Notes under the pieces: model-generated
The model's database searches: none
Seen by the model: only the letters and a program-made list of their open reading frames with translations
Told to the model about the DNA's origin: nothing
Made by a program: the position numbers and the translations under genes
NCBI GenBank assembly: GCA_030615765.1
Contig: JAUWYP010000008.1
Coordinates: 1-64,000, forward strand
DNA: 64,000 nt
Source of the DNA: Dehalococcoidia bacterium
Lineage (GTDB): Bacteria; Chloroflexota; Dehalococcoidia; SM23-28-2
Direction: 5' to 3'
In this document: positions 1 through 64,000 of the stretch, piece after piece
How the letters are laid out: each line of letters begins with the position of its first letter
Numbering within the stretch: position 1 is the stretch's first letter

Positions 1-3000
1 CCCGACGCGGACGTTGATCGGTGCTTCGACGGGCTCAGCATGAGCGGAGGCCCTCTCGGCGTTGTAGGCGGCGAAGGCCTTCTGGATGTCGACGGCGCAG
101 GAGAGGGCCCTGGCGGCGCTGGCGAAGGCCACCATGAAGCCGTCGCCCATGCACTTGACCTCGTGGCCGCCGTGGCGGGCGACCTGCTGCCGCAGGATGC
201 GGTTGTGCTCGGCGAGGAGCGTGTGGTACGGCTTGTCGCCCAGGCGCTGGGCCAGCGCTGTGGAGCCCTCGATGTCGGTGAACAGGATGGTGACGGTGCC
301 CTGCTCGTCGGAGTGGCGGGCCAGGCTGGGGGCATCGGCTAGAGCCGACGGCAGGATCTGCTCGATGGTGGAGCGCAGGGTTCTCTTTGCCCTGGGCGGG
401 GGAGTCAGGCCGGGCGCCACCTTCTCCTGGGCCTGCATCTTGACGGCGAGGACCTTTTCAGCCCTCTGAGGCAGGCCCATGTCCTGATAGAGCTGGAGGG
501 CTTCGTTGAGCATGGCGGTGGCGGCCTCGGCGTCGCCGGGGGCGTCTCTGGCCAGGCGCATCTTGGCGTAGGGCAGGAGGGTGGCTGCCAGCTCCAGGCG
601 GTAGCCCAGCCGCCGCGCCAGGCTGAGCGCCTTCTCGAAGTAGGCGGTGGCGTCGTCCCAGCGCCTGCACGCGGCGTCCAGCATGGCGATGACGCGAGGA
701 ACGAGACAGGGCTCAAGGAACTCTACGCCTCGTTCGTTCAGCTCGCGCAGGCGCTGGTAGCAGGCGTCCAGACCCTCTGTCTCGCCGAGCTCGGCAAGGG
801 CCTCCCCACAGGCGAGCAGGTTAGCCGCCCCTCCCAGGCTGAGCGGCTCCTCGAATGGCCACTGGGGGCGGTCAGCAAGGAGCTTCCGCGCTGAGGTCAT
901 GTCCCCTTTCTCAAGGCAGAGGCGGATTCGCCAGGGCCAGGAGCCCCCCAGCCAGGCACCCCTCTCCGCTGCTTCGTAGGCGGTCTGCAGGGCCGCCAGG
1001 CGGGCCTCGGCCTGGTCGTAGCGTCCCGTCAGCATCATGAGCACCGCAGAGTGCTCCAAGACAGAGGGCACAAGGATGGAGTCCCGCATCTCGGAGGCCT
1101 GGGTGAGCACCTCCTCGCCGATGCGCTCCGATTCCACCAGGTCTCCGGCCATAAGCCGCTGCCATGCTACGTATAAGGCGGCCAAGTAGGCGAGCTGGAA
1201 CGCCAGGCGCTGCTCGGAGACCCGGCGGTGCTCCGCCCACTCAGAGCCAGCGGCCGACACTCGTCCCTGCATGGTTGCCGAATGCAGGCTCGGGATTCTC
1301 GGGTAGCAGGCCCCGGCCACATCACCCGCCGCTTCGAACGCGGCCACAGCGCGGCCGCCCGCCTCCTGGGCCTTCTGGGGGAAGCAGGCAGCCCTGTAGA
1401 GCCAGGCGAGGGCATTGAACAGCAAGGCAAGTGTTGGAGGGTGGGTGACGTGCTCTGCCAGGGCCTCCGCCTCGACCGCCTCCTTGAAGGCGATATCGAA
1501 GCGGTGGAGCATCAGCGAGTCGAAGGCGTGATAAGCGAGCAAGGCGGCCCGTTCCGCCTGGTCGGCCGGGCCGACCACCTCCAGTCCCTTTTCGGCGAAG
1601 CGCAGGCCGCGCTCCACTTGCCCCTGCCAGGGAAGCCATCCAGCGACCAGGCTGTAGGCCAGGGCCGCCCTGGCCACGTCGCCCGCCGCTTCGAATCCCC
1701 GGGCCGCCTCTTCGTAGCTCTGGATCATCCCCTCAAGGTCGCCGGCACCCCGCTGAGCCAACGCCAGATACATCAGGAGGAGCGCCTTTTGCCCCTGGGA
1801 CATGCCCGCGGCATCCGCCAGCTCGAAGGCCGAGCTATAGAGGGGTACCGCCTCAGTGGGCGCGGACGCGGCCAACGCCCGCCGGGCAGCCTTCACCGTC
1901 CAGCGGTAGGCCGTCTCGGCAGGGGCACCCTCCCCGGCCTCGCGGTAGTGATAGGCCAGCTCGGCCGCATAGTCCTCCAGGCGCTCGGGGTAGGCCTCTT
2001 CCAGGGCGTGGGCGGCCCGCAGGTGCAGGCGCTCCCGCCGGGGGGCGCTGAGGCGGCCGTGCAGGTTCTCTCGCAGAAGGGTGCTGGCGAACTGATAGTA
2101 GGTACGCCTCTCCTGGCGCTGCTCCCTCACCACCTGGGCGGCCAGGGCCTCCTCCACCGACCGCAGTACGACCTCTTCGTCCAGGTCAGCGACCCGCTGA
2201 GCGAGGGAAAGGCTGAAGCGACGGCCCAGCACTGCGCCCACCTGGAGCAGACGCCGGCACTCCTGCGACAGGCCGGCCAGCCTGCGCTCCATCACGTCCC
2301 GCACGCTCTCGGGCAGGCCGATGTCGGAGATGGGGGCCCTGCTGATCCACTGCCCCTTCTCCTGATAGAGGACCTCCGTCTCGATGAGGTGCTTGAGGGT
2401 CTCCTGGACGAAGAAGGGATTGCCCTCGGTTTCCTGGTGCAGACCGAGGACCAGGGCCCGGGGGATCTCCTGCTCGGCCAGGACGGTGACGAGCTCCCTG
2501 ACCTCGGACTCCCGCAGACCCTTGAGGGGGAGCTCCCAGAAGCCGCTCTCTCTCCTGAGGTGGGGCAGGGCCTCCCTGAGGGGGTGGCTGGGCTCTAGCT
2601 CCGCCTCCCGGCAGGAGATGGCCAGCAGCAGCCTGCCGCCGGCCAGCCGTCGGGCCAGGTGCTGCAGGAGGGAGCAGGAGCCCTTGTCCGCCCACTGGAG
2701 GTCCTCCAGCACCAGCACCAGGGGAGCAGAGGTAGAGGCGTTCTTGAGGAACTCCGTGACCTCCTGGAAGAGGCGGTAGGCCTCGGCCTCCGCCGCTACG
2801 GGAGGGGGCTCGGGCAGGTCGGGCAGCTTCGCCTTCAGCTCCGGCGCCAGGGGGGCGAGAACGGAGCTTCCCTCGGTCACCGCCTGGCGCAGGGTCTGCA
2901 CCGACGTGCGGGAGACGTAGTCCTGCAGGGCCTCGGCGAAGGGGCCGTAGGGGAGCCTGGCCTCTCCCTCGTAGGCGGCGCCCCACAGCACCTGGGCGCC

Positions 3001-4236
3001 CCGCAGCCTGGCGTAGGTGGCGAACTCCTGGAGGAGGCGGGTCTTGCCGATGCCGGCGTCGCCCACCACCATGGCCACCGTCCCCAGGCCGGAGAAGGCG
3101 TCGGCCAGCCTCTCCTTGAGCTGCTCCATCTCCCTTTCTCGTCCCACGAAGGTGCCCCAGGCCACCCGGCCGATGGGAGTGACGGCGACAGGCTCGGTGG
3201 GGGCCACTACCTCGCCCTGCTCGATCTGCTCGCGGAGGGTTTGCAGCGTTGCCAGGGCCTCGTCGGCCGAGGAGGGCCTGTCCTCGGGGTTCTTGGCCAG
3301 GAGCTTGAGGATGAGGTCGTTGAGGGCGGGAGGTAGCGATGGGTTGTGGAAGGAGGGAGCCACCGGCGGCGTGTTCAGGTGCTGGGAGATGACGGCCACC
3401 GGGTCATGTCCCGAGAAGGGGGGCCGGCCGCAGGCCATCTCGTAGAGGGTAGCTCCCAGGCCGTAGAGGTCGCTTCTGGCATCGACCTTGCCGCCCAGGG
3501 CCTGCTCGGGGGGCATGTAGGCCACGGTGCCCACCATCATGCCGGCCTGGGTAAGGCGGGAGAGGTCGATGGCCACCGCCAGGCCGAAGTCGCCCAGCCT
3601 GGCGTGGCCATCCGCAGTGAGCCAGATGTTGCCGGGCTTGACGTCGCGGTGGATGATACCGCGGTCGTGGGCGTGTTGGAGGGCCTGGCAGACCTCAGTG
3701 GCTATCTGGAGGGACTGGTCGATGGGGAGTCGGTGATCAGGGGCCTGGTCGACGATATCTTGGACCGAGCCGCCCTCCATGAACTCCTGGATGATGTAGG
3801 GCTGGCGGTCCTCGTCGCCGATGTCGTGGACGGTGACGATGTGAGGGTGGGACCCGAGGCGGCCCATGGCCTGGGCCTCGCGGCGGACGCGGGCCAGGCC
3901 GGATGCGTCCAGGCCCTCGGTCTTGATCAGGGAGAAGGCGACGTCGCGGTCGAGACGGGTGTCGTGAGCCAGGTAGACGCGCTTGCGGCCGCCCTCGCCC
4001 AGGAAGCGCTTGACCTGGTAGCGGCCGGCGGCAAAGGACGTGGGGACGGTGGGAGTGGGGGCGGGGGTAGGCGCAGCGGCTGGCTCACTAATGGCTTGGC
4101 CGCAGGAGTCGCAGAAGCGAGCAGCTGGCCTAAGCTGCGCCCCGCAGCTCGGACAGACTGGCGCTAGAGGTGCACCGCACCCTTCGCAGAAGCTCGCGCC
4201 CTCGCGGTTCTCGTGGCCGCAGGATGGACAAAGCAC
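1..4236 (-). CDS. Zinc-ribbon/Ser-Thr kinase/AAA ATPase/TPR/adenylate cyclase fusion (3' end outside window)
   Basis: A frame opens at a GTG and stays open for 1412 codons to the left edge; the ORF track omits it because no stop lies inside. Order seen: double zinc ribbon (CPSCG and CGACG-type CxxC pairs, residues 3-50), Hanks kinase with HRDVKPGN (H196, D198) and DFG, AAA/NB-ARC-like ATPase with Walker A GDAGIGKT (392-399) and Walker B LVLVLED (to D512), a long helical TPR-like stretch, then a class III cyclase with TILFTDIEGS (D1321) and MGDGF (D1365). Both metal aspartates are present; the rest of the cyclase lies off the edge. Fusions of this kind are known signal-integration proteins in Chloroflexota and Actinobacteria. 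The signal and the cyclic nucleotide are unknown. The GTG start is chosen because the zinc ribbon begins there and a TTGACA promoter ends about 40 nt upstream. Confidence 0.9.
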   Translation of the reverse strand, partial: MLCPSCGHENREGASFCEGCGAPLAPVCPSCGAQLRPAARFCDSCGQAISEPAAAPTPAPTPTVPTSFAAGRYQVKRFLGEGGRKRVYLAHDTRLDRDVAFSLIKTEGLDASGLARVRREAQAMGRLGSHPHIVTVHDIGDEDRQPYIIQEFMEGGSVQDIVDQAPDHRLPIDQSLQIATEVCQALQHAHDRGIIHRDVKPGNIWLTADGHARLGDFGLAVAIDLSRLTQAGMMVGTVAYMPPEQALGGKVDARSDLYGLGATLYEMACGRPPFSGHDPVAVISQHLNTPPVAPSFHNPSLPPALNDLILKLLAKNPEDRPSSADEALATLQTLREQIEQGEVVAPTEPVAVTPIGRVAWGTFVGREREMEQLKERLADAFSGLGTVAMVVGDAGIGKTRLLQEFATYARLRGAQVLWGAAYEGEARLPYGPFAEALQDYVSRTSVQTLRQAVTEGSSVLAPLAPELKAKLPDLPEPPPVAAEAEAYRLFQEVTEFLKNASTSAPLVLVLEDLQWADKGSCSLLQHLARRLAGGRLLLAISCREAELEPSHPLREALPHLRRESGFWELPLKGLRESEVRELVTVLAEQEIPRALVLGLHQETEGNPFFVQETLKHLIETEVLYQEKGQWISRAPISDIGLPESVRDVMERRLAGLSQECRRLLQVGAVLGRRFSLSLAQRVADLDEEVVLRSVEEALAAQVVREQRQERRTYYQFASTLLRENLHGRLSAPRRERLHLRAAHALEEAYPERLEDYAAELAYHYREAGEGAPAETAYRWTVKAARRALAASAPTEAVPLYSSAFELADAAGMSQGQKALLLMYLALAQRGAGDLEGMIQSYEEAARGFEAAGDVARAALAYSLVAGWLPWQGQVERGLRFAEKGLEVVGPADQAERAALLAYHAFDSLMLHRFDIAFKEAVEAEALAEHVTHPPTLALLFNALAWLYRAACFPQKAQEAGGRAVAAFEAAGDVAGACYPRIPSLHSATMQGRVSAAGSEWAEHRRVSEQRLAFQLAYLAALYVAWQRLMAGDLVESERIGEEVLTQASEMRDSILVPSVLEHSAVLMMLTGRYDQAEARLAALQTAYEAAERGAWLGGSWPWRIRLCLEKGDMTSARKLLADRPQWPFEEPLSLGGAANLLACGEALAELGETEGLDACYQRLRELNERGVEFLEPCLVPRVIAMLDAACRRWDDATAYFEKALSLARRLGYRLELAATLLPYAKMRLARDAPGDAEAATAMLNEALQLYQDMGLPQRAEKVLAVKMQAQEKVAPGLTPPPRAKRTLRSTIEQILPSALADAPSLARHSDEQGTVTILFTDIEGSTALAQRLGDKPYHTLLAEHNRILRQQVARHGGHEVKCMGDGFMVAFASAARALSCAVDIQKAFAAYNAERASAHAEPVEAPINVRVG

Positions 4237-4275
4237 CGTGGTTCGCCCCCGATCCCTACGTCTTGGAGCAAGGCA

Positions 4276-4304
4276 ATAGTGCGTGAAAATGGCGGCTCTG
4301 TCAA
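4276..4304 (-). promoter_or_regulatory. Sigma70-like promoter of the kinase/cyclase gene
   Basis: On the minus strand there is a perfect TTGACA (4304-4299), a 17-nt spacer and CACTAT (4281-4276), which is a weak -10. It lies about 40 nt before the GTG start of the kinase gene and no other gene intervenes. Confidence 0.45.
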
Positions 4305-4440
4305 CGTGGCCGGGGTTGGCCCGCTACCTGGACCGAGGCAAGGTCGACTACCACGAACCAGACTATGAAGTCATAGTGTGCGGCCTCTCTAGAAGAGACC
4401 AGGCCTCGAAGTCCTCACACCCGAAGTTGTGCGCTCCCGC

Positions 4441-4484
4441 CCCACCGCCACCACGAACAGCATCATGGCGTTGGCCAGCGTCGG
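4441..4484 (+). repeat. 44-nt direct repeat, proximal copy
   Basis: This matches 9060-9103 at about 41 of 44 positions, in the same orientation; the core CAGCATCATGGCGTTGGCCA is identical. Read in the frame of the distal copy it encodes TATTNSIMALASVGR. It sits in the otherwise empty 4237-4514 interval, directly downstream of the acylase gene, and looks like a fragment rather than a gene. I saw no IS-type terminal inverted repeats near it. Confidence 0.75.
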
Positions 4485-4514
4485 GCGCATATGGACGCCC
4501 CCTGTCCCCAGGCT

Positions 4515-7500
4515 CTAGTCGCAGGTCTGCATGATCCTGCCGTAATACCCAATGATCACGTCGGCCACCTCCAGCCCGCCGCTCATGTTGAAGTCGGACC
4601 GCCGGCTGTAGTTGGCGGGAACGAGGATCTTGCCGTAGAAGGCCACGATGACGTCCGCGACGGCGATGTTAGTGCTCATGTCGATGTCCGGCGGCCAGGC
4701 ATCATCGCTCGGGCCATCGGGGCAGGCGTCCAGAGGGTCGGTGCCGACGTACTCTTCGACGGCGGTCGTGAACCCGTCGCAGTCGTCGTCTCCTACAGGC
4801 GTATACCACGGCGTCGCCGTCGTCGCGCAGTAGTCGCAGGCGTCGCCCCAGTCGTCACCGTCGTCATTGGCCTGGTCCTCGTTCGTATCGCTCAGGCAAT
4901 TGTCGCAGGCATCGCCGTGGGAGTCGAAGTCGGAGTTGGTCTGGTTTTCGTTGTCGGTGTTGAGGCAGTTATCACAGGCGTCGCCGTGGCTGTCCGTGTC
5001 TGAGTTGGTCTGGTCTTCGTTGTCGGTTTTGGGGCAGTTGTCGTCGACGTCGAGCACCGTGTCGTTGTCATCGTTGGGGTCGCCGGCGTCGCAGAGGCCG
5101 TCAGGTTCGTTGTCCGGGCCGTCGTCCGAGACATCCGGTTGCCCTAGCACCGCGCAGTCGTCGCAGGTGTCGAAGTCCAGGTCCTGACAGACGTATTGGT
5201 CAAAGGGGTCGGTATCATTACCGTCGAACACCGTGTCGTTGTCGTCGTCAGGGTCACCGGCGTCGCAGAGGCCGTCAGGTTCGTTGTCCGGGCCGTCGTC
5301 CGAGACATCCGGTTGCCCTAGCACCGCGCAGTCGTCGCAGGTGTCGGAGTCCAGGTCCTGGCAGACGTAGGGGTCTACGGGGTCCGTATCATCGCCGTCG
5401 AGGACGGTGTCACTGTCGGTGTGGGGATCGCAGGGGTCCGCGCCGGCAGTGTACTCGCCGAGGTTGTCCAGCCCATCGGTGTCAGGGTCACCTGTGGAGT
5501 CACGGGCCTGGGGCTGGTTTAGACAATCGTTTGCCAGCTCAAAGCCGTCCGCCATCCCGTCGCCGTCAGTGTCGGCTTCAGTCGGGTCTAGCCCATTCAA
5601 GAATTCGTCCAGAAGACTTGCTCCATCTGTGTCGTAGTCGTCTGTCGGCCCGGGGCTGTTCGACCCGAAGTACCATTCTTCAAAGCCGTCGAGCACCCCA
5701 TCGTTATCTACGTCCCCGTCCGGGTCCGTGGCCAGGTCTTCGGCGATGTGGAGCATTGGCACGAAGCGCCACTCGCCCCAGATCGAATGCAGGCTGTCAA
5801 AGTGAAGGTCGGGAACGCGTGCGGAGGAGATGAATCCGCTCTGGCCCAGCGGGAAGATGAACTCGCCAAGCACCACCGGTCCGACCTCGACGATCTGCTC
5901 CCACGTACCGCGGTTACCGAGCAGCGTAGGCTCGAACACGAGTTCCGGAAAAAGCCCGGAAAGAGGATGTGCGTAAGTATCCTCGGGACGAGGCGGGTCG
6001 GAGGGTATGCCGCCCAGGTCGTCGATGGTGTCAGAGAAGGTATCGCGCACAACGACCCGCCAGTCCGCGCCACCAAAGTAGTCGCCGCTGTATGCTTGCA
6101 CGTAGCGTCCGGCGGGGGTACCGGCAGCGCTATCGATAGCGTGCTGGACCAGGTTTAGAGCTGTTGGGCCTGTAGGTGTACCCACAGCGGTCCCCGAGAA
6201 CTCATCCCCATAGATGGCGGTGGCCAGATCGTCTATCAGATCGACCAGGAACTCCATCTCGCCAGCGGTGGTGGTCTCGGTCACCGGGTCGATAATGTGG
6301 CGGCCGGACTCGGGGGGTCCGTTATGGGCCTCGAGGGCGACCAGCACCGTCTCCATATCCAGATTGCCGCCACTTCCAACGCCATCGAAGGCCTCACGGA
6401 GGCGCGGTATGAGGTACCGGCCCAACTTACCATGTTCGTCCACGCCGGCGACGTCCTTGTTGAGCTGGCGTTGGTCGGCGCGGCTCCAGTCGCTGTCGGC
6501 GGCCAGCCGCTCCATGACAGAGGTGCTTCGAAACTCGCGACCGAACCCACGACCGTCATCGGCGGTGGCCGCCTTGTTGTTCCAGCTGCCGGTGTAACCC
6601 TGGGCAGGGTTTATCGCCTCCGGCGTGGCCACGATCTCGTATACCTCAAACAGGTCACCAGCGGAGGGAACAACAGCCCAGTCCTCTTCCAGAGTCAACG
6701 TATCGTCGGTGTTGCTGGCGATGCGGCGAGTCTGCTTGTATCCGGCGCCCCCGGTTATGGTCACGATGTACTCGCTGCCCTTCAAAGTCGGATTGTTCAT
6801 GCGGTAGTTGTAAGCAGGCGGCAAGAAGTCCTTGCCGGCGAAAACGCCAGTACCGGTGAGTGTGTCGGCGGTGGCGCTATCGACGGTGCCGCCGACGACG
6901 ACCAGCTCGTTGGCGGCCGTGCCGTCCATGGGCAGCCGCGTGTCGGTCGGGGGCCCGCCCTGACGCACGCGCGAGAAGCCGCCGGACCAATAGCCGATAT
7001 TGCCCGTTCCCAGCCCCAGATCTGTGCCGATGCCGTTGAAGGCCTTGTTGTCGGCGGCGAAGAAGTTGTGCGTGCTCGGCATCATGCGCGTGCCGCGGCG
7101 AATGTCCAGGATGCTCTCGGCCCGCTGGAAGAGGGACCAGCCCACCGTGCTGGTGGTCTCCTCCAGCCAGAAAGCCCTTTCCCGCGAGATGACGACGATG
7201 TCGTCTCCCGACCTCACGGCAACATACTCGGAGGTAGTGTCGGGTGTCGTCGTCCAGGCGTCGTCGCCGTGCAGCGTCAAGGTGTCGTCGGTACTGGAGA
7301 GGATGGGCCGCATCTGCCCGGCGCCGGTGCCTCCGACGATGGCGACGTAGCCGCCGGAGAAATCGCCGGTGAAGGCGTCGGTATCGGTGAGGGAGGTGGC
7401 GGTCGCCGATCCCGCCGTCCCGGCCGTGTCGCCCTGGAAGGCCTCAACGGTTCGTGAGCCACCGTTCCCTGCCCGCTCGTGGGTGCGCCAGACGAGGAGG

Positions 7501-8816
7501 GACGCGGAGCCTCCCTCACCAAGAATCTGCTCGGTGCGCACGCTCAGGGGCGCGGGGGTGCCCTCATCGTTGTAGCGCAGCGAATCGGTGTCCTCCAATT
7601 CCAGCTTGTCCAGATAGAAATCGTTGTTCTTGAGCTGAGCCGTGGTACTGGTCCACGCCACGCTGTCGGTGTGGCCGATCACAATGGCCGGTAGCCCAAC
7701 CAGCGCCATGCCGATGGCCTCGATGCGCTGGTCAGCGCCCTCGGCGCTTCGGCTCTCAATGAAGTGCATGATGGAGGGGGTCTGGATGCCCATCTGGGGG
7801 AAGCCGCCCAGCCAGGGGTTCGCCGTGGCGGAGCGTTCACCGTCGATCATCCAGGCATAGCTCCCCATAGCAGGCCAAGCCCCCAGGCTGCGTGCGAATT
7901 CCTCGCGATGAGCCTGGCGCTCACGCACAGGCTCCAGAGCCGCTTCGTAGTCGTAATGGGGAAACTGCGCGACGAGGGCAACCGGACCGTTTTCAGGCAC
8001 GGCATGATAGGCCAGGGGCCCGCCGAAACCCGGCGTGTTCGGGTCGGGCACGGACACCGGCGCCAGGGGATCGTTGAGGAAGTTCAGGTCGTCCCAGATC
8101 TCGGCGCCGATGGTGGCTCCGAACTTGTCCACCAGGCTCTGCAGTTCATTCAGACGTGACGGCTCATCGAAGCTTTCATCGCCAAAGGTGCGAATCTGGA
8201 GCACCGCGATGGCCATGGCTATCTCCGGCGTGAACTGGAAGCCGGCGTTGGGCCACTCACCACCGGGCGCCGCGTAATAGGGGTCCACCTGATCGGAGAT
8301 ATTGGTGGCGTTCCCAAAGAGGTCATTACCTAAGCCAAGCAGGTTGCGAAACACGTGTACCTCCAGGGGTTTGGGAAGAGTGCCGGCGTAGATAGCGTCG
8401 ATGGTGTCATTGACGCCCTTGCAGTACTCCAGGAACAGCACCTGCAAGTCGGCAGGCAGCTTCGCGAACATGTTGTTCAGTTCAGAAGACGTATAGCCTG
8501 TCCTCCGCACCTCCAGGTCGTCGTAGAAGGTCGACGGGTCAAGGGCGCCAAAGGCCTGGTAGAGGGTACCCCGCCCCACGCGAGCCATAAGGATCAACTG
8601 GCCCAGGCGATCCTTGGCGATCTCGCGCCCGTTCTCACGGGCGAGCTCGAGGTCCGTATCGGCGTAGATATGCGGCAGGTCGAAGGCCGGCTCGCGAACC
8701 GTCACCGCGCCGGGGGAGGCGACCGTGACGTCGACCTGGCTGCCTTGACTACTCAACGCAATGGCCAGCGCCAGGCCGACCAGCACCGACAAAGAAAACA
8801 ACCGTCGGACACGCAT
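4515..8816 (-). CDS. Secreted penicillin-acylase-family (S45) hydrolase with TSP3-like calcium repeats and dockerin-like C-terminus
   Basis: 1433 aa with an N-terminal signal peptide (RVRR then a hydrophobic run). The S45 Ntn-hydrolase core shows MGSYAW at residues 317-322, where S319 would become the N-terminal nucleophile after autoproteolysis, and a downstream GHTDSVAWTST motif. Such enzymes cleave amides such as penicillins, acyl-homoserine lactones or related N-acyl compounds; the substrate here is unknown. Two diverged beta-rich inserts (ending TDDTLTL) interrupt the beta chain. The last third is Asp-rich, with thrombospondin-type-3-like DxDxDG units including a duplicated 58-residue block. 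Two dockerin-like halves follow (both with VADVI). S45 proteins are usually 700-850 aa, so this one carries a long surface or anchoring extension. RBS GAGAGGAG precedes the ATG. It is monocistronic with its own promoter. Confidence 0.88.
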   Translation of the reverse strand: MRVRRLFSLSVLVGLALAIALSSQGSQVDVTVASPGAVTVREPAFDLPHIYADTDLELARENGREIAKDRLGQLILMARVGRGTLYQAFGALDPSTFYDDLEVRRTGYTSSELNNMFAKLPADLQVLFLEYCKGVNDTIDAIYAGTLPKPLEVHVFRNLLGLGNDLFGNATNISDQVDPYYAAPGGEWPNAGFQFTPEIAMAIAVLQIRTFGDESFDEPSRLNELQSLVDKFGATIGAEIWDDLNFLNDPLAPVSVPDPNTPGFGGPLAYHAVPENGPVALVAQFPHYDYEAALEPVRERQAHREEFARSLGAWPAMGSYAWMIDGERSATANPWLGGFPQMGIQTPSIMHFIESRSAEGADQRIEAIGMALVGLPAIVIGHTDSVAWTSTTAQLKNNDFYLDKLELEDTDSLRYNDEGTPAPLSVRTEQILGEGGSASLLVWRTHERAGNGGSRTVEAFQGDTAGTAGSATATSLTDTDAFTGDFSGGYVAIVGGTGAGQMRPILSSTDDTLTLHGDDAWTTTPDTTSEYVAVRSGDDIVVISRERAFWLEETTSTVGWSLFQRAESILDIRRGTRMMPSTHNFFAADNKAFNGIGTDLGLGTGNIGYWSGGFSRVRQGGPPTDTRLPMDGTAANELVVVGGTVDSATADTLTGTGVFAGKDFLPPAYNYRMNNPTLKGSEYIVTITGGAGYKQTRRIASNTDDTLTLEEDWAVVPSAGDLFEVYEIVATPEAINPAQGYTGSWNNKAATADDGRGFGREFRSTSVMERLAADSDWSRADQRQLNKDVAGVDEHGKLGRYLIPRLREAFDGVGSGGNLDMETVLVALEAHNGPPESGRHIIDPVTETTTAGEMEFLVDLIDDLATAIYGDEFSGTAVGTPTGPTALNLVQHAIDSAAGTPAGRYVQAYSGDYFGGADWRVVVRDTFSDTIDDLGGIPSDPPRPEDTYAHPLSGLFPELVFEPTLLGNRGTWEQIVEVGPVVLGEFIFPLGQSGFISSARVPDLHFDSLHSIWGEWRFVPMLHIAEDLATDPDGDVDNDGVLDGFEEWYFGSNSPGPTDDYDTDGASLLDEFLNGLDPTEADTDGDGMADGFELANDCLNQPQARDSTGDPDTDGLDNLGEYTAGADPCDPHTDSDTVLDGDDTDPVDPYVCQDLDSDTCDDCAVLGQPDVSDDGPDNEPDGLCDAGDPDDDNDTVFDGNDTDPFDQYVCQDLDFDTCDDCAVLGQPDVSDDGPDNEPDGLCDAGDPNDDNDTVLDVDDNCPKTDNEDQTNSDTDSHGDACDNCLNTDNENQTNSDFDSHGDACDNCLSDTNEDQANDDGDDWGDACDYCATTATPWYTPVGDDDCDGFTTAVEEYVGTDPLDACPDGPSDDAWPPDIDMSTNIAVADVIVAFYGKILVPANYSRRSDFNMSGGLEVADVIIGYYGRIMQTCD
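5081..5369 (-). repeat. Tandem coding repeat, 174-nt period, in the acylase gene
   Basis: Positions 5081-5195 and 5255-5369 are about 115 nt each, nearly identical (about three differences by eye) and offset by exactly 174 nt, or 58 codons. They encode duplicate calcium-repeat blocks containing CDDCAVLGQPDVSDDG. The near identity points to a recent in-frame duplication. Confidence 0.85.
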
Positions 8817-8918
8817 GGCAGTCTCCTCTCTGGGGAGGACATACCCTCACAGGCCGGCGGTGCAATAGCAGCCCCAGGAATGCTCGTCGTTATGTTAGGC
8901 TTATAGTGTACCATTAAA

Positions 8919-8946
8919 ATACTACACTTGCTTTCCAGAATGTCAA
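8919..8946 (-). promoter_or_regulatory. Promoter of the penicillin-acylase-family gene
   Basis: Minus-strand TTGACA (8946-8941), a 16-nt spacer and TAGTAT (8924-8919) lie in a locally AT-rich stretch about 100 nt upstream of the acylase ATG. The promoter overlaps the start of the plus-strand 95-aa ORF, which argues against that ORF's N-terminus being real. Confidence 0.55.
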
Positions 8947-9059
8947 GCCCGTTCACAGCGGACCACGCGGATTTGGCCACTGTTGTGGGCTATCCAGTGA
9001 GGATCGTCGCCAAGGCGCTGGCGTGTGGCTCTCGGGCACGAGGATGGGCAAGGGAAGAA

Positions 9060-9103
9060 CGCATCGCCACCACCAACAGCATCATGGCGTTGGCCAGCGT
9101 CGG
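9060..9103 (+). repeat. 44-nt direct repeat, distal copy
   Basis: Partner of 4441-4484, separated by 4619 nt, with the acylase gene and its promoter in between. This copy continues in frame into the histidine-kinase remnant; the proximal copy does not. Confidence 0.75.
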
Positions 9104-9215
9104 CAAACTTGGCCTGGCCGGCATGGAAGAGCGGGCCCGTCTTGTCGGCGGCAAGCTCACATTAGAGTCAGAGCCAGGCGAGGGTACAACCGTAACTGTC
9201 GAGGTGCCGGTCTAG
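9060..9215 (+). pseudogene. Histidine-kinase C-terminal remnant
   Basis: The end of the 95-aa ORF reads LGLAGMEERARLVGGKLTLE followed by SEPGEGTTVTVEVPV and a stop. This matches the G2 box and final strand of the HATPase domain in NarL-partner sensor kinases. The upstream part of that ORF (from 8928) has no kinase features and overlaps the opposite-strand promoter, so the H-box, N-box and sensor domain are missing. Its first 44 nt are the distal copy of the direct repeat at 4441-4484. I read it as a decayed fragment, not a working gene. Confidence 0.6.
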
Positions 9216-9296
9216 GGCGAGGGAATAGGCCACTTAGCCAAGTCGCGGGGGCCATCGCCCTCACAGCAGGCGCCTGGTGTGGCAGGAGACGGTGGC

Positions 9297-10604
9297 TCAG
9301 CTAGGGCTTTCGAGCGCTACCCGCGAGTCCCACACCGCCGCCCGGAAGATCCCCCGCGTCATGGTTGCTCGCGATTCGTTGGCACGACGAGAGTAGACCT
9401 CGGCGCGCACCTCGTGTACCTCGGCGTTGCCCGCATCCGCCGCCATCGCCCAGTCAACAAGGTGGCTCGCCATAGCCAGGTCCCCTTCGACCATCAGCTC
9501 TCGAGCGCGCTCCACAACCGGCCGCACCCCGCCAGCCAGACGCGCAATTTCCCCTCCCTGCTGCGCCTGGGGTGCCGGCTTCAGCTGTGAGGGCGTGCCA
9601 TCGTACCAGCCGCCGTATAGCCGCCAGACGTTCCTCACTATGAATTCCGGTTCATCGTAGACCGGCTGTAGGTAGGGCCGCCCCTCAAGGTGGACCGGCG
9701 GGCGAACCGTGTGCAGGACGGCATCCAGAGTCGCCCCCTGGTTCATCATCGCCACTGTTTGGTCGTGGAGCGACTCCAGGAACTCCGCAGTATCGGTGAG
9801 GGCCTGCCGCACCCGCTCTCTCCCCACCACGATCACCCCGTGTCCTGGCGAGAGCACCTCTGCCTCCAGCGCTGCCATCTTGCGAAGGGCCCGCGCCCAC
9901 TCCAAAGGGTATCGCTGCACCTTCTGCGGGTTGCCGGCGTTGGGCACGGCCCATATGAACAGGTCGCCTGGGCACAGAACCTTGCGCCCGGGTACCCATA
10001 CCCACGTGTGATCGTCCGTCTCGCCCCGGTCATGATAGAGTTCGAATCGTTCCCCACCCACCGTCAAGACCAAGGAACGGGCATAGGTGGTGTCGGGGTA
10101 AGTGTATTCGGTCGGCCACTGGATGATGCCCCGTGGCGCCATTTCCCCGCCCTCGCTGCGCTTCAAGGCGTCGGCTCCAAACTGGCGCGTGTTGATGATG
10201 CTATTGTAGCCAGCCGTCAGGATGTAGCGCTGGAAGCGAGCGGCCACCGCTTCGTGACCGACCACCCTCGGCCCAGGCCAGTCGCGCTCCTTAGCCTCCT
10301 CAGCGAACGGAGGCACGCCGAAGACGTGGTCCACGTGCCCGTGGGTGTAGACCGCCGTGTCCAGCCTCGCCTTCGACCACGACCGGATGGCCTCGAAGGT
10401 CTGCCTCTGGTTAAAGTAAGCACCGGTGTCTATCAGCACTAGGCCGCCCTCTGTCTCGAAGGCGGTTACATTGGCGAAGTGGCGCCAGAAGATCGTCTTT
10501 TCGGCGATCTCCTCGATGTCCCCGACGGGTGTCCAAGGGTGGTGCTCATCGGTGGTGACCTCCCCCGTCCACATCCTCTCCGCCAGATCCATCACTGTCC
10601 CCAT
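9297..10604 (-). CDS. Alkylsulfatase-like metallo-beta-lactamase-fold hydrolase
   Basis: 435 aa. The MBL motif THGHVDH gives H88, H90, D92 and H93; later metal ligands fit HDRGETDDH and SPGHG. The C-terminal third (GEIARLAGGVRPVVERARE onward) resembles the alkylsulfatase dimerisation domain of SdsA1/BDS1-type enzymes, which hydrolyse alkyl sulfate esters. No signal peptide is visible. AGGAGGT lies 6-7 nt before the ATG. It is the last gene of the minus-strand selenium/formate dehydrogenase block but is 164 nt from the TusA-like gene, so co-transcription is uncertain. Family placement is good; the substrate is not established. Confidence 0.8.
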   Translation of the reverse strand: MGTVMDLAERMWTGEVTTDEHHPWTPVGDIEEIAEKTIFWRHFANVTAFETEGGLVLIDTGAYFNQRQTFEAIRSWSKARLDTAVYTHGHVDHVFGVPPFAEEAKERDWPGPRVVGHEAVAARFQRYILTAGYNSIINTRQFGADALKRSEGGEMAPRGIIQWPTEYTYPDTTYARSLVLTVGGERFELYHDRGETDDHTWVWVPGRKVLCPGDLFIWAVPNAGNPQKVQRYPLEWARALRKMAALEAEVLSPGHGVIVVGRERVRQALTDTAEFLESLHDQTVAMMNQGATLDAVLHTVRPPVHLEGRPYLQPVYDEPEFIVRNVWRLYGGWYDGTPSQLKPAPQAQQGGEIARLAGGVRPVVERARELMVEGDLAMASHLVDWAMAADAGNAEVHEVRAEVYSRRANESRATMTRGIFRAAVWDSRVALESPS

Positions 10605-10768
10605 GAAGATACCTCCTGGACTGTCGAATCGATAGCCAGCCTTCTAAAGAGAGTAGCATCCTGCCCAGGGGAATGGTAGAGGCCGGCCGCCCGCGTATCT
10701 GCCTGACAGACAGATCGCCAGCTCCTTCTTGCGCCCCTGGTAGGCAACCGTGTGAATATTGCGCCCTG

Positions 10769-10987
10769 CTATTTCCTAGGCGGGCTCAGCACCAGACGGA
10801 AACCGTCCTCAACATCCACAACCCTTACGGAGTACCCCTTGCTCTGAGCCAGTCGCGACACGTTCTCCTTCGAGACCGCGCTCTCCACCAGCACGCCTAT
10901 AGGTTCCGCCGGATTCTCTTCCATGGCCTTCTTGGCTCTGACTACTGGGACAGGGCAGGAAAAACCCCGAACATCGACCTCAATCAT
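10769..10987 (-). CDS. TusA/YedF-like sulfur or selenium carrier
   Basis: 72 aa using the internal ATG at 10987, which overlaps the kinase stop as ATGA and has GGAGGG about 7 nt upstream; the ORF track start at 11029 is rejected. The N-terminal motif FSCPVPVVRAKKAMEE is the CPxP signature of TusA-family proteins (C11 the carrier cysteine). TusA relays persulfide sulfur; YedF-type members co-occur with selenium metabolism genes. Position in the YedE/DUF3343 operon favours a selenium or shared S/Se carrier role. A pure sulfur-relay role cannot be excluded from sequence. Confidence 0.85.
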   Translation of the reverse strand: MIEVDVRGFSCPVPVVRAKKAMEENPAEPIGVLVESAVSKENVSRLAQSKGYSVRVVDVEDGFRLVLSPPRK

Positions 10988-11880
10988 TGTTGCCCTCCTG
11001 CCGTATAGCAGACCCCGCTCCATTGGCAAAGGTACTCTTCGAACACTGCCTGAAACTGACCGATAACCTGCCGGACCCTGGTGGCTGGAGTGGCCTGGGC
11101 GAACTTCCCCGCCATGCGGTTCGATCTGGCGGCAAGTATGGCTGCCTCGCGCGGCTCCAGCCCGGCATAGACGAAGGCGGACACAAGACCCGTGATGGTG
11201 TCTCCCGTCCCCCCAACCGCCTCCAGCGCAGGCACGTTCGGCTCAGCCACGGTAGCCACAATATCCCCACCGTCTACCACATAATCAATTGCTCCCTTGA
11301 CCAGCAGTAGCCTGGCTGCGTTCTTGTGCTGGTAAGCGGCGGCAACGAGCTCTGGAGTCCGGCTTGTGTCAGCGTCGAAGAGGTGCCTGGCGATATAGGC
11401 AGGGTGGGTGGCATCGGGATCAGCCAGAAATGCCATCTCAGTGGCATCCGGCGTGAAGATGTCAAAACACGCGGCCAGCCCAGCTGCCTTGGCGGCGTAC
11501 ATCGAGCCCGCGTCGGCGATCATGAGCACCTTGCGAGGGCATCTTTGGACGGATTCGCAGAGCGTCCTCATCAGGGCCATAACGGGAAGGCAATAGTGCA
11601 GCACCATTACCCGCGGAGAGATATCACCTACCTTCCCGATGAGATATTCGTAGATCTCTCGCGTACCCTTGCCCTGCCCGATGTCTCCTGCAACCAGGAC
11701 TTGGGGAGCCTCCAGCTTCAAGTAGTCGATGGCAGCCAGCGCAGCGCTGATCATAGCCCCGGTGCCCTGGGCACAGGGGATCCGGCGCCCCTCGACGACC
11801 ATGTCCTCCCCTTCGGCCACGGCGCGTCCTACGGTTAGCGGAAAGTCCCTTATGGGTACAGTCCCGGCAATGAGCATCAT
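10984..11880 (-). CDS. Ribokinase-superfamily kinase (NAD(P)HX-dehydratase/sugar-kinase-like) in the selenium operon
   Basis: 298 aa using the ATG at 11880, which overlaps the upstream stop as ATGA; the ORF track's longer N-terminus lies inside the previous gene. The signature GGTGDTITGLVSAFVYAG is the ATP/anion-hole motif of the ribokinase/NAXD fold, with FTPDATEMAFL matching the family's TPxxxE segment. The partner YjeF epimerase domain of bifunctional NAD(P)HX repair proteins is absent. Overlaps at both ends with the DUF3343 and TusA-like genes imply translational coupling and a shared job. The substrate is unknown: it could be NAD(P)HX repair or an undescribed step in Se/S handling. Confidence 0.75.
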   Translation of the reverse strand: MMLIAGTVPIRDFPLTVGRAVAEGEDMVVEGRRIPCAQGTGAMISAALAAIDYLKLEAPQVLVAGDIGQGKGTREIYEYLIGKVGDISPRVMVLHYCLPVMALMRTLCESVQRCPRKVLMIADAGSMYAAKAAGLAACFDIFTPDATEMAFLADPDATHPAYIARHLFDADTSRTPELVAAAYQHKNAARLLLVKGAIDYVVDGGDIVATVAEPNVPALEAVGGTGDTITGLVSAFVYAGLEPREAAILAARSNRMAGKFAQATPATRVRQVIGQFQAVFEEYLCQWSGVCYTAGGQQ

Positions 11881-12428
11881 CGCTGGCCACCTCCCTGCCA
11901 GAGGATCAGGCATTCTTCCAGGGCTCGGTCCAGCATCAGGGCGCACAGGGTGAAGCCAATATCCCTCGGCCGCGGGGCCTCGCTGAGCTTCTTGTCCACC
12001 AGCTCAGAGTGCAGGTAAGGAATATCAGGGCAGCCCCCACCTGAAACGTTGACAATGATGCCGCTCTTCTTGTCGAAGGAGAGCTTCATATTACCTGCCC
12101 TCACCATCACCTGGTCACCGAAATCCGTCGCCTTGACGATTTCCAGGAGCGGTGAGGTGCTTACCCTAAGCGGAGCGACGCTGACATACGCCGCGTCCTT
12201 TTCCTTGAGCTCTCGCTCGATGCCAGGCTGTTCCACCAGGTTTACCTCCAGCGCCAGGTCACAGCCCATGCGCAGCTCCGGCGGTGGAGCAACGAGCCTA
12301 ACAGCGTAGTCTGCTTTCCTAAGCACCTTCTCTGCCGTCATTGCATCCTGTACATCCTCGAAAAGCAGCAGCCCCCCACCCTCGAAGGAAGGCTTCTTTC
12401 GTCTTAGAAACCGTCTTAGAAACCCCAT
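11877..12428 (-). CDS. DUF3343 (putative Se/S carrier-like) protein, extended form
   Basis: 183 aa. The first about 80 residues (LLLFEDVQDAMTAEKVLRK, then LVAPPPELRMGCDLALEV) match the DUF3343 Se/S-carrier-like family, with Cys in the GC position where members usually carry a Cys pair. The remaining about 100 residues contain VSGGGCPDIPYL and I do not recognise them; typical DUF3343 proteins are only about 80-90 aa, so this looks like a fusion. It starts 13 nt after yedE and overlaps the kinase by ATGA. Predicted cytosolic. A role in selenium delivery is inferred from context. Confidence 0.75.
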   Translation of the reverse strand: MGFLRRFLRRKKPSFEGGGLLLFEDVQDAMTAEKVLRKADYAVRLVAPPPELRMGCDLALEVNLVEQPGIERELKEKDAAYVSVAPLRVSTSPLLEIVKATDFGDQVMVRAGNMKLSFDKKSGIIVNVSGGGCPDIPYLHSELVDKKLSEAPRPRDIGFTLCALMLDRALEECLILWQGGGQR

Positions 12429-12441
12429 AATGACCTACCCC

Positions 12442-13635
12442 CTACGTTTCGTCCGCCGCAGCGACTCGCACCTTGGCAAAAGCCTTCCTCCACCAGGCTG
12501 CCAACCATGCCTTGTCCATCACCGCAAAGCCGATCGCCCCTACCACCACCAGGCCGATAACGACCGCCTCCGGCCCATACGGGCTGACACCGGCGGACGA
12601 GCTGGCCAGGTTGAAGTTGTGCGCAAAGGCGGCCCCGCTGATCATACCGAGAACGAACACGGCCGCGTCGCCATCACCCTCACCGGACAGGAAGAGCTGC
12701 CTGCCGGGGCAACCTCCCGCCAGCGCGAAGCACAGCCCGGCAAGCCCCATGCCCAAGAAGTTCCACAAATGGTTGTCGTGGGCCACCGGCTGGTCGGCCA
12801 AGCCAAGCTTTAGCAGGTCCTCATCGGTGAACCCGGTGATCAGGGCGTTAGTGACCACTGCGGCGGCCACAAGGGCGAGGACTCCGCTCAGCAGGTGAGT
12901 GTCTCTGACCAGGACGACATCGCGGATGGCGCCCATCGTGCAGAAGCGAGTACGCTGCGCCAGTATCCCTACCGCTATTCCCACTACCAGCGATACCGCT
13001 AAGGCAGCGTGCAATGCCCCCGGCCCCGTGACGCTCTCGAAAATCGGGCCGATGGGGTTGCCGTCGGCGTCGCGCCCAAACTCAGGCGCGAAGATGGCAA
13101 GCAGCAGCAGGCCGATCACGGCCGACGGCAGTACCAGGCCGATGACAAGGGGAGCGCGATTAGCGCGGCCCAGGTTGTAACCGCCACGCAAGAAGAACGC
13201 CCCCAGGGTTACGCCCGCCACGAGCCCCGACAGCCCCAGGATGGCGTTCAGGTCGCCGCCAGCCAGGCGGAGCAGGGCACGCCAGGGGCAGCCCAGGAAC
13301 ACCAGTGCCCCGATCATGGCAAAGACGCCAAGGGCAAAGCGGACGATCGGCGCCGAACCGGCACGCGGCCTGAACTCCCGAAACAGGAGCGCCGCCAGGA
13401 GCGCCCCCAGCACAAAGCCGATTATCTCCGGCCGTATATACTGGACGACACCAGCCCTGTGCAGGCCGAGGGCTCCGGCGATGTCGCGCTCAAAGCAGGC
13501 AACGCAAATGCCCATGTTCTTGGGGTTGCCCCAATACACCAGCAATGAGGCGAGGACTCCTATGACAGCTCCCGCAGAGATGATCCCCCAGCGCGAGGCG
13601 AAAAAGCTGTTGAGTTTGGACATATAGTGCGTCAT
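12442..13635 (-). CDS. yedE: YedE/YeeE-family selenium (or thiosulfate) membrane transporter
   Basis: 397 aa, about ten hydrophobic segments. Conserved cysteine motifs are GICVACFERDIAGALGLH, FLGCPWRALLRLAGGD, RTRFCTMGAIRD and GGCPGRQLF. The first and last are characteristic of the selenium-associated YedE branch rather than short thiosulfate YeeE proteins. Inner-membrane uptake of a selenium or sulfur species is the proposed role. AAGGAG lies 7-8 nt before the ATG. It heads a four-gene unit with DUF3343, the kinase and the TusA-like protein, following a leader region with a short ORF. Co-location with a selenocysteine formate dehydrogenase supports the selenium assignment. Confidence 0.85.
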   Translation of the reverse strand: MTHYMSKLNSFFASRWGIISAGAVIGVLASLLVYWGNPKNMGICVACFERDIAGALGLHRAGVVQYIRPEIIGFVLGALLAALLFREFRPRAGSAPIVRFALGVFAMIGALVFLGCPWRALLRLAGGDLNAILGLSGLVAGVTLGAFFLRGGYNLGRANRAPLVIGLVLPSAVIGLLLLAIFAPEFGRDADGNPIGPIFESVTGPGALHAALAVSLVVGIAVGILAQRTRFCTMGAIRDVVLVRDTHLLSGVLALVAAAVVTNALITGFTDEDLLKLGLADQPVAHDNHLWNFLGMGLAGLCFALAGGCPGRQLFLSGEGDGDAAVFVLGMISGAAFAHNFNLASSSAGVSPYGPEAVVIGLVVVGAIGFAVMDKAWLAAWWRKAFAKVRVAAADET

Positions 13636-13919
13636 TGCTCACTCCTTCTCGGGATCGGCAGGCAAGTGGACGGTATCGTCCGCCGGCGGGGAATGCGGTC
13701 TAGTTCGATCCCCACGCCAAGCATGCAATGCGCCCACTAAGTGGCGCTGGGCGGGGTTGAGCGAGTCTCAGGCCGTCACTCTACTGCAGTGCGCCTGGCT
13801 CTGAGGAGGTTGCGTCTTTGGAGATGAGGCGACAGCTAGGCCATGACGGGAAGAGAGGCTGCTCGAGCAGATGACTGACGCAGCACCTGCGTCAGGCCCC
13901 CCGGGCGCTCAGCGCCGCC
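13636..13919 (-). promoter_or_regulatory. yedE leader region with three consecutive palindromes
   Basis: No gene of normal size fits here. Immediately after the 10-codon ORF come GGCGCT/AGCGCC (13904-13916), a perfect CTGACGCAG-CAC-CTGCGTCAG hairpin (13875-13895) and CTGCTCGAGCAG (13859-13870). None is followed by a T-run, so an ordinary intrinsic terminator is not evident. The rest, down to the yedE RBS, shows nothing I recognise. The arrangement could be an attenuator or an operator array. Confidence 0.4.
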
Positions 13920-13952
13920 TCAGACGAAGCGTTGTCGCGGGACCATCGTCAT
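13920..13952 (-). CDS. Putative 10-aa leader peptide upstream of yedE
   Basis: AAGGAGGT (13967-13960), a full-length Shine-Dalgarno, sits 7 nt before ATG, giving MTMVPRQRFV and TGA. It begins about 30 nt after the mobA stop and ends at the first of three palindromes. It is too short for the ORF track. The strong ribosome site on such a short frame suggests a regulatory uORF rather than chance, but no known leader family is recognised. Confidence 0.4.
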   Translation of the reverse strand: MTMVPRQRFV

Positions 13953-13982
13953 CGCTCTCACCTCCTTCCCTCCCAGCTCAAG

Positions 13983-14675
13983 CTACTCGCCCAAATGGGA
14001 GATGCTATCGCGGAGATTATCAGCGTCGCGACCGCTAGGATCAAGCGTCGCCCTGCAGGCGCCGACCTCCCGCAGCAATCTCTGCGCCTCCTCCACGTCG
14101 GCCTCGCTGTTGATGTTGAAGAAGCTGAGGTGACGCGGGTCGATGCGGTCGATCGTTCCCTCGTCGACGTAGCGTACTCTCACCGCCTCGAACAGTGGCG
14201 CGATCTTGAGGTGGCCCGCCCGCAGCATCCGTTCTATGGGAGCGAGGCAGGCCTTGGAGTAGAGCGCGTGAAGGGGTTCGGGCTGACCTTCCAGGCGAGG
14301 GACCACCGCGTCGACGTTGCCGCTCTCCTCCATCAGATGGCGCAGAAGCTCGCGGTTTAGAAACGGCAGGTCACAGGCCACCACCAGGCTCCAACGCTCG
14401 GCGGAAGCGTCAACTCCGGTGAAGATGCCCCCGAGCGAGCCCCGGCCGGGGTAGCGGTCGCTCACCACCCGCACTCGGGGCGGCAGGTGCAGGGCCGCCG
14501 CCTGCTCGGGCCGACCTACCACCACCAGCACCTCAGTTGTCAGAGGGACGATGCTGTCTATGACCCGCTCGATAAGCGCCTTGCCGCCGATGCGCTCCAG
14601 CGCCTTGTTCCTTCCCAGGCGCCGGCTCGCGCCGCCAGCCATGATGACGCCGCTCACCTGAATTGAATCGCCCAT
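13983..14675 (-). CDS. mobA: Molybdenum cofactor guanylyltransferase MobA
   Basis: 230 aa. The N-terminal VIMAGGASRRLGRNKAL is the nucleotide-binding LAGGxSxRMGxxKA signature; ACDLPFLNRELL follows as the second family motif. MobA attaches GMP to molybdopterin-Mo (or W) to form MGD, the cofactor formate dehydrogenase needs. The ATG at 14675 is preferred over the TTG two codons earlier because GGGTAGG lies upstream. It is 63 nt downstream of fdhE on the same strand, consistent with one formate dehydrogenase maturation operon. Confidence 0.88.
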   Translation of the reverse strand: MGDSIQVSGVIMAGGASRRLGRNKALERIGGKALIERVIDSIVPLTTEVLVVVGRPEQAAALHLPPRVRVVSDRYPGRGSLGGIFTGVDASAERWSLVVACDLPFLNRELLRHLMEESGNVDAVVPRLEGQPEPLHALYSKACLAPIERMLRAGHLKIAPLFEAVRVRYVDEGTIDRIDPRHLSFFNINSEADVEEAQRLLREVGACRATLDPSGRDADNLRDSISHLGE

Positions 14676-14738
14676 GAGCAAAGGCCTACCCGCAGGACCT
14701 CACCGTGATAGCCGCAGCGCTTTGCAGCCCCTCCACCC

Positions 14739-15581
14739 CTACCCCTCCCCATACCCAGCATCGAGCGCTGCCACGTCCATGGCCACCGTCAGGATACGTT
14801 CCGCCGGCAGCAGTCGCTCCCCAGCAACTTGGCGTAGGTCGATCGTCTTGAGGTAGCGGCGGCACTGCTCGCAGACGTTGAGGCGATACACCTGGTCGTC
14901 GCTCGGGTAATAGGCCAGTCGGCGCGGCTCGTCGTTGCCGCAGAACGGACAACCTATTCGCTGGAACGTCCACTCGCTGTCACAGCGCGAGCACAGGAGT
15001 CGCCGCCGCCCGCTCTCTCGTTCCAGCGCAGCCAGGTCCGGTTCGCCGCCGCAAATCGGGCAGCGCCCGCGATACCAAGCGCTGTCATCGACCCAGGGAG
15101 CAAGCGCCTGCGCCTGGACTCGCAGGAAGGGGCGCAGGGCATTGTTGAAAATGAAGGCGAGGAGCTTGCCATCGAGCCCGGATCCCTCTCCTTCACGGAC
15201 CCGACCCTCGCGCAGATACTCCACGGCGAGGGCCCCGATCTGGTCTCGTCTCTCGTCCAGCCAGGCACGAATCCCGGCCAGGGTCTCGGCCAGCTCCGGT
15301 CTGCGCTCGGCAACGATGAAGCCTATCTGGTCACAGAGCCCAGCCAGAGTCTGGCCGTCCACCCCCAAAGACTCCGGCGAAAGCAGAGGAACCCCTTGCT
15401 GAAGCCGCGCACTGGCCTCCTCGCCATCCAGTGCTGGACGTTGCGGCGAGACCCCAGCGTGGGCCTGCGCCCTGAGTAGTTCGCAGTGGAGTTCGATGGT
15501 GTCAGCTAACTCAGGCCGCTTGTCAGCTTGGCGGTAGACCTCTTGCAGGATCTGGTCGTAACCAACCACTACAGCCCCCAC
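14739..15581 (-). CDS. fdhE: Formate dehydrogenase accessory protein FdhE
   Basis: 280 aa, GTG start. The C-terminal half carries paired CxxC rubredoxin-like motifs: CPICGGEPDLA, LLCSRCDSEW, CPFCGND and CEQCRRYLKTID. This is the FdhE signature; FdhE binds iron and is needed to activate respiratory formate dehydrogenases. The N-terminal half is helical and poorly conserved, as usual. It lies between the membrane subunit and mobA on the same strand. A second GTG four codons in is an alternative start. Confidence 0.88.
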   Translation of the reverse strand: MGAVVVGYDQILQEVYRQADKRPELADTIELHCELLRAQAHAGVSPQRPALDGEEASARLQQGVPLLSPESLGVDGQTLAGLCDQIGFIVAERRPELAETLAGIRAWLDERRDQIGALAVEYLREGRVREGEGSGLDGKLLAFIFNNALRPFLRVQAQALAPWVDDSAWYRGRCPICGGEPDLAALERESGRRRLLCSRCDSEWTFQRIGCPFCGNDEPRRLAYYPSDDQVYRLNVCEQCRRYLKTIDLRQVAGERLLPAERILTVAMDVAALDAGYGEG

Positions 15582-15637
15582 AGCCCCGCTTTGCTTCTCC
15601 TCCCCCTCTTCTAACCGCTGTCAGTGGCGTGGCGCGC

Positions 15638-16786
15638 CTACTCCCCAGCCGGACTGCCGGCGTACTCGGTAAACAGGGGCAGATAGCGCGCCACCAGGCC
15701 AAAGGCGACGATGCCTGCGGACACTACGCCGATGGTCACAGCGAATTCCAGCGGGTGCGGCACGTACGAGGCGGCGAACTCCGGCTTGTCAATGGCGATC
15801 AGCCCCACGGCAAAGCGGCTGAGGATCACCCCGCTGACGACCAGGAGGGCGCTGAACAGCAGCCAGGCGCGACTTCGCCTTACGGCCGGGAGCGAGAACA
15901 GCACCATGGGCAGGAGCACGAAGCCCATGATCTCCAGCCAGAACAGACCGCTCTCCAGATCCCATTCTGTCAGCAGCCCCAGCTCCCCCGAGCCGGCGAG
16001 ATCCCCAATCTTGACCGCGATGTAGGCGGCCAGGACAAACGGGATCACCCTGGCCAGGCCGCCCAGGAGGTCTAGCTCCAGCCCTCGCCGGAACACTCTC
16101 GAACTGATGATGGACTCCAGGATCACCATCGCCGGGCCCACCGCTACCGCCGTCAACCAGAACATCAGCGGCAATAATGGCGTGTGCCAAACCTTGTGGA
16201 GTTGGTCGGGCAGGATGACATACAGCGAACCCAGAGAAGACTGGTGCAGGGTGGACAGCATTGCCCCCGCGATGGCAAGCGGGATGACGAGGGTGTGGAT
16301 GAGCCGCCGCGGCGCCTCCATCCCAAAACGCTCGAACACCAGCGGGCTGAACTCCAGGGCCAGCACGAAGGTGTACAGCATTACGCACCAGCCTACTTCG
16401 AACATGACCGAGTGCGGGTTCCAGAAGATTATGAGATACCAGATGCGCTCCGGGTGGCCCAGGTCAACCAGAAGGGCCACGATCACCAGGATGTAGCCCA
16501 GGAAGCCGGTGAGAATGGCTGGCCGAAGGAGGGGACGGTACCGCTCCCCACCGAAAAGATAGACCATCGACGCTGTGATGAAGGCGCCGGACGCCAACGC
16601 CACGCCACACAGGAGGTCGAAGGTGATCCACAGCCCCCAAGCCGTGTTATCGTTCAGATTGGTGGTAGCCCCCAGGCCGTTTGCGTAGCGGATCATTGCC
16701 ACCACAAACGCGAGGACGATCAGCCCCCCCAGCACGACCACGGCGGGCGAAATGGGAGGACGGCGGAGGGCGATTCTTCCGATCAT
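15638..16786 (-). CDS. nrfD: NrfD/PsrC-type membrane subunit of formate dehydrogenase
   Basis: 382 aa with about nine or ten hydrophobic helices and few charged loops, typical of NrfD/PsrC quinone-interacting membrane proteins, not the four-helix cytochrome b FdnI. Its start overlaps the beta-subunit stop as ATGA, so it is translationally coupled. With the TAT-exported alpha subunit and membrane-tethered beta subunit it would pass electrons from formate to the quinone pool, or work in reverse. No heme ligands need be present in this family. The pairing with FdhA/FdhB is firm from gene order. Confidence 0.85.
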   Translation of the reverse strand: MIGRIALRRPPISPAVVVLGGLIVLAFVVAMIRYANGLGATTNLNDNTAWGLWITFDLLCGVALASGAFITASMVYLFGGERYRPLLRPAILTGFLGYILVIVALLVDLGHPERIWYLIIFWNPHSVMFEVGWCVMLYTFVLALEFSPLVFERFGMEAPRRLIHTLVIPLAIAGAMLSTLHQSSLGSLYVILPDQLHKVWHTPLLPLMFWLTAVAVGPAMVILESIISSRVFRRGLELDLLGGLARVIPFVLAAYIAVKIGDLAGSGELGLLTEWDLESGLFWLEIMGFVLLPMVLFSLPAVRRSRAWLLFSALLVVSGVILSRFAVGLIAIDKPEFAASYVPHPLEFAVTIGVVSAGIVAFGLVARYLPLFTEYAGSPAGE

Positions 16787-17607
16787 GACGATGTCTCCCT
16801 ATCTCCTGACCTACCTGATCCCCCCTTCTTCACCATCATCTCTTGTCGGCGTCTCACCACCCAGTAGATGCCGCCCAGGCCAATCAGCATGCCCACCAGA
16901 ACCGCAGGCGTAGCTTTCGTCATGATGTCCTCGGTGTCTTCCTGAATCGGCGCCGACCCAAGCTCCGGCATGCCTAGTTCCTCGAAGGGAACGGACGAGA
17001 TGTAGAGCAGGGAGGTGCCTCCTGCCTCGTCCTTGCCGTAGACGTGATCCAGGTATCTTTCCGGGTGTTCCCGAATCCTGGCCTCCGCCACGGCGATCAG
17101 CTCATCGCGCTCCCCGTACATGAGCGCCCCGCTCGGGCAGGTGTGGACACAGGCCGGCTCCATCCCTGCGCTCAGCCGATCGATACAGAAGGTGCACTTC
17201 TTGATCTCCGCCCCCTCAAACAGACCATCGCCCCACTGGAAGGTCGGGATCTCGAAAGGACAGGCCAGCATGCAGTAGCGACAACCGATGCAGCGATCGT
17301 CGCGATAGAGCACCGGGCCTTCGTCCGTCTTGTACAGGGCGCCCACCGGACACGCCGATACGCAGGCCGGGTGCAGGCAGTGCATGCAGGCGTGCCGGCC
17401 GAAGGCCCATGCCACCCCGTCACCGTCGTCGACCTCCCTGAACTCCATGACGAGCCAGGTGTCCTCCGAGACGCGCGGCGGGTTCTGGTAGCTGCCGGTG
17501 TTGTGGGTGACCTCCGCCGGCAGGTCGTTCCACTGCTTGCAGGCGACCTGACAGCCACGGCAGCCGGTGCACCTGAAGGCGTCAAACAGTATCGCCACCT
17601 TGGCCAT
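16783..17607 (-). CDS. fdhB: Formate dehydrogenase beta subunit, four [4Fe-4S] ferredoxin-type
   Basis: 274 aa from the ATG at 17607, chosen over the TTG at 17634 because AAGGGACGG precedes it. Cysteine clusters appear in order: CTGCRGCQVACK, CMHCLHPACVSACP, CIGCRYCMLACP and CTFCIDRLSAG with a following CVHTCP. That is four cubane ligand sets, as in FdnH/FdoH. A C-terminal transmembrane helix (VLVGMLIGLGGIYWVV) anchors it in the membrane as in FdnH. It lies 47 nt after fdhA and overlaps the NrfD-like gene. Confidence 0.92.
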   Translation of the reverse strand: MAKVAILFDAFRCTGCRGCQVACKQWNDLPAEVTHNTGSYQNPPRVSEDTWLVMEFREVDDGDGVAWAFGRHACMHCLHPACVSACPVGALYKTDEGPVLYRDDRCIGCRYCMLACPFEIPTFQWGDGLFEGAEIKKCTFCIDRLSAGMEPACVHTCPSGALMYGERDELIAVAEARIREHPERYLDHVYGKDEAGGTSLLYISSVPFEELGMPELGSAPIQEDTEDIMTKATPAVLVGMLIGLGGIYWVVRRRQEMMVKKGGSGRSGDRETSS

Positions 17608-17654
17608 ATCACTTACCGTCCCTTGCCGAGGCAAACGTCAGGAGCATCCTGTCC

Positions 17655-20600
17655 CTAGGCCTTTCTCACATCCACCAGGAATGCCTTGTACTCGGGAATC
17701 ATGGTGTTGCCATCGCCGACGTGGGCGGTCAGGTCGTTGGCGACGTCGCCGGTGGCCAGCCCCTGCCAGCCGAAGTGCCAGGGCATTCCCACCTCATGCA
17801 CCTTCTTACCGTCGACGCGGAATGGCTTCCAGCGCTTGGTGACCAGTGCCACCATCTGAATCTGCCCCCGCGCAGAGCTGACGATGACCTGGTCGCCGTT
17901 GTTGATGCCCCTCTCCTGCGCCAGTTCTTCGCCGATCTCGACGAACATGTCAGGCTGGCACTCGGCCAGCCAGGGGAGAGTGCGAGACATGGCCCCGGCC
18001 TGCCAGTGCTCGCACACCCGATAGGTGGTGCAGATGATGGGAAATTCGTCCGATGTGCCCACCTTGTCGCCGATGTCCTTGTCGGCGTCGGTGTCCCACA
18101 GTTTGATCACCGGGTTGTTCTGCTGGCTGGAGATCGGGTTCTGCACCGGCGACTCCAGGGGCTCGTAGTGCTCGGGGAATGGGCCCTCCTTGAGCTTCGA
18201 GGGGGCGAACAGCCATCCCTTGCCGTCGCTCTTCATGATGAACGGGTCGGTGCCGGATTGGGCGCCGAGGCTGGTCTTGGCGGGGTCGGCCTCCGCGTCC
18301 GGCGCCTTAGTCGCCGAGAAGTCGGGCACATCGTAGCCCACCCACTTGCCGAGGATCGGATTGCCCTCGGCGTCCTTCTTCCCCGAATCGACGCTAGAAT
18401 CCCACCAGATGACCTTCTTGTTCTCCGCCCAGGGCGTCCCGTCCGGCCTCGCCGAGGCGCGATTGTAGATGATGCGCCGGTTGGCCGGCCAGGTGAAGCC
18501 CCAGTAGGGGTAGAAGCCGTACCCGCCGGGGTCCTTCTGGCCACGTCGCTTCACCGCCGGCATGACGGCCCCGTTGCCGTCATCGGCTGGGAAGAAGTAC
18601 CCAGCGAACAGCCAGTTGCCGCAGGCGATCGTCCCCGGATCGGCCGCGGAGGCGATGGTGCCGAAGCCGGGGATCAGTTCGCCCTTCGCCACCAGCACTT
18701 TACCGCTCGCATCCTTCACGTCCTCGACGGCATAGCCATTGATCTCGCGGGCCACAAGCTCCACATCCGGCTCATCCCCGTAGTCCCAGGCCAGGTCGAG
18801 GATCGGGCGATCCTTAGCATCGGTCGAATCCTTGTAGACCTCCTTGATGGCGCCGGCCAAGCGGTCGAGGATCCAGATGTCCTCCTTGGCATCGCCCGGC
18901 CCCGCTGCCACCTCGGGCCGCCACTGGTTCCGGCGACCGCTGGTGACGATGCTGCCCGCCTTCTCCAGGGCATCAACCGCCGGCAGCAGGAATACCTCAG
19001 TCTTGATGTCCTTGGGCTGGACATCGGGCCCTTTCCAGAACGAGGCCGTCTCGGTCTCGAACAGGTCCATGACCACCAGCCAGTCGAGGTTCTCCATCGC
19101 TTTGCGCTCGAAGCGGGCGTTGGGACCGCCCACCGCCGGGTTCTGGCCCATGCAGACCATGCCCTTGATCTCGTTCGCGTACATTGCCTCAAACAGGCTG
19201 ATCCACGAATAGTTGCCGCTAATCTTGGGGACGTAGTCGTAGGCGTAGTCGTTGTCTTTCGTCGCCGCATCGCCGAACCAGGCCCTCATCAGGCTGGCGA
19301 AGAATTTCGGCCCGTTGGCCCAGTAGCTGGTCGTATCGTAGCGCTGCTTGGAGTAGGCGGCGAAGTCAACGTCCGTATCGCGCGGCGTGCCGAGGTACCC
19401 GGGAAGAAGGTCGAACAGGAGGGCCATGTCGGTGGAGCCCTGGACGTTGGACTCGCCCCGCAGGGCATTGACACCGCCACCCGGGATGCCGATGTTACCC
19501 AGGAGGAGTTGCAGCATGGCCATCGACCGCACATTCTGAGTGCCCACGGTGTGCTGCGTCTGGCCCATGGCGTACATGATGGTCCCCGACTTATCGACCG
19601 CGCCGGTGGCGCAGTAGAGCTCCGCCACCTCGAGGAACTTGTCTTTCGACGTGCCGCAGACCTGCTCGACCACTTCCGGCGTGAAGCGGGCATAGTGCTT
19701 CTTCAAGTGGGCGAAGACGCAGTTCGGGTCGTCGAGGCTTGTAGCCTGCTTGACGACGGACACTTCTTTCCCGGCCGTTATCTCCGCGCCGGTGACGGGG
19801 TCCGTCTCCGTGACTGTGACCGTCTGCTTCTCCGTCTGATATTGCCACGACGTCGTGTCGTACTCTCTCTTCTCGGCGTCATAGCCAGAGAAAAGGCCGT
19901 CGAGGTCGGCTGGGCCTTGGAAGTCCGGCTGGATCAGGGTTAGGGCGTTAGTGTAGTACTTGACGTACTCCTCGTTGTAGAGCTTGTTCTGCAGCGTGTA
20001 GTTGATCAGCCCACCCAGGAAGACGATGTCGGTGCCCGAGCGCAGGGGGACGTACAGATCGGCGGTGGCCGCTGTGCGAGTGAAGCGGGGGTCGACGACG
20101 ATAAGCTTGGCCCCCTGCTTGTCCCGCGCCTCATTGACCCAGGCCATGGACGCTGGGTGATTCTCAGCAGGATTGGCACCAGGGACCAGGATACAGTCGG
20201 AGTTCTTGATGTCAGTCCAGTCATTGGTCATGGCACCGCGGCCATACGTGGGGCCGAGACCGGCCACCGTGGCCGAGTGTCATATGCGGGCCTGGTGCTC
20301 TAAATAGACCACCCCCAGAGCTCGCGCCAGCTTCGCGGCCAGGTAGCAATCCTCGCTGTTGTTGGCAGCGCCACCGATCCAGGCCAGGCCCTCAGCGCGA
20401 TTGACGATCAGTTCCTTTCCGTCGGCCTTCACAGTAGTGGCGAAGGTGTCATCGCGCGTTTTCTTGATGCGCTTGGCGATCTCGGCCGTGGCCCAATCCC
20501 ACGATTTCTCCTCCCACCGGTCCGAGCCTGGAGCGCGATACATCACCGTCTTCAGGCGCAGGGGGCTGTTAGAGAGCTGGGGCACGGCAATAGACTTGGG

Positions 20601-20852
20601 GTCGAGGGCGCCGCGGTTGACGATGTGGTCCGGGTCGCCCTCGGCGTTGGTGATATGTCCATTCTCATCGGTGGCGATGACCATGCCACAGCCGCAGGAG
20701 CAGTAGGGACAGATGGTCAGCGCCTCGCCAACCGGCTTGTGCAGATCAAAGTCGCCGATTCCCTTGGCAGCAGCCGAGCCGCTCGGCAAGAGAAGGCCGG
20801 CGTTGGTCGCGGCGCAGACTACGAGGAAATGTCTTCGGCTCAGTTTGGTCAT
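17655..20852 (-). CDS. fdhA: Selenocysteine-containing formate dehydrogenase alpha subunit (TAT-exported)
   Basis: The ORF track shows two pieces (20280-20885 and 17655-20267) in one frame, separated only by TGA at 20282-20280. The junction reads EHQARI-U-HSATVAGLGPTYG, which matches the FdnG/FdoG active site, so UGA is read as selenocysteine (residue 191). Total is 1065 aa, the usual size. From the N-terminus: twin-arginine signal LSRRHFLVV (ATG at 20852 preferred over 20885), [4Fe-4S] motif CPYCSCGCG (48-55), bis-MGD domains, and the C-terminal molydopterin dinucleotide-binding domain (CTTYRVCEHW onward). It oxidises formate to CO2 outside the membrane. First gene of the fdhA-fdhB-nrfD-fdhE-mobA block. 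Confidence 0.95.
20247..20282 (-). promoter_or_regulatory. Selenocysteine UGA codon and SECIS-like hairpin of fdhA
   Basis: UGA (20282-20280) is followed by a GC-rich stem (CGGUGGCC paired with GGCCCCACG, with bulges) whose apical loop holds GGUCU (20261-20257), 18 nt after the UGA. GGUCU in the loop at that distance is the E. coli fdhF/fdnG SECIS signature recognised by SelB. I folded it by eye. Confidence 0.75.
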
Positions 20853-21321
20853 AGAACCTGACCCCCTGGGCTGAAGCCCAAACACACGAGCGCCGGATGG
20901 TCACAGAAAGATGATTTTGTCACTTTGCACCACCCAGTTCACTAAGTCAACCATGGAGGCGCTCTCCACACCCTCGATCATTTCCTCCGCACGAAGGCCC
21001 CGCTCGGCCGAGCAGAACTTCTCTCGGCCCAAAATAGCCACAGGCCGAGATTCCTCTCGGCTGGCCTTCGCTGGCTCGTAGCCAGACACCGGGCATCCCG
21101 TATAATGTGTGAATTTTAGCACAAAGTCCATCCGAAACAATATCAGGCTAGTAACAGAATCGTTACAGTTGCCTGACCTTGCTGTGACCTGGGCCTCGGA
21201 AACCACCCCCTCCGGCGCCAGCCGCCGGCTGCGGCCAGTGCGCTTGCCAGCAGAGCACGTCTGCGCTAGCTTACAATACGGAAGCGTAACACGGCCGGAC
21301 GGCGCGGGAAGGAGGCCCCTA
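20853..21321. other. Divergent intergenic region between fdhA and amidase
   Basis: No gene is supported; the track ORFs here are a shadow and an N-terminal overrun. On the plus strand there is TATAAT at 21101-21106 without a good -35, a GTAAC-AGAATC-GTTAC inverted repeat (21151-21166), and TACAAT (21272-21277) about 45 nt before the amidase ATG. A fdhA promoter candidate lies on the minus side. Confidence 0.4.
20922..20950 (-). promoter_or_regulatory. Candidate fdhA promoter
   Basis: Minus-strand TTGACT (20950-20945), a 17-nt spacer and CAAAGT (20927-20922), about 70 nt before the fdhA ATG. The -10 is weak, so this is tentative. Confidence 0.3.
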
Positions 21322-22740
21322 ATGAACGAGAGCGATCTTTGTCTCATGTCGGCCGCAGATCTCATTGCATCCTACCAGGCGAAGGCCCTCAGCCCGGTGG
21401 AAGTGACGGAAGCGGTCCTGGCCTGCATCGATAGGCTCAACCCTGTGCTCAATGCCTTCGTGCTCGTGGACAAGGAAGGAGCCCTGGCCTCGGCACGGGC
21501 CGCGGAGAAGGCCTACGCCTCAGGATCGGCCGGCCCCCTGGCCGGCGTTCCGGTATCCATCAAGGACCTGACCGAAACGCGCGGCATGCGCACGACGAAG
21601 GGGTCGGTGACGGGCAAGGACTGGGTTCCAGACTTCGATGCTGTCGTTGTGGAGCGGCTGCGCGATGCCGGCGCCTGCATCCTGGGCAAAACAAACACTC
21701 CTGAGTTTGGCATGACGTTCACCACAAATAACCGCTTGTTCGGCCCGGCACGTAATCCCTGGAACCTAGAACGCACCACCGGCGGCTCCAGCGGCGGTGC
21801 GGCGGCGGCAGTGGCCTCCGGCCTCGGCCCCATCGGCCACGGCAATGACGCCGGCGGCTCGATCCGCGTGCCAGCGAGCTTCTGCGGGGTGTTCGGCATC
21901 AAGCCCACCATGGGCCGCATCCCCAACGACACGGACAAGGTGGGAATGCAGGTCTTTGCTCACGAGGGCCCGCTCACGCGCACGGTAGGCGATGCTGCCC
22001 TCTTCCTCTCCGTGTGCTCCGGGCCCGACCCCCGTGACCCCTGGGCTATCGAGGAGGAGCCGCCGGACTTCCTGAGCACCCTGGACGAACCCCTTCGCGA
22101 CCTGAGAATCGCCTGGAGCCCCACCTTCGGCGGCACACCCACCGATCCCTCGGTGCTCGCAGCCTGCCAGGATGCGGCGGAGTGGTTGGCGAAGCGAGTC
22201 GGCAAGGGCGGGCTGGCCCAGGCCACGCCAGACCTCAGCGGCTTCGGGGAGTCGTTTCTGCCTGTGTTCATGACGGACGACTACCTGTCGCACATCGAAC
22301 TGGCGGGAGACCGGCTTGACGTTGTCTGCGGGCAGGTGCAGCAAGGCTTTGAAAGGGCGAAGCAGCTACCGGCAACGGAATATGCTCTGGCCCTCGGTAA
22401 GATCGCCCGCTTCCGCTACAACACCCGACGCTTCTTCGAGGAGTACGACCTGCTGCTGACGCCCGTAACCTCGGAGCCTGCTTTCAGGATCGATGACCCG
22501 GCGTGGGACATCGAGCACCAGATACCGGCGCTGGAGATGGCCAAGTTCATGTTCACACCCCCCTTCGACGTGTCGGGCAATCCCGCGGCCTCCGTGCCGG
22601 TCGGATTCACCCCCGACGGTTTGCCCATCGGCCTCCACATCGTGGGCCGTTGGGGCGAGGACGACACGGTGCTGCGCATCGCCCGTGCACTGGAGCGGGA
22701 GAGGCCCTGGGCGCAGCATCGGCCGCCCGAGCCTGCATAG
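21322..22740 (+). CDS. Amidase signature family hydrolase
   Basis: 472 aa from the ATG at 21322, which has GGAAGGAGG just upstream; the track start at 21109 lies in promoter sequence. The catalytic Ser-cisSer-Lys set is visible: Lys in VSIKDLTE, the GGSSGGAAAAVA loop, and the nucleophile region GNDAGGSIRVPAS. Family members hydrolyse carboxamides to acids plus ammonia; GatA is related, but there is no gatB or gatC nearby and this gene stands alone. Cytosolic, no signal peptide. A second, diverged amidase is at 49891-51291. The substrate cannot be read from sequence. Confidence 0.88.
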   Translation: MNESDLCLMSAADLIASYQAKALSPVEVTEAVLACIDRLNPVLNAFVLVDKEGALASARAAEKAYASGSAGPLAGVPVSIKDLTETRGMRTTKGSVTGKDWVPDFDAVVVERLRDAGACILGKTNTPEFGMTFTTNNRLFGPARNPWNLERTTGGSSGGAAAAVASGLGPIGHGNDAGGSIRVPASFCGVFGIKPTMGRIPNDTDKVGMQVFAHEGPLTRTVGDAALFLSVCSGPDPRDPWAIEEEPPDFLSTLDEPLRDLRIAWSPTFGGTPTDPSVLAACQDAAEWLAKRVGKGGLAQATPDLSGFGESFLPVFMTDDYLSHIELAGDRLDVVCGQVQQGFERAKQLPATEYALALGKIARFRYNTRRFFEEYDLLLTPVTSEPAFRIDDPAWDIEHQIPALEMAKFMFTPPFDVSGNPAASVPVGFTPDGLPIGLHIVGRWGEDDTVLRIARALERERPWAQHRPPEPA

Positions 22741-22741
22741 A

Positions 22742-22770
22742 TTGAACCGTGAGCGCCACCCTGATATCCT
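22742..22770 (+). promoter_or_regulatory. Candidate promoter of the GMC oxidoreductase gene
   Basis: TTGAAC (22742-22747), 17-nt spacer, TATCCT (22765-22770), immediately after the amidase stop and about 50 nt before the GMC start. It suggests separate expression from the amidase. Confidence 0.4.
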
Positions 22771-22822
22771 TGCAGGTACCAGAGTCTAGCTAGCAGAGGT
22801 TTAAGCCTGAGGCGGTGGCACT

Positions 22823-24193
22823 ATGGCACAAGCGTTGATGACAAGGCAAGCGGATGTCGTCGTGGTCGGCTCCGGCCCCGGCGGTGCTACGGTTGCCCGT
22901 CAGCTAGCCAGGGCGGGCGAGAAGGTTGTTCTGCTCGAGATGGGCCGAGACTACAGGAATGAGTTCTACTACGGCACTCACCTTGGAGCGCTGATCTACG
23001 ACGACAACCGCGGTCTGCTGTTCACCGAGGAAGGGCTGAACATCATCAGACCTATTATGACCGGCGGAGCCACAAACCTGTTCACCGGCTCTGCCACCAG
23101 ACCACCGGCGTGGCTGAAGGAAAGATACAAAGTCGACATCGATGACTACGTTGAAGAGACCATAAAGGAACTCGATATCCGGCCACTTCCCGATGAGCTC
23201 CTCGGCGAAGCCTCCAAGCGCATCATGGAAGCAGCAATCTCCCTCGGCTACAAGTGGGAACCGCTCATGAAGTTCATCACGCCTGCCAGGGCTGCCAGGT
23301 TCGACTGCGGTGCCAAGTGCATGCTCGGTTGCAGATGCGGGGCAAAGTGGACAGCCAACGAGTACGTCGACGATGCCGTCGCCGCCGGCTGCGAATTGAT
23401 CACCGAAGCCAAGGTGGACAGTCTCATCATTGAAGACAAGCAAGCTGTCGGGGTTAGAGGCAAGATCAGGAAAAGGACCCCCTTCGAAATAAGAGCAGAC
23501 GTTGTTGTTATGGCCGCCGGTGGCATCGGTACGCCCCTGATCATGCAAAACTCTGGGTTCTTCGACGCCGGCAACGGCCTGGCAGTGGACACCACGACAA
23601 TGGTCTACGGCGTGTCGAAATACAAAGGAAACGCATCCGAGCCGCCGATGACCGTCGCCTACACCGACGATGAAAACGGCTACATGCTGAGCGTCTTGAT
23701 CGATCCCTGGCTGTCCTATCCCCTCATCATGTTTGCAAAGGGCATCCGCTACCCCTTCACCTGGCTCAACTACACCAGAACCATGGCGATCATGATCAAG
23801 GTAAAGGACGAGGTCTCCGGCGGCATTACCGTCGATGGGAAGATCAGCAAGCCAACTACTGCCCAGGATCGATACAGACTAAACCACGCCTCGATTGTCT
23901 CCCGCGAGATCCTGATCAAGGCGGGCTGCGACCCGGACTCTATCTTCGTGGGCCCGCTTCGGGGAACCCACCCATGCGCAACCGTCAGAATTGGTGAGAT
24001 GCTTGATACAAACCTCCACGCCGAAGTCAAGAACCTCTACGTCTGCGACGCCAGCAGCTTCCCGGAGGCGCTGGATAGGCCGCCCGTCCTTACCATCATC
24101 GCTCTGGCCAAGAGATTGAGCGACCACCTGCTGAAAACCGTTTTCCGCAGGAAGGCTTCACGGCGGGTGCCGGCAGCGCCGGCGGAGGGCTAG
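22823..24193 (+). CDS. GMC-family FAD-dependent oxidoreductase
   Basis: 456 aa. An N-terminal Rossmann motif VVVGSGPGGATVARQLARAG binds FAD, and the C-terminal GMC domain shows RGTHPCATVRIG and DASSFPEALDRPPVLTIIALA. A Cys-rich segment, DCGAKCMLGCRCGAKWTANE (about residues 156-175), corresponds to the CxxC/GC loop found in bacterial GMC and cholesterol-oxidase-like members. These enzymes oxidise alcohols or sterol-like substrates; the substrate here is unknown. The RBS (GAGGCGGTGG) is weak and ATG 6 is an alternative start. The codon usage resembles neighbours. Confidence 0.82.
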   Translation: MAQALMTRQADVVVVGSGPGGATVARQLARAGEKVVLLEMGRDYRNEFYYGTHLGALIYDDNRGLLFTEEGLNIIRPIMTGGATNLFTGSATRPPAWLKERYKVDIDDYVEETIKELDIRPLPDELLGEASKRIMEAAISLGYKWEPLMKFITPARAARFDCGAKCMLGCRCGAKWTANEYVDDAVAAGCELITEAKVDSLIIEDKQAVGVRGKIRKRTPFEIRADVVVMAAGGIGTPLIMQNSGFFDAGNGLAVDTTTMVYGVSKYKGNASEPPMTVAYTDDENGYMLSVLIDPWLSYPLIMFAKGIRYPFTWLNYTRTMAIMIKVKDEVSGGITVDGKISKPTTAQDRYRLNHASIVSREILIKAGCDPDSIFVGPLRGTHPCATVRIGEMLDTNLHAEVKNLYVCDASSFPEALDRPPVLTIIALAKRLSDHLLKTVFRRKASRRVPAAPAEG

Positions 24194-24203
24194 GCAAAGA
24201 CCA

Positions 24204-25655
24204 TCAGTCGGGCCCCTTCTCCTGGCGCTCCTGATGGTACCTGACGAAGGCCCCCATGGCCCTCGCTGCTCTCTCGATGTTCGGGTAGACAGGTAGACCA
24301 GCGCTCGCCAGCTTCTGGTGCGCTTCCATCACTGCTCGCCACCGCCGCTCCTCCGGCGAGTCGGCGGGCCCCAGGACTACGGCCATAGGCTTGGATGTCT
24401 GGCCACCTATCTGAATGAACCTTTCCACCACGTGCTGAAGAAGTTGGGGGCCGATGGGAAGCTCCAGTATCCAGTCCTCCCCCACGTTCCCGATGAGAAG
24501 ATCGAACTCCGGCCTTCCCGCCATCATCTCCAGGATGTCCATCCCGGAGACGGCGGTTCCGGCCAGAATCGACTGATCGGCGGGATTGATCACCCAGTCC
24601 CAGATCTCCGGCGCCCGCTGGCGCAGCTCCTCACGCATCTCCTCCGACAAAGGAGGCACGCCCAGGCCCGCCTCTTCGCAGAGGTCGGCGGATTGGACCA
24701 TGCGGCCTCCCCCTCCTCCCACTACTCCCACCGCCAGGCCAGTGGCCGCTGGCAGGAACACAAAGGCCAGCAGCATGTCGATCAGGTCCTCCAGGGTGCT
24801 GACCTCCAGCGCCCCTGCCTGACGCACCGCCGCGCTCCAGACCTGCTGCGCTCCAGCCAGCGCGGCCGTGTGGGAGGCAGCGGCCTGCGTCCCCGCCGCC
24901 GTCCGCCCTCCCTTGATAGTGATGACCGGCTTCCTGGCAGCCGCCCTCTTCAAGGCAGCCAGGAAGCGACGGCCATCGCTGACCCCCTCCACGTAGGCGA
25001 TAATAATCCGCGTCTCCTCGTCCTGGGCGAAGTAGTCCAGGAAGTCCACCTCGTTCAGGTCGAGCCCGTTGCCGTAGCTTATGACCTTGCTAAAGCGCAG
25101 CCCCCGCAGCGAGCCGTGGTAGCAGAACTCCACTGCGTTGCCCCCGCTCTGGGACAGAAAGCCAATAGGCCCCGCCTCTTTGGCCAGCTCCGGCCTGAAC
25201 GATATCCCCTCCTTGGGGTGGTAGAGGCCCATGCAGTTCGGCCCGATGATGCGAACGCCCGCTCGCTGCGCCCGCCGCTTCAGCTCCTCCTCCAGCAGGG
25301 CCGCCTCCTGACGGCCGGTCTCGCCGAAGCGGGCGGTGAAGAAGTGGATGGCCTTCACCCCCTTGCGCGCGCAATCATCGACCAGCTTCAGCACCCCCGC
25401 GGCCGGTATGCAGGAGATGACGTAGTCCACCGGCCCCGGCACCTCCAGCAGGCTGGGGTAGACCTTCAGGCCCAGCACTTCATCGAGGTTGGGGTTGATG
25501 GGATAGACGGGACCGCGATAGCCGAACTCCAGCAGGCAGCGCACGTACTCGTGGCCCTGGCTGATCGCGTTGGCCGAGGCCCCTGCTACGGCGATGGAGC
25601 ACGGATGGAAGATGGCTTCCAGCTCGGCAAAGGCCTCTGACTCGTCGCCTCTCAT
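24204..25655 (-). CDS. Acyl-CoA synthetase (NDP-forming) alpha-like, CoA-binding protein
   Basis: 483 aa. CoA-binding Rossmann domain (FHPCSIAVAGASANAISQGHE), succinyl-CoA-ligase flavodoxin-like domain (GPNCMGLYHP, GFLSQSGGNAVEF) and the phosphohistidine loop AASHTAALAG, where ADP-forming acetyl-CoA synthetases usually have SHTG. The ATP-grasp beta domain is missing and no beta gene is adjacent, so it either pairs with a distant subunit or has another role. Convergent with the GMC gene (10 nt between stops). The Shine-Dalgarno GAGGGGGAG runs almost into the ATG, so the start is a little uncertain. Confidence 0.82.
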   Translation of the reverse strand: MRGDESEAFAELEAIFHPCSIAVAGASANAISQGHEYVRCLLEFGYRGPVYPINPNLDEVLGLKVYPSLLEVPGPVDYVISCIPAAGVLKLVDDCARKGVKAIHFFTARFGETGRQEAALLEEELKRRAQRAGVRIIGPNCMGLYHPKEGISFRPELAKEAGPIGFLSQSGGNAVEFCYHGSLRGLRFSKVISYGNGLDLNEVDFLDYFAQDEETRIIIAYVEGVSDGRRFLAALKRAAARKPVITIKGGRTAAGTQAAASHTAALAGAQQVWSAAVRQAGALEVSTLEDLIDMLLAFVFLPAATGLAVGVVGGGGGRMVQSADLCEEAGLGVPPLSEEMREELRQRAPEIWDWVINPADQSILAGTAVSGMDILEMMAGRPEFDLLIGNVGEDWILELPIGPQLLQHVVERFIQIGGQTSKPMAVVLGPADSPEERRWRAVMEAHQKLASAGLPVYPNIERAARAMGAFVRYHQERQEKGPD

Positions 25656-25771
25656 CTCCCCCTCAGCAGTCGTCGTGGCAACCTACAGCCGAGTGTATTG
25701 CAAGCCAGGCCGTGCTTCAATGGCGAGCGGGGTTGAAGAATGTCCACGCCACCCTTAAGCTTCTGCACGGG

Positions 25772-25806
25772 TCTGGAGTCCAGATCGAGGCCCAATGTGC
25801 TACCAT
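25772..25806 (+). promoter_or_regulatory. Palindrome and extended -10 upstream of MBL hydrolase
   Basis: A perfect TCTGGA-G-TCCAGA dyad (25772-25784) precedes TGCTACCAT (25798-25806), an extended -10-like element, about 35 nt before the ATG at 25839. The dyad covers the -35 area, as a repressor or activator site would. Confidence 0.35.
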
Positions 25807-25838
25807 TGCAGACAGGCTGAGAAGGGAGGTTGCCGCAG

Positions 25839-26492
25839 ATGAAGGTCAAATGGTTGGGACACGCTTGCTTTCTCCTCACCTCCGACAGTGGGCTCAGGAT
25901 CATAACCGACCCCTATACCCCCGGTGCCTTCGGATTGGACTACGCACCCCCCGCGGAGACAGCCGACATCGTCACAGTGAGCCACGACCACGCCGACCAC
26001 AATAACGTCGCCGCTGTGAAAGGCAATCCTCAGGTCGTGCAGGGGGTCGGCAGCCACCAGGCCAAGGGCATCCAGTTCAAAGGCATCGCCACCGCCCACG
26101 ACCAGTCGTCCGGGAAAGAGCGAGGACCGAATACGATTCTCTGTTTCCCCCTCGACGGGATCAACGTGTGCCACTTGGGCGACCTGGGCCACGACCTCTC
26201 GGACCAGACAGCGGCCGACATCGGCGATGTGGATGTGCTGCTGATCCCGGTAGGCGGCAACTTCACTATTGACGCCGCCGGCGCCGACCGAACCTGCCAG
26301 AAGCTCGCGCCGAAGGTGGTCATCCCCATGCACTTCAAGAACGCCAGGTGCCCGAGCTTCCCCGTCGCTGGAGTGGAGGACTTCACCCGAGGGCGCCAGC
26401 AGGTGAAGATCCTCGCCGACAGCGAGGTAGAGATCAAGAAGGAGCAGCTCCCCACCGCCACGGACACGATAGTCCTGAAGCCAGCGCTCTAG
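25839..26492 (+). CDS. UPF0173-like metallo-beta-lactamase-fold metal-dependent hydrolase
   Basis: 217 aa from the ATG at 25839 (AAGGGAGG upstream); the track's TTG start three codons earlier is rejected. WLGHACFLL and the metal motif SHDHADHNN (H49, H51, D53, H54), then HLGDLGH and IPMHFKN, match the small UPF0173/UlaG-like hydrolase family. Cytosolic. The reaction is unknown for most relatives. Its stop overlaps the convergent ABC permease stop by 4 nt. Confidence 0.85.
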   Translation: MKVKWLGHACFLLTSDSGLRIITDPYTPGAFGLDYAPPAETADIVTVSHDHADHNNVAAVKGNPQVVQGVGSHQAKGIQFKGIATAHDQSSGKERGPNTILCFPLDGINVCHLGDLGHDLSDQTAADIGDVDVLLIPVGGNFTIDAAGADRTCQKLAPKVVIPMHFKNARCPSFPVAGVEDFTRGRQQVKILADSEVEIKKEQLPTATDTIVLKPAL

Positions 26493-28861
26493 GCGAGGAT
26501 CTTGGTCGCCTCGGCCAGGTTCATGCGGTTGCTGTGCCAGATAGAGGGTACGGTCGACACCAGCGCAGCCACGATAATGACGGCGACGATCATCATATAG
26601 GTCATCGGGTACATGTGGAACCACATCGTGAAGAACTCGGAACTCCAGGTGTGGATCAGGTAGGACGCCGCGACCGTCCCCAGAGCGAGCCCAGGCAGGA
26701 TGGCCAGAAGGCTGAATATCAGCCCTTCCGCCACTAGCATGAGGCCAACCGACGCTCTGCCCGCTCCCAGCGTGCGCATGGTTGCTGTCTCCCGCTCCCG
26801 CTCCAGTACATTGACCGTCATCGTGTTGAACACGATGGCGGCCGCCATTACCATGCAGAACGCCACGATGACGCCAGTCATCACGTTGTAGAGCGCCATC
26901 ATCTCTCTCCAGTCGTCCCGAATCTCCTCCTTGATCTGCACCCCCTGAATGCCCGACATCTGATACAGGGCTGCCTGCACTTCCTCGCTGTCCGAGCGAG
27001 AAGCGGTTTCCAACCAGACGGCATTGAAGCCGCCGGGCAGCCCCAGGTCGTCCTTGGTCGCCAGGGACAAGTAGGCCAGCCCGCCGGTGAACTCCTTGCT
27101 GACGCCGCTCACCGCCACCAATGCGCTCCCCGCCTCTGTTGTTACGCCGACCCTATCGCCGACACCAACGTCCAGTTTGTCGGCGACGCCCTTGGTCAGG
27201 ATGATTCCTCCCCCGCCCAGGGCCTCGCCCGCCGCCTTCCCTCCGCCGAGGTCGAATCCGTGCAGCCGCGTGTCCTCCTGCACCGCCAGCAACTCAACGT
27301 TCGTCCGCTTCGAATCCACCCGCATCTCCGCCGGCGTCAGGTAGACGCGCTCGGCCCGGCGGACGCCTTCCAGATCGTTGATCTCGGCCAACGTCTGGTC
27401 ATCCTGGGGGCTCCAGAAGGTCGCCGCCACGTCCCACCTGTCCGTCTTCTCGAACTGGTAGTCCATGATGAAGTCCATGCTGTCGAAGGAGGAGAGCCCC
27501 ACGACCAGCAACACCGCCGCCAGGGCTATCGCCCCCACCGTATACAGGCTGCGCACCGGGCTGCGCCAGATATTGCGTACCGTTAGCCTTGCCAGCAGCG
27601 GCGGCCGTCGTCCCAGACCGAATACCCGCTCGATGAAGGGCACCGATCCCTTGGCCAGGGCCACCTCCGGCGACGGACGCATCGCCGGCGCGGGCAGCAT
27701 CCGGCTGGCCGCCCAGGCCGGCGCCGCCGCGGCCACCAACGCCACCCCCAGGCTCACGATCACGCTGATCACGATGGGCATAAGCTGAAACTCATGGGCG
27801 ATGAGAGGGATGGCGAGCGCATCGGCGTACAGCCCTGTGAGAAGATAGCCCAGCCCGTACCCCACCGCGACGCCAACGCTCCCGCCCACCACCCCAATGA
27901 CGACGGCGAACAGAAGATAGTGCACGACAATAGAACCTCTGCCGTACCCAATGCCCCTGAACAGCCCGATGAGCGTTCTCTGCGCCCGCACCAGGCGGCT
28001 CATGGCGATGTAGATGGCGAAGGCTGCGATGATCAGCACCAGGGCGGGGAGCAGGATAGCGAAATCGCGGCCGCCCTCAAGGTCGAGCTCGGTGGCAGCC
28101 TTGCTCGGCTGGTCCTCCTGCCGCACCGTCTGCTGCACGCCGTACGGCTCTAGCAGTCCGCCCACGGCGGCGATCGTCTCTTCGCGCTGACCCTGGCTCT
28201 CCACCAGCACGTTGACCTCGTTGACCTGCCCTTGCATCCCGAACAGTTCCTGCAGGTAGGCGTTCGGCACGAAGAAGACGCCGAAGCGCCGCGGGCTGGG
28301 CAGCAGGTCCTGCTTGCTCTCCGCCATCAGCAGGTATTCGGGACTGGAGACCGTCCCGACGATGGTCAGCGGCCGCAGGCCCTGAGGCGTATACACCTGA
28401 AGGGTGTCGCCGCTCTCGTACCCGTGGAAATCGGCGAACTTGTCCAGCGGCAGGACGACATCCCTCTCGCCTGTCTCGAAGTAGCGACCGGACTCGACGA
28501 TGACATCGTTGACTGCCGGCCGGCGGTCCGCCGGAACGCCGATGAGCCGCGCCTGGACGAGCCGATTCTCGTCCAGCCGCAGGCCCGTATCCACCACCAC
28601 CCGCCCTTCCACCGCCTCCACGTTCGGCAGTTGCCGCGCCTCTTCCACCGCCGACTCTGGCGCCTGTGTGACCTCCACGGTGAAGTCGGCGAAGCGCGTC
28701 TCCTCGTAGGTGCGATCGTACGAGCGCTCGGCGTTGTTGAAGGCCACCGTCATCGATACGAAAATGGCAATGCCCAGCACGATGATGATGGCGAGCGCCC
28801 CGAATTGGAAGCGTCGGGCCATTATGTCCCGAATCACCAGCAGGTGGATCTTGCGGTTCAT
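26489..28861 (-). CDS. ABC transporter permease, FtsX/MacB-type, two FtsX modules
   Basis: 790 aa. A first membrane helix near residues 20-40 (FGALAIIIVLGIAIFVSMTV) is followed by a MacB-like periplasmic domain of about 220 residues, an FtsX bundle of three helices, a second extracytoplasmic domain and a second three-helix FtsX bundle at the C-terminus. This is the LolCDE/MacB-like layout for moving lipids, lipoproteins or peptides out of the inner membrane. It is 30 nt downstream of its ATPase. No outer-membrane or MacA-like partner is adjacent, fitting a monoderm cell. The cargo is unknown. Confidence 0.88.
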   Translation of the reverse strand: MNRKIHLLVIRDIMARRFQFGALAIIIVLGIAIFVSMTVAFNNAERSYDRTYEETRFADFTVEVTQAPESAVEEARQLPNVEAVEGRVVVDTGLRLDENRLVQARLIGVPADRRPAVNDVIVESGRYFETGERDVVLPLDKFADFHGYESGDTLQVYTPQGLRPLTIVGTVSSPEYLLMAESKQDLLPSPRRFGVFFVPNAYLQELFGMQGQVNEVNVLVESQGQREETIAAVGGLLEPYGVQQTVRQEDQPSKAATELDLEGGRDFAILLPALVLIIAAFAIYIAMSRLVRAQRTLIGLFRGIGYGRGSIVVHYLLFAVVIGVVGGSVGVAVGYGLGYLLTGLYADALAIPLIAHEFQLMPIVISVIVSLGVALVAAAAPAWAASRMLPAPAMRPSPEVALAKGSVPFIERVFGLGRRPPLLARLTVRNIWRSPVRSLYTVGAIALAAVLLVVGLSSFDSMDFIMDYQFEKTDRWDVAATFWSPQDDQTLAEINDLEGVRRAERVYLTPAEMRVDSKRTNVELLAVQEDTRLHGFDLGGGKAAGEALGGGGIILTKGVADKLDVGVGDRVGVTTEAGSALVAVSGVSKEFTGGLAYLSLATKDDLGLPGGFNAVWLETASRSDSEEVQAALYQMSGIQGVQIKEEIRDDWREMMALYNVMTGVIVAFCMVMAAAIVFNTMTVNVLERERETATMRTLGAGRASVGLMLVAEGLIFSLLAILPGLALGTVAASYLIHTWSSEFFTMWFHMYPMTYMMIVAVIIVAALVSTVPSIWHSNRMNLAEATKILA

Positions 28862-28891
28862 CGTCGTCGGTTGCCTATGCCGCCCCTCTTT

Positions 28892-29662
28892 CTACCATTC
28901 GATCTGAGACGCCGGCAGCGGGCTGGCATTGCCCTCGTCCGACTGGACCCGCCCGTCGCGCAGGCGGACGGCCCGCGTGCCCACGGCGGCGATGGCGGTG
29001 TTGTGGGTGACCAGAATGCAGGTCTTGCCCTGCTCGCTGGTCAGCATCTGGAGGAGGCCCAGGATCTGCCGGCCGGTGCGAAAGTCCAGGTTCCCCGTCG
29101 GCTCGTCACAAAGCAGGATGTCCGGGTCTTTGGCCATCGCCCGCGCGATGGCCACCCGCTGCTGCTCCCCGCCCGAGAGCCCGCTGGGGAAGTGGTCGGC
29201 CCTCTCCTCCAGGCCCACCAGCTTCAGCAGCTCCCGCGCCCGCTCCTCCGTCTGACGCGAGTCGTGCGAGACCAGGTCGGCGGCGAATTCTACGTTCTCA
29301 CGAGCGGTGAGGGTAGGGATCAGGTTGAAGAACTGGAACACGAAGCCGATGTGGTCGCGCCGAAACCGCCCCAGATCGCCGTCCGAAAGGCTGGTGATGT
29401 CCGTGCCGCCGTAGCGGATTGTGCCGGCCGTCGGGCGGTCCAGGCCGCCCACCACGTTGAGAAGGGTCGTCTTGCCGGACCCGCTGGGGCCGAGCACAAC
29501 CACCAGCTCGCCGCTTTGGAAGACAAGACTCACGCCGTCTAGGGCGCGAACCTGCACCTGCCCGATCTCATAGATCTTGCTCACGTCGCGCATGTCCAGC
29601 AGGCGGGCCTCTGCTGCCCCCGCTGTTTCCTTCTCCTCAGCGGCCTGCATCTTCTCACTCAT
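28892..29662 (-). CDS. ABC transporter ATP-binding protein (MacB/LolD type)
   Basis: 256 aa from the ATG at 29662 (GGAGGG 7 nt upstream); the track start at 29797 lies in the intergenic region. Walker [14 protein letters not shown]-loop [13 protein letters not shown], signature [14 protein letters not shown], Walker [13 protein letters not shown] and switch HNT are all intact. The LolD/MacB subclass is indicated by the ATPase/FtsX-permease pairing. It heads a two-gene unit with the permease at 26489. I see no clear promoter in 29663-29946, which holds nothing else recognisable. Confidence 0.9.
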
Positions 29663-29946
29663 TGGCAACCCTCCCCACAAGCAAAGGCTACCCTGCGAGC
29701 AGGCCTTGCTGCAACAGGCGATCGGGAAGAGGGGTGCCGTGGTCAACGTGGGGCACTTATGGCGCCGCATACTAGTGGCAGACACCACGGTTCGCAAGGA
29801 AAGAACGCGCTGCTGCCGCTACGGCCAGCCCAGGCGCAACCGCCAGGAGCTGTCTCGGGCCATCACTGACCGGGGCAGTTCACAGTCCCTAAGTTCACTG
29901 TCTACGCGTGCTGAAGAGGGGTCGAGAAGAGGTCGAAGAAAGGCGT

Positions 29947-30234
29947 TCAGGAGGCCACCGCGACTTCGCCCTTCTGGGGGCCGCCCTCGCCGGAGGTCTC
30001 TGGCATACCTAGGCCACGCCGGTTCATCTCGGCCAGCTTCGCCTCGATCTCGATGACCTCCTGGAGGTTAGCCCTCTGTCGCTCCACGAGCTCAAGCTTG
30101 GCTTGGAGATACTCGCGCTGCGCCACAAGACTGGCGATTTCGCTGTCCAGTCCCTTCAGATAGTCTTGCAGCACATCCGACGACCGCTGTGGGCGCCGTT
30201 TGCCGCTCTCCTGCACCGTGGGCTGGCTTTGCAT
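29947..30234 (-). CDS. Small coiled-coil protein of unknown function
   Basis: 95 aa from the ATG at 30234, which has GGGAAGGGAGG upstream; the longer track start is less likely. Residues about 20-75 form a heptad-rich coiled coil (YLKGLDSEIASLVAQREYL onward), flanked by low-complexity ends. No signal or membrane segment. Not recognised as a named family; such proteins often act as scaffolds, but nothing here shows a function. Single-gene unit on the minus strand. Confidence 0.6.
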   Translation of the reverse strand: MQSQPTVQESGKRRPQRSSDVLQDYLKGLDSEIASLVAQREYLQAKLELVERQRANLQEVIEIEAKLAEMNRRGLGMPETSGEGGPQKGEVAVAS

Positions 30235-30390
30235 GGCTGCCCTCCCTTCCCCGCATGTCCTGCCGCACGTTGTTGTCGGCATGGCTAGCGGGCCTTAGGC
30301 CTTGATCCTACTCGCAGGCGCAAGGGTTGGCAAGAGAGGGCTCCCCGGCCTTCGAAGCGGCCGTCACAAGTGCTTCTCAGCCGTTACGAT

Positions 30391-31104
30391 CTATCGGGCG
30401 GGGCTGACGGCGAACAGCGCTTTCGCCGAACGGGTGTCCAGAAAGCCGTGCGAATCGGGTGCGGACGACTCCACCGCTTCCACATCCCCCTGGAAGTCCT
30501 CCACCCGAGTGACCCAAACCTGGTACATACCTGACGAGTCCGGGCTCTCACCGAAGGGGCACAGCTGGACGGTGGCACCGCCGCTGGCGCTGTCGACGCC
30601 AGCAGCGTGGTTCCCCTGCCCCGATGCGCCCTCGATGGCACCATCGACCACCCGAAACTGACGGAACCTCACCTCATCGCTGGAAAGCAGCGTTTCGCCG
30701 GAGACATCGGTCACCTGGAAGAAGTAGTCGCCGTCGGGCAGGCCTGGCGGGCTATCCTGCCCCCTCGCCACCAGGTAGGCATCGCACTCGTCCTCGAATA
30801 TGACCGCCGCCGCTGCCTGGCCGTCGTGAAGCGCTACCGAAACACTGCCCGCGATGGCGGCATATGGCAGGACTCCCTCCTCCTCGGCCGCCGGGCCCTC
30901 ACCGAGGCCGCCAATAGTGAAGGCCAGCGTCAGCCCGACCGCCGCAGCCATGGCCGCGACCGCCGCAATGGCCCCGACGACCCACGGCCACCGCTGCCAG
31001 CGGGCCCTCTCGGGTACCGGCGGCTCCCAGGACCAGCTCCAGTCCCGTTCCAGCCCGCTCCTGCGGCCTACCGGAATACGCTGCTTATTCCGAAACCACG
31101 GCAT
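30391..31104 (-). CDS. Single-pass membrane protein of unknown function
   Basis: 237 aa. A basic, Trp-rich cytoplasmic N-terminus (about 40 residues) is followed by one transmembrane helix (WVVGAIAAVAAMAAAVGLTL) and an extracytoplasmic domain of about 165 residues predicted as beta-rich, with two cysteines. The extracellular part (LPDGDYFFQVTDVSGETLL) resembles an Ig-like or surface repeat fold in style only. No family is recognised. Divergent from the FMN enzyme at 31238. Confidence 0.65.
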   Translation of the reverse strand: MPWFRNKQRIPVGRRSGLERDWSWSWEPPVPERARWQRWPWVVGAIAAVAAMAAAVGLTLAFTIGGLGEGPAAEEEGVLPYAAIAGSVSVALHDGQAAAAVIFEDECDAYLVARGQDSPPGLPDGDYFFQVTDVSGETLLSSDEVRFRQFRVVDGAIEGASGQGNHAAGVDSASGGATVQLCPFGESPDSSGMYQVWVTRVEDFQGDVEAVESSAPDSHGFLDTRSAKALFAVSPAR

Positions 31105-31173
31105 ATCAATAAGACCCTACTCTATAGACGCTTGAAAGCCGCCGTTAGCTACTGGCCTCCTGCTGGCTACCTC

Positions 31174-31200
31174 TTGCCAGCCGCCAGCACTTGTGATAAA
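31174..31200 (+). promoter_or_regulatory. Candidate promoter of the nitronate-monooxygenase-like gene
   Basis: TTGCCA (31174-31179), 15-nt spacer and an extended -10 TGTGATAAA ending at 31200, about 38 nt before the ATG at 31238. The short spacer is offset by the TGn extension. Tentative. Confidence 0.35.
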
Positions 31201-31237
31201 CAACGAGCGTCGGCCTCTACACGAAAGGAGCTACGCC

Positions 31238-32209
31238 ATGTTTCAGACAAGGATCACCGAGCTCTTCGATATCAAGTATCCCATTATCTGCGGTGGCATG
31301 TACTGGATCGGCCGCGCCGAGCTGGTAGCAGCCATGGCCAATGCCGGTGGCCTCGGCTTCCTGGTGGGGGCCACCTTCGAGAACGTCGACGACCTGCGCG
31401 CCGAGATCCGCAAGGCCCGCGACCTGACCGACGGCCCCATCGGGCTCAACATCAACCTGTTCCCCGCCCTCCGCCCCCAGCCCATCGAGGCCTGGGTGGA
31501 GATCGCCTGCGAGGAGAAGATACCGGTGGTCGAGACCTCCGGTCGCAGCCCGGAGGCGATCGTGGCGCCGTTGCATGCCGGTGGCGTCAAGATAATGCAC
31601 AAGGTGGCAGGCGTCCGCTACGCTCGCACCGTCGAACGGGTCGGCTGCGACGCCGTGTGCGTCGTGGGACACGAGTGCGGCGGTCACCCCGGCATGGACG
31701 AGGTGACCACGCTGGTCATGGTCCCCGCGACCGTCGACGCGGTGAGCATACCGGTGGTGGCCGGCGGCGGCTTCGCCGACGGTCGCGGCCTGGTGGCCGC
31801 CCTGGCCCTCGGCGCCGACGCCGTTCTCATGGGCACGCGCTTCATGGCCACCAAGGAGTGCCGCGGCCACCCCGCCTGGAAGGAATGGCTGGTCAACGCC
31901 GCGGAGACAGACACCGCCTACCTCATGAAGTCGATCAAGAACCCATCGCGCGTGGTCAAGAACGCCGTCTCGGCCAAGGTAGCGGAGATGGAGGCCCAGG
32001 GAGCCACCCTGGAGGAGTTGATACCCATCATAGCCGGACAGGGGGGCGCCGTCTTCGACGACGGCAAGATCGATTCTCAACTGGCCAGCGCCGGCCAGGC
32101 GATCGGCCTCATCCACGACGTCCCGACAGTGAAGGAACTCGTCGACCGAATCGTCAACGAAGCGGTCCAGATCCGCGAGCGCCTGAACGCCGCCATCGCC
32201 AGCGCCTAG
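31238..32209 (+). CDS. Nitronate monooxygenase/FabK-like FMN enzyme
   Basis: 323 aa from the ATG at 31238, which has AAAGGAG at good spacing; the track start at 31193 overlaps the promoter. A TIM-barrel FMN enzyme: YPIICGGMYWIGRAELVAAM, NINLFP, ECGGHPG, then the phosphate-binding GGGFADGRGLVAALALGADAV with LMGTRFMATKE. The family includes nitronate monooxygenase, enoyl-ACP reductase II and related NAD(P)H-quinone reductases, which sequence alone does not separate. Related members occur in propionate-3-nitronate detoxification. Single-gene unit. Confidence 0.85.
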   Translation: MFQTRITELFDIKYPIICGGMYWIGRAELVAAMANAGGLGFLVGATFENVDDLRAEIRKARDLTDGPIGLNINLFPALRPQPIEAWVEIACEEKIPVVETSGRSPEAIVAPLHAGGVKIMHKVAGVRYARTVERVGCDAVCVVGHECGGHPGMDEVTTLVMVPATVDAVSIPVVAGGGFADGRGLVAALALGADAVLMGTRFMATKECRGHPAWKEWLVNAAETDTAYLMKSIKNPSRVVKNAVSAKVAEMEAQGATLEELIPIIAGQGGAVFDDGKIDSQLASAGQAIGLIHDVPTVKELVDRIVNEAVQIRERLNAAIASA

Positions 32210-32266
32210 CTCGCCAACCCCCGAGCGACTGACGACGACCAGTGCCTTCCCCTGCATCCACCGAGG

Positions 32267-33154
32267 CTACTTCACCTGGACCCCGGCCAGCTTCTCCAGG
32301 GCCTTCACCAGGCTCTGGATGCCCTCGCCGCCCAGGCCATCGGCCTCCACGCCAGCGAATAGCTGGTGCACCAGGCTCGTGCCCGGCAGGGGCAGCGAGC
32401 GCTTGTCCGCCTCCTCCAGAGCCAGACGCAGGTCCTTCTGCTGGTGGGCCACCTTGAAGCCGGGCTCAAAATCGCGCTCCACGACCTTGGGGGCCAGGTT
32501 CTGGATGGCCCAGGAGGTGCAAGCACCGCCGCTCACGGCCTCGATCATCGTCCTGGGGTCCACCCCCGCCTTGACGGCGAAGACAAGCGCCTCGCACATG
32601 GCCAGGTTGTTCAGGCCACCGACGATCTGGTTGCAGAGCTTCACCGTCTGGCCGGCGCCGCTGGGCCCGCAGTAGGTGATGGTACGACCCATCGCCTCCA
32701 GGATGGGCCGACAGCGGGCGAGCGTGGCCTCCGGCCCTCCCACCATGATCGAGAGCGTGCCCGCGATGGCGCCCTTGTCACCGCCGCTGACCGGCGCATC
32801 CAGCATCTCGATGCCAGCTTCGGTCAATCGGCCGGCGATGCGGCGGGTGGCCGCCGGCGAGATGGTAGACATGTCGATCACCACCAGCCCCGGTCGCCCC
32901 GCCTCGATGATACCGCCGGGGCCGAGGGCGACCTGCTCCACATCCGGGGAGTCGGGCACCATGGTTATGACGACATCGGAGCGCTCAGCCACCTCCCGCG
33001 GGCAGGAGGCCTCGGCCGCCCCCTCCCCCACCAGCTCGTCGATGCCCGGTCGGCTGCGATTCCACACAGTGAGGGGATAGCCGGCCTTCAGGAGATTGCG
33101 GGACATGGGCCGGCCCATGATACCCAGGCCGATGAAACCGACGCGATCTGTCAT
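32267..33154 (-). CDS. NAD(P)-dependent beta-hydroxyacid dehydrogenase (GarR/HIBADH family)
   Basis: 295 aa. N-terminal Rossmann GFIGLGIMGRPMSRNLLKAG, substrate motif DAPVSGGDKGAIAGTL, and catalytic lysine in GAGQTVKLCNQIVGG are the three family signatures. Members reduce tartronate semialdehyde or oxidise 3-hydroxyisobutyrate and similar acids; the GxxGxGxMG with no clear NADP selector leaves cofactor preference open. GGAGG lies 5 nt before the ATG. It is 49 nt downstream of the SDR gene on the same strand, so probably co-transcribed. Confidence 0.88.
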   Translation of the reverse strand: MTDRVGFIGLGIMGRPMSRNLLKAGYPLTVWNRSRPGIDELVGEGAAEASCPREVAERSDVVITMVPDSPDVEQVALGPGGIIEAGRPGLVVIDMSTISPAATRRIAGRLTEAGIEMLDAPVSGGDKGAIAGTLSIMVGGPEATLARCRPILEAMGRTITYCGPSGAGQTVKLCNQIVGGLNNLAMCEALVFAVKAGVDPRTMIEAVSGGACTSWAIQNLAPKVVERDFEPGFKVAHQQKDLRLALEEADKRSLPLPGTSLVHQLFAGVEADGLGGEGIQSLVKALEKLAGVQVK

Positions 33155-33203
33155 GGCTTCCTCCTGCGCACGCCAAGTCCGGGGGCCGCGGCCAACGCCG
33201 CCC

Positions 33204-34034
33204 CTAGTGCATCACTATTCCGCCGTCGATGTTGATTGCCTGGCCGGTCATGTAGTCCGACTGGCTCGAAGCCAGGAAGGCCACCAGGTTGGCGACATCG
33301 TCGGGCTGCTCCAGTCTGCCCAGCGGGATTTCCTCAATCTTCTCACTGCTGACTTGATCGTAGGGTACGCCGCGAAACTTGGCCTCCAACTCCCATCCCC
33401 ACCGCTCAAGATCGGTGTCCACCACGCCAGGGCAGACGGCGTTGACCTGGATGCCAGCGGCGGCCAGCTCGAGCGCCAGAACCCTGGTGAAGGCCACAAC
33501 GCCTGCCTTGGCCGCGCAGTAGGCGGCCAGAGCGGGACGACGCCCCTTGGCGAGAATGGAGGCGATGTTGATGATCTTCCCCCCTTCCCGCCGGGCGATC
33601 ATCGTTCGCGCCACCCGCTGCGAGCAGAGGAAGGTCCCTGTGGCGTTGATGGCCAGGGTCTTGTTCCAGGCCGCCTCCTCCAGCCACAGCACGGCCATCG
33701 GGCCCACGACACCACCGGCATTGTTCACCAGAATGTCGATGCGCCCGAAGGCGTCCATGGTCTGGGCCACCATCTCGTCCACCTGCTGGCTGTCCGTCAC
33801 GTCCACCTTGAGCGGCAGCCCGCGCACGCCCAGGGCGCTAACCTCATCGGCTGTGCTCTTCAGGCCCTCCCACTGGCCCAGGCCGTAGTCGGGAAACTCC
33901 TCGAACTCGCGGCAGATGTCGGCCACCGCCACGTCGGCCGCTTCCCGGGCCAGCCTGAGCGCTATGGCCCGACCGATGCCCAGCTTGCGACCGGCCCCCG
34001 TAACGATAGCTACCTTTCCCTTGAGGTCATACAT
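33204..34034 (-). CDS. Short-chain dehydrogenase/reductase
   Basis: 276 aa. TGAGRKLGIG cofactor motif (one extra residue compared with TGxxxGIG), NNAGG, catalytic Ser in INIASILAKG and YCAAK, then the C-terminal INIDGGIV. This is a classical SDR of the FabG/3-oxoacyl reductase-like group. An insertion after the second strand (about residues 42-60) is longer than usual. First gene of a probable pair with the beta-hydroxyacid dehydrogenase. The substrate is not readable. Confidence 0.88.
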   Translation of the reverse strand: MYDLKGKVAIVTGAGRKLGIGRAIALRLAREAADVAVADICREFEEFPDYGLGQWEGLKSTADEVSALGVRGLPLKVDVTDSQQVDEMVAQTMDAFGRIDILVNNAGGVVGPMAVLWLEEAAWNKTLAINATGTFLCSQRVARTMIARREGGKIINIASILAKGRRPALAAYCAAKAGVVAFTRVLALELAAAGIQVNAVCPGVVDTDLERWGWELEAKFRGVPYDQVSSEKIEEIPLGRLEQPDDVANLVAFLASSQSDYMTGQAINIDGGIVMH

Positions 34035-34116
34035 CTTGGCACCCCCATCACACTCGAAGAAGCGTCGGTGTCGCTGCGACTATAGGAAGGAACCGGCCAC
34101 CAGTCAAGCGCCTTGG

Positions 34117-34145
34117 TTGACAGTCCCCCCTGCCTGATACATGAT
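34117..34145 (+). promoter_or_regulatory. Sigma70-like promoter upstream of the EamA gene
   Basis: Perfect TTGACA (34117-34122), 17-nt spacer, CATGAT (34140-34145). The region 34035-34338 otherwise holds no gene. If used, it gives a leader of about 190 nt before the EamA ATG, whose content I do not recognise. Confidence 0.4.
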
Positions 34146-34338
34146 TTCACCGTGCCGAGGGTCTCGCCGGGACAGGCCACCGTCGTTGAGCGAGCCCCGG
34201 ACAAGTGCCGCGAATCAGACAGCCCCAGCCACCGGACCGCGCATCCCAAACGTGCTCGGAAAGGGGCATAGTGAACGTTAGCACCATCTACGAGAAGAAG
34301 TGCTGTAGCTTGCCCACAGGCAGGAACGAGGAGAGAAA

Positions 34339-34758
34339 ATGAGAGCAGAGGTTTTCGCACTTGCCGCATCGACCATCGCCGCCTGGGGCCTGTTCGGCCT
34401 CTTCGGCAAGCTGGCCGTGGAGCGGATCGACCAGCAGGTCATTATTTGGGGCAGCCTCGTGGTCTGCCCGATTGTGTTCCTGGTCTATATGGTAGCCAGC
34501 GGCCAGCTCGTGCCTATCAATCTGCATGCCTCCGGCATCACCTTCGGGCTTCTCGCCGGGCTGGGGGGATGCGTCGGCACGATCCTGTTCTACCAGCTGC
34601 TTGCCCGCGAGCCAGCGTCCCTGGTGGTGCCGATGACCTCCCTCTACCCTGCCCTCACTGTCGTCCTCGCCGCCGCCTTCCTCCACGAGGAACTGGCCGC
34701 TACACGCATCGTTGGCATCATCTTCGCCCTGACGGCGGTGTTCCTGCTCAGCCGGTAG
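34339..34758 (+). CDS. Single-domain EamA/DMT-superfamily transporter
   Basis: 139 aa with five hydrophobic helices and the EamA end motif PALTVVLAAAFLHEELAATRIVGIIF. Most EamA transporters have two copies (about 300 aa); this is the one-domain form, which would act as a dimer. GAGGAG precedes the ATG. Substrate unknown. No paired second-half gene is adjacent. Confidence 0.85.
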   Translation: MRAEVFALAASTIAAWGLFGLFGKLAVERIDQQVIIWGSLVVCPIVFLVYMVASGQLVPINLHASGITFGLLAGLGGCVGTILFYQLLAREPASLVVPMTSLYPALTVVLAAAFLHEELAATRIVGIIFALTAVFLLSR

Positions 34759-34804
34759 CGGTGCCGACGCGGGCGACGAGAGGCCCTATCTGGCCAAAAT
34801 GGTA

Positions 34805-34810
34805 TATAAT
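34805..34810 (+). promoter_or_regulatory. -10 element of the AGPS-like/glpD/lipid-kinase operon
   Basis: Exact TATAAT 28 nt before the first ATG, with GAAGGAGAGG (34821-34830) between. No convincing -35 is present. This places the operon start after the EamA gene. Confidence 0.45.
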
Positions 34811-34837
34811 TCAGGTCGGCGAAGGAGAGGCTAGTCA

Positions 34838-36490
34838 ATGGCAACCAAATGGTGGGGCTGGGGGGACGAGCGGCGCACCTTCCTCCTGCCAGATCCACAG
34901 CAGTTCTGGGCGCACGTCAGCGGTTGGCTGGGCGAGCTTGGCGTCGGCCAGCGCATCGAGTCCCTCGCCGAGGTCGTCTTGCCCCCGTCTCGCCTGGAAG
35001 CGAAGGCCCTAGACGCCCTGCGCGCGGCCACAGACGCCGAGTCCCTCACCACCGGCAGCGCTGACAGGATCGTCCACAGCCTGGGCAAAAGTTATTGCGA
35101 CCTGGTGCGCATCCGTCGCGGGGAGATCCCTCACGCCACCGATGCCGTCATCTATCCGGAGACAGAGGATCAGGTGGCAGCGCTACTGGGCGCGGCCGCC
35201 GAGCAAGGGATCGCCGTGATCCCCTTCGGCGGCGGCACCTCGGTGCTCGGAGGCGTCGAACCGCTTGGAGCCAAGCCAACCATTACTCTCGACCTGACGC
35301 GGATGAACCGTCTGCTGCGGCTGGACCCGCTGTCCGCGACCGCCACCCTCGAGGCCGGTGTTCTCGGCCCCTCCCTCGAGCAACAGCTCAACGCCAAGGG
35401 CTTCACCCTCGGCCACTTCCCCCAATCCTTCGAGTACTCCAGCCTTGGCGGCTGGATCGCCACCCGCTCGGCAGGCCAGAACTCCACCCTCTACGGCAAG
35501 ATCGAGCACAGAGTCGAAAGCCTGCGCATGGCCTTCCCCGGCGGCACGATTGCCACCCCGGCCGTCCCCGCCGCCGCCGCCGGCCCCGATCTCAACCAGA
35601 TAATTGCCGGCTCGGAGGGCATACTGGGGGTGATCACCCAGGCAACCGTTCGCCTCGCCCCCCTGCCCAGGCGTTGCGACTACCGCGGCTACCTCTTCCC
35701 CGCCTTCCAGCCAGGCGTGGAAGCTGCTCGCGAAGTCATGCAGTCGGGCCTGAGGCCAGCGGTCCTGCGCCTCTCGGACGAGGCCGAGACCGAGGTCACC
35801 CTGGCCATGAGAGCCCCGCCTCACGGACTGATGGCGGCCGCCGAGGGGCTGTACCTCGCCCTGCGCAGGATCAGGCTCGAGGGCGCTGCTTTGATGATCG
35901 TGGGCTTCGATGGGGAGGAGGACCAGGTGCGCTCCGACTGGCGCCGCGCCCAGCGCATCCTCCGCCGCCACCAGGGGTCGTCCCTGGGGCACCGCCCGGG
36001 GCGAGCCTGGGAGCGCTCCCGCTTCGAGCTCCCCTACCTGAGAGACCTCCTCCTCGATCACACTATCATGGTGGACACCGTGGAGACGGCCGCCACCTGG
36101 GACCGCTACCTGCCCCTCTATCACTCCGTCCGCGATGCGCTGGCCAAGGCCATGGACGGCCGCGGACTGGTGATGACTCATCTCTCGCACGCCTACAGCG
36201 ATGGCGCCTCCCTTTACTGCACGTTCCTCGCCCGCCAGGCGGAGGGCCGCGAGCTGGAGCAGTGGCAACAGGCCAAGATCGCTGTCACCGACGCCATCAT
36301 CCGCGCCGGTGGAGCCCTCAGTCACCACCACGGGATCGGCAGCGACCACCGGCCCTGGATGTCCCAATACGTGGGGGCGGCCGGCGTTCGGACACTCGCC
36401 GCCCTTAAGCAGACCTTCGATCCCCAGGGCATCATGAACCCGGGCAAGCTGACGGCGGCGGACGAGGACACGAGCGATGTTGATGTTTAG
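34838..36490 (+). CDS. Alkyldihydroxyacetonephosphate synthase-like FAD-linked enzyme
   Basis: 550 aa. FAD-binding type-4 domain with [13 protein letters not shown]; then [20 protein letters not shown], which aligns with the eukaryotic AGPS segment [36 protein letters not shown]; and [11 protein letters not shown], the AGPS catalytic His triad region. C-terminal [12 protein letters not shown] is shared with the glycolate oxidase group. AGPS exchanges the acyl chain of acyl-DHAP for a fatty alcohol, creating the ether bond. A GlcD-like hydroxyacid oxidase is the alternative, but the His triad and the [10 protein letters not shown] motif favour AGPS. Overlaps glpD by 14 nt. Confidence 0.8.
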   Translation: [550 protein letters not shown]

Positions 36491-38183
36491 GAAGGCAAGG
36501 CCCACCGGCGCATTCTCTTATCGCACCCGCGCCAGCTATCTCGATCGCCTCCAGCGGGAGACCTTCGACCTGGTTATCATCGGCGGCGGCATCACCGGCG
36601 CCGGCATCGCCCGCGACGCCGCCATGCGCGGCCTATCGGTGGCCCTCCTGGAGAAGGGTGACTTCGCCGCAGGCACCAGCAGCAGGTCCTCCAAGATGAT
36701 CCACGGCGGCCTCCGCTACCTCAAGTATCTCCAGATCCGTCTGGTCAAGGAGTCCCTGCGAGAGCGCGAGGTGCTCTTGAAGATCGCTCCTCACCTGGTT
36801 CACCCCTTCCCCTACATCCTGCCGGTCTACGAGGGCGGCCCCGCCAGCCGCCTGCAACTAAAGGTGGGCCTGGTGGCCTACGACCTCCTGGCCGGCTCCC
36901 GCCGTGTCGAACATCACACCATGCTCTCTGCCGACGAGCTCCTGAGGATGGAGCCCGCCCTCCGCCCGGACGGACTGCGAGGCGGCGTTCGCTACTTCGA
37001 CTGCCTGGTGGACGACGCCCGCCTCACCCTGGCCACCATTCGCTCCGCGGCCCGTCACGGTGCCGCCGTGCTCAGCTACGCCGAGGTCACCGAACTCGGG
37101 CGAGACGAGGACCGGGTGACCGGCGTCCGCTTCCATGACCGCCTGGACGGTCGCACTGGCGCCGTTCGGGCTCGGGTCGTGGTCAACGCCACCGGCCCTT
37201 GGACAGACGATCTGCGGGCCAAGGGCGGGGCGTCCCCCATGCTCCGCCCAACGAAGGGGATTCATCTCACGCTCCCTCGCTCCAGCCTCCCCCTATCCGC
37301 CATCATCGCCTTCCCCGCCCTCGATGATCGCCTCATCTTCGCTGTCCCCCTGGGAGACTGCACCTACGTAGGAACGACCGATACAGACTACACCGCCAGC
37401 CCCGATCAGGCGAAAGCCGACGCTGCCGACGTGGAGTACCTTCTGGGCTCGGTCAACGCCACCTTTCAGGGAACGCACCTGTCACCATCAGACGTGATCT
37501 CCACCTGGGCAGGGGTGCGCCCTCTGGTGTTCGAGGAGGGTGCTCCCTCGGACGTGCCCAGGGACTACGAGATCCAGATCGAGCCCGCAGGGCTGGCCTC
37601 CATCGCCGGTGGCAAGCTCACCACCTACCGGGCCATGGCCGAGGAGCTACTGGACCACGTCCTGGCGCAGGAAGGAAAGCGCTTCAACTGGTCGGCGGCG
37701 CCCTGCCGCACGGCCGAGAGTCCCCTTCCCGGTGGCCACCTAGACGGATTCGCACGCTTCGGCGAAGCGACGGCCTCCGCCCTCGAGGAAAGCTGGGGGC
37801 TCTCCCGCCTGGCTGCCGAGCGGCTGGTGCGCACATATGGCACAGAGTACGTGAAGGTCCTGGGATACGCCCTGCCGGACCGGCGGCTCCTCCGCCCCCT
37901 GGTGCCCGGTGGCTCCGTGCTGGGAGTGGAGGCCATCTACGCCGCCGCCGAGGAGATGGCCCTCACCCTGGAGGATTTCATGGCCCGTCGCACAGACCTG
38001 ATGCTCTTCGATCACAACCACGGCCTGTATGCAGCGGACGACGCGGCGCGCCTCATGGCTACGGTCCTGGGCTGGGATCGGCGGGAGCGGCGGCGCCAGG
38101 TGCAACGCTACCGGGAGGCGGTGGCCGCCATGACCGCCTTCGCCGCCGACGAGGAACCAGCCACTGCCAAAGAGCTGCCCTGA
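36477..38183 (+). CDS. glpD: Glycerol-3-phosphate dehydrogenase, GlpD/GlpA type
   Basis: 568 aa. FAD motif LVIIGGGITGAGIARDAAMRG, then EKGDFAAGTSSRSSKMIHGGLRYL, the signature of GlpD. The C-terminal DAO domain and helical cap (YAAAEEMALTLEDFMARRTDL) complete the family length. It converts sn-glycerol-3-phosphate to DHAP with electrons to quinone. Overlap with the AGPS-like gene and a TGATG junction with the lipid kinase show a coupled operon, which would supply DHAP for ether-lipid synthesis or let ether glycerolipids feed back. General glycerol catabolism with the distant glpK at 58743 is the simpler alternative. Confidence 0.92.
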   Translation: MLMFRKARPTGAFSYRTRASYLDRLQRETFDLVIIGGGITGAGIARDAAMRGLSVALLEKGDFAAGTSSRSSKMIHGGLRYLKYLQIRLVKESLREREVLLKIAPHLVHPFPYILPVYEGGPASRLQLKVGLVAYDLLAGSRRVEHHTMLSADELLRMEPALRPDGLRGGVRYFDCLVDDARLTLATIRSAARHGAAVLSYAEVTELGRDEDRVTGVRFHDRLDGRTGAVRARVVVNATGPWTDDLRAKGGASPMLRPTKGIHLTLPRSSLPLSAIIAFPALDDRLIFAVPLGDCTYVGTTDTDYTASPDQAKADAADVEYLLGSVNATFQGTHLSPSDVISTWAGVRPLVFEEGAPSDVPRDYEIQIEPAGLASIAGGKLTTYRAMAEELLDHVLAQEGKRFNWSAAPCRTAESPLPGGHLDGFARFGEATASALEESWGLSRLAAERLVRTYGTEYVKVLGYALPDRRLLRPLVPGGSVLGVEAIYAAAEEMALTLEDFMARRTDLMLFDHNHGLYAADDAARLMATVLGWDRRERRRQVQRYREAVAAMTAFAADEEPATAKELP

Positions 38184-39100
38184 TGCCAGACCTTATCCTC
38201 ATCGTCAACCCCCACTCCGCCAACGGCTCCACCGGCCGCCGCTGGCCAGCCATCGAGGACAAGCTGCGCTCGCTGCTCCCCCCGTTCGATGTCGCCTTCA
38301 CCGAGCGCGTGGGCCACGCCACCGCCATCGCCCGCGAGGCCGCCGGTCGATACGGCTGCGTCGCCCTCGTGGGCGGCGACGGCACCGTCAACGAGGTCGC
38401 CAACGGCCTCATCGCCGACGATCGCCCCCTGCGCTCCGACCTGGCCCTGGGGGTCATCTGCCGCGGCACCGGATCGGACTTCATCCGCACCCTGGGCATC
38501 CCCCGCGATCTGGAAGGAGCCGCCGAGCGCCTGGCCATGGGCCAGATGCGGGAGATCGACGTGGGCAAGATCCGCTTTCGCAGCCCGGACGGAAGCGAGG
38601 CCGTTCGCTACTTCCTCAACGAGGCCGATATCGGCATGGGAGCCGTAGTCTGCGACCGAGTCAATCGCAGCTCCAAGAGGCTGGGCGGACGCCTCTCCTT
38701 CCTGCGGGCCATCCTGATCACCACGCTGACCTACCGCGGTCACCTGGTGACCCTCTCCCTCGACGGCGCTCCCGCCCAGCAAATGCTTCTGGGCAATGCC
38801 TGGTTCGCCAACGGCCAGTACTCCGGCGGCGGCATCCGCATGGCACCCCGCGCTCGTCTGGACGACGGCCTTCTGGATGTGGTGTGCATGGGCGACATGA
38901 GCCGGCTGCAAAAGGTTTTTTCCTTTCGCAAGCTGCGCAGCGGCGCCTTCGTCGACCTGCCCCAGGTCACCTACCGCACCGCCCGCCGGATCGAGGCCGA
39001 GTCCGCGGCGACAGTGGGCATCTCCACCGAGGGCGAGGTCATCGGCACCCTGCCCGCCACCTTCGAGCTCATCGGCGAGCGCCTCAAGGTCATCGCCTAG
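38183..39100 (+). CDS. YegS/DgkB-type lipid (diacylglycerol) kinase
   Basis: 305 aa. GGDGTVNEVANGL is the DAGK catalytic motif; NPHSANGSTGRRWP at the N-terminus and ICRGTGSDFIRTLG are the flanking signatures, with a C-terminal EGEVIGTLPATFELIGERL domain. These enzymes phosphorylate diacylglycerol, or related lipids, to phosphatidic acid. The start shares one base with the glpD stop (TGATG), so coupling is tight. With the AGPS-like enzyme and GlpD it completes a glycerolipid gene set. Confidence 0.88.
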   Translation: MPDLILIVNPHSANGSTGRRWPAIEDKLRSLLPPFDVAFTERVGHATAIAREAAGRYGCVALVGGDGTVNEVANGLIADDRPLRSDLALGVICRGTGSDFIRTLGIPRDLEGAAERLAMGQMREIDVGKIRFRSPDGSEAVRYFLNEADIGMGAVVCDRVNRSSKRLGGRLSFLRAILITTLTYRGHLVTLSLDGAPAQQMLLGNAWFANGQYSGGGIRMAPRARLDDGLLDVVCMGDMSRLQKVFSFRKLRSGAFVDLPQVTYRTARRIEAESAATVGISTEGEVIGTLPATFELIGERLKVIA

Positions 39101-39247
39101 GCCACGCCCCACCACCTCCTGGCGTAGCAAGCGCGTGCGGTGAGAGCGACCACTGCCGCAGCCGCCAGTGCGGCCAGGGCGGGGTAATTGTGGCCCGTCG
39201 AATCAGATATGTCGGGGAATTCCGCTAGTCCGCCAACAGGTACGTCA

Positions 39248-39256
39248 TGTTATAAT
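39248..39256 (+). promoter_or_regulatory. Extended -10 promoter of the QueG-like gene
   Basis: TGTTATAAT, an extended -10 (TGn plus exact TATAAT), lies about 75 nt before the ATG at 39333. No -35 is needed or seen. Confidence 0.5.
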
Positions 39257-39332
39257 TCCCGTATTCCGAGCGGCAGGCGGGGCTGCTGTCCTGCGATGCG
39301 GAGCCAGGCACGGGGTCGAGGAGGAGAGAACC

Positions 39333-40412
39333 ATGGACAACAGGAAGGAACTCACGCGGTTCGCCATCGACTTCGTGATGAGCCAGGGTGCCTCTGTCGC
39401 GGGAATCGCGACTACCGACACGCTGGCCGGCGGCCCCCCGTCGACCGACCTCCAGTACGTGCTGCCGGGGGCGAGATCCGCAGTGACGTTTGCCGTCCCG
39501 CTCGACGTGGAGAAGATCGAGCGCTACCTGAGCAAGCAGGATCATGCAGGCCACCAGGAAGACAACATCCAGACCAACCTGCTGGCGACCGGCATCGCCG
39601 TTGGCCTCGCCACGTATCTCGACCAGCACGGATACCCCTCCTCCGCGGTGGCTGCGAACGCGGTCTACCGCAAGGACACCCCCGGAGGCATGCTCGACTT
39701 CATGCCCGACATCTCGCACCGCTACCTGGCCGTCCGCTCCGGCGTCGGCTGGTTCGGGCTGTCGGGCAACGTCATCACCAAGACCCACGGCGCGGCCGTG
39801 ATCCTCGGCTCCGTGGTCACGACAGCCGAGCTCGAGCCGACCGAGCCGCTTCCTCCCGAGGAGAAGTACTGCGACGAGTGCCAGCTCTGTATGGCGTCCT
39901 GCCTATCGGGCCTGATGCATAAGAAAGAGCGGACCACCGTGACCATCGGCGGCATGGAGTTCAGCTACTCGAAGCGGCGGAGCTACCACCGCTGCGATCT
40001 CGTCTGCGGCGGCTTCACTGGACTGGCGAAGAACGGCAAGTGGTCCACGTGGTCTCCGGGCCGGTTCACGATCCCCCAGAAAGAAGAGGAGTTCCTACCG
40101 GCGTTGCGCAAGGCGGTCGTGAGCTCGTGGGGTCGGCCCGAGATCGAGGGCGGCTTCCACCACCCGGCGATGCCGGGCCACCGGAAGCTCAACTTCACCT
40201 GCGGCAACTGCCAGCTCATCTGTCACCCTGACCGCGAGGAGCGCAAGCGCCGCCGCAAGCTGCTGATCAAGAGCGGAGTCGTCGTGCAGCACGCCGATGG
40301 CTCGCTGGAGGCGGTTTCGCCTGAGATCGCCGAGAAACACCTAGCCGAGATGAGCCCAGAACAGCGAGCCTGTTACGAGGAGGTTCGAGCCGTGGCGGGC
40401 GCTGTGAGGTAG
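39333..40412 (+). CDS. QueG-like (COG1600) iron-sulfur protein
   Basis: 359 aa from the ATG at 39333 (GAGGAGGAGAG upstream); the track start at 39168 precedes the promoter. Central GVGWFGLSGNVITKTHGAAVILGSVVTT matches the QueG family segment, followed by CDECQLCMASC and CGNCQLICHP ferredoxin-type clusters. QueG reduces epoxyqueuosine with cobalamin; related proteins are close to reductive dehalogenases. Here the cobalamin/substrate residues cannot be confirmed, and a long insert separates the two clusters, so it is likely a divergent paralogue. There is no twin-arginine signal and no membrane anchor gene, which argues against a dehalogenase. Confidence 0.65.
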   Translation: MDNRKELTRFAIDFVMSQGASVAGIATTDTLAGGPPSTDLQYVLPGARSAVTFAVPLDVEKIERYLSKQDHAGHQEDNIQTNLLATGIAVGLATYLDQHGYPSSAVAANAVYRKDTPGGMLDFMPDISHRYLAVRSGVGWFGLSGNVITKTHGAAVILGSVVTTAELEPTEPLPPEEKYCDECQLCMASCLSGLMHKKERTTVTIGGMEFSYSKRRSYHRCDLVCGGFTGLAKNGKWSTWSPGRFTIPQKEEEFLPALRKAVVSSWGRPEIEGGFHHPAMPGHRKLNFTCGNCQLICHPDREERKRRRKLLIKSGVVVQHADGSLEAVSPEIAEKHLAEMSPEQRACYEEVRAVAGAVR

Positions 40413-40495
40413 CGGCATCACCTCGGCGCTGCGTTATGTGGTAAGAATACCGCCTCCTGGCGTACCGCCCGCTTCCGCCGACAGCGCTCAGCGCC

Positions 40496-41266
40496 TCATC
40501 CGAGCGCGATCCCGACCCGGCACCGGATGGAGAGGCAATTTCGCATGACACTCCCGCCCGGCAGCCGGGTCTCGCGCGGTCCGAACTCGATGTCGGTTCC
40601 CCCAACCCTGTTGTAAACCTCTACCGCCGTCATCGGGAAGGGGATGCTGCATTGCTCGAGTTGTGCCTCAGCATAGCGCATCCTCGCTGCGGCCGCTGAC
40701 TGTAGTTCGAAGAACTCGATCTTCAGGGCGTCGCCATTCGAATACTTCACGGAGACCAGCTTCCCAGACGGCGGGCTTTCGAGGTCGTCCGGATTACCAC
40801 GGCTCAGCCAGAAGTTGTCTTGGATCTCCATCCGGGGCTCGTGCGATGTGGTGAGCATCCGAATATTTAGCAGTAGATACCCCTCTTCATCCCGACTAAA
40901 CCAGATGACCGGCTCACTGCGGAATTCGAAGATGATCGGTGTCTCGTAGTAGAAGTTGCCGCCCACAACGGCCAGAAGGCTGTGGCGCATCCATACGAAC
41001 CGACCTCTTAGCTCCTCCGCCCGCTCCGCTCCTTGCCGCTTGAAGCCGTGCAGCTGTCCCTTGCTGAATGCACCGGCATCGGCCATAGCATGATGCTCGC
41101 CGCAAAGTGCGATCATGCCAGCCGGATCGTGGTGCTCGCGCTCAGCCCAAGGTGGATCAAAATGGTGCCACCACAGGTACGGATTGCCGCAGTCAGGCAC
41201 AGGGCATCCGAAACCGACCTCACGTCGGAGCTGACGGCGGACGGTGGCTGGTGGCGTTCTGTTCAT
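40496..41266 (-). CDS. HNH-type zinc-finger nuclease-like protein with unrecognised C-terminal domain
   Basis: 256 aa. N-terminal FGCPVPDCGNPYLWWHHF supplies a zinc CxxxxC and the first catalytic HH; MIALCGEHHAMADAGAF supplies the second zinc Cys and the final HH pair. The usual central Asn is replaced (DPAGM), which is common in this subgroup. Residues about 90-256 are predicted beta-rich and match no family I know. It is a lone minus-strand gene between plus-strand genes with no phage or modification partner. Could be a stand-alone defence or house-cleaning nuclease. Confidence 0.65.
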   Translation of the reverse strand: MNRTPPATVRRQLRREVGFGCPVPDCGNPYLWWHHFDPPWAEREHHDPAGMIALCGEHHAMADAGAFSKGQLHGFKRQGAERAEELRGRFVWMRHSLLAVVGGNFYYETPIIFEFRSEPVIWFSRDEEGYLLLNIRMLTTSHEPRMEIQDNFWLSRGNPDDLESPPSGKLVSVKYSNGDALKIEFFELQSAAAARMRYAEAQLEQCSIPFPMTAVEVYNRVGGTDIEFGPRETRLPGGSVMRNCLSIRCRVGIALG

Positions 41267-41461
41267 CGCTCAAGACATAGTAAGCGACCGCGCAATCTCC
41301 TCCCCATATTACCACCCTTTGCCGCCCACAGCGCGGTTCGGGTAGCCTCCCCTGCCCCCTCGCTCCCGCCCAGCGCCTTGCCCCTAACGAGCCCAGATTG
41401 TAACCTACTACTGAGGCGGGCCGAGCGGCCCGCCGAACAGTGTCCGGGAGAAGACGACACC

Positions 41462-42664
41462 ATGGCGGAAACAGCCCTCGCTGGGCTCAACGTCCTCGAG
41501 TACTCCCAGATGATCAGCGGGCCCTACTGCGGCAAGCTCCTCGCCGACCTCGGCGCCGAGGTCATCAAGGTCGAGCAGCCGCCGGAGGGCGACCCCGCCC
41601 GCACCAGAGGCCCCTTCCCCGACGATGTCCCCCATCCCGAGAAGAGCGGCCTCTTCCTCTACCTCAACACCAACAAGCTGGGCATCACCCTCAACCCCCG
41701 CACAACCGCCGGCCGCCGGGTCTTCGAGCGCCTGGCCGAGCAGGCCGACGTCCTCATCGAGGACCGCCCCCCCGGCGAGATGGCCGAGCTGGGCCTGGAC
41801 TACGCCAGCCTCAGCGCCGTCAACCCCCGCCTCATCTTCACCTCCATCACCCCTTTCGGTCAGACGGGCCCCTACCGCGACTACAAGAGCTATCACCTGA
41901 ATCTCTATCACGCCAGCGGTCACTCCTCCTTCTTCTACGTCGCTCCCAAAGAGAAGCGAAACGAACCGCCGGTCGTGGCCGGAGGCCAGGTGGGTGACTA
42001 CGACGGCGGCCTGACCGCCGCAGTGGCCACCCTGGCCGCCCTCTTCGCCCGCCTGACCACCGGCCAGGGCCAGCACATCGATATCTCCAAGTTCGAGGCG
42101 CTCCTCTCCCTGGAGCGAGTAGTGGTGGCCCGCTTCGCCAACACGCCGGAGCCGCCCGCCTGGCCGGGGATGGTAGGAGGGCTCATGCCCTGCCGGGATG
42201 GACACGTGGTGATCACCCCCGTTCAGAATCACCAGTGGCAGGCGTTGATGGAGCTGATGGGCAACCCCGCCTGGGCCCAGGACGAAAACTGCCGCGATGA
42301 GACCACTCGCTCCCTGCACCGCGACGAGATCCAGCCCCTCCTGGAAGAGTGGATGGCCCAACACCCCAAGGAGGAGCTCTATCACAAGGGACAGGCCCTC
42401 GGCGTTCCCATCGGGCCCGTGCGCACGGCGGCGGAGATCGCGAACTGGCCACAGGCGCGTCAGCGCGGCTTCTTCGCCCACCTCGACCATCCCCAGGCGG
42501 GGAGGCTGGAGTACCCCACCGCTGGCCATAAAATGTCCGAGACGCCCTGGCGGGGCGAACGAGCCGCTCCCCTCCTCGGCGAGCACAATGAGCAGGTCTA
42601 CCGCGGCCGCCTGGGCTACTCGAAGGAGCAACTGGACACGATGGCCGCTGATGGCACCATCTAG
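41462..42664 (+). CDS. CaiB/BaiF family (class III) CoA transferase
   Basis: 400 aa from the ATG at 41462; the 143 codons the ORF track adds upstream overlap the HNH gene and are not coding. LNVLEYSQMISGPYCGKLLADLGAEVIKVEQPPEGDPAR is the family N-terminus, with the catalytic Asp expected around the GGQVGDYDGGLTAAVA loop. Class III enzymes move CoA between acids, for example formyl-, succinyl- or carnitinyl-CoA. First of two tandem paralogues separated by 15 nt, so probably a heteromeric or sequential pair. Substrate unknown. Confidence 0.88.
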   Translation: MAETALAGLNVLEYSQMISGPYCGKLLADLGAEVIKVEQPPEGDPARTRGPFPDDVPHPEKSGLFLYLNTNKLGITLNPRTTAGRRVFERLAEQADVLIEDRPPGEMAELGLDYASLSAVNPRLIFTSITPFGQTGPYRDYKSYHLNLYHASGHSSFFYVAPKEKRNEPPVVAGGQVGDYDGGLTAAVATLAALFARLTTGQGQHIDISKFEALLSLERVVVARFANTPEPPAWPGMVGGLMPCRDGHVVITPVQNHQWQALMELMGNPAWAQDENCRDETTRSLHRDEIQPLLEEWMAQHPKEELYHKGQALGVPIGPVRTAAEIANWPQARQRGFFAHLDHPQAGRLEYPTAGHKMSETPWRGERAAPLLGEHNEQVYRGRLGYSKEQLDTMAADGTI

Positions 42665-42679
42665 CTATAGGACTACCAC

Positions 42680-43891
42680 ATGACGAAAGGACCCCTGGAG
42701 GGCGTCAGAATCCTCGACTTCACCTGGGCCTGGGCCGGGCCTCACGCCACCCTGCTTCTGGCCCTCCTGGGAGCGGAGGTCATCAAGGTGGAGAGCCGCC
42801 GTCGCCTCGACCACACCCGCCTGCGCTCCCTGATGACCGGGCCAACCATGACCAGCCCCGATCACTCGGTCATCTTCAACGACATTAACGCCGGCAAGCT
42901 GAGCCTGACCCTAAACCTCAGCCAGCCCAAAGCGGTCGAGATAGCGAAGAGGGTTGCCCAGATAAGCGATGTAGTGACCCAGAACATGCGCCCTGGCGTG
43001 ATGGACAGGCTCGGCCTGGGCTACGACGACCTCAAGGCAGTAAAGCCCGACATCATCATGCTGTCCTCCTCGGCCGTGGGCTCCACCGGGCCGGAGCGCA
43101 CCTACGCGGGCTACGCCCCCACCTTCGCCGCCATGGGCGGCCATGCCTACATCACCGGCCACACCAATGGCCCTCCCACGCCCCTCAGTGGAGCCGTCGA
43201 CCTGCGGGTGGGCACCACTTCCGCCTTCGCCATCCTCGCCGCCCTCCACTATCGAGCACGCACCGGCAAGGGCCAGCACATCGACCTCTCGTCAACCGAA
43301 GCCGTCAGCGCCCTTATCGGGCACATCTTCATGGACTACAGCATGAACGGTCGAGTGCAGACCAGGGCAGGAAACCGCGACCACCTCATGGCTCCCCACA
43401 ACTGCTACCCCTGCCTGGGCGACAACAAGTGGGTGACCGTCGCCATCGCCTGCGATGAGGAGTGGGATGCCCTCCGCCAGGTAGTAGGCGACAGCCGCCT
43501 GGAAGACGAACGATTCGCCGATGCCGCCAGCCGCTGGCAAAACCAGGAGGCTTTGGACCAGCTCATCGGCGAGTGGACCTCCAGCCGCAGCCAGGAGGAA
43601 GTGACCCAGGCCTTGCAGAAGGTAGGCGTGGCAGCCATGCCCGTCCTCGACGGGCCAGCGCTGGTCCAGGACACCCATCTCCGCGCGCGAGGCGTCCTGC
43701 AGTCCCTGGACCACCCGGCCATCGGCGAGAAGCTGACGGTGAGCCCGCCCTGGAGGTTCTCGCGGACCCCGGCCCAAATTAGCCGTCCGGGCCCCCTCCT
43801 GGGTGGCCACAACCAGTACGTGCTGGGAGAGCTCCTGGGCATGCCGAGCGAGGAGATCGAGAGGCTGGTGGCCGAGGAAGTGGTCTACTAG
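42680..43891 (+). CDS. CaiB/BaiF family CoA transferase, second paralogue
   Basis: 403 aa. VRILDFTWAWAGPHATLLLALLGAEVIKVESRR opens the family fold, and GAVDLRVGTTSAFAILAALHYRARTGKGQHIDLS holds the catalytic Asp region. It follows the first CoA transferase by 15 nt and shares about the same length but is clearly diverged. Two-gene CoA-transferase units occur in degradative pathways such as succinate-benzylsuccinate CoA transfer; no other pathway gene is present here. Confidence 0.88.
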   Translation: MTKGPLEGVRILDFTWAWAGPHATLLLALLGAEVIKVESRRRLDHTRLRSLMTGPTMTSPDHSVIFNDINAGKLSLTLNLSQPKAVEIAKRVAQISDVVTQNMRPGVMDRLGLGYDDLKAVKPDIIMLSSSAVGSTGPERTYAGYAPTFAAMGGHAYITGHTNGPPTPLSGAVDLRVGTTSAFAILAALHYRARTGKGQHIDLSSTEAVSALIGHIFMDYSMNGRVQTRAGNRDHLMAPHNCYPCLGDNKWVTVAIACDEEWDALRQVVGDSRLEDERFADAASRWQNQEALDQLIGEWTSSRSQEEVTQALQKVGVAAMPVLDGPALVQDTHLRARGVLQSLDHPAIGEKLTVSPPWRFSRTPAQISRPGPLLGGHNQYVLGELLGMPSEEIERLVAEEVVY

Positions 43892-43897
43892 GAGAAC

Positions 43898-44539
43898 CTA
43901 AATCCCCAGGAACGAATAGACGCCTGCCTCTTCCAGCCTGTCCACCACCAGATCCGCGCTAGCCAGGGCCTCCCTGGGCCGGCTCGTGGTCACGCCGATG
44001 CAGCGCATTCCCGCCCTCTTCGCCGCCTCCACCCCACCTGGCGCGTCTTCGATCACCACGCACTCTGCTGCCGCGACGCCCAGCTTCTCCGCCGCCACCA
44101 GGAAGCCCTGCGGGTCGGGCTTTCCCTTCGGCGCATCCTCCTCGGCGACCACCGCCTCAAACACCCCCTCGAGCCCGAGGGAACTGAGCACCACACGCAC
44201 GTTTTCGCGGGTGGTCGAGGAGACGATAGCTATCTTCCTGCCCCTTTGCTGAAGACGGCGCAAGACGTCTATGGCTCCAGGGATGGCTACGACCCTCCCC
44301 GCGACCTTATCCCTGTACAGCCCTTCCTTCCTTTGGGCCAGCCGTTCGACCTCTGCGGACGTAAGCTCGCCCAGGATGTCCGTCAGTATGGCATCGTTTC
44401 TCAGGCCGAAGGTGCGGCCGAAGTCGGCCTCAGCAAACCCCTTGCCCACCGACTGGAACAGCTCCTGCCAGGCCTGGAAGTGAAAGGGCGCCGAGTCCAC
44501 CAGAACGCCGTCCAGGTCCCACAAAACGGCCTTCGTCAT
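43898..44539 (-). CDS. HAD-superfamily hydrolase, beta-phosphoglucomutase/phosphatase-like
   Basis: 213 aa from the ATG at 44539, which has GGGGAGGAG upstream. Motif I DLDGVLVDS, motif II SSTT, motif III lysine in APKGKPDP and motif IV IEDAPGGVEAAKRAG are all present with a C1 helical cap. The family covers beta-phosphoglucomutase and sugar-phosphate phosphatases. The neighbours do not identify a substrate. Convergent with the second CoA transferase, 6 nt between stops. Confidence 0.88.
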   Translation of the reverse strand: MTKAVLWDLDGVLVDSAPFHFQAWQELFQSVGKGFAEADFGRTFGLRNDAILTDILGELTSAEVERLAQRKEGLYRDKVAGRVVAIPGAIDVLRRLQQRGRKIAIVSSTTRENVRVVLSSLGLEGVFEAVVAEEDAPKGKPDPQGFLVAAEKLGVAAAECVVIEDAPGGVEAAKRAGMRCIGVTTSRPREALASADLVVDRLEEAGVYSFLGI

Positions 44540-44624
44540 GCACTCCTCCCCTGCGGACATCACCATGAGCGCCCAAGCTGGCCATGAAATTGTACCAGGG
44601 CTGACGCAGCTATGCCCTGCCTCC

Positions 44625-44654
44625 TTGACGCACGCCCATGGCAGACGCTAGCAT
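44625..44654 (+). promoter_or_regulatory. Promoter of the M28 peptidase gene; decides its start
   Basis: TTGACG (44625-44630), 18-nt spacer, TAGCAT (44649-44654). Transcription would begin near 44661, after the ORF track ATG at 44638, so translation probably starts at 44716, which has GGAGAGG upstream. Confidence 0.4.
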
Positions 44655-44715
44655 TCAGCAAGCCGCCCCTATTGTCCGGCCTAAGGACCGCACTGAGCGC
44701 GGGGAGAGGATGGCG

Positions 44716-45975
44716 ATGAGCTCTGACCCAACCGACGCCGGGCCAGGAGGCCCACAGGAAGACCCCCAACAGCGACAGCCCACGCGCCCTGGCGATAGGG
44801 AGCTTGCAGCCCGCTGCCTGGAACACGTCCGCCACCTGTCGGTGAACATTGGGCCCCGCGGCTCGACCACAGCCGCCGAGGCGGCAGCAGCCGCCTACGC
44901 CTGGGGCGCCCTGGACAAGCTGAACCTGTCGCCGCGGATGCAGCGCTTCAGCAGCGGCACCTCCCAGTGGCGACCCTTCGCCCTCGCCATCACCCTGGCC
45001 CTGCTGGCCGTCGCTGTCTATCCGCTCGCCGGCCGCGCCACTGCCATCCTGGCCACCGTGCTCGCGGCGACGACCCTGGCCTCCGCCTACCTGGAGCTGA
45101 ACTTCATCACTAACCCCATTCGCTGGCTGCTGCCCAAACGGACGAGCCAGAACGTGTGGACCGTCATCCCGCCGACGGGCACACCGACCCGACGGCTGGT
45201 ACTGGTCGGCCATCTGGACACCCACCGAACCCCCTTCGTCTTCCGATCGCCGCTTCATCTCAAGGTCTTCCGGGTTCTGGTGGTGACGGCGGGCTTCGCC
45301 AGCATGGCCGCCCTCGTGCTCCTATACATCGCCGGCTCGATCGTCCAGAGCAATATCATCTACCTCATCTCGCTCGCCCCGGCGGCACTCTTGATCCTGC
45401 ACCTGATCATGACCGTCCAGCCAGACATGACCCCCTACACGCCGGGCGCTAACGACAATGCCAGCGGCGCCGCCCTCGTCCTGACCCTGGCCGAGCGGCT
45501 GAAGGAGGAGCCCCTGGCCAACACAGAGGTGTGGACCATCAACAGCGGCTGCGAAGAGGTGGGCTGCTACGGAACCGCCGCCTTCCTGCGGGAGCATCGA
45601 GAGGAGCTTAAGGAGGCCTACTTCATCGCCCTCGATTCGGTGGCTGGGCCCGGCTCCGGCCCCTGCTACATCACCCGCGAGGGCATGACCTGGCCCTATC
45701 GCTCCGACCCCACCCTGGTGGCCCTGGCTGGCCAGATCGCCGCCGACCAGCCGGAGCTGGGCGCCTACTCCAGCACGCTGCCGTTCGGCTTCACCGAGGG
45801 CGCCATCGGCATCAAGAACGGCCTGCCCACCCTGACCTTCGTCAACCTCCGGCCCGATGGCGTTCTCCCCTACTGGCATCGGCCGGACGACGTCTTCGAG
45901 AACGTGGACGCCGATGTGCTGACCCGCACCCAGACCTTCCTCTGGGAGCTTCTTCAGCGCATCGACAGCAAGTAG
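44716..45975 (+). CDS. Membrane-embedded M28-family zinc metallopeptidase
   Basis: 419 aa. Two hydrophobic helices near residues 75-120 precede the peptidase, and a further membrane pair sits inside it before the second zinc ligand. Zinc ligands and catalytic residues: VGHLDTH, TPGANDNASGA, NSGCEEVGCYG (catalytic Glu pair), ALDSVAG and a final His in YWHRPDDVFEN. Family members are aminopeptidases or carboxypeptidases. The membrane pair inserted in the catalytic domain is unusual. The start at 44716 is chosen from promoter position and RBS. Monocistronic. Confidence 0.85.
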   Translation: MSSDPTDAGPGGPQEDPQQRQPTRPGDRELAARCLEHVRHLSVNIGPRGSTTAAEAAAAAYAWGALDKLNLSPRMQRFSSGTSQWRPFALAITLALLAVAVYPLAGRATAILATVLAATTLASAYLELNFITNPIRWLLPKRTSQNVWTVIPPTGTPTRRLVLVGHLDTHRTPFVFRSPLHLKVFRVLVVTAGFASMAALVLLYIAGSIVQSNIIYLISLAPAALLILHLIMTVQPDMTPYTPGANDNASGAALVLTLAERLKEEPLANTEVWTINSGCEEVGCYGTAAFLREHREELKEAYFIALDSVAGPGSGPCYITREGMTWPYRSDPTLVALAGQIAADQPELGAYSSTLPFGFTEGAIGIKNGLPTLTFVNLRPDGVLPYWHRPDDVFENVDADVLTRTQTFLWELLQRIDSK

Positions 45976-45999
45976 AGCGCCCGTCTCCTAACGCAAGAG

Positions 46000-46869
46000 C
46001 TATTCCACTCCCCTTGCCCGACGCCGCTGCTCTCTGAGAAAGGCGATGATGGGCGAGGGCTCAGTGGGGTGCCACTCCCGCTTCCACCGCTCGACGTCCG
46101 GCCACTCGTACGGCAGGTGCTCCACCGTGTTCGGCTCGCGGGCATCCCGCAGGACACGCAGGGCGTCGCGAATGACTTTCATCTGCTCCTCGCGCTCGCC
46201 AGCATGGCCCAGCGTATGGCCGAAGGGGAACTCCACCCCCACGATGCGGGGAACGCCCATGCGTTCCGTTACCTCCGGCATCATTGTGACCAAGACAGTG
46301 CTGATGCCAGCGGTCTCGATGACACGTGCCAGCACGGGCACGCTCAGACAGCACTCCGGTCAGACGGGGGTGAGCAGGACGGCATCCACCCCCTCCTCCC
46401 TCATGCGAGCGGCCACCTCGGGGCCGTAGCGCTTCTCCCACTCGTCGGTGTTCCGCGGGTTCCCCTGGTAGCCCATGAAGGAGTAATGAGTAGGGGCCAG
46501 GGAGCCGATCTCGCCCGCCGCCTCCAGCTCCAGAAATCGATGCACAGGCAAGGCGATGTTGATGTCCGCCTCCAGATCGGCCGTGTTGATGTGGAGGTGA
46601 GCGACGCCGATCTCCTCCTGCTTGACGTCGCGCGGGATGGTGCGATAAGTGGGGTCTCCCCAGAAGGGGTTCTGCCACTCTCTCTCCAGGTCGAAGGGCG
46701 GCTGCTTGTCCTTCAGATAGAGACCGGCGCTGGTCACCAGAGAGAACCGGCACTCCTCGATGGGCTTGGCCAGGGGCGTCCAGGGGGTGGGCTCCGCCTT
46801 CTGAAGGGGGAGCCCTCTATAGTAGTTGGCGAAGCTGCCGGGCAGCCACTTGTAGCTATCGATGGCCAT
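46000..46869 (-). CDS. GrdB-family (glycine/sarcosine/betaine reductase B-like) selenoprotein
   Basis: The ORF track shows two pieces, 46360-46869 and 46000-46341, in one frame; between them is TGA at 46362-46360 and no other stop. The joined protein of 289 aa reads DAVLLTPV-U-PECCLSVPVLARVIE, with UGA (residue 170) at the position of the first Cys in the CPxC/UxxC redox motif of this family. GrdB uses selenocysteine in a UxxC motif to attack amine substrates and form Se-carboxymethyl-type intermediates. No GrdA, GrdC, GrdD or thioredoxin gene is adjacent, so it is a stand-alone relative with an unknown substrate. GGGAGGTAGG precedes the ATG. Confidence 0.82.
46325..46362 (-). promoter_or_regulatory. 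UGA codon and candidate SECIS hairpin of the GrdB-like gene
   Basis: After UGA (46362-46360), a perfect 6-bp stem CGTGCC/GGCACG (46342-46337 with 46330-46325) encloses loop CGTGCT, 17 nt downstream. An alternative earlier fold puts GUCU in the loop (GCU-GUCUG-AGC). Either could serve as a SECIS; neither has the full GGUCU seen in fdhA. Confidence 0.5.
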
Positions 46870-46929
46870 CTCCTACCTCCCGCCTAGAGTGAGCGATCTG
46901 CAAATCTATTCACTTGGCCGCCTGGCGAA

Positions 46930-46958
46930 ATCATCCGCTACCGTCATGCCAATGTCAA
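46930..46958 (-). promoter_or_regulatory. Promoter of the GrdB-like selenoprotein gene
   Basis: Minus-strand TTGACA (46958-46953), 17-nt spacer, GATGAT (46935-46930), about 60 nt before the ATG. It resembles the promoters at 34117 and 55288 in spacing and -10 form. Confidence 0.5.
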
Positions 46959-47105
46959 ACATCCCCCGAGGTTCAGGGCCCGGCCGCTCAACTAGCGCCA
47001 CTTCAGCCAATCTTGGCTCTTGTCAGGACGCCCGCGATGCGCAAAAATAGGGTTGCTCTTCACTGGAAGGTTGCGGCGACCCGCCGCTGAGAAAGGAGCA
47101 TAGCG

Positions 47106-48905
47106 ATGGAACTGGGTGGATATGCCGATCGGCTGGCGCGCATCGACCTGACCACCGGCGATATCAAGTACGAGGGGATCAACGAGGAGGACGCCCACAA
47201 GTACATCGGCGGCCGTGGTCTGGGCGTGAAGTACGTCTTCGACAACGGCCCACAGGTCGACCCCCTGTCGCCGGAGAACATCATCTGCTTCCTGGTCGGC
47301 CCCCTGACCGGCACGGATGTTAGCATGAGCGGTCGGATGGCTGTGGTGACCAAGTCGCCGCTGACCGGCACCGTCACCGACTCTCACCACGGCGGCTGGT
47401 CGGGCGCTCGCTTGAAGTGGGCCGGCTTCGATGGCCTGGTCTTCAAGGGCAAGGCGGAGAAGCCCGTCTATGCCTACGTCGAGGCTGGCAAGGTCGAACT
47501 GAAAGACGCCAGCGACCTCTGGGGCAAGGGCGCCCACGGCACCATCAAGATCCTCCAAGAGCGCCACGGCGAGGACGTGAGCGTGGTGACCATCGGCCAG
47601 GCCGGCGAGAACCTGGTGCGCTTCTCCGGCTGGATGAACGAGAACGACCGCGCCTCTGGCCGAGGCGGCACAGGCGCCGTAGGGGGCAGCAAGAACCTGA
47701 AAGCGATCGTCATCAAGGCGGCCGAGAAGCTGCCCAAGCCTAAGGACCGGGAAGCCTTCAAGCAGGCTCACAAGGACGCTCTCAAGGCCATCAACGAGAG
47801 CGCCACCCTAGCGCCTCGTAAGGGCGGATTGTCGGTCTACGGCACCAACAGCCTTATGATGGCCGCCAACACCATCGGCGCCCTGCCCACCAAGAACGCC
47901 CAGTTCACCAGCTTTGCCAACGCCTTCAACATCAGCGGCCACCACATCCAGCAGACCATCCTCGTCGGCGACCCCACCTGTCACGCCTGCCCCGTCGCCT
48001 GCAAGAAAGAGGTCGAGACCGAGCCCGGCAAGTTCCACGTCCGCATGGAGAGCGTCGAGTACGAGTCGGCCTGGTCCTTCGGTGCTCAGTGCGACAACGA
48101 CAATCGCGACTCCATTGCCTTCCTTATCGACCTGTGCAACGACTACGGCATCGACACCATCGACATGGGCAACGTGCTGGCCATGACCATGGAGGCCAGC
48201 GAGAAGGAGCTGATCAGGGAGCGCGTGGGCTGGGGCGATGTCGACAAAATGGTGGAGCTGGTGCACAAGACAGCCAAGCGGGAGGGCATCGGCGACACCC
48301 TGGCCAACGGCATCGAGCCGGCGGCCAAGGCCTTCGGCGACCCCAGCATTGCCATGTCAGTCAAGGGCCAGACCATCGCCGCCTATGACCCGCGTGGCCT
48401 GAAGGGAATGGGGCTGGGCTTCGCCACCAGTAATCGCGGTGCCTGCCACCTCCGAGGCTACACCCCCGCCAGCGAGATCGTAGGCGTCCCCGAGAAGACC
48501 GACCCGCTGGCCTGGGAGGGCAAGGGCAAGCTCCTCAAGCTCTTCCAGGACTTCCAGGCTCTCTCCGACTCCCTCGGCGTCTGCAAGTTCTCCACCTTCG
48601 CCGAGAACCCCGACCACTACGCCGCCCAGTACTCGGCGATGGTGGGCGTCCCGATCGACGCCGACGCTATTCTCACCATCGGCGAGCGCATCTACAACCT
48701 GGAGCGCTACTACAACAACCTGGCCGGTTTCGGCGAAGGCGCCGACACCCTCCCCGCCCGCTTCCTCACCGAACCGTCCCAAAGCCCCCCCTCTCAGGGA
48801 CAGCTCTGCGAGCTGGACCAGATGCTCGAGGAGTACTACGAGGCGCGCGGCTGGGTGAACGGCGTGGTACCCGAGGAGAAGCTTAAGGCCCTGCAGATCA
48901 TCTAG
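47106..48905 (+). CDS. aor: Tungsten-type aldehyde ferredoxin oxidoreductase
   Basis: 599 aa, full family length. N-terminal IGGRGLGVKYVFD and GPLTGTDVSMSGRMAVVTKSPLTG are the AOR signatures; [4Fe-4S] ligands are in PTCHACPVACKK (C292, C295, C299) with the fourth Cys in SLGVCKFSTF near the C-terminus. It converts aldehydes to carboxylic acids with ferredoxin, using W-bispterin. AAAGGAG precedes the ATG. A MoaD-like gene follows 7 nt after the stop, which supports a pterin-cofactor role. Divergent from the GrdB-like selenoprotein. Confidence 0.92.
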   Translation: MELGGYADRLARIDLTTGDIKYEGINEEDAHKYIGGRGLGVKYVFDNGPQVDPLSPENIICFLVGPLTGTDVSMSGRMAVVTKSPLTGTVTDSHHGGWSGARLKWAGFDGLVFKGKAEKPVYAYVEAGKVELKDASDLWGKGAHGTIKILQERHGEDVSVVTIGQAGENLVRFSGWMNENDRASGRGGTGAVGGSKNLKAIVIKAAEKLPKPKDREAFKQAHKDALKAINESATLAPRKGGLSVYGTNSLMMAANTIGALPTKNAQFTSFANAFNISGHHIQQTILVGDPTCHACPVACKKEVETEPGKFHVRMESVEYESAWSFGAQCDNDNRDSIAFLIDLCNDYGIDTIDMGNVLAMTMEASEKELIRERVGWGDVDKMVELVHKTAKREGIGDTLANGIEPAAKAFGDPSIAMSVKGQTIAAYDPRGLKGMGLGFATSNRGACHLRGYTPASEIVGVPEKTDPLAWEGKGKLLKLFQDFQALSDSLGVCKFSTFAENPDHYAAQYSAMVGVPIDADAILTIGERIYNLERYYNNLAGFGEGADTLPARFLTEPSQSPPSQGQLCELDQMLEEYYEARGWVNGVVPEEKLKALQII

Positions 48906-48912
48906 GGGGTAG

Positions 48913-49215
48913 GTGAAGCCTACGTCTCACGTCACGGTGGTTCGGCTGTATGCCTCCCTGCGAGAGGTAGCCGGTGAGCGGGACATCGAAGTAGCCCTCC
49001 CGGACGGTGCTACTACCCGCGATCTCATCAACCGGCTGGTGGAGCTACAGCCCGTCCTCGCCCAGCGCCTGCTGGACCAGGATGGCAACATCCCCCGATT
49101 CGTGAACGTGTTCGTGAACGGGAGGGACATCCGCTACCTCAGCGGGCTGGACACTCCTGTGACGCCAGACGACGAGGTGACCATCCTTCCACCCGCTGCC
49201 GGAGGCAGGGGATAG
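48913..49215 (+). CDS. MoaD/ThiS-family sulfur carrier with C-terminal GGRG
   Basis: 100 aa, GTG start with GGGGGTAG just upstream. Beta-grasp fold features: VVRLYASLREVAGERDIEV, FVNGRDIRYLSGLDTPV and DDEVTILPPAAGG. MoaD donates sulfur for molybdopterin/tungstopterin through a C-terminal Gly-Gly thiocarboxylate. Here the GG is followed by Arg-Gly before the stop, so the tail would need trimming, or the protein is not a classical carrier. Coupled to the AOR gene (7 nt). Confidence 0.85.
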   Translation: MKPTSHVTVVRLYASLREVAGERDIEVALPDGATTRDLINRLVELQPVLAQRLLDQDGNIPRFVNVFVNGRDIRYLSGLDTPVTPDDEVTILPPAAGGRG

Positions 49216-49223
49216 CCATTTCC

Positions 49224-49664
49224 CTAGTCGGTGCTGGCCGAGGAAGCGGGCCAATACCCTTCGAAGAGCTGGACCAGTAGGCCGCCACCATCCCTCGGGT
49301 GGATGAAGAGCTCTTTCCAGGTAGAGCCGGTTCTCACCCCACCGAAGGGCTCGATGCCGCGGCGACGCAGTATCTCTGCCGCCTTTTCCACGTCCTCCAC
49401 CTGAAACGTCACGTGATGAAGGCCGGGACCCCGCTCCTTCAGGAAGCGAGTTAAGAAGCTATCGTCAGAGATTGGCTCAACTACCTCCCACTGGATGCCG
49501 CCGCCCGGCACGTCAAGGGTGACGCCGGCGTACTTTTCCTCCTCGCTACGCCAGCGGTCCACCACCTTCATGCCAAAGAGCTCGGTGAGGAAAGGTAGGT
49601 ACTCCTCGACGTTCCGAACCGCCATGGCAACGTGGTCCAGTCTGGTGATCCCCAGCGACTCCAT
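49224..49664 (-). CDS. VOC-superfamily protein, methylmalonyl-CoA epimerase-like
   Basis: 146 aa. Two betaalphabetabetabeta modules: ITRLDHVAMAVRNVEEYLPFL and GLHHVTFQVEDVEKAAEILRRRG, with metal-ligand candidates His in DHVAMAV, His in HHVTF and Glu near the C-terminus (VQLFE). Length and motif order fit methylmalonyl-CoA epimerase, but no mutase is near, so another VOC reaction is possible. Convergent with the MoaD-like gene. Confidence 0.8.
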   Translation of the reverse strand: MESLGITRLDHVAMAVRNVEEYLPFLTELFGMKVVDRWRSEEEKYAGVTLDVPGGGIQWEVVEPISDDSFLTRFLKERGPGLHHVTFQVEDVEKAAEILRRRGIEPFGGVRTGSTWKELFIHPRDGGGLLVQLFEGYWPASSASTD

Positions 49665-49798
49665 GGTTCTCCGCTCCTCCTGTCGACGTCAATAGGGTGT
49701 GAAGGCAGGCAGCTTGCGGATGTCCATTCTATTATGACCCCGAGGCTGCCTCAATGAGAGCACTCTCGTCAGTCCGTTATGATAAAGGGGGAGCGCCG

Positions 49799-49894
49799 AT
49801 GGCTGACGAGGTCTGTCTGACAGAACTGCCCACCGTTCGGGAAGCCCTTCTCGCCGAAGCGGCCGAAGGCGGCAGGACTGTCCCCCGCGACTAG
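49799..49894 (+). CDS. Possible 31-aa small ORF
   Basis: ATG with AAAGGGGGAG about 6 nt upstream and a TATGAT element at 49778-49783; reads MADEVCLTELPTVREALLAE, then AAEGGRTVPRD and a stop that overlaps the amidase stop. It lies in the gap between the VOC and amidase genes and may be a small protein, or the N-terminal stump of a lost gene. Not in the ORF track. Low confidence. Confidence 0.25.
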   Translation: MADEVCLTELPTVREALLAEAAEGGRTVPRD

Positions 49895-51291
49895 TCCAGC
49901 GACGGCCGGCGCAGGTGCCACTCGGTGGCCTGCTCGTAGGCGTGGGCGACCCTCAGGACGGTCTCCTCGTCGAACGGCCGCCCGACGATCTGCAGCCCAA
50001 CCGGCAGCCCCTGGCTGTCGAAGCCGCAGGGCAGAGAGATAGCGGGCTGGCCGGTCAGGTTGAACGGGCAGGTAAAGCGGTGGATGTAGATCTCGCGCCC
50101 GCTGGCAGAGAGCTCGTCCTCGATCCTGGTGGCGGTGAAGGCGGTGGTCGGCGTCACCAGCACGTCCATCCTCGCGTACTGCTCTTCCACCTCTGCCCGA
50201 AGCTGCTGTTGGCCTTCCAGGCCCTCCAGATAGTCCACCGCCCGCATCCGCAACCCCTCTTGCAGCCGCAGCCGCACCTGCTCGCTGAAGTCCTGCGGCC
50301 GCTCCTCCAGGTTCCGCCGATGGAAAGCCGCCGCTTCCGGCCCCGCTATCGCCAGCCAGATGGCATCGGCCCGCTGGAGGCTAGGAACCTCCACCTCGAC
50401 CAGCGAGGCGCCCAGGCTCTCCAGCGTCTGCAGAGCCGCCTGGAACCTTGCCTCCACGTCCTTATCCAGGCCCGAGAGCACGTCTTTGTCGGGCAAGCCG
50501 ACCCGCAGCCCGCGCACCTCGCCGCTCAGAGCCGCCACGTAGTCCGGCACGGGCACATCCTCGGCAGTGAGGTCGTTTGGGTCGGGGCCGGCGATGGCCT
50601 GGAGAATGAGGGCGATATCCTCCACCATGCGAGTCATGGGCCCGGCGTGGTCCAAGGATTCGCTCAGCGGGACGACGCCGTGCTTGCTCACCCAGCCGAA
50701 GGTCGGCTTGAACCCGACGACGCCGCACATGGAGGCCGGCATACGGATGGAGCCGCCCGTGTCCGAGCCCAGGGAGCCCAGGCAGAGCGAGGCGGCCAGA
50801 GCCGCGCCTGACCCGCCGCTGGAGCCGCCGGTGATTCGATCCAGCGCCCACGGGTTGTGGGTCGGCCCGAAATGGGAGACCACATTCGTTCCTCCGAAGG
50901 CCCACTCGTGCATGTTGAGCTTGCCCAGCAGCACCACGCCCTGCTCTCGCAGGCGGCGCACGCAGGTGGCGTCCTCCCTCGGAACGTAGTCGGCCAGGAT
51001 CTTCGATCCGGCGGTGGTGCGAATGCCCTTGGTCTCGTACAGGTCCTTGATCGCGAAGGGGATGCCGTCCAGGGGCCCCAGCCGCTTGCCCCGGCCGAGA
51101 CGCCGCTCGGCCTCTGCGGCCTCGGCCACGGCCGCCTCCGGGAGCAGAGTGACGAAAGCGTTCAGCTTCGGATCCAGCGCTTCGATGCGCTCCAGGCAGG
51201 CGCGGGTGAGCTCTGTGGGCGACAGTTCGCCCGCCTGAAAGGAACGGGCGGCCTCGGCGATCGTGAGCTGGACGAGCTGGTCGGCCTTCAT
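49891..51291 (-). CDS. Amidase signature family hydrolase, second copy
   Basis: 466 aa from the ATG at 51291; the track start at 51519 overlaps the divergent ABC gene. Catalytic Lys in FAIKDLYETKG, GGSSGGSGAALAASLC, and nucleophile Ser in GSDTGGSIRMPASMCG are intact. GatA-like in pattern but with no gatB or gatC. It is as distant from the amidase at 21322 as from general family members, so not a recent duplicate. GGAGGGGG is 12 nt from the ATG, a long spacing. Substrate unknown. Confidence 0.88.
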   Translation of the reverse strand: MKADQLVQLTIAEAARSFQAGELSPTELTRACLERIEALDPKLNAFVTLLPEAAVAEAAEAERRLGRGKRLGPLDGIPFAIKDLYETKGIRTTAGSKILADYVPREDATCVRRLREQGVVLLGKLNMHEWAFGGTNVVSHFGPTHNPWALDRITGGSSGGSGAALAASLCLGSLGSDTGGSIRMPASMCGVVGFKPTFGWVSKHGVVPLSESLDHAGPMTRMVEDIALILQAIAGPDPNDLTAEDVPVPDYVAALSGEVRGLRVGLPDKDVLSGLDKDVEARFQAALQTLESLGASLVEVEVPSLQRADAIWLAIAGPEAAAFHRRNLEERPQDFSEQVRLRLQEGLRMRAVDYLEGLEGQQQLRAEVEEQYARMDVLVTPTTAFTATRIEDELSASGREIYIHRFTCPFNLTGQPAISLPCGFDSQGLPVGLQIVGRPFDEETVLRVAHAYEQATEWHLRRPSLD

Positions 51292-51481
51292 GCTGCTCTG
51301 GGCCCCCTCCCTTAAGCTAGCTGCCTGAGTGGTATCTCCATATATCCCTGCCCCGGCCAGCTTGTCAACCAGCCCAGCCCACAGCGCTTGTGCCACAGAT
51401 GCTGAGCCAATAAACTTGATCCTGGGATCTGCTTGAGCCTTCAGCCCGCCACCACCGCCACAGCAGGAGGACACCGCTGCA

Positions 51482-52213
51482 ATGACCAACCTTATCATCG
51501 AAGCTACGGACGTGGTCAAGACCTACGACACCGGCTATTCCAAGGTGCGGGCGCTGAGAGGCGTCTCCCTCTCGGTCGAGCGGGGCGAGATGGTGGCCAT
51601 CATGGGCCCCTCCGGCTGCGGCAAGACCACCCTCCTCAACTGCCTCAGCGGCCTCGACGACATCGACAGCGGCCGGGTCATCGTCGATGGAACCGACATC
51701 AACCGTCTGTCCGATAACGCCAAGACGGAATACCGCGCTCGCAACATGGGGTTCGTCTTCCAGGTCTACGACCTCCTGCCCATCCTCTCGGCGGTGGAAA
51801 ACGTCGAGCTCCCTCTGTTGGTCTCGGGCACCGCAGCCAAGGGGGCCCGCGAGGCCGCCATGCGCGCCCTGGACTTCGTCCACCTCGCCGACCGGGCGAG
51901 CCACCGACCCGCCGAGCTCTCCGGCGGCGAACGCCAGCGGGCAGCTGTGGCCCGCTCCCTGGTGAACGATCCGGCCATCGTCTGGGCTGACGAGCCCACC
52001 GGCGCCCTCGATAGCACCAACGCCGAACAGATCATGAACCTGCTGCGGGAGCTGAACGAAACCACCAGCCAGACCTTTGTTTTGGTCACCCACGACGCCA
52101 AGATGGCTGCCTACGCTCAGCGCATCGTCCACATGGTCGACGGCCTGATAGTGGACGAGAAGCGTACTGACCGGGCGAAGCAGCCCACCAGCCCAGCCCC
52201 TGAGCGGACCTAG
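51482..52213 (+). CDS. ABC transporter ATP-binding protein (MacB/LolD type)
   Basis: 243 aa. Walker [18 protein letters not shown]-loop [13 protein letters not shown], signature [14 protein letters not shown], Walker [13 protein letters not shown] and H-loop [10 protein letters not shown] are complete. CAGGAGGAC precedes the ATG. It is 12 nt upstream of its FtsX permease. The substrate class (lipid, lipoprotein or peptide export) follows from the permease type only. Paralogous to the ATPase at 28892 but in a separate operon. Confidence 0.9.
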
Positions 52214-52225
52214 GAGCGACCACCC

Positions 52226-55222
52226 GTGGACGAACTGTTCGGCCTCTCGATGGACTACATCATGTACGCCCTGCTGATCTTGCTGGCGATCTCGCTGTCC
52301 ACTGTGGCCTATGTGGTGTTGCGCAACCGCATCATGTTCAAGATGGGCGTGCGCAACATCCCCCGCCGCATGGCCCAGACCGTCCTCATCGTCATCGGCC
52401 TCATGCTCAGCACCCTCATCATCTCCGCCGCCCTCACCACCGGTGACACCGTCGACCGCAGCGTCACCAACTTCGCCTACGAGCTCGCCGGCCACCTCGA
52501 CGAGATCGTGGAGTTCGATGTGGAGAAAACCGGCGACGCGGCGGCTGAGCCCTTCGTTCCCGAGTCCACCGTCGCCGAGCTGGAAGCTGCCCTGGGCGAC
52601 GACCCCGACATCGACGGCATTGCCCCCGCCCTCTTCGAACCGGTGCCGGTCATCAACCCGCGGACGGGCCTCAGCACCCCCTCGGCCTTTCTCACCGGCG
52701 CCGACCCCGAGCGCATGGACGGCTTCCCCGACGTCGTCTCACTCGACGGCGAGGTGCTGGATGTCGGCGCCCTTGCCCCCGACGAGATCTACCTCAACGA
52801 GAGCGGCCAGGAGGAGCTTGACGCTCAGCCGGGCGATACCCTTCAGATTTTCGTCGCCGGAATTCCCGCCACCTTTAAGGTGGTGGACATCGTCAAGGAT
52901 AGATACATCACGGGCGCCATCACTACCGAGGAGGGCCAATCCCAGGACGGCATGGTCACCCGCCTGGACGTGGCCCAGCGACTCTTCGACCGCGAGGGGG
53001 AGGTCGACTTCATCGGCATCTCCAACCGCGGCGGCGTGCGCGACGGCATGGCCCTCTCCGACACGGTCGCCGCGAAGGTGGAGACCGCCCTCACTAACCC
53101 CAACCTCAGCGTGGAGAAGATAAAGCAGGACACCGTGGAGATGGCCGAGCTCATGGGCAATATCATGTCCACCATGTTCCTGGTCATGGGCCTCTTCTCT
53201 ATTGCTGCCGGCATTCTCCTCATCTTCATGATCTTCGTCATGCTCGCGGCAGAGCGAAAGCCGGAGATGGGCATGGCCCGCGCCGTGGGCAGCAAGCGCA
53301 GCCAGCTCGTCCAGTCCTTCCTCTCGGAGGGCATGGCCTACAACCTGGGGGCTGCCCTGGTGGGTGCTGGCCTGGGGGTGCTCGTGGCCATCGCCATCGC
53401 TCGGGTCATGAACCGTTTCTTCACGGAGTTCGGCATCGACATCACCCCCCATGTTACGCCCCGCAGCCTGATCATCGCCTACTGCCTGGGAGTGGTAGTC
53501 ACCTTCATCACTGTCGTCATCTCCTCCTGGCGGGTGAGCCGCCTCAACATCGTGCGGGCCCTCCGTGACATCCCCGAGCCCACCTACCGCCGGGCGCGAC
53601 TCCGCACGCTGATCCTGGGCATCATAGCCATCCTGCTTGGGGCACTCATCGCCTGGAGCGGCGTCAGTAGTGGAATACTTGCCCCGTTCACCCTCGGAGT
53701 GTCCATCTCCTTGCTAGGTCTCATCCCGGTCATGCGCTACTTCGCCCTGCCGGAGCGACCCGTCTTCACCATCGTCGGTCTGGCCCTTCTGGCATTCTGG
53801 GCCCTCCCCGAGGGGCCCCTCGAGAACCTCGTGTCTGACATGGAGGGCGACATCGAGATGTTCTTCCTCTCCGGCATTTTCATGGTGGCCGCCGCCACCT
53901 TCGTCATCGTCTACAACGCCGACATCCTCCTCCGCGCCATAGAGCGCGCTGGCGGCTGGCTTGGCCGCCTCCTGCCCGCCCTGCGTATCGCCGTCGCCTA
54001 TCCCCTGGCCAACAAGTTCCGCACCGGCATGACCATGGCCATGATCGCCCTGGTGGTCTTCGCCGTGGTGATGATGTCCATCATGAACACCAACTTTAAC
54101 GCCCTCTTCCTCCGCGACGACGCCCGCGGCGGCTGGGACATCGTTGTGACCGAGAACCCCAACAACCCCATCGGCGACCTGGACGCCGCCCTGGAAAGGG
54201 AAGGCTCAGTCGATACCAACCAGTTCGCCGCCGTCGGCGCTGTGCGTCACCCCGACCTCTTCGTCAGCGCGGAGCTATACCAACTTGGGGCAAGCGAGGA
54301 GTGGGAAAGATATCCAGTACTGGGCGTGGACGACGCCTTCGCCCGCGAGTCGCAGATCAGGCTCCAGACGCGCGCCCGCCAGTACCCCGATGACGAGGCC
54401 GTGTGGGAGGCCCTTCGCACTACACCCCGCCTGGCGGTGATCGACGCTTTCGCTGTCTCCGAGGGTCACTTCATGTTCGGCCCGTACGAATTCCACGTCG
54501 AGAGGTTCGATGAGACCGCCGAGGTCATGGACCCGCTGGCGCTGAAGGTGCGCGACCCGACTAGTGGCAAGCCGGCACACCTCTCCCTCATTGGGGTTAT
54601 CGATTTCGGCTCCAGCGCCAACTTCTTTGGCCTCTACATCTCGGAGGAGACCTTCAACGAGGTCTTCGGCGAGCCCGAGTTCTCCCGCTTCTACGTGAAA
54701 GTGCAGCCGGGCGTGGACCCCGGCGACACAGCCAAAGCCATCGAGTCCGCCCTGGTCACTACCGGCGCTCAGGCCGTGTCCATAAAGGACCAGCTCGAGG
54801 AAGACCAGGCCACCTTCAACACCTTCTTCTACCTGATCCAGGGCTTCATGGGCTTGGGCCTGCTCGTAGGCACGGCGGCCGTCGGCGTTATCGCCTTCCG
54901 CTCCGTGGTGGAGCGGCGCCAGCAGATCGGCATGCTGCGGGCCATCGGCTACACCCGCGGCACCGTGGCCCTCAGCTTCATCCTGGAGTCATCGTTCATC
55001 GCCCTGCTGGGCATCGCCACCGGCATCGGCCTGGCGATGCTACTCTCGTTCAACCTCCTCCACAGCGACGAGCTCTCCAACATCGACATGGGCTTCATCA
55101 TCCCCTGGTGGCAGATTCTCCTTACCGCCGCCTTCGCCTTCGGAGCCTCTTTCCTGATGACTATTCTGCCCTCGCGGCTGGCCGCTGGCATCACCATCGC
55201 CGAGGCCATCCGCTACGAGTAG
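52226..55222 (+). CDS. ABC transporter permease, FtsX type, large form
   Basis: 998 aa, GTG start with AGGAG upstream. N-terminal membrane helices (about residues 10-30 and 50-70), an extracytoplasmic domain of about 200 residues, FtsX bundle one (MFLVMGLFSIAAGILLIFMI onward), extra helices in the middle, a second large extracytoplasmic domain, and FtsX bundle two ending in AITIAEAIRYE-like sequence (AGITIAEAIRYE). Longer than the 790-aa permease at 26489 because of extra central helices. With its ATPase it forms an exporter. Cargo unknown; the downstream secreted proteins are candidates. Confidence 0.88.
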   Translation: MDELFGLSMDYIMYALLILLAISLSTVAYVVLRNRIMFKMGVRNIPRRMAQTVLIVIGLMLSTLIISAALTTGDTVDRSVTNFAYELAGHLDEIVEFDVEKTGDAAAEPFVPESTVAELEAALGDDPDIDGIAPALFEPVPVINPRTGLSTPSAFLTGADPERMDGFPDVVSLDGEVLDVGALAPDEIYLNESGQEELDAQPGDTLQIFVAGIPATFKVVDIVKDRYITGAITTEEGQSQDGMVTRLDVAQRLFDREGEVDFIGISNRGGVRDGMALSDTVAAKVETALTNPNLSVEKIKQDTVEMAELMGNIMSTMFLVMGLFSIAAGILLIFMIFVMLAAERKPEMGMARAVGSKRSQLVQSFLSEGMAYNLGAALVGAGLGVLVAIAIARVMNRFFTEFGIDITPHVTPRSLIIAYCLGVVVTFITVVISSWRVSRLNIVRALRDIPEPTYRRARLRTLILGIIAILLGALIAWSGVSSGILAPFTLGVSISLLGLIPVMRYFALPERPVFTIVGLALLAFWALPEGPLENLVSDMEGDIEMFFLSGIFMVAAATFVIVYNADILLRAIERAGGWLGRLLPALRIAVAYPLANKFRTGMTMAMIALVVFAVVMMSIMNTNFNALFLRDDARGGWDIVVTENPNNPIGDLDAALEREGSVDTNQFAAVGAVRHPDLFVSAELYQLGASEEWERYPVLGVDDAFARESQIRLQTRARQYPDDEAVWEALRTTPRLAVIDAFAVSEGHFMFGPYEFHVERFDETAEVMDPLALKVRDPTSGKPAHLSLIGVIDFGSSANFFGLYISEETFNEVFGEPEFSRFYVKVQPGVDPGDTAKAIESALVTTGAQAVSIKDQLEEDQATFNTFFYLIQGFMGLGLLVGTAAVGVIAFRSVVERRQQIGMLRAIGYTRGTVALSFILESSFIALLGIATGIGLAMLLSFNLLHSDELSNIDMGFIIPWWQILLTAAFAFGASFLMTILPSRLAAGITIAEAIRYE

Positions 55223-55287
55223 GCGGCACGAAGCACGCCGCCGCCCATCGTGCTGGCCACAGCGAGCACACCACCCTCCGTCTGCGG

Positions 55288-55316
55288 TTGACAAGTCGGT
55301 AGCCGCGCGCCATCAT
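55288..55316 (+). promoter_or_regulatory. Promoter of the DUF4389/FG-GAP pair
   Basis: TTGACA (55288-55293), 17-nt spacer, CATCAT (55311-55316), about 65 nt before the DUF4389 ATG. Same architecture as the site at 34117. Confidence 0.5.
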
Positions 55317-55380
55317 TGGCTGCGAAACCAAGATCATCAACCCGGCCAGCCCAGCTCTATTCAGGAACAAGGAGGAAGCC

Positions 55381-55953
55381 ATGGCCGCAGAGTATCCCGC
55401 CACGCTGGACGTACCCGTCCGCGAGAAGGTCCCCAGAGATCAGGCCATTCTGCACACCATCATCGCGATCGTGTTCTACTGGGTAGGGGCGGGAATCCTG
55501 GGTTTCTTAGCGTACATCGTCGCCCCCATCGTCATAGCCATACGAGTCGGCTCCAAGGGCGGCGAGAAGTTCATCCAGGAAGACGGGCCAGAGTTCGCCC
55601 GCTACGGCAAGCTCTTCATGGCCATCTACGCCTATGTCTACTTCCTCACAGATGACCCTCCGGAGAAGGCTATCGAAAGCTCCGTCAACATCGACTTCCA
55701 GCCAAGCGGCAACCCGCCCTGGTGGAGTGCCCTCCTCAGACCCATATTGCTCATCCCTCACGGGCTGGTGCTGGGTGTCCTGGGGCTGGCCTTCATCGTC
55801 ATCCTCCCCTGGACGGCCATCGTTGCCTTGGCCAATGAGCAGTACCCTAAGCAGTTCTACTCCTTCGTGTTGAACTACCTGCGCTGGCAGACCAGGGTGA
55901 CCGCCTACCTGTTCTCCCTGACCCAACAGTATCCGCCCTTTGCCTGGGAGTAA
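55381..55953 (+). CDS. DUF4389 domain membrane protein
   Basis: 190 aa. Three to four hydrophobic helices; the C-terminal YLRWQTRVTAYLFSLTQQYPPF is the DUF4389 signature, with LLRPILLIPHGLVLGVLGLAF before it. AAGGAGG precedes the ATG. Function unknown; the domain is common in Chloroflexota and actinobacterial membrane proteins. The next gene starts 10 nt after the stop and is likely co-transcribed. Confidence 0.8.
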   Translation: MAAEYPATLDVPVREKVPRDQAILHTIIAIVFYWVGAGILGFLAYIVAPIVIAIRVGSKGGEKFIQEDGPEFARYGKLFMAIYAYVYFLTDDPPEKAIESSVNIDFQPSGNPPWWSALLRPILLIPHGLVLGVLGLAFIVILPWTAIVALANEQYPKQFYSFVLNYLRWQTRVTAYLFSLTQQYPPFAWE

Positions 55954-55963
55954 AGACACGCCG

Positions 55964-57526
55964 GTGGCGGCCAGCCCGCACCCGTCAGTAGCGCTGCCAG
56001 TACTGGCCGCCGTCATCGTCCTGGCGGCGGCCTGTGGCGGCGGAGACGCTGGCCCCACCACCTTCGATCTCGCTCGCCAGCGCCCCGCCCTGAGCCTGCT
56101 CGGCGCTCAGGCAAACGATAAGGTGAGAGCCGTGGCTGCCGGCGACGTCAACGGCGACGGCCAGCAGGACATCATCGTCGGCGCCTTCAACGCCGACGGC
56201 CCCCAGGACAGCCGGCCCGACTGCGGCGAGGTCTACGTCATCTTCGGCCCGGCAGACGGGGACGAGACGATCGACTTCGCTGAGGGCCAGCAAGACGTCA
56301 CCATATTCGGCGCCGACAGCGGCGATTCCTTCGGCTTCGCCCTGGCCGCCGGCGACGTCAACGGCGACGGCATCGACGACATCCTGGCGGGGGCCCTCCT
56401 GGCCGACGGCCCTGACAACGAGAGACCCGATGCCGGCGAAGCCTATGTGATCTTTGGCTCGCCCACCCTGGCGCCGACCATAGACATCGCTCTGGAGGAG
56501 CAAGACCTGACCCTCTTCGGCACCGAAGAAGGAGACCGCTTGGGCGCCGACCTGGCCGCTGGCGACGCCACCGGCGACGGCATCCAGGACATCTTGGTCG
56601 GCTCCTTCCTGGCCGATGGCCCAGAGAATGCCCGCTATCAGGGGGGAGAGGCCTATCTCATCCTCGGCACGCCGTCCCTGTCGGGAGCCAGAGACATGGC
56701 CCAGGGCGAGTACGATCTCGCCCTCATCGCCGCTGAGGCCGACGATCAGCTAGGCCACCACCTGACAATGGGCGATCTGAACAACGACGGCATCGACGAC
56801 CTCATAGTGGCCGCCTTCAGGGCCGACATCCCTGGCAACGCCCGTGAGGACGGCGGCGAGGTCTATGTCATCTTCGGCTCCCCATCCCTCAGCGGCGTTC
56901 TGGACTTCGCCTCCGCCTCGCCAGATGTAACAGTGACGGCCGCCGACGAGGAGGACGATCTCGGTGCAGCGGTGGCCAGCGGCGATGTCAACGGCGACGG
57001 CATTGACGACCTCCTGATCGGTGCCCCCAGGGCCGACGGGCCGGACAACAGCCGCCGCGGCGCCGGCGAGGCCTACGTTGTCTTCGGCTCACCATCCCTG
57101 CGCGGCTCGTTCGACATCGCCCTGGCTCAGCAGAATGTGACCATCCTGGGCGCCGACGCCATCGACCGGCTGGGCACGTCCCTGGCCAGCGGTGACCTGA
57201 ACGGCGATGGTGTGGACGACATCATCCTGGGGGCGGAAAAAGGAGACGGGCCCGACAACACCCGTGAGGACGGCGGCGAGGTGTACATCGTGCTCGGCCC
57301 TGTTTCCCTGGGCCAGACGATAGACATCGCCCTGGGCGACCACAGCGCCGTCATCTTCGGCGAGAACCAGGGAGACATCTTCGGCGTGCGCGTTGCGGCA
57401 GCGGACTGGGACGCCGACGGCCGGGCCGATGTGCTGGCGGCCGCTCGCGCCGCCGACGGGCCCGACGGCACGCGGGAGGACACCGGCCAGGCCCACGTCA
57501 TCCCCATCGGCCCCCGCCTCCAGTAG
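55964..57526 (+). CDS. FG-GAP repeat lipoprotein (integrin-alpha-like beta-propeller)
   Basis: 520 aa from the GTG at 55964 (GGGAG upstream); the TTG at 55940 overlaps the previous gene. A short hydrophobic signal ends at LAAAC, a lipobox giving a lipidated Cys. Seven FG-GAP units follow, each with a calcium loop such as GDVNGDGIDDIL, spaced about 65 residues, enough for one seven-bladed propeller. It is a surface protein, likely for binding rather than catalysis. The N-region lacks the usual Lys/Arg with the GTG start, so the TTG start (which adds a Lys) remains possible. Confidence 0.85.
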   Translation: MAASPHPSVALPVLAAVIVLAAACGGGDAGPTTFDLARQRPALSLLGAQANDKVRAVAAGDVNGDGQQDIIVGAFNADGPQDSRPDCGEVYVIFGPADGDETIDFAEGQQDVTIFGADSGDSFGFALAAGDVNGDGIDDILAGALLADGPDNERPDAGEAYVIFGSPTLAPTIDIALEEQDLTLFGTEEGDRLGADLAAGDATGDGIQDILVGSFLADGPENARYQGGEAYLILGTPSLSGARDMAQGEYDLALIAAEADDQLGHHLTMGDLNNDGIDDLIVAAFRADIPGNAREDGGEVYVIFGSPSLSGVLDFASASPDVTVTAADEEDDLGAAVASGDVNGDGIDDLLIGAPRADGPDNSRRGAGEAYVVFGSPSLRGSFDIALAQQNVTILGADAIDRLGTSLASGDLNGDGVDDIILGAEKGDGPDNTREDGGEVYIVLGPVSLGQTIDIALGDHSAVIFGENQGDIFGVRVAAADWDADGRADVLAAARAADGPDGTREDTGQAHVIPIGPRLQ

Positions 57527-57540
57527 CACCAGGCGCAGAC

Positions 57541-57572
57541 AAAAAGCGAGGCCCCCTCTCACCAGGGGCCTC
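57541..57572 (-). terminator. Intrinsic terminator of the AmmeMemoRadiSam gene
   Basis: On the minus strand GAGGCCCC and GGGGCCTC form an 8-bp perfect stem with a 9-nt loop, followed by GC and TTTTT. It lies just after the radical SAM stop at 57600. On the plus strand no T-run follows, so it mainly serves the minus gene. Confidence 0.8.
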
Positions 57573-57599
57573 TTGCTGTACTGGATCAGGTCGGCGGAG

Positions 57600-58652
57600 C
57601 TACCACCACACGCCCGGGATGGCCGTCGAGCAGGACGGACAGCGACCGCCCTCTATGCGGTACTGCCTCACGTGGAAGCCGACCCGCTCCACCAGAAGCT
57701 CGTTGCAGTTGTGACAATAGGTATGCTCCAGGGAGCGCACCATCCCCGGCAGGTTTCCAGCGTACACGTAGCGGAGGCCGGCCTCCTTGCCGATGTCGGC
57801 CGCCCGCAGCAGCGTTTCCGGCGGCGTGTTCTCGGGGTCGGTCATCTTGTAGTTCTTGTGGAAGGCGGTCACGTGCCAGGGAATGTCGCGGGACACCGAG
57901 ACCAGGAAATCGGCGGCCTCCCGCAGCTCCTCATCGGAGTCGTTGAAGCCGGGCACCACCAGGGTCACCACCTCCACCCAGAAGCCCATCTCTACCGCCA
58001 TGCGGATGCCCTCCAGGACGTTGGCCAGCTTGCCCCCCAGGACGCGATAGTTCTTCGCGGACATCGACTTGAGGTCCACCTTGAAGCAGTCCAGCCACGG
58101 CCGCAGGTACTCCAGCACCTCGCGGGTGGCGTTGCCATTGGAGACATACAGCGTCTTCAGGCCCTTTTCCTTGGCCAGCCGAAAGATGTCCACCGCCCAC
58201 TCGGAGGTGATGAGAGGCTCGTTGTAGGAGCTGCCGACGATTTCGGCGCCCGTGCTCACGGCCGCGGCCGCTATCTCCTGAGCGCTGATCGCCTCGGGCA
58301 CGTGGCCGGCCACCGGGTCGCGCAGGGCCTGAGAGCTGAGCCAGTTCTGGCAGTAGGGGCAGTGGTAGTCGCAGCCCAGCATGCCAAAGGTCAGGGTGCT
58401 GGAGCCCGGCAGGACGTGATAGAAGGGCTTCTTCTCGGTGGCGTCGCTCTGCAGAGCGGCCACATAGCCGCTGGGCACGAGCAGCTTGCCGCCGCGGTTG
58501 AAGCGCACCTTGCAGATGCCCCGCAGGCCGTCGAGGATGACGCAACGATGGCCGCAGGCGTAGCAGCGGACCTTGTTGTCGTCCAGCCGCTCGTATAGCT
58601 CGCCCTCTTTGGTGCGAGCGTCCAGAATATCGGCCAGGGTAGCGGTCGTCAT
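57600..58652 (-). CDS. amrS: AmmeMemoRadiSam-system radical SAM enzyme (AmrS)
   Basis: 350 aa from the ATG at 58652; the track start at 59276 runs into glpK and is rejected. Zinc-ribbon-like CYACGHRCVILDGLRGICKVR at the N-terminus, radical SAM cluster CDYHCPYCQNW, then GSSYNEPLITSEWA and VPGFNDSDEEL, the AmrS family pattern. A C-terminal CHNCN and CPSC pair may bind a further metal. Partners AMMECR1 and Memo are not adjacent. The reaction in bacteria is not established. It has its own terminator and a TATAAT close to the start. Confidence 0.9.
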   Translation of the reverse strand: MTTATLADILDARTKEGELYERLDDNKVRCYACGHRCVILDGLRGICKVRFNRGGKLLVPSGYVAALQSDATEKKPFYHVLPGSSTLTFGMLGCDYHCPYCQNWLSSQALRDPVAGHVPEAISAQEIAAAAVSTGAEIVGSSYNEPLITSEWAVDIFRLAKEKGLKTLYVSNGNATREVLEYLRPWLDCFKVDLKSMSAKNYRVLGGKLANVLEGIRMAVEMGFWVEVVTLVVPGFNDSDEELREAADFLVSVSRDIPWHVTAFHKNYKMTDPENTPPETLLRAADIGKEAGLRYVYAGNLPGMVRSLEHTYCHNCNELLVERVGFHVRQYRIEGGRCPSCSTAIPGVWW

Positions 58653-58665
58653 ACCATCCACCATC

Positions 58666-58671
58666 ATTATA
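58666..58671 (-). promoter_or_regulatory. -10 element abutting the amrS start
   Basis: Minus-strand exact TATAAT (58671-58666) overlaps the first in-frame ATG and lies 13 nt before the ATG at 58652. Transcription would begin near 58659, leaving almost no leader and no Shine-Dalgarno, so the mRNA may be leaderless. Confidence 0.5.
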
Positions 58672-58742
58672 GCACCGGTCGCTGTTCCCAGCCGCAGGCG
58701 CGTGCTACCATACAAAGCTGAGCTCCAGATAGGAGGCCGAGT

Positions 58743-60236
58743 TTGCCCGAGTACATCCTGGCCCTCGACCAGGGGACCACCAGCTCGCGGGCCATCCTCT
58801 TCGACCGCCAGGGCCAGCCCGTCGCCAGCGCTGGTCACCCCATCCGCCAGATCTATCCCCAGAGCGGCTGGGTGGAGCACGACCCCCAGGAGATATGGGA
58901 ATCGCAGCTGGCCTCGGCGCGAGAGGTGCTGGAGGCGGCTGGCGCCCGCGCCTCCCAGGTCGCCGCCATCGGCATAACCAACCAGCGGGAGACCACCATC
59001 CTCTGGGATCGCCAGACGGGCGAGCCGCTGGCCAACGCCATCGTCTGGCAGTGCCGCCGCACGGCCCCCCTCTGCCAGGAGCTCAAGGAGCGAGGGCTGG
59101 AGCCCTCCTTTCGCCAGAAGACGGGGCTGGTCATCGACCCCTACTTCTCGGGCACCAAGGTCGCCTGGATGCTCGACAACATCCCCGGCGCTCGAGCCAG
59201 GGCCGAACGCGGCGACCTCCTCTTCGGCACGGTGGACTGCTGGCTCCTCTACAAGCTCACGGGCGGGCGCGTCCACGCCACCGACTACACCAACGCCTCG
59301 CGGACCCTCATGTTCAACATCTCCCGCCTCGCCTGGGACGAAGAGGCCCTTAGCGAGCTGGCCGTCCCTTCTTCCCTCCTGCCGACTGTTCTCCCCTCCT
59401 GCGGCGTCTTCGGCCAGGCCGAGCCATCCCTTCTGGGAGCAGCCCTACCCATCGCCGGCATTGCCGGCGACCAGCAGGCCGCCCTCTTCGGCCAGGCCTG
59501 CTTTCAGGTGGGCATGGGCAAGAACACCTACGGCACCGGCTGCTTCGTCCTGATGAACGTCGGCCACGATAGTCTTCCCCTGGGCTCATCCCTGGTCACC
59601 ACCATCGCCTGGGGCCTGGGCCAGGGTGTTGAGTACGCCCTCGAGGGCAGCATCTTCATCGCCGGTGCGGCCGTGCAGTGGCTGCGGGACGGCCTTGGGC
59701 TCATAGCCACCGCCGCCGAGAGCGAGGCGCTTGCCGCCAGCGTCCCCTCCAGCGATGGCGTGTACGTGGTCCCCGCCTTCGTCGGCCTTGGCGCGCCCCA
59801 TTGGGACCCGCGCGCCCGGGGCACCATCGTGGGCATCACCCGCGGCACGACTCGCGCCCACCTGGTGCGCGCCACCCTGGAGGCCATCGCCTTCCAGACG
59901 CGCGACGTCATCGAAACGATGGAGAGCGAGTGCGCCCTCACCCTCCCGGAGCTGCGGGTGGACGGCGGTGCCGTCGCCAACGACCTGCTGATGCAGATCC
60001 AGGCCGACATCCTCGGCCGCGAGGTGGTGCGACCGGCGGTTACGGAGACCACCGCCCTCGGTGCCGCCTACCTGGCCGGCCTCGCCGTAGGCTGCTGGCA
60101 GGGGCAGGACGAGCTGACCGGCAAGTGGCGGGTGGACAGACGATTCCAGCCTCAGATGGACGCCAGCCAGCGCGACGAGCTGTACCAGGGCTGGAAGAGA
60201 GCGGTCGAGCGAGCCAAAGGCTGGGCCAGCGAGTAG
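58743..60236 (+). CDS. glpK: Glycerol kinase
   Basis: 497 aa, TTG start with AGGAGG at 6-7 nt. [39 protein letters not shown] and the C-terminal [19 protein letters not shown] are GlpK signatures (FGGY family). It phosphorylates glycerol to sn-glycerol-3-phosphate, which GlpD at 36477 would oxidise. No glycerol facilitator gene is here. Followed, after 58 nt, by the glycolate oxidase genes. Full length and no missing motifs. Confidence 0.95.
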
Positions 60237-60294
60237 CCCGAGGCCAGCCCTTCCTGTGGCGACAAGCCTCCGCGAATGCTAGACTGTATATGGA

Positions 60295-61740
60295 ATGGCT
60301 GACCGCAAGCTCGTCCGCGAATTGCAGGCCATCGTCGGCCGCGATGCCGTTCTTCATGCCCCCGAGGACCTCCTGGTCTACGAGTACGACGCCACCATCG
60401 AGCGCGGCCTCCCCGAGGCCGTAGTCCTTCCCACCAGCGCCGAGCAGGTCTCGCAGGTAGTGAAGCTGGCCCGCCGTCGCGGCCTGCCGGTCGTCGCCCG
60501 AGGCGCGGGCACCGGCCTCAGCGGCGGCGCTATCCCCACCGCTGGCGGCATCACGCTGGTCACGACCCGCATGAAGCGCATCCTGGAGGTCGATGCCGAG
60601 AATCGCCTGGCAGTCGTCGAGCCGGGCCTGGTGAACCTGGACCTCAGCGCCGCCCTCAGCCGCTTCGGCCTCTACTACGCCCCCGATCCCTCCAGCCAGA
60701 AGGTTTGCACCCTGGGCGGCAACGTGGCCGAGAACGCCGGCGGCCCCCACTGCCTGGCCTACGGCGTCACCACCAACCATGTGCTGGGGCTGGAGGTCGT
60801 CCTGGCCGACGGCCAGATCGCCTGGCTGGGAGGCAGAACCGCCGACCGGCCCGGCTACGACCTGCGCAGCCTGGTGATAGGCTCCGAGGGCACCCTGGCC
60901 ATCGTCACCAAGATCATCGTGCGCCTTCTGCCCCTACCGGAGGCCACCATCACCCTGCTGGCCATCTTCAACGAGATGGAGCAGGCCAGCCAGGCCGTCT
61001 CGGCCATCATCGGCAAGGGGATGCTGCCCGCCGCCCTGGAGATGCTCGACAAGGTGACCATGGGCGCGGTGGAGGAGGCCGTGCACGCTGGCTACCCCCC
61101 CGACGCCGCTGCCGTCCTCCTCATCGAGGTCGAGGGCTGGCAGGACAGCGTGGGGGAGCAGGCGGAGGCCATACGCGCTATCTGCGAGAATTTGGGCGCT
61201 CGCGAAGTGCGAATCGGCTTCACCCCCGAGGACCGAGAGGCCCTCTGGGCCGGCCGAAAGGGAGCCCTGGGAGCCCTCGGCCGCCTCGCCCCCAGCTACT
61301 ACATCCTCGATGGCACAGTGCCTCGCACCAAGCTGCCCCAGGTGTTGCGCGGCGTCTACGAAATCGGCGAGAGGTACGGCTTCCCCATCGCCAACGTCTT
61401 CCATGCCGGCGACGGCAACCTCCACCCCAACATCGCCTTCGATGAGTCTCAGCCCGGCGAGGCGGAGAAGGCACTGGAGGCGGGAACGGAGATAATGCGC
61501 CTCTGCGTCGACGCCGGCGGAACCATCACCGGCGAGCACGGCGTCGGCATGGAGAAACGCGACTTCATGCGCTGGATCTTCTCCGACGACGACCTGGAGG
61601 CCATGAAGCGCATTCAGGTAGCCTTCGCGTCGGAGCAGCGCTTCAACCCGGGGAAGATCTTCCCCGCCGCCAGCGGCGGGGAGACCACCTCCCGCCAGCG
61701 AGCGGTCATCCATCCGCTGGGTCCCGATGCCTACGTCTAG
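60295..61740 (+). CDS. glcD: Glycolate/D-lactate oxidase FAD subunit GlcD
   Basis: 481 aa. PCMH FAD domain with GAGTGLSGGAIPTAGG and NVAENAGGPHCLAYGVTTNHVLG, then GSEGTLAIVTKI, and C-terminal HAGDGNLHPNIAFD and TGEHGVGMEKRDFM. It oxidises glycolate or D-2-hydroxyacids, with electrons passed to GlcF. There is no RBS before the ATG; TAGACT at 60280-60285 lies 10 nt upstream, so a leaderless start is possible. First gene of glcDEF. Confidence 0.92.
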   Translation: MADRKLVRELQAIVGRDAVLHAPEDLLVYEYDATIERGLPEAVVLPTSAEQVSQVVKLARRRGLPVVARGAGTGLSGGAIPTAGGITLVTTRMKRILEVDAENRLAVVEPGLVNLDLSAALSRFGLYYAPDPSSQKVCTLGGNVAENAGGPHCLAYGVTTNHVLGLEVVLADGQIAWLGGRTADRPGYDLRSLVIGSEGTLAIVTKIIVRLLPLPEATITLLAIFNEMEQASQAVSAIIGKGMLPAALEMLDKVTMGAVEEAVHAGYPPDAAAVLLIEVEGWQDSVGEQAEAIRAICENLGAREVRIGFTPEDREALWAGRKGALGALGRLAPSYYILDGTVPRTKLPQVLRGVYEIGERYGFPIANVFHAGDGNLHPNIAFDESQPGEAEKALEAGTEIMRLCVDAGGTITGEHGVGMEKRDFMRWIFSDDDLEAMKRIQVAFASEQRFNPGKIFPAASGGETTSRQRAVIHPLGPDAYV

Positions 61741-61758
61741 ACTGGAAAAGGTAGCGTC

Positions 61759-63099
61759 TTGGTAAAGGAAAGCCTTCTCCACAACCTGCTGGAGTCCGCC
61801 CTGGACAGTCAGCGCGTCTTCCCGCGCGAGGAAGCAGCCGGCTACGCCGTAGACGGCATCATCCCTCAGGTCGCCGTCCTACCGGTGACGGTAGAAGAGG
61901 TGGCGGAGGTGATGCGCCTGGCCAGCCGAGAAGATGCAGCGGTCATCCCCTGGGGCGGCGGCACGGCCATCAGCCTGGGCAACACCCCCCGCCGCTACGA
62001 CATCGCCCTCTGCCTCTCCCGCCTGAACCAGGTCGTAGAGCACGAGCCCGCTGACCTCACGGTCACCATCCAGGCTGGAAAGAGCCTGGCCGATCTCCAG
62101 CGCCACCTGGCCGAGAGCGGCCAGTTCCTTGCCCTCGACCCGTCATCGGGGCAGGAGGCCACCATCGGCGGCATACTGGCCGTCAACGCCTCCGGCCCCT
62201 CTCGCCACGCCTACGGCACCGCCCGCGACCTGATCCTGGGGATGCGCGCCGTCCAGGCCGACGGCCGCATCATCAAGGCCGGCGGCCGGGTGGTGAAGAA
62301 CGTGGCCGGCTACGACCTCAGTCGCCTGATCATCGGCTCCCTGGGCAGCCTCGGCGTCATCGTCGAGGCCTGCTTCAGGCTGGCCCCCTTGCCCAGAGCC
62401 GGGAGGACAGCGGTCGTCTCCCTTCCCTCGGCCCGGGAGGCCTGGCGGTTCGTCGCCCAGACGGCCAACCTCAGCCTGCGCGCCGTGGAGCTGCTCAACG
62501 CCGCGGCAGTCAGGCAGACCGCCATCCTGGGCGAGCCGACGAAAGATGGCTACGCTCTGGTGCTGGCCGCGGCCGGCGAGCCCGCGGCGGTGGAGCACTC
62601 CCTCAAGGAAATAAGCGAACTCTCCCGTCGGGCGGCCGCCGCCTCCTTCGCGGAAGTAGATGAGGCCGACCAAGACCGGCTCTGGCAAGCCATCGCCGGC
62701 CTCGCCCGACCCTCACCCAGCGACGCCAGCCTGGTCTGCAAGGCGGCCCTCCTGCCCTCCCAGGTGCCCACCCTCAGCGAGCAGCTAGAGACGACGGGTC
62801 GGGAGCTGGGCCTGCAGCCGCTGCTGGTCTCCCATCTGACGGCAGGCATCGTCTACAGCGCCTGGCCCCTTCCCCAGGACGATGACGCCCAACGGGCGCT
62901 CGACCTGGCGGCTACCCTTCGCCAGTCCGTCGCCCGCCTCGGCGGCAGCTTGGTGGTGGAGGCCTGCCCCCTGCCCCTCAAGGAGAAGATCGATGTCTGG
63001 GGCGAGCCCGCCGGCGACTTCCCCCTCATGCAGCGGATCAAGGAGCAGTTCGACCCTCAGGGCATCCTCAGCCCCGGTCGCTTCCTGGGGAGGCTATGA
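61759..63099 (+). CDS. glcE: Glycolate oxidase FAD-binding subunit GlcE
   Basis: 446 aa, TTG start. Shorter PCMH domain with IPWGGGTAISLGNTPRR, GGILAVNASGPSRHAYGTARDLILG and GGRVVKNVAGYDLSRLIIGSLG, the GlcE pattern, ending FDPQGILSPGRFLGRL. It partners GlcD and GlcF in the membrane-associated oxidase. Its stop overlaps the GlcF start as ATGA. GGAAAAGG is the only upstream ribosome site. Confidence 0.9.
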   Translation: MVKESLLHNLLESALDSQRVFPREEAAGYAVDGIIPQVAVLPVTVEEVAEVMRLASREDAAVIPWGGGTAISLGNTPRRYDIALCLSRLNQVVEHEPADLTVTIQAGKSLADLQRHLAESGQFLALDPSSGQEATIGGILAVNASGPSRHAYGTARDLILGMRAVQADGRIIKAGGRVVKNVAGYDLSRLIIGSLGSLGVIVEACFRLAPLPRAGRTAVVSLPSAREAWRFVAQTANLSLRAVELLNAAAVRQTAILGEPTKDGYALVLAAAGEPAAVEHSLKEISELSRRAAAASFAEVDEADQDRLWQAIAGLARPSPSDASLVCKAALLPSQVPTLSEQLETTGRELGLQPLLVSHLTAGIVYSAWPLPQDDDAQRALDLAATLRQSVARLGGSLVVEACPLPLKEKIDVWGEPAGDFPLMQRIKEQFDPQGILSPGRFLGRL

Positions 63100-64000
63100 G
63101 CAGCATGAGCGAACGGAAGGCCACGGCTGCCCCAGGGGCCTTTACCGGCCCTGACGCCCCCGCCCTTCAGGACATCCTGCGCTGTGTTCACTGCGGCCTC
63201 TGCCTCAACCACTGCCCCACCTACGTCGAGCTAGGCCTAGAGACGGAGTCGCCCCGCGGCAGGCTCTACCTCATGCGCGCGGTGAGTCAGGGGCGTATCC
63301 CCGTCAGCGAGAACGTCGTCCGCCACCTCGACCTTTGCCTGCAGTGCCGCAACTGCCAGGACGTCTGCCCTTCCGGTGTCCGCTACGGCCAGATCATGGA
63401 ACAAGCCAGGGCCGAGATCCTGCGCGACGGCCGCCGAGCCCCCGCATCCTGGCGGGCCAGCCGCTTCGTCCTGCGACGCTTCTTCTCTCACCCCGAGCGG
63501 CTTCGCTACCTGATGACCGCCCTCGGCCTGTACCAGCGTTCCGGCTTTCAGGGCCTGCTGCGGCGCTCCCGTCTTCTGAACCTCCTGCCCGGCCCCTGGC
63601 GGAACCTGGAGCAGCTGGTGCCCCGCGTCTCGGCCCGCCCCTTCGTTGCTCGAGGCGTCGTCGGCAGCCCTGCGGATGACCCGCCCAGGTTCAGGGTAGC
63701 CCTCCTATCCGGCTGCATGATGCCCTATGTCTTCGCCAACGTGCACGAGGCCACCGTCCGCTTGCTGGTGCGCCACGGCTGCAAGGTGGTAGTGCCGCCG
63801 GAGCAGGTCTGCTGCGGCGCCCTCCACCTCCACGCCGGCGACCGCGAGGAAGCCAAACGGCTCGCCCGCCGCAACATCGATGTCTTCCTGGCCGAGGACG
63901 TCGATGCCATCATCGTCAACGTGGCCGGCTGCGGCGCGGCCATGAAGGAATACGGCGAGCTACTGAAGGACGATCCTCCCTACGCCGAGAAGGCCAGTCG
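63096..64000 (+). CDS. glcF: Glycolate oxidase iron-sulfur subunit GlcF (3' end outside window)
   Basis: 301 codons to the right edge, absent from the ORF track. Two ferredoxin motifs, CVHCGLCLNHCP and CLQCRNCQDVCP, then the first CCG domain (LLSGCMMPYVFANVHEATV, EQVCCGALHLHAGD). This is GlcF/LutA-type. ATG at 63096 overlaps the glcE stop (ATGA) with GGGGAGG upstream, so translation is coupled. The second CCG domain should follow outside the window. Confidence 0.9.
   Translation, partial: MSSMSERKATAAPGAFTGPDAPALQDILRCVHCGLCLNHCPTYVELGLETESPRGRLYLMRAVSQGRIPVSENVVRHLDLCLQCRNCQDVCPSGVRYGQIMEQARAEILRDGRRAPASWRASRFVLRRFFSHPERLRYLMTALGLYQRSGFQGLLRRSRLLNLLPGPWRNLEQLVPRVSARPFVARGVVGSPADDPPRFRVALLSGCMMPYVFANVHEATVRLLVRHGCKVVVPPEQVCCGALHLHAGDREEAKRLARRNIDVFLAEDVDAIIVNVAGCGAAMKEYGELLKDDPPYAEKAS

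Follow-up and report, generated by a model that had tools for sequence, protein, structure and literature searches.

The known route of ether-lipid synthesis requires a fatty alcohol, supplied by fatty acyl-CoA reductase (FAR), acyl-DHAP, made by GNPAT, and a reductase for alkyl-DHAP. The half-reaction of AGPS has been described, and mutagenesis of the Dictyostelium enzyme has shown that Arg352, Arg447 and Tyr508 matter (PMC3509576). AGPS homologues in many bacterial phyla have been described as potential ether-lipid makers and as markers in environmental genomes (PMC11868695), and MXAN_1676 of Myxococcus xanthus, reported to be ~42% identical to human AGPS, adjoins a FAR–acyltransferase fusion (PMC9131029). 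For the opposite direction, AGMO has been described as the only known alkylglycerol-cleaving enzyme (PMC7911779, PMC3617469). Lipid kinases of the YegS type usually act on diacylglycerol, and Rv2252 of Mycobacterium tuberculosis has been reported as a diacylglycerol kinase (PMC3229680); together with Rv2250A and Rv2251 it is upregulated on resuscitation of this organism (PMC6689984).

The window analysed here comprises 64,000 nucleotides of contig JAUWYP010000008.1, belonging to a Dehalococcoidia MAG of 2.08 Mb in 56 contigs (92.7% complete, 5.9% contamination). Three ORFs on the + strand were confirmed (Table 1), and their overlaps are in the style of a translationally coupled operon, bearing out the first-pass annotation: the start of the GlpD ORF overlaps the end of the AGPS-like ORF by 14 nt, and the kinase ORF overlaps the GlpD ORF by 1 nt (TGATG). 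The Pfam scores of all three proteins are far above the curated cut-offs, and a promoter and terminator scan returned nothing beyond chance. Just upstream lies an EamA-type transporter gene of about half the usual family length, which we rejected as an operon member as it was not found in related loci.

Table 1 Positions in the window of the operon genes and of further genes named in the text
Feature	Position	Strand	Length and domains
EamA-type transporter gene	34339..34758		139 aa
AGPS-like FAD enzyme	34838..36490	+	550 aa; FAD_binding_4 + FAD-oxidase_C (Pfam)
GlpD-type FAD glycerol-3-phosphate dehydrogenase	36477..38183	+	568 aa; DAO + DAO_C (Pfam)
YegS/Rv2252/BmrU-family lipid kinase	38183..39100	+	305 aa; DAGK_cat + YegS_C (PF00781, PF19279)
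Glycerol kinase (GlpK)	58743..60236
Apparent operon of glycerol kinase, GlcD-type oxidase and second shorter FAD oxidase	58743..63099

The first protein, termed the flavoenzyme here, is a member of the AGPS superfamily, and in both sequence and predicted fold it most resembles eukaryotic AGPS. A sequence search of the PDB gave Dictyostelium AGPS (2uuu) as its best match with an E value of 1.8e-108 and guinea pig AGPS (4bby) at 7.9e-74, the first non-AGPS match being a D-lactate dehydrogenase (D-LDH) at 7.9e-36. Likewise, the 37 best PDB structure matches of its AF2 model (pLDDT 90.2) were all AGPS, with TM-scores of 0.78–0.90, followed by LDHD (mLDHD). The flavoenzyme contains both motifs named at first pass, [15 protein letters not shown] and SHHHGIG, and its amino-terminal motif [10 protein letters not shown] has KWNGWGDTRK as its counterpart in Dictyostelium AGPS. 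Residues R311, R402 and Y460 align with the catalytic Arg/Arg/Tyr of AGPS (the Dictyostelium residues given above, corresponding to guinea pig Arg419/Arg515/Tyr578), and the flanking histidine is conserved as well. These three positions are nearly invariant across the AGPS superfamily, but not in the GlcD/D-LDH outgroup. The GlcD/D-LDH family shares the FAD_binding_4 and FAD-oxidase_C architecture with the flavoenzyme, yet membership in GlcD was ruled out by tree, family score and residues: the phylogeny that the first-pass annotation had called for placed the flavoenzyme outside the separate GlcD/D-LDH outgroup (support 100/100), its score against the GlcD family TIGR00387 was 154 bits, far under the cut-off of 567.9 (NCBIfam), and the GlcD-family glutamate (GEHG) is replaced by histidine (HHHG).

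Within the superfamily, AGPS proper was ruled out as the identity of the flavoenzyme by its clade placement and the missing invariant aspartate. A maximum-likelihood tree of 88 proteins, rooted on GlcD/LDH, contained an AGPS-proper clade of 11 members with support 100/99, which leaves out the window's protein and holds both the eukaryotic AGPS and bacterial homologues next to FAR or PlsC-type acyltransferase genes. The FAR neighbour (PF07993, E 1e-63, with a Sterile domain) was found at one locus and PlsC-type acyltransferase neighbours, with or without an SDR, at six. The window's gene clusters with homologues whose linked genes are GlpD, lipid kinase, a glycerol-kinase-like gene or FadR. After 18 Myxococcota sequences were added to the homologue set, support for the AGPS-proper clade was 98 with the window's protein still outside, and monophyly of the window's whole type received moderate support (83). 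A FAR-like gene lies just downstream in 9/10 high-identity Myxococcota loci examined, and the FAR-bearing ones fall in AGPS proper; the remaining added sequences group with the window's type. Two Myxococcota genomes (G509, G568) hold both types, one copy with FAR and the other with GlpD and kinase. With tree rows labelled by neighbour (17 biosynthetic or eukaryotic, 57 GlpD/kinase/FadR/FGGY), the tree requires a single change of gene context, compared with at least 12 changes and a mean of 15.5 in 200 label shuffles. Position 196 is glutamine (GHFPQS) in 79 of the 80 proteins of the window's type and aspartate in 19/19 of AGPS proper, where the two solved eukaryotic enzymes carry GH[D/E]PDS with Asp303/Asp237 in the place of the window's Gln196. 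GHFPQS, taken at first pass for an AGPS-type motif, is therefore a signature of the sister group and not of AGPS proper.

Several further groups were seen among the homologues. A third AGPS-like clade, GlpD-free and outside AGPS proper, was represented by eight loci, with copies on plasmids of Mycobacterium dioxanotrophicus, Rhodococcus, Cupriavidus and Ancylobacter; the Rhodococcus copy adjoins a sterol desaturase family gene and lies near beta-oxidation genes. In many Chloroflexota, a gene for an E. coli-like FadR precedes the AGPS-like and GlpD genes (L044:210-896 and similar), and this FadR-linked clade has SHQHG in place of SHHHG. Within AGPS proper, loci of Verrucomicrobiota and Planctomycetota (L094:3976-8431, L097, L091) carry HMG-CoA reductase and PlsC-type acyltransferase genes directly before AGPS, those of Verrucomicrobiota also an SDR after it, and two Acidobacteriota loci carry the acyltransferase; the loci of these three phyla are candidate biosynthetic ether-lipid operons. 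In a Gemmatimonadetes MAG (L101:5350-8683), the FAR gene overlaps the AGPS-proper gene.

The second protein scored 374.6 bits against the GlpD family NF008899 (cut-off 360; NCBIfam), its G3P-site motifs HGGLRYL, KGIH, WAGVRPL and GGKLTTYR are intact, and residues R80, Y81, H263, R348 and T382 are conserved. It is the sole GlpD found in the window's genome. Among 16 genomes of the window's order, each of the eight that carry the AGPS-like gene has one GlpD and no more, the linked copy, and none of the eight without it has any. A single gain or loss of the operon, instead of separate events, could explain this co-occurrence; presence of GlpK does not track that of the AGPS-like gene in these genomes. 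In genomes with two GlpD genes, such as Mycobacterium G441 and Streptomyces G442, the AGPS-linked GlpD falls in a different clade from the free one, so that the linked copy looks specialised, and at the thresholds used no residues separating linked from free copies were found. The third protein carries a GGDGTVNE motif and scored 139.9 bits for TIGR00147 (cut-off 118.65; NCBIfam). It is an additional copy beside the genome's other DAGK_cat kinases: operon-bearing genomes have the linked kinase plus other strong DAGK_cat kinases, and operon-free genomes one strong match each. Elsewhere in the window, genes for a glycerol kinase, a GlcD-type oxidase and another, shorter FAD oxidase stand in this order in what appears to be one operon (Table 1).

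The same trio in the same order was found in seven genomes of the same genus, family and order; the same-family locus L081 is labelled Chloroflexota. More broadly, it occurs in Chloroflexota, Actinomycetota, Alphaproteobacteria, Myxococcota, Bacteroidota and Hydrogenedentota with differing gene orders (AGPS-GlpD-kinase; GlpD-kinase-AGPS; divergent GlpD-TetR/AGPS-kinase). In a neighbour survey of 80 named loci drawn from the genome collection, GlpD and/or the kinase stood beside the AGPS-like gene in most Actinomycetota and also in Pseudomonadota, Bacteroidota, Hydrogenedentota and archaeal-labelled MAGs, and GlpD adjoined the AGPS-like gene in 27/35 Chloroflexota loci examined. Streptomyces and Tsukamurella plasmid annotation lists a glycerol-3-phosphate dehydrogenase, TetR, a FAD-binding oxidoreductase and a lipid or diacylglycerol kinase. 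Two of the loci (L088, L127), on contigs of Euryarchaeota- and Thermoplasmatota-labelled MAGs, carry AGPS-like and GlpD genes, the former also the kinase, with contamination as a possible source. In addition, members of the trio are fused. A single 1098-aa ORF of a Proteobacteria MAG (L111, from about 2127) joins AGPS (10-556) to GlpD (566-1080), and a single 864-aa ORF of a Hydrogenedentota MAG (L138:1259-3850), directly before the AGPS-like gene, joins GlpD (29-509) to the kinase (558-856). The window's family has the AGPS domain of the first fusion as its closest sister (100/98); the placement of this domain within AGPS proper in a first quick tree was rejected as a long-branch artefact, as trimming of the GlpD half moved it beside the window's protein. 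The functional link between AGPS-like enzyme, GlpD and lipid kinase pointed out at first pass is real and very widely conserved, gene fusions included. No description of this module or of its fusions was found in the literature searched, which mostly excluded subscription journals.

The flavoenzyme sits in a sister group of AGPS proper, retains the catalytic residues and is coupled to GlpD and a lipid kinase, in places by gene fusion. We propose that the operon encodes a module of this sister group dedicated to glycerol ether lipids, which most likely acts in the direction of cleavage (salvage); we infer both direction and substrate identity. In such a module, the lipid kinase would phosphorylate 1-O-alkylglycerol (or alkyl-acyl-glycerol) freed from ether lipids, and GlpD would oxidise the free C2 hydroxyl of the resulting 1-O-alkyl-glycerol-3-phosphate to 1-O-alkyl-DHAP, with electrons passing to quinone. 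As the new C2 ketone would make C1-H acidic, the AGPS-like enzyme could then reverse the AGPS half-reaction, a Tyr460-assisted C1 carbanion adding to FAD N5 while the fatty alcohol departs. Finally, the flavin-bound DHAP would be freed either by water, giving DHAP, or by a carboxylate, giving acyl-DHAP.

GlpD normally works in the oxidising direction, and FadR is acyl-CoA-responsive in E. coli. Sister Chloroflexota operons carry FadR (FadR_C; E 2.5e-48 to E. coli FadR in the PDB) together with an FGGY kinase close to glycerol kinase, which gives them a catabolic, lipid-responsive look. Along with these features, the gene coupling and fusions, the FAR, PlsC or SDR neighbours that mark AGPS proper, and the exchange of Asp for Gln at position 196 point to cleavage. 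The direct fusion of AGPS and GlpD is easiest to understand when one enzyme makes what the other consumes; in synthesis, DHAP must first pass through an acyltransferase before it reaches AGPS. The usual diacylglycerol substrate of YegS-type kinases, and the fact that no GlpD residue separating linked from free copies was found at the thresholds used, weigh against cleavage. Mammalian GPD2, which supplies DHAP for ether-lipid synthesis, is a counter-example to the cleavage reading (PMC9830446), and for this reason we give cleavage or salvage a probability of roughly 0.45, with synthesis as the next candidate. We are somewhat more tentative about the broader possibility that bacteria widely carry an ether-lipid cleavage pathway in which the GHFPQS sister group would run the peroxisomal AGPS route in reverse, requiring neither O2 nor tetrahydrobiopterin at the cleavage step. 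We found no published report of AGPS acting as an ether hydrolase.

Biosynthesis is the serious rival, although we consider it rather unlikely. Here, GlpD would give DHAP (or acyl-DHAP from 1-acyl-G3P), the AGPS-like enzyme would swap acyl for alkyl, and the kinase or general lipid enzymes would finish the ether phospholipid. The AGPS fold, the conserved R311, R402, Y460 and flanking histidine, the precedent of GPD2 supporting synthesis in mammals (PMC9830446), and the use of bacterial AGPS homologues, those of Chloroflexota included, as ether-lipid markers (PMC11868695) are all consistent with it. Its weak points are the position of the flavoenzyme outside the AGPS-proper clade, the glutamine in place of the invariant aspartate, the two Myxococcota genomes that keep a FAR-linked copy apart from a GlpD- and kinase-linked one, and the partner enzymes. 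The Pfam family NAD_binding_4 alone was discarded as a FAR test, as it matched in 16/16 genomes and 14/14 controls; being uninformative on its own, it was replaced by a true FAR protein as query. This query, representing a single FAR family, matched four of the genomes with AGPS proper, but neither the window's genome nor any of 20 further homologue-bearing Chloroflexota genomes; the best NAD_binding_4 score in the window's genome was 55.7 bits vs 215 for a true FAR. The search for a FAR advised at first pass thus yielded no recognisable one in the window's genome, in which we found one PF01553 (PlsC-type) acyltransferase, and with the MAG being 92.7% complete the absence of such partners is uncertain. 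Furthermore, fatty alcohols can come from enzymes other than the FAR family queried. Among the labelled rows of the loci examined, neither FAR nor PlsC ever stands beside the window's type. Of the first-pass reading that the operon makes or remodels ether lipids, the second half, extended to degradation, thus fits better; 'makes' is the weaker half, given the clade placement, the lack of the invariant aspartate and of a FAR, and the single PlsC-type acyltransferase.

Less likely still is a DHAP-type substrate other than an alkyl ether, such as lysophosphatidate recycled via acyl-DHAP, or a reaction that exchanges or hydrolyses a different C1 substituent. Gln196, HQH in place of HHH in the FadR-linked clade and the GlpD-free plasmid clade suggest chemical diversification, whereas the close match of catalytic residues and predicted fold to AGPS speaks for unchanged flavin-DHAP chemistry with a long-chain substrate. 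Very improbable is an ordinary glycerol/G3P catabolic operon with the flavoenzyme and kinase as loosely associated passengers, or with a GlcD-like 2-hydroxyacid oxidase as its flavoenzyme: the canonical active-site residues of GlpD and the GlpK gene in the same window would suit it, but the fusions and co-conservation across phyla, the separate GlcD/D-LDH outgroup, the His in place of the GEHG Glu, R402 and Y460 not being conserved in that outgroup, and the presence of GlpK without GlpD in related genomes all argue against it.

Should most of the hits in Chloroflexota and Actinomycetota fall in a separate and possibly degradative group, counts of AGPS as a marker would over-call ether-lipid producers, and one residue together with gene context distinguishes AGPS proper from the window's group. 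If cleavage is true, alkylglycerol ethers could be broken by a second biochemical mechanism besides AGMO (PMC7911779), bacteria would have a route for ether-lipid recycling, and a role would be suggested for the uncharacterised flavoprotein next to the mycobacterial diacylglycerol kinase.

Compared with AGPS, the flavoenzyme shares the predicted fold (TM-score 0.78–0.90), the amino-terminal WxGWG motif and the catalytic Arg/Arg/Tyr and His, but it lies outside the AGPS-proper clade, has Gln for Asp303/Asp237, and its gene has GlpD and a kinase as neighbours, not FAR, GNPAT or a reductase. The MXAN_1676-1674 operon of M. xanthus is likewise a lipid operon with a bacterial AGPS homologue (PMC9131029). 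Myxococcota loci of this MXAN_1676-1675 arrangement are AGPS proper, and some of the genomes that carry them also have a gene of the window's type. The actinobacterial glpD/TetR/FAD-binding oxidoreductase/YegS-type kinase locus has the same three families side by side as the window, with GlpD divergent and accompanied by a TetR regulator, and its AGPS-like proteins are ~42–46% identical to the window's. M. tuberculosis Rv2249c-Rv2252 is such a locus; the function of the actinobacterial flavoprotein was not described in the literature found. Alkyl ether glycerolipids are not a known feature of mycobacteria. AGMO, finally, reaches the same end as the proposed module, cleavage of the alkylglycerol ether, but does so as a membrane-bound, tetrahydrobiopterin-dependent monooxygenase of a family unrelated to the AGPS-like enzyme.
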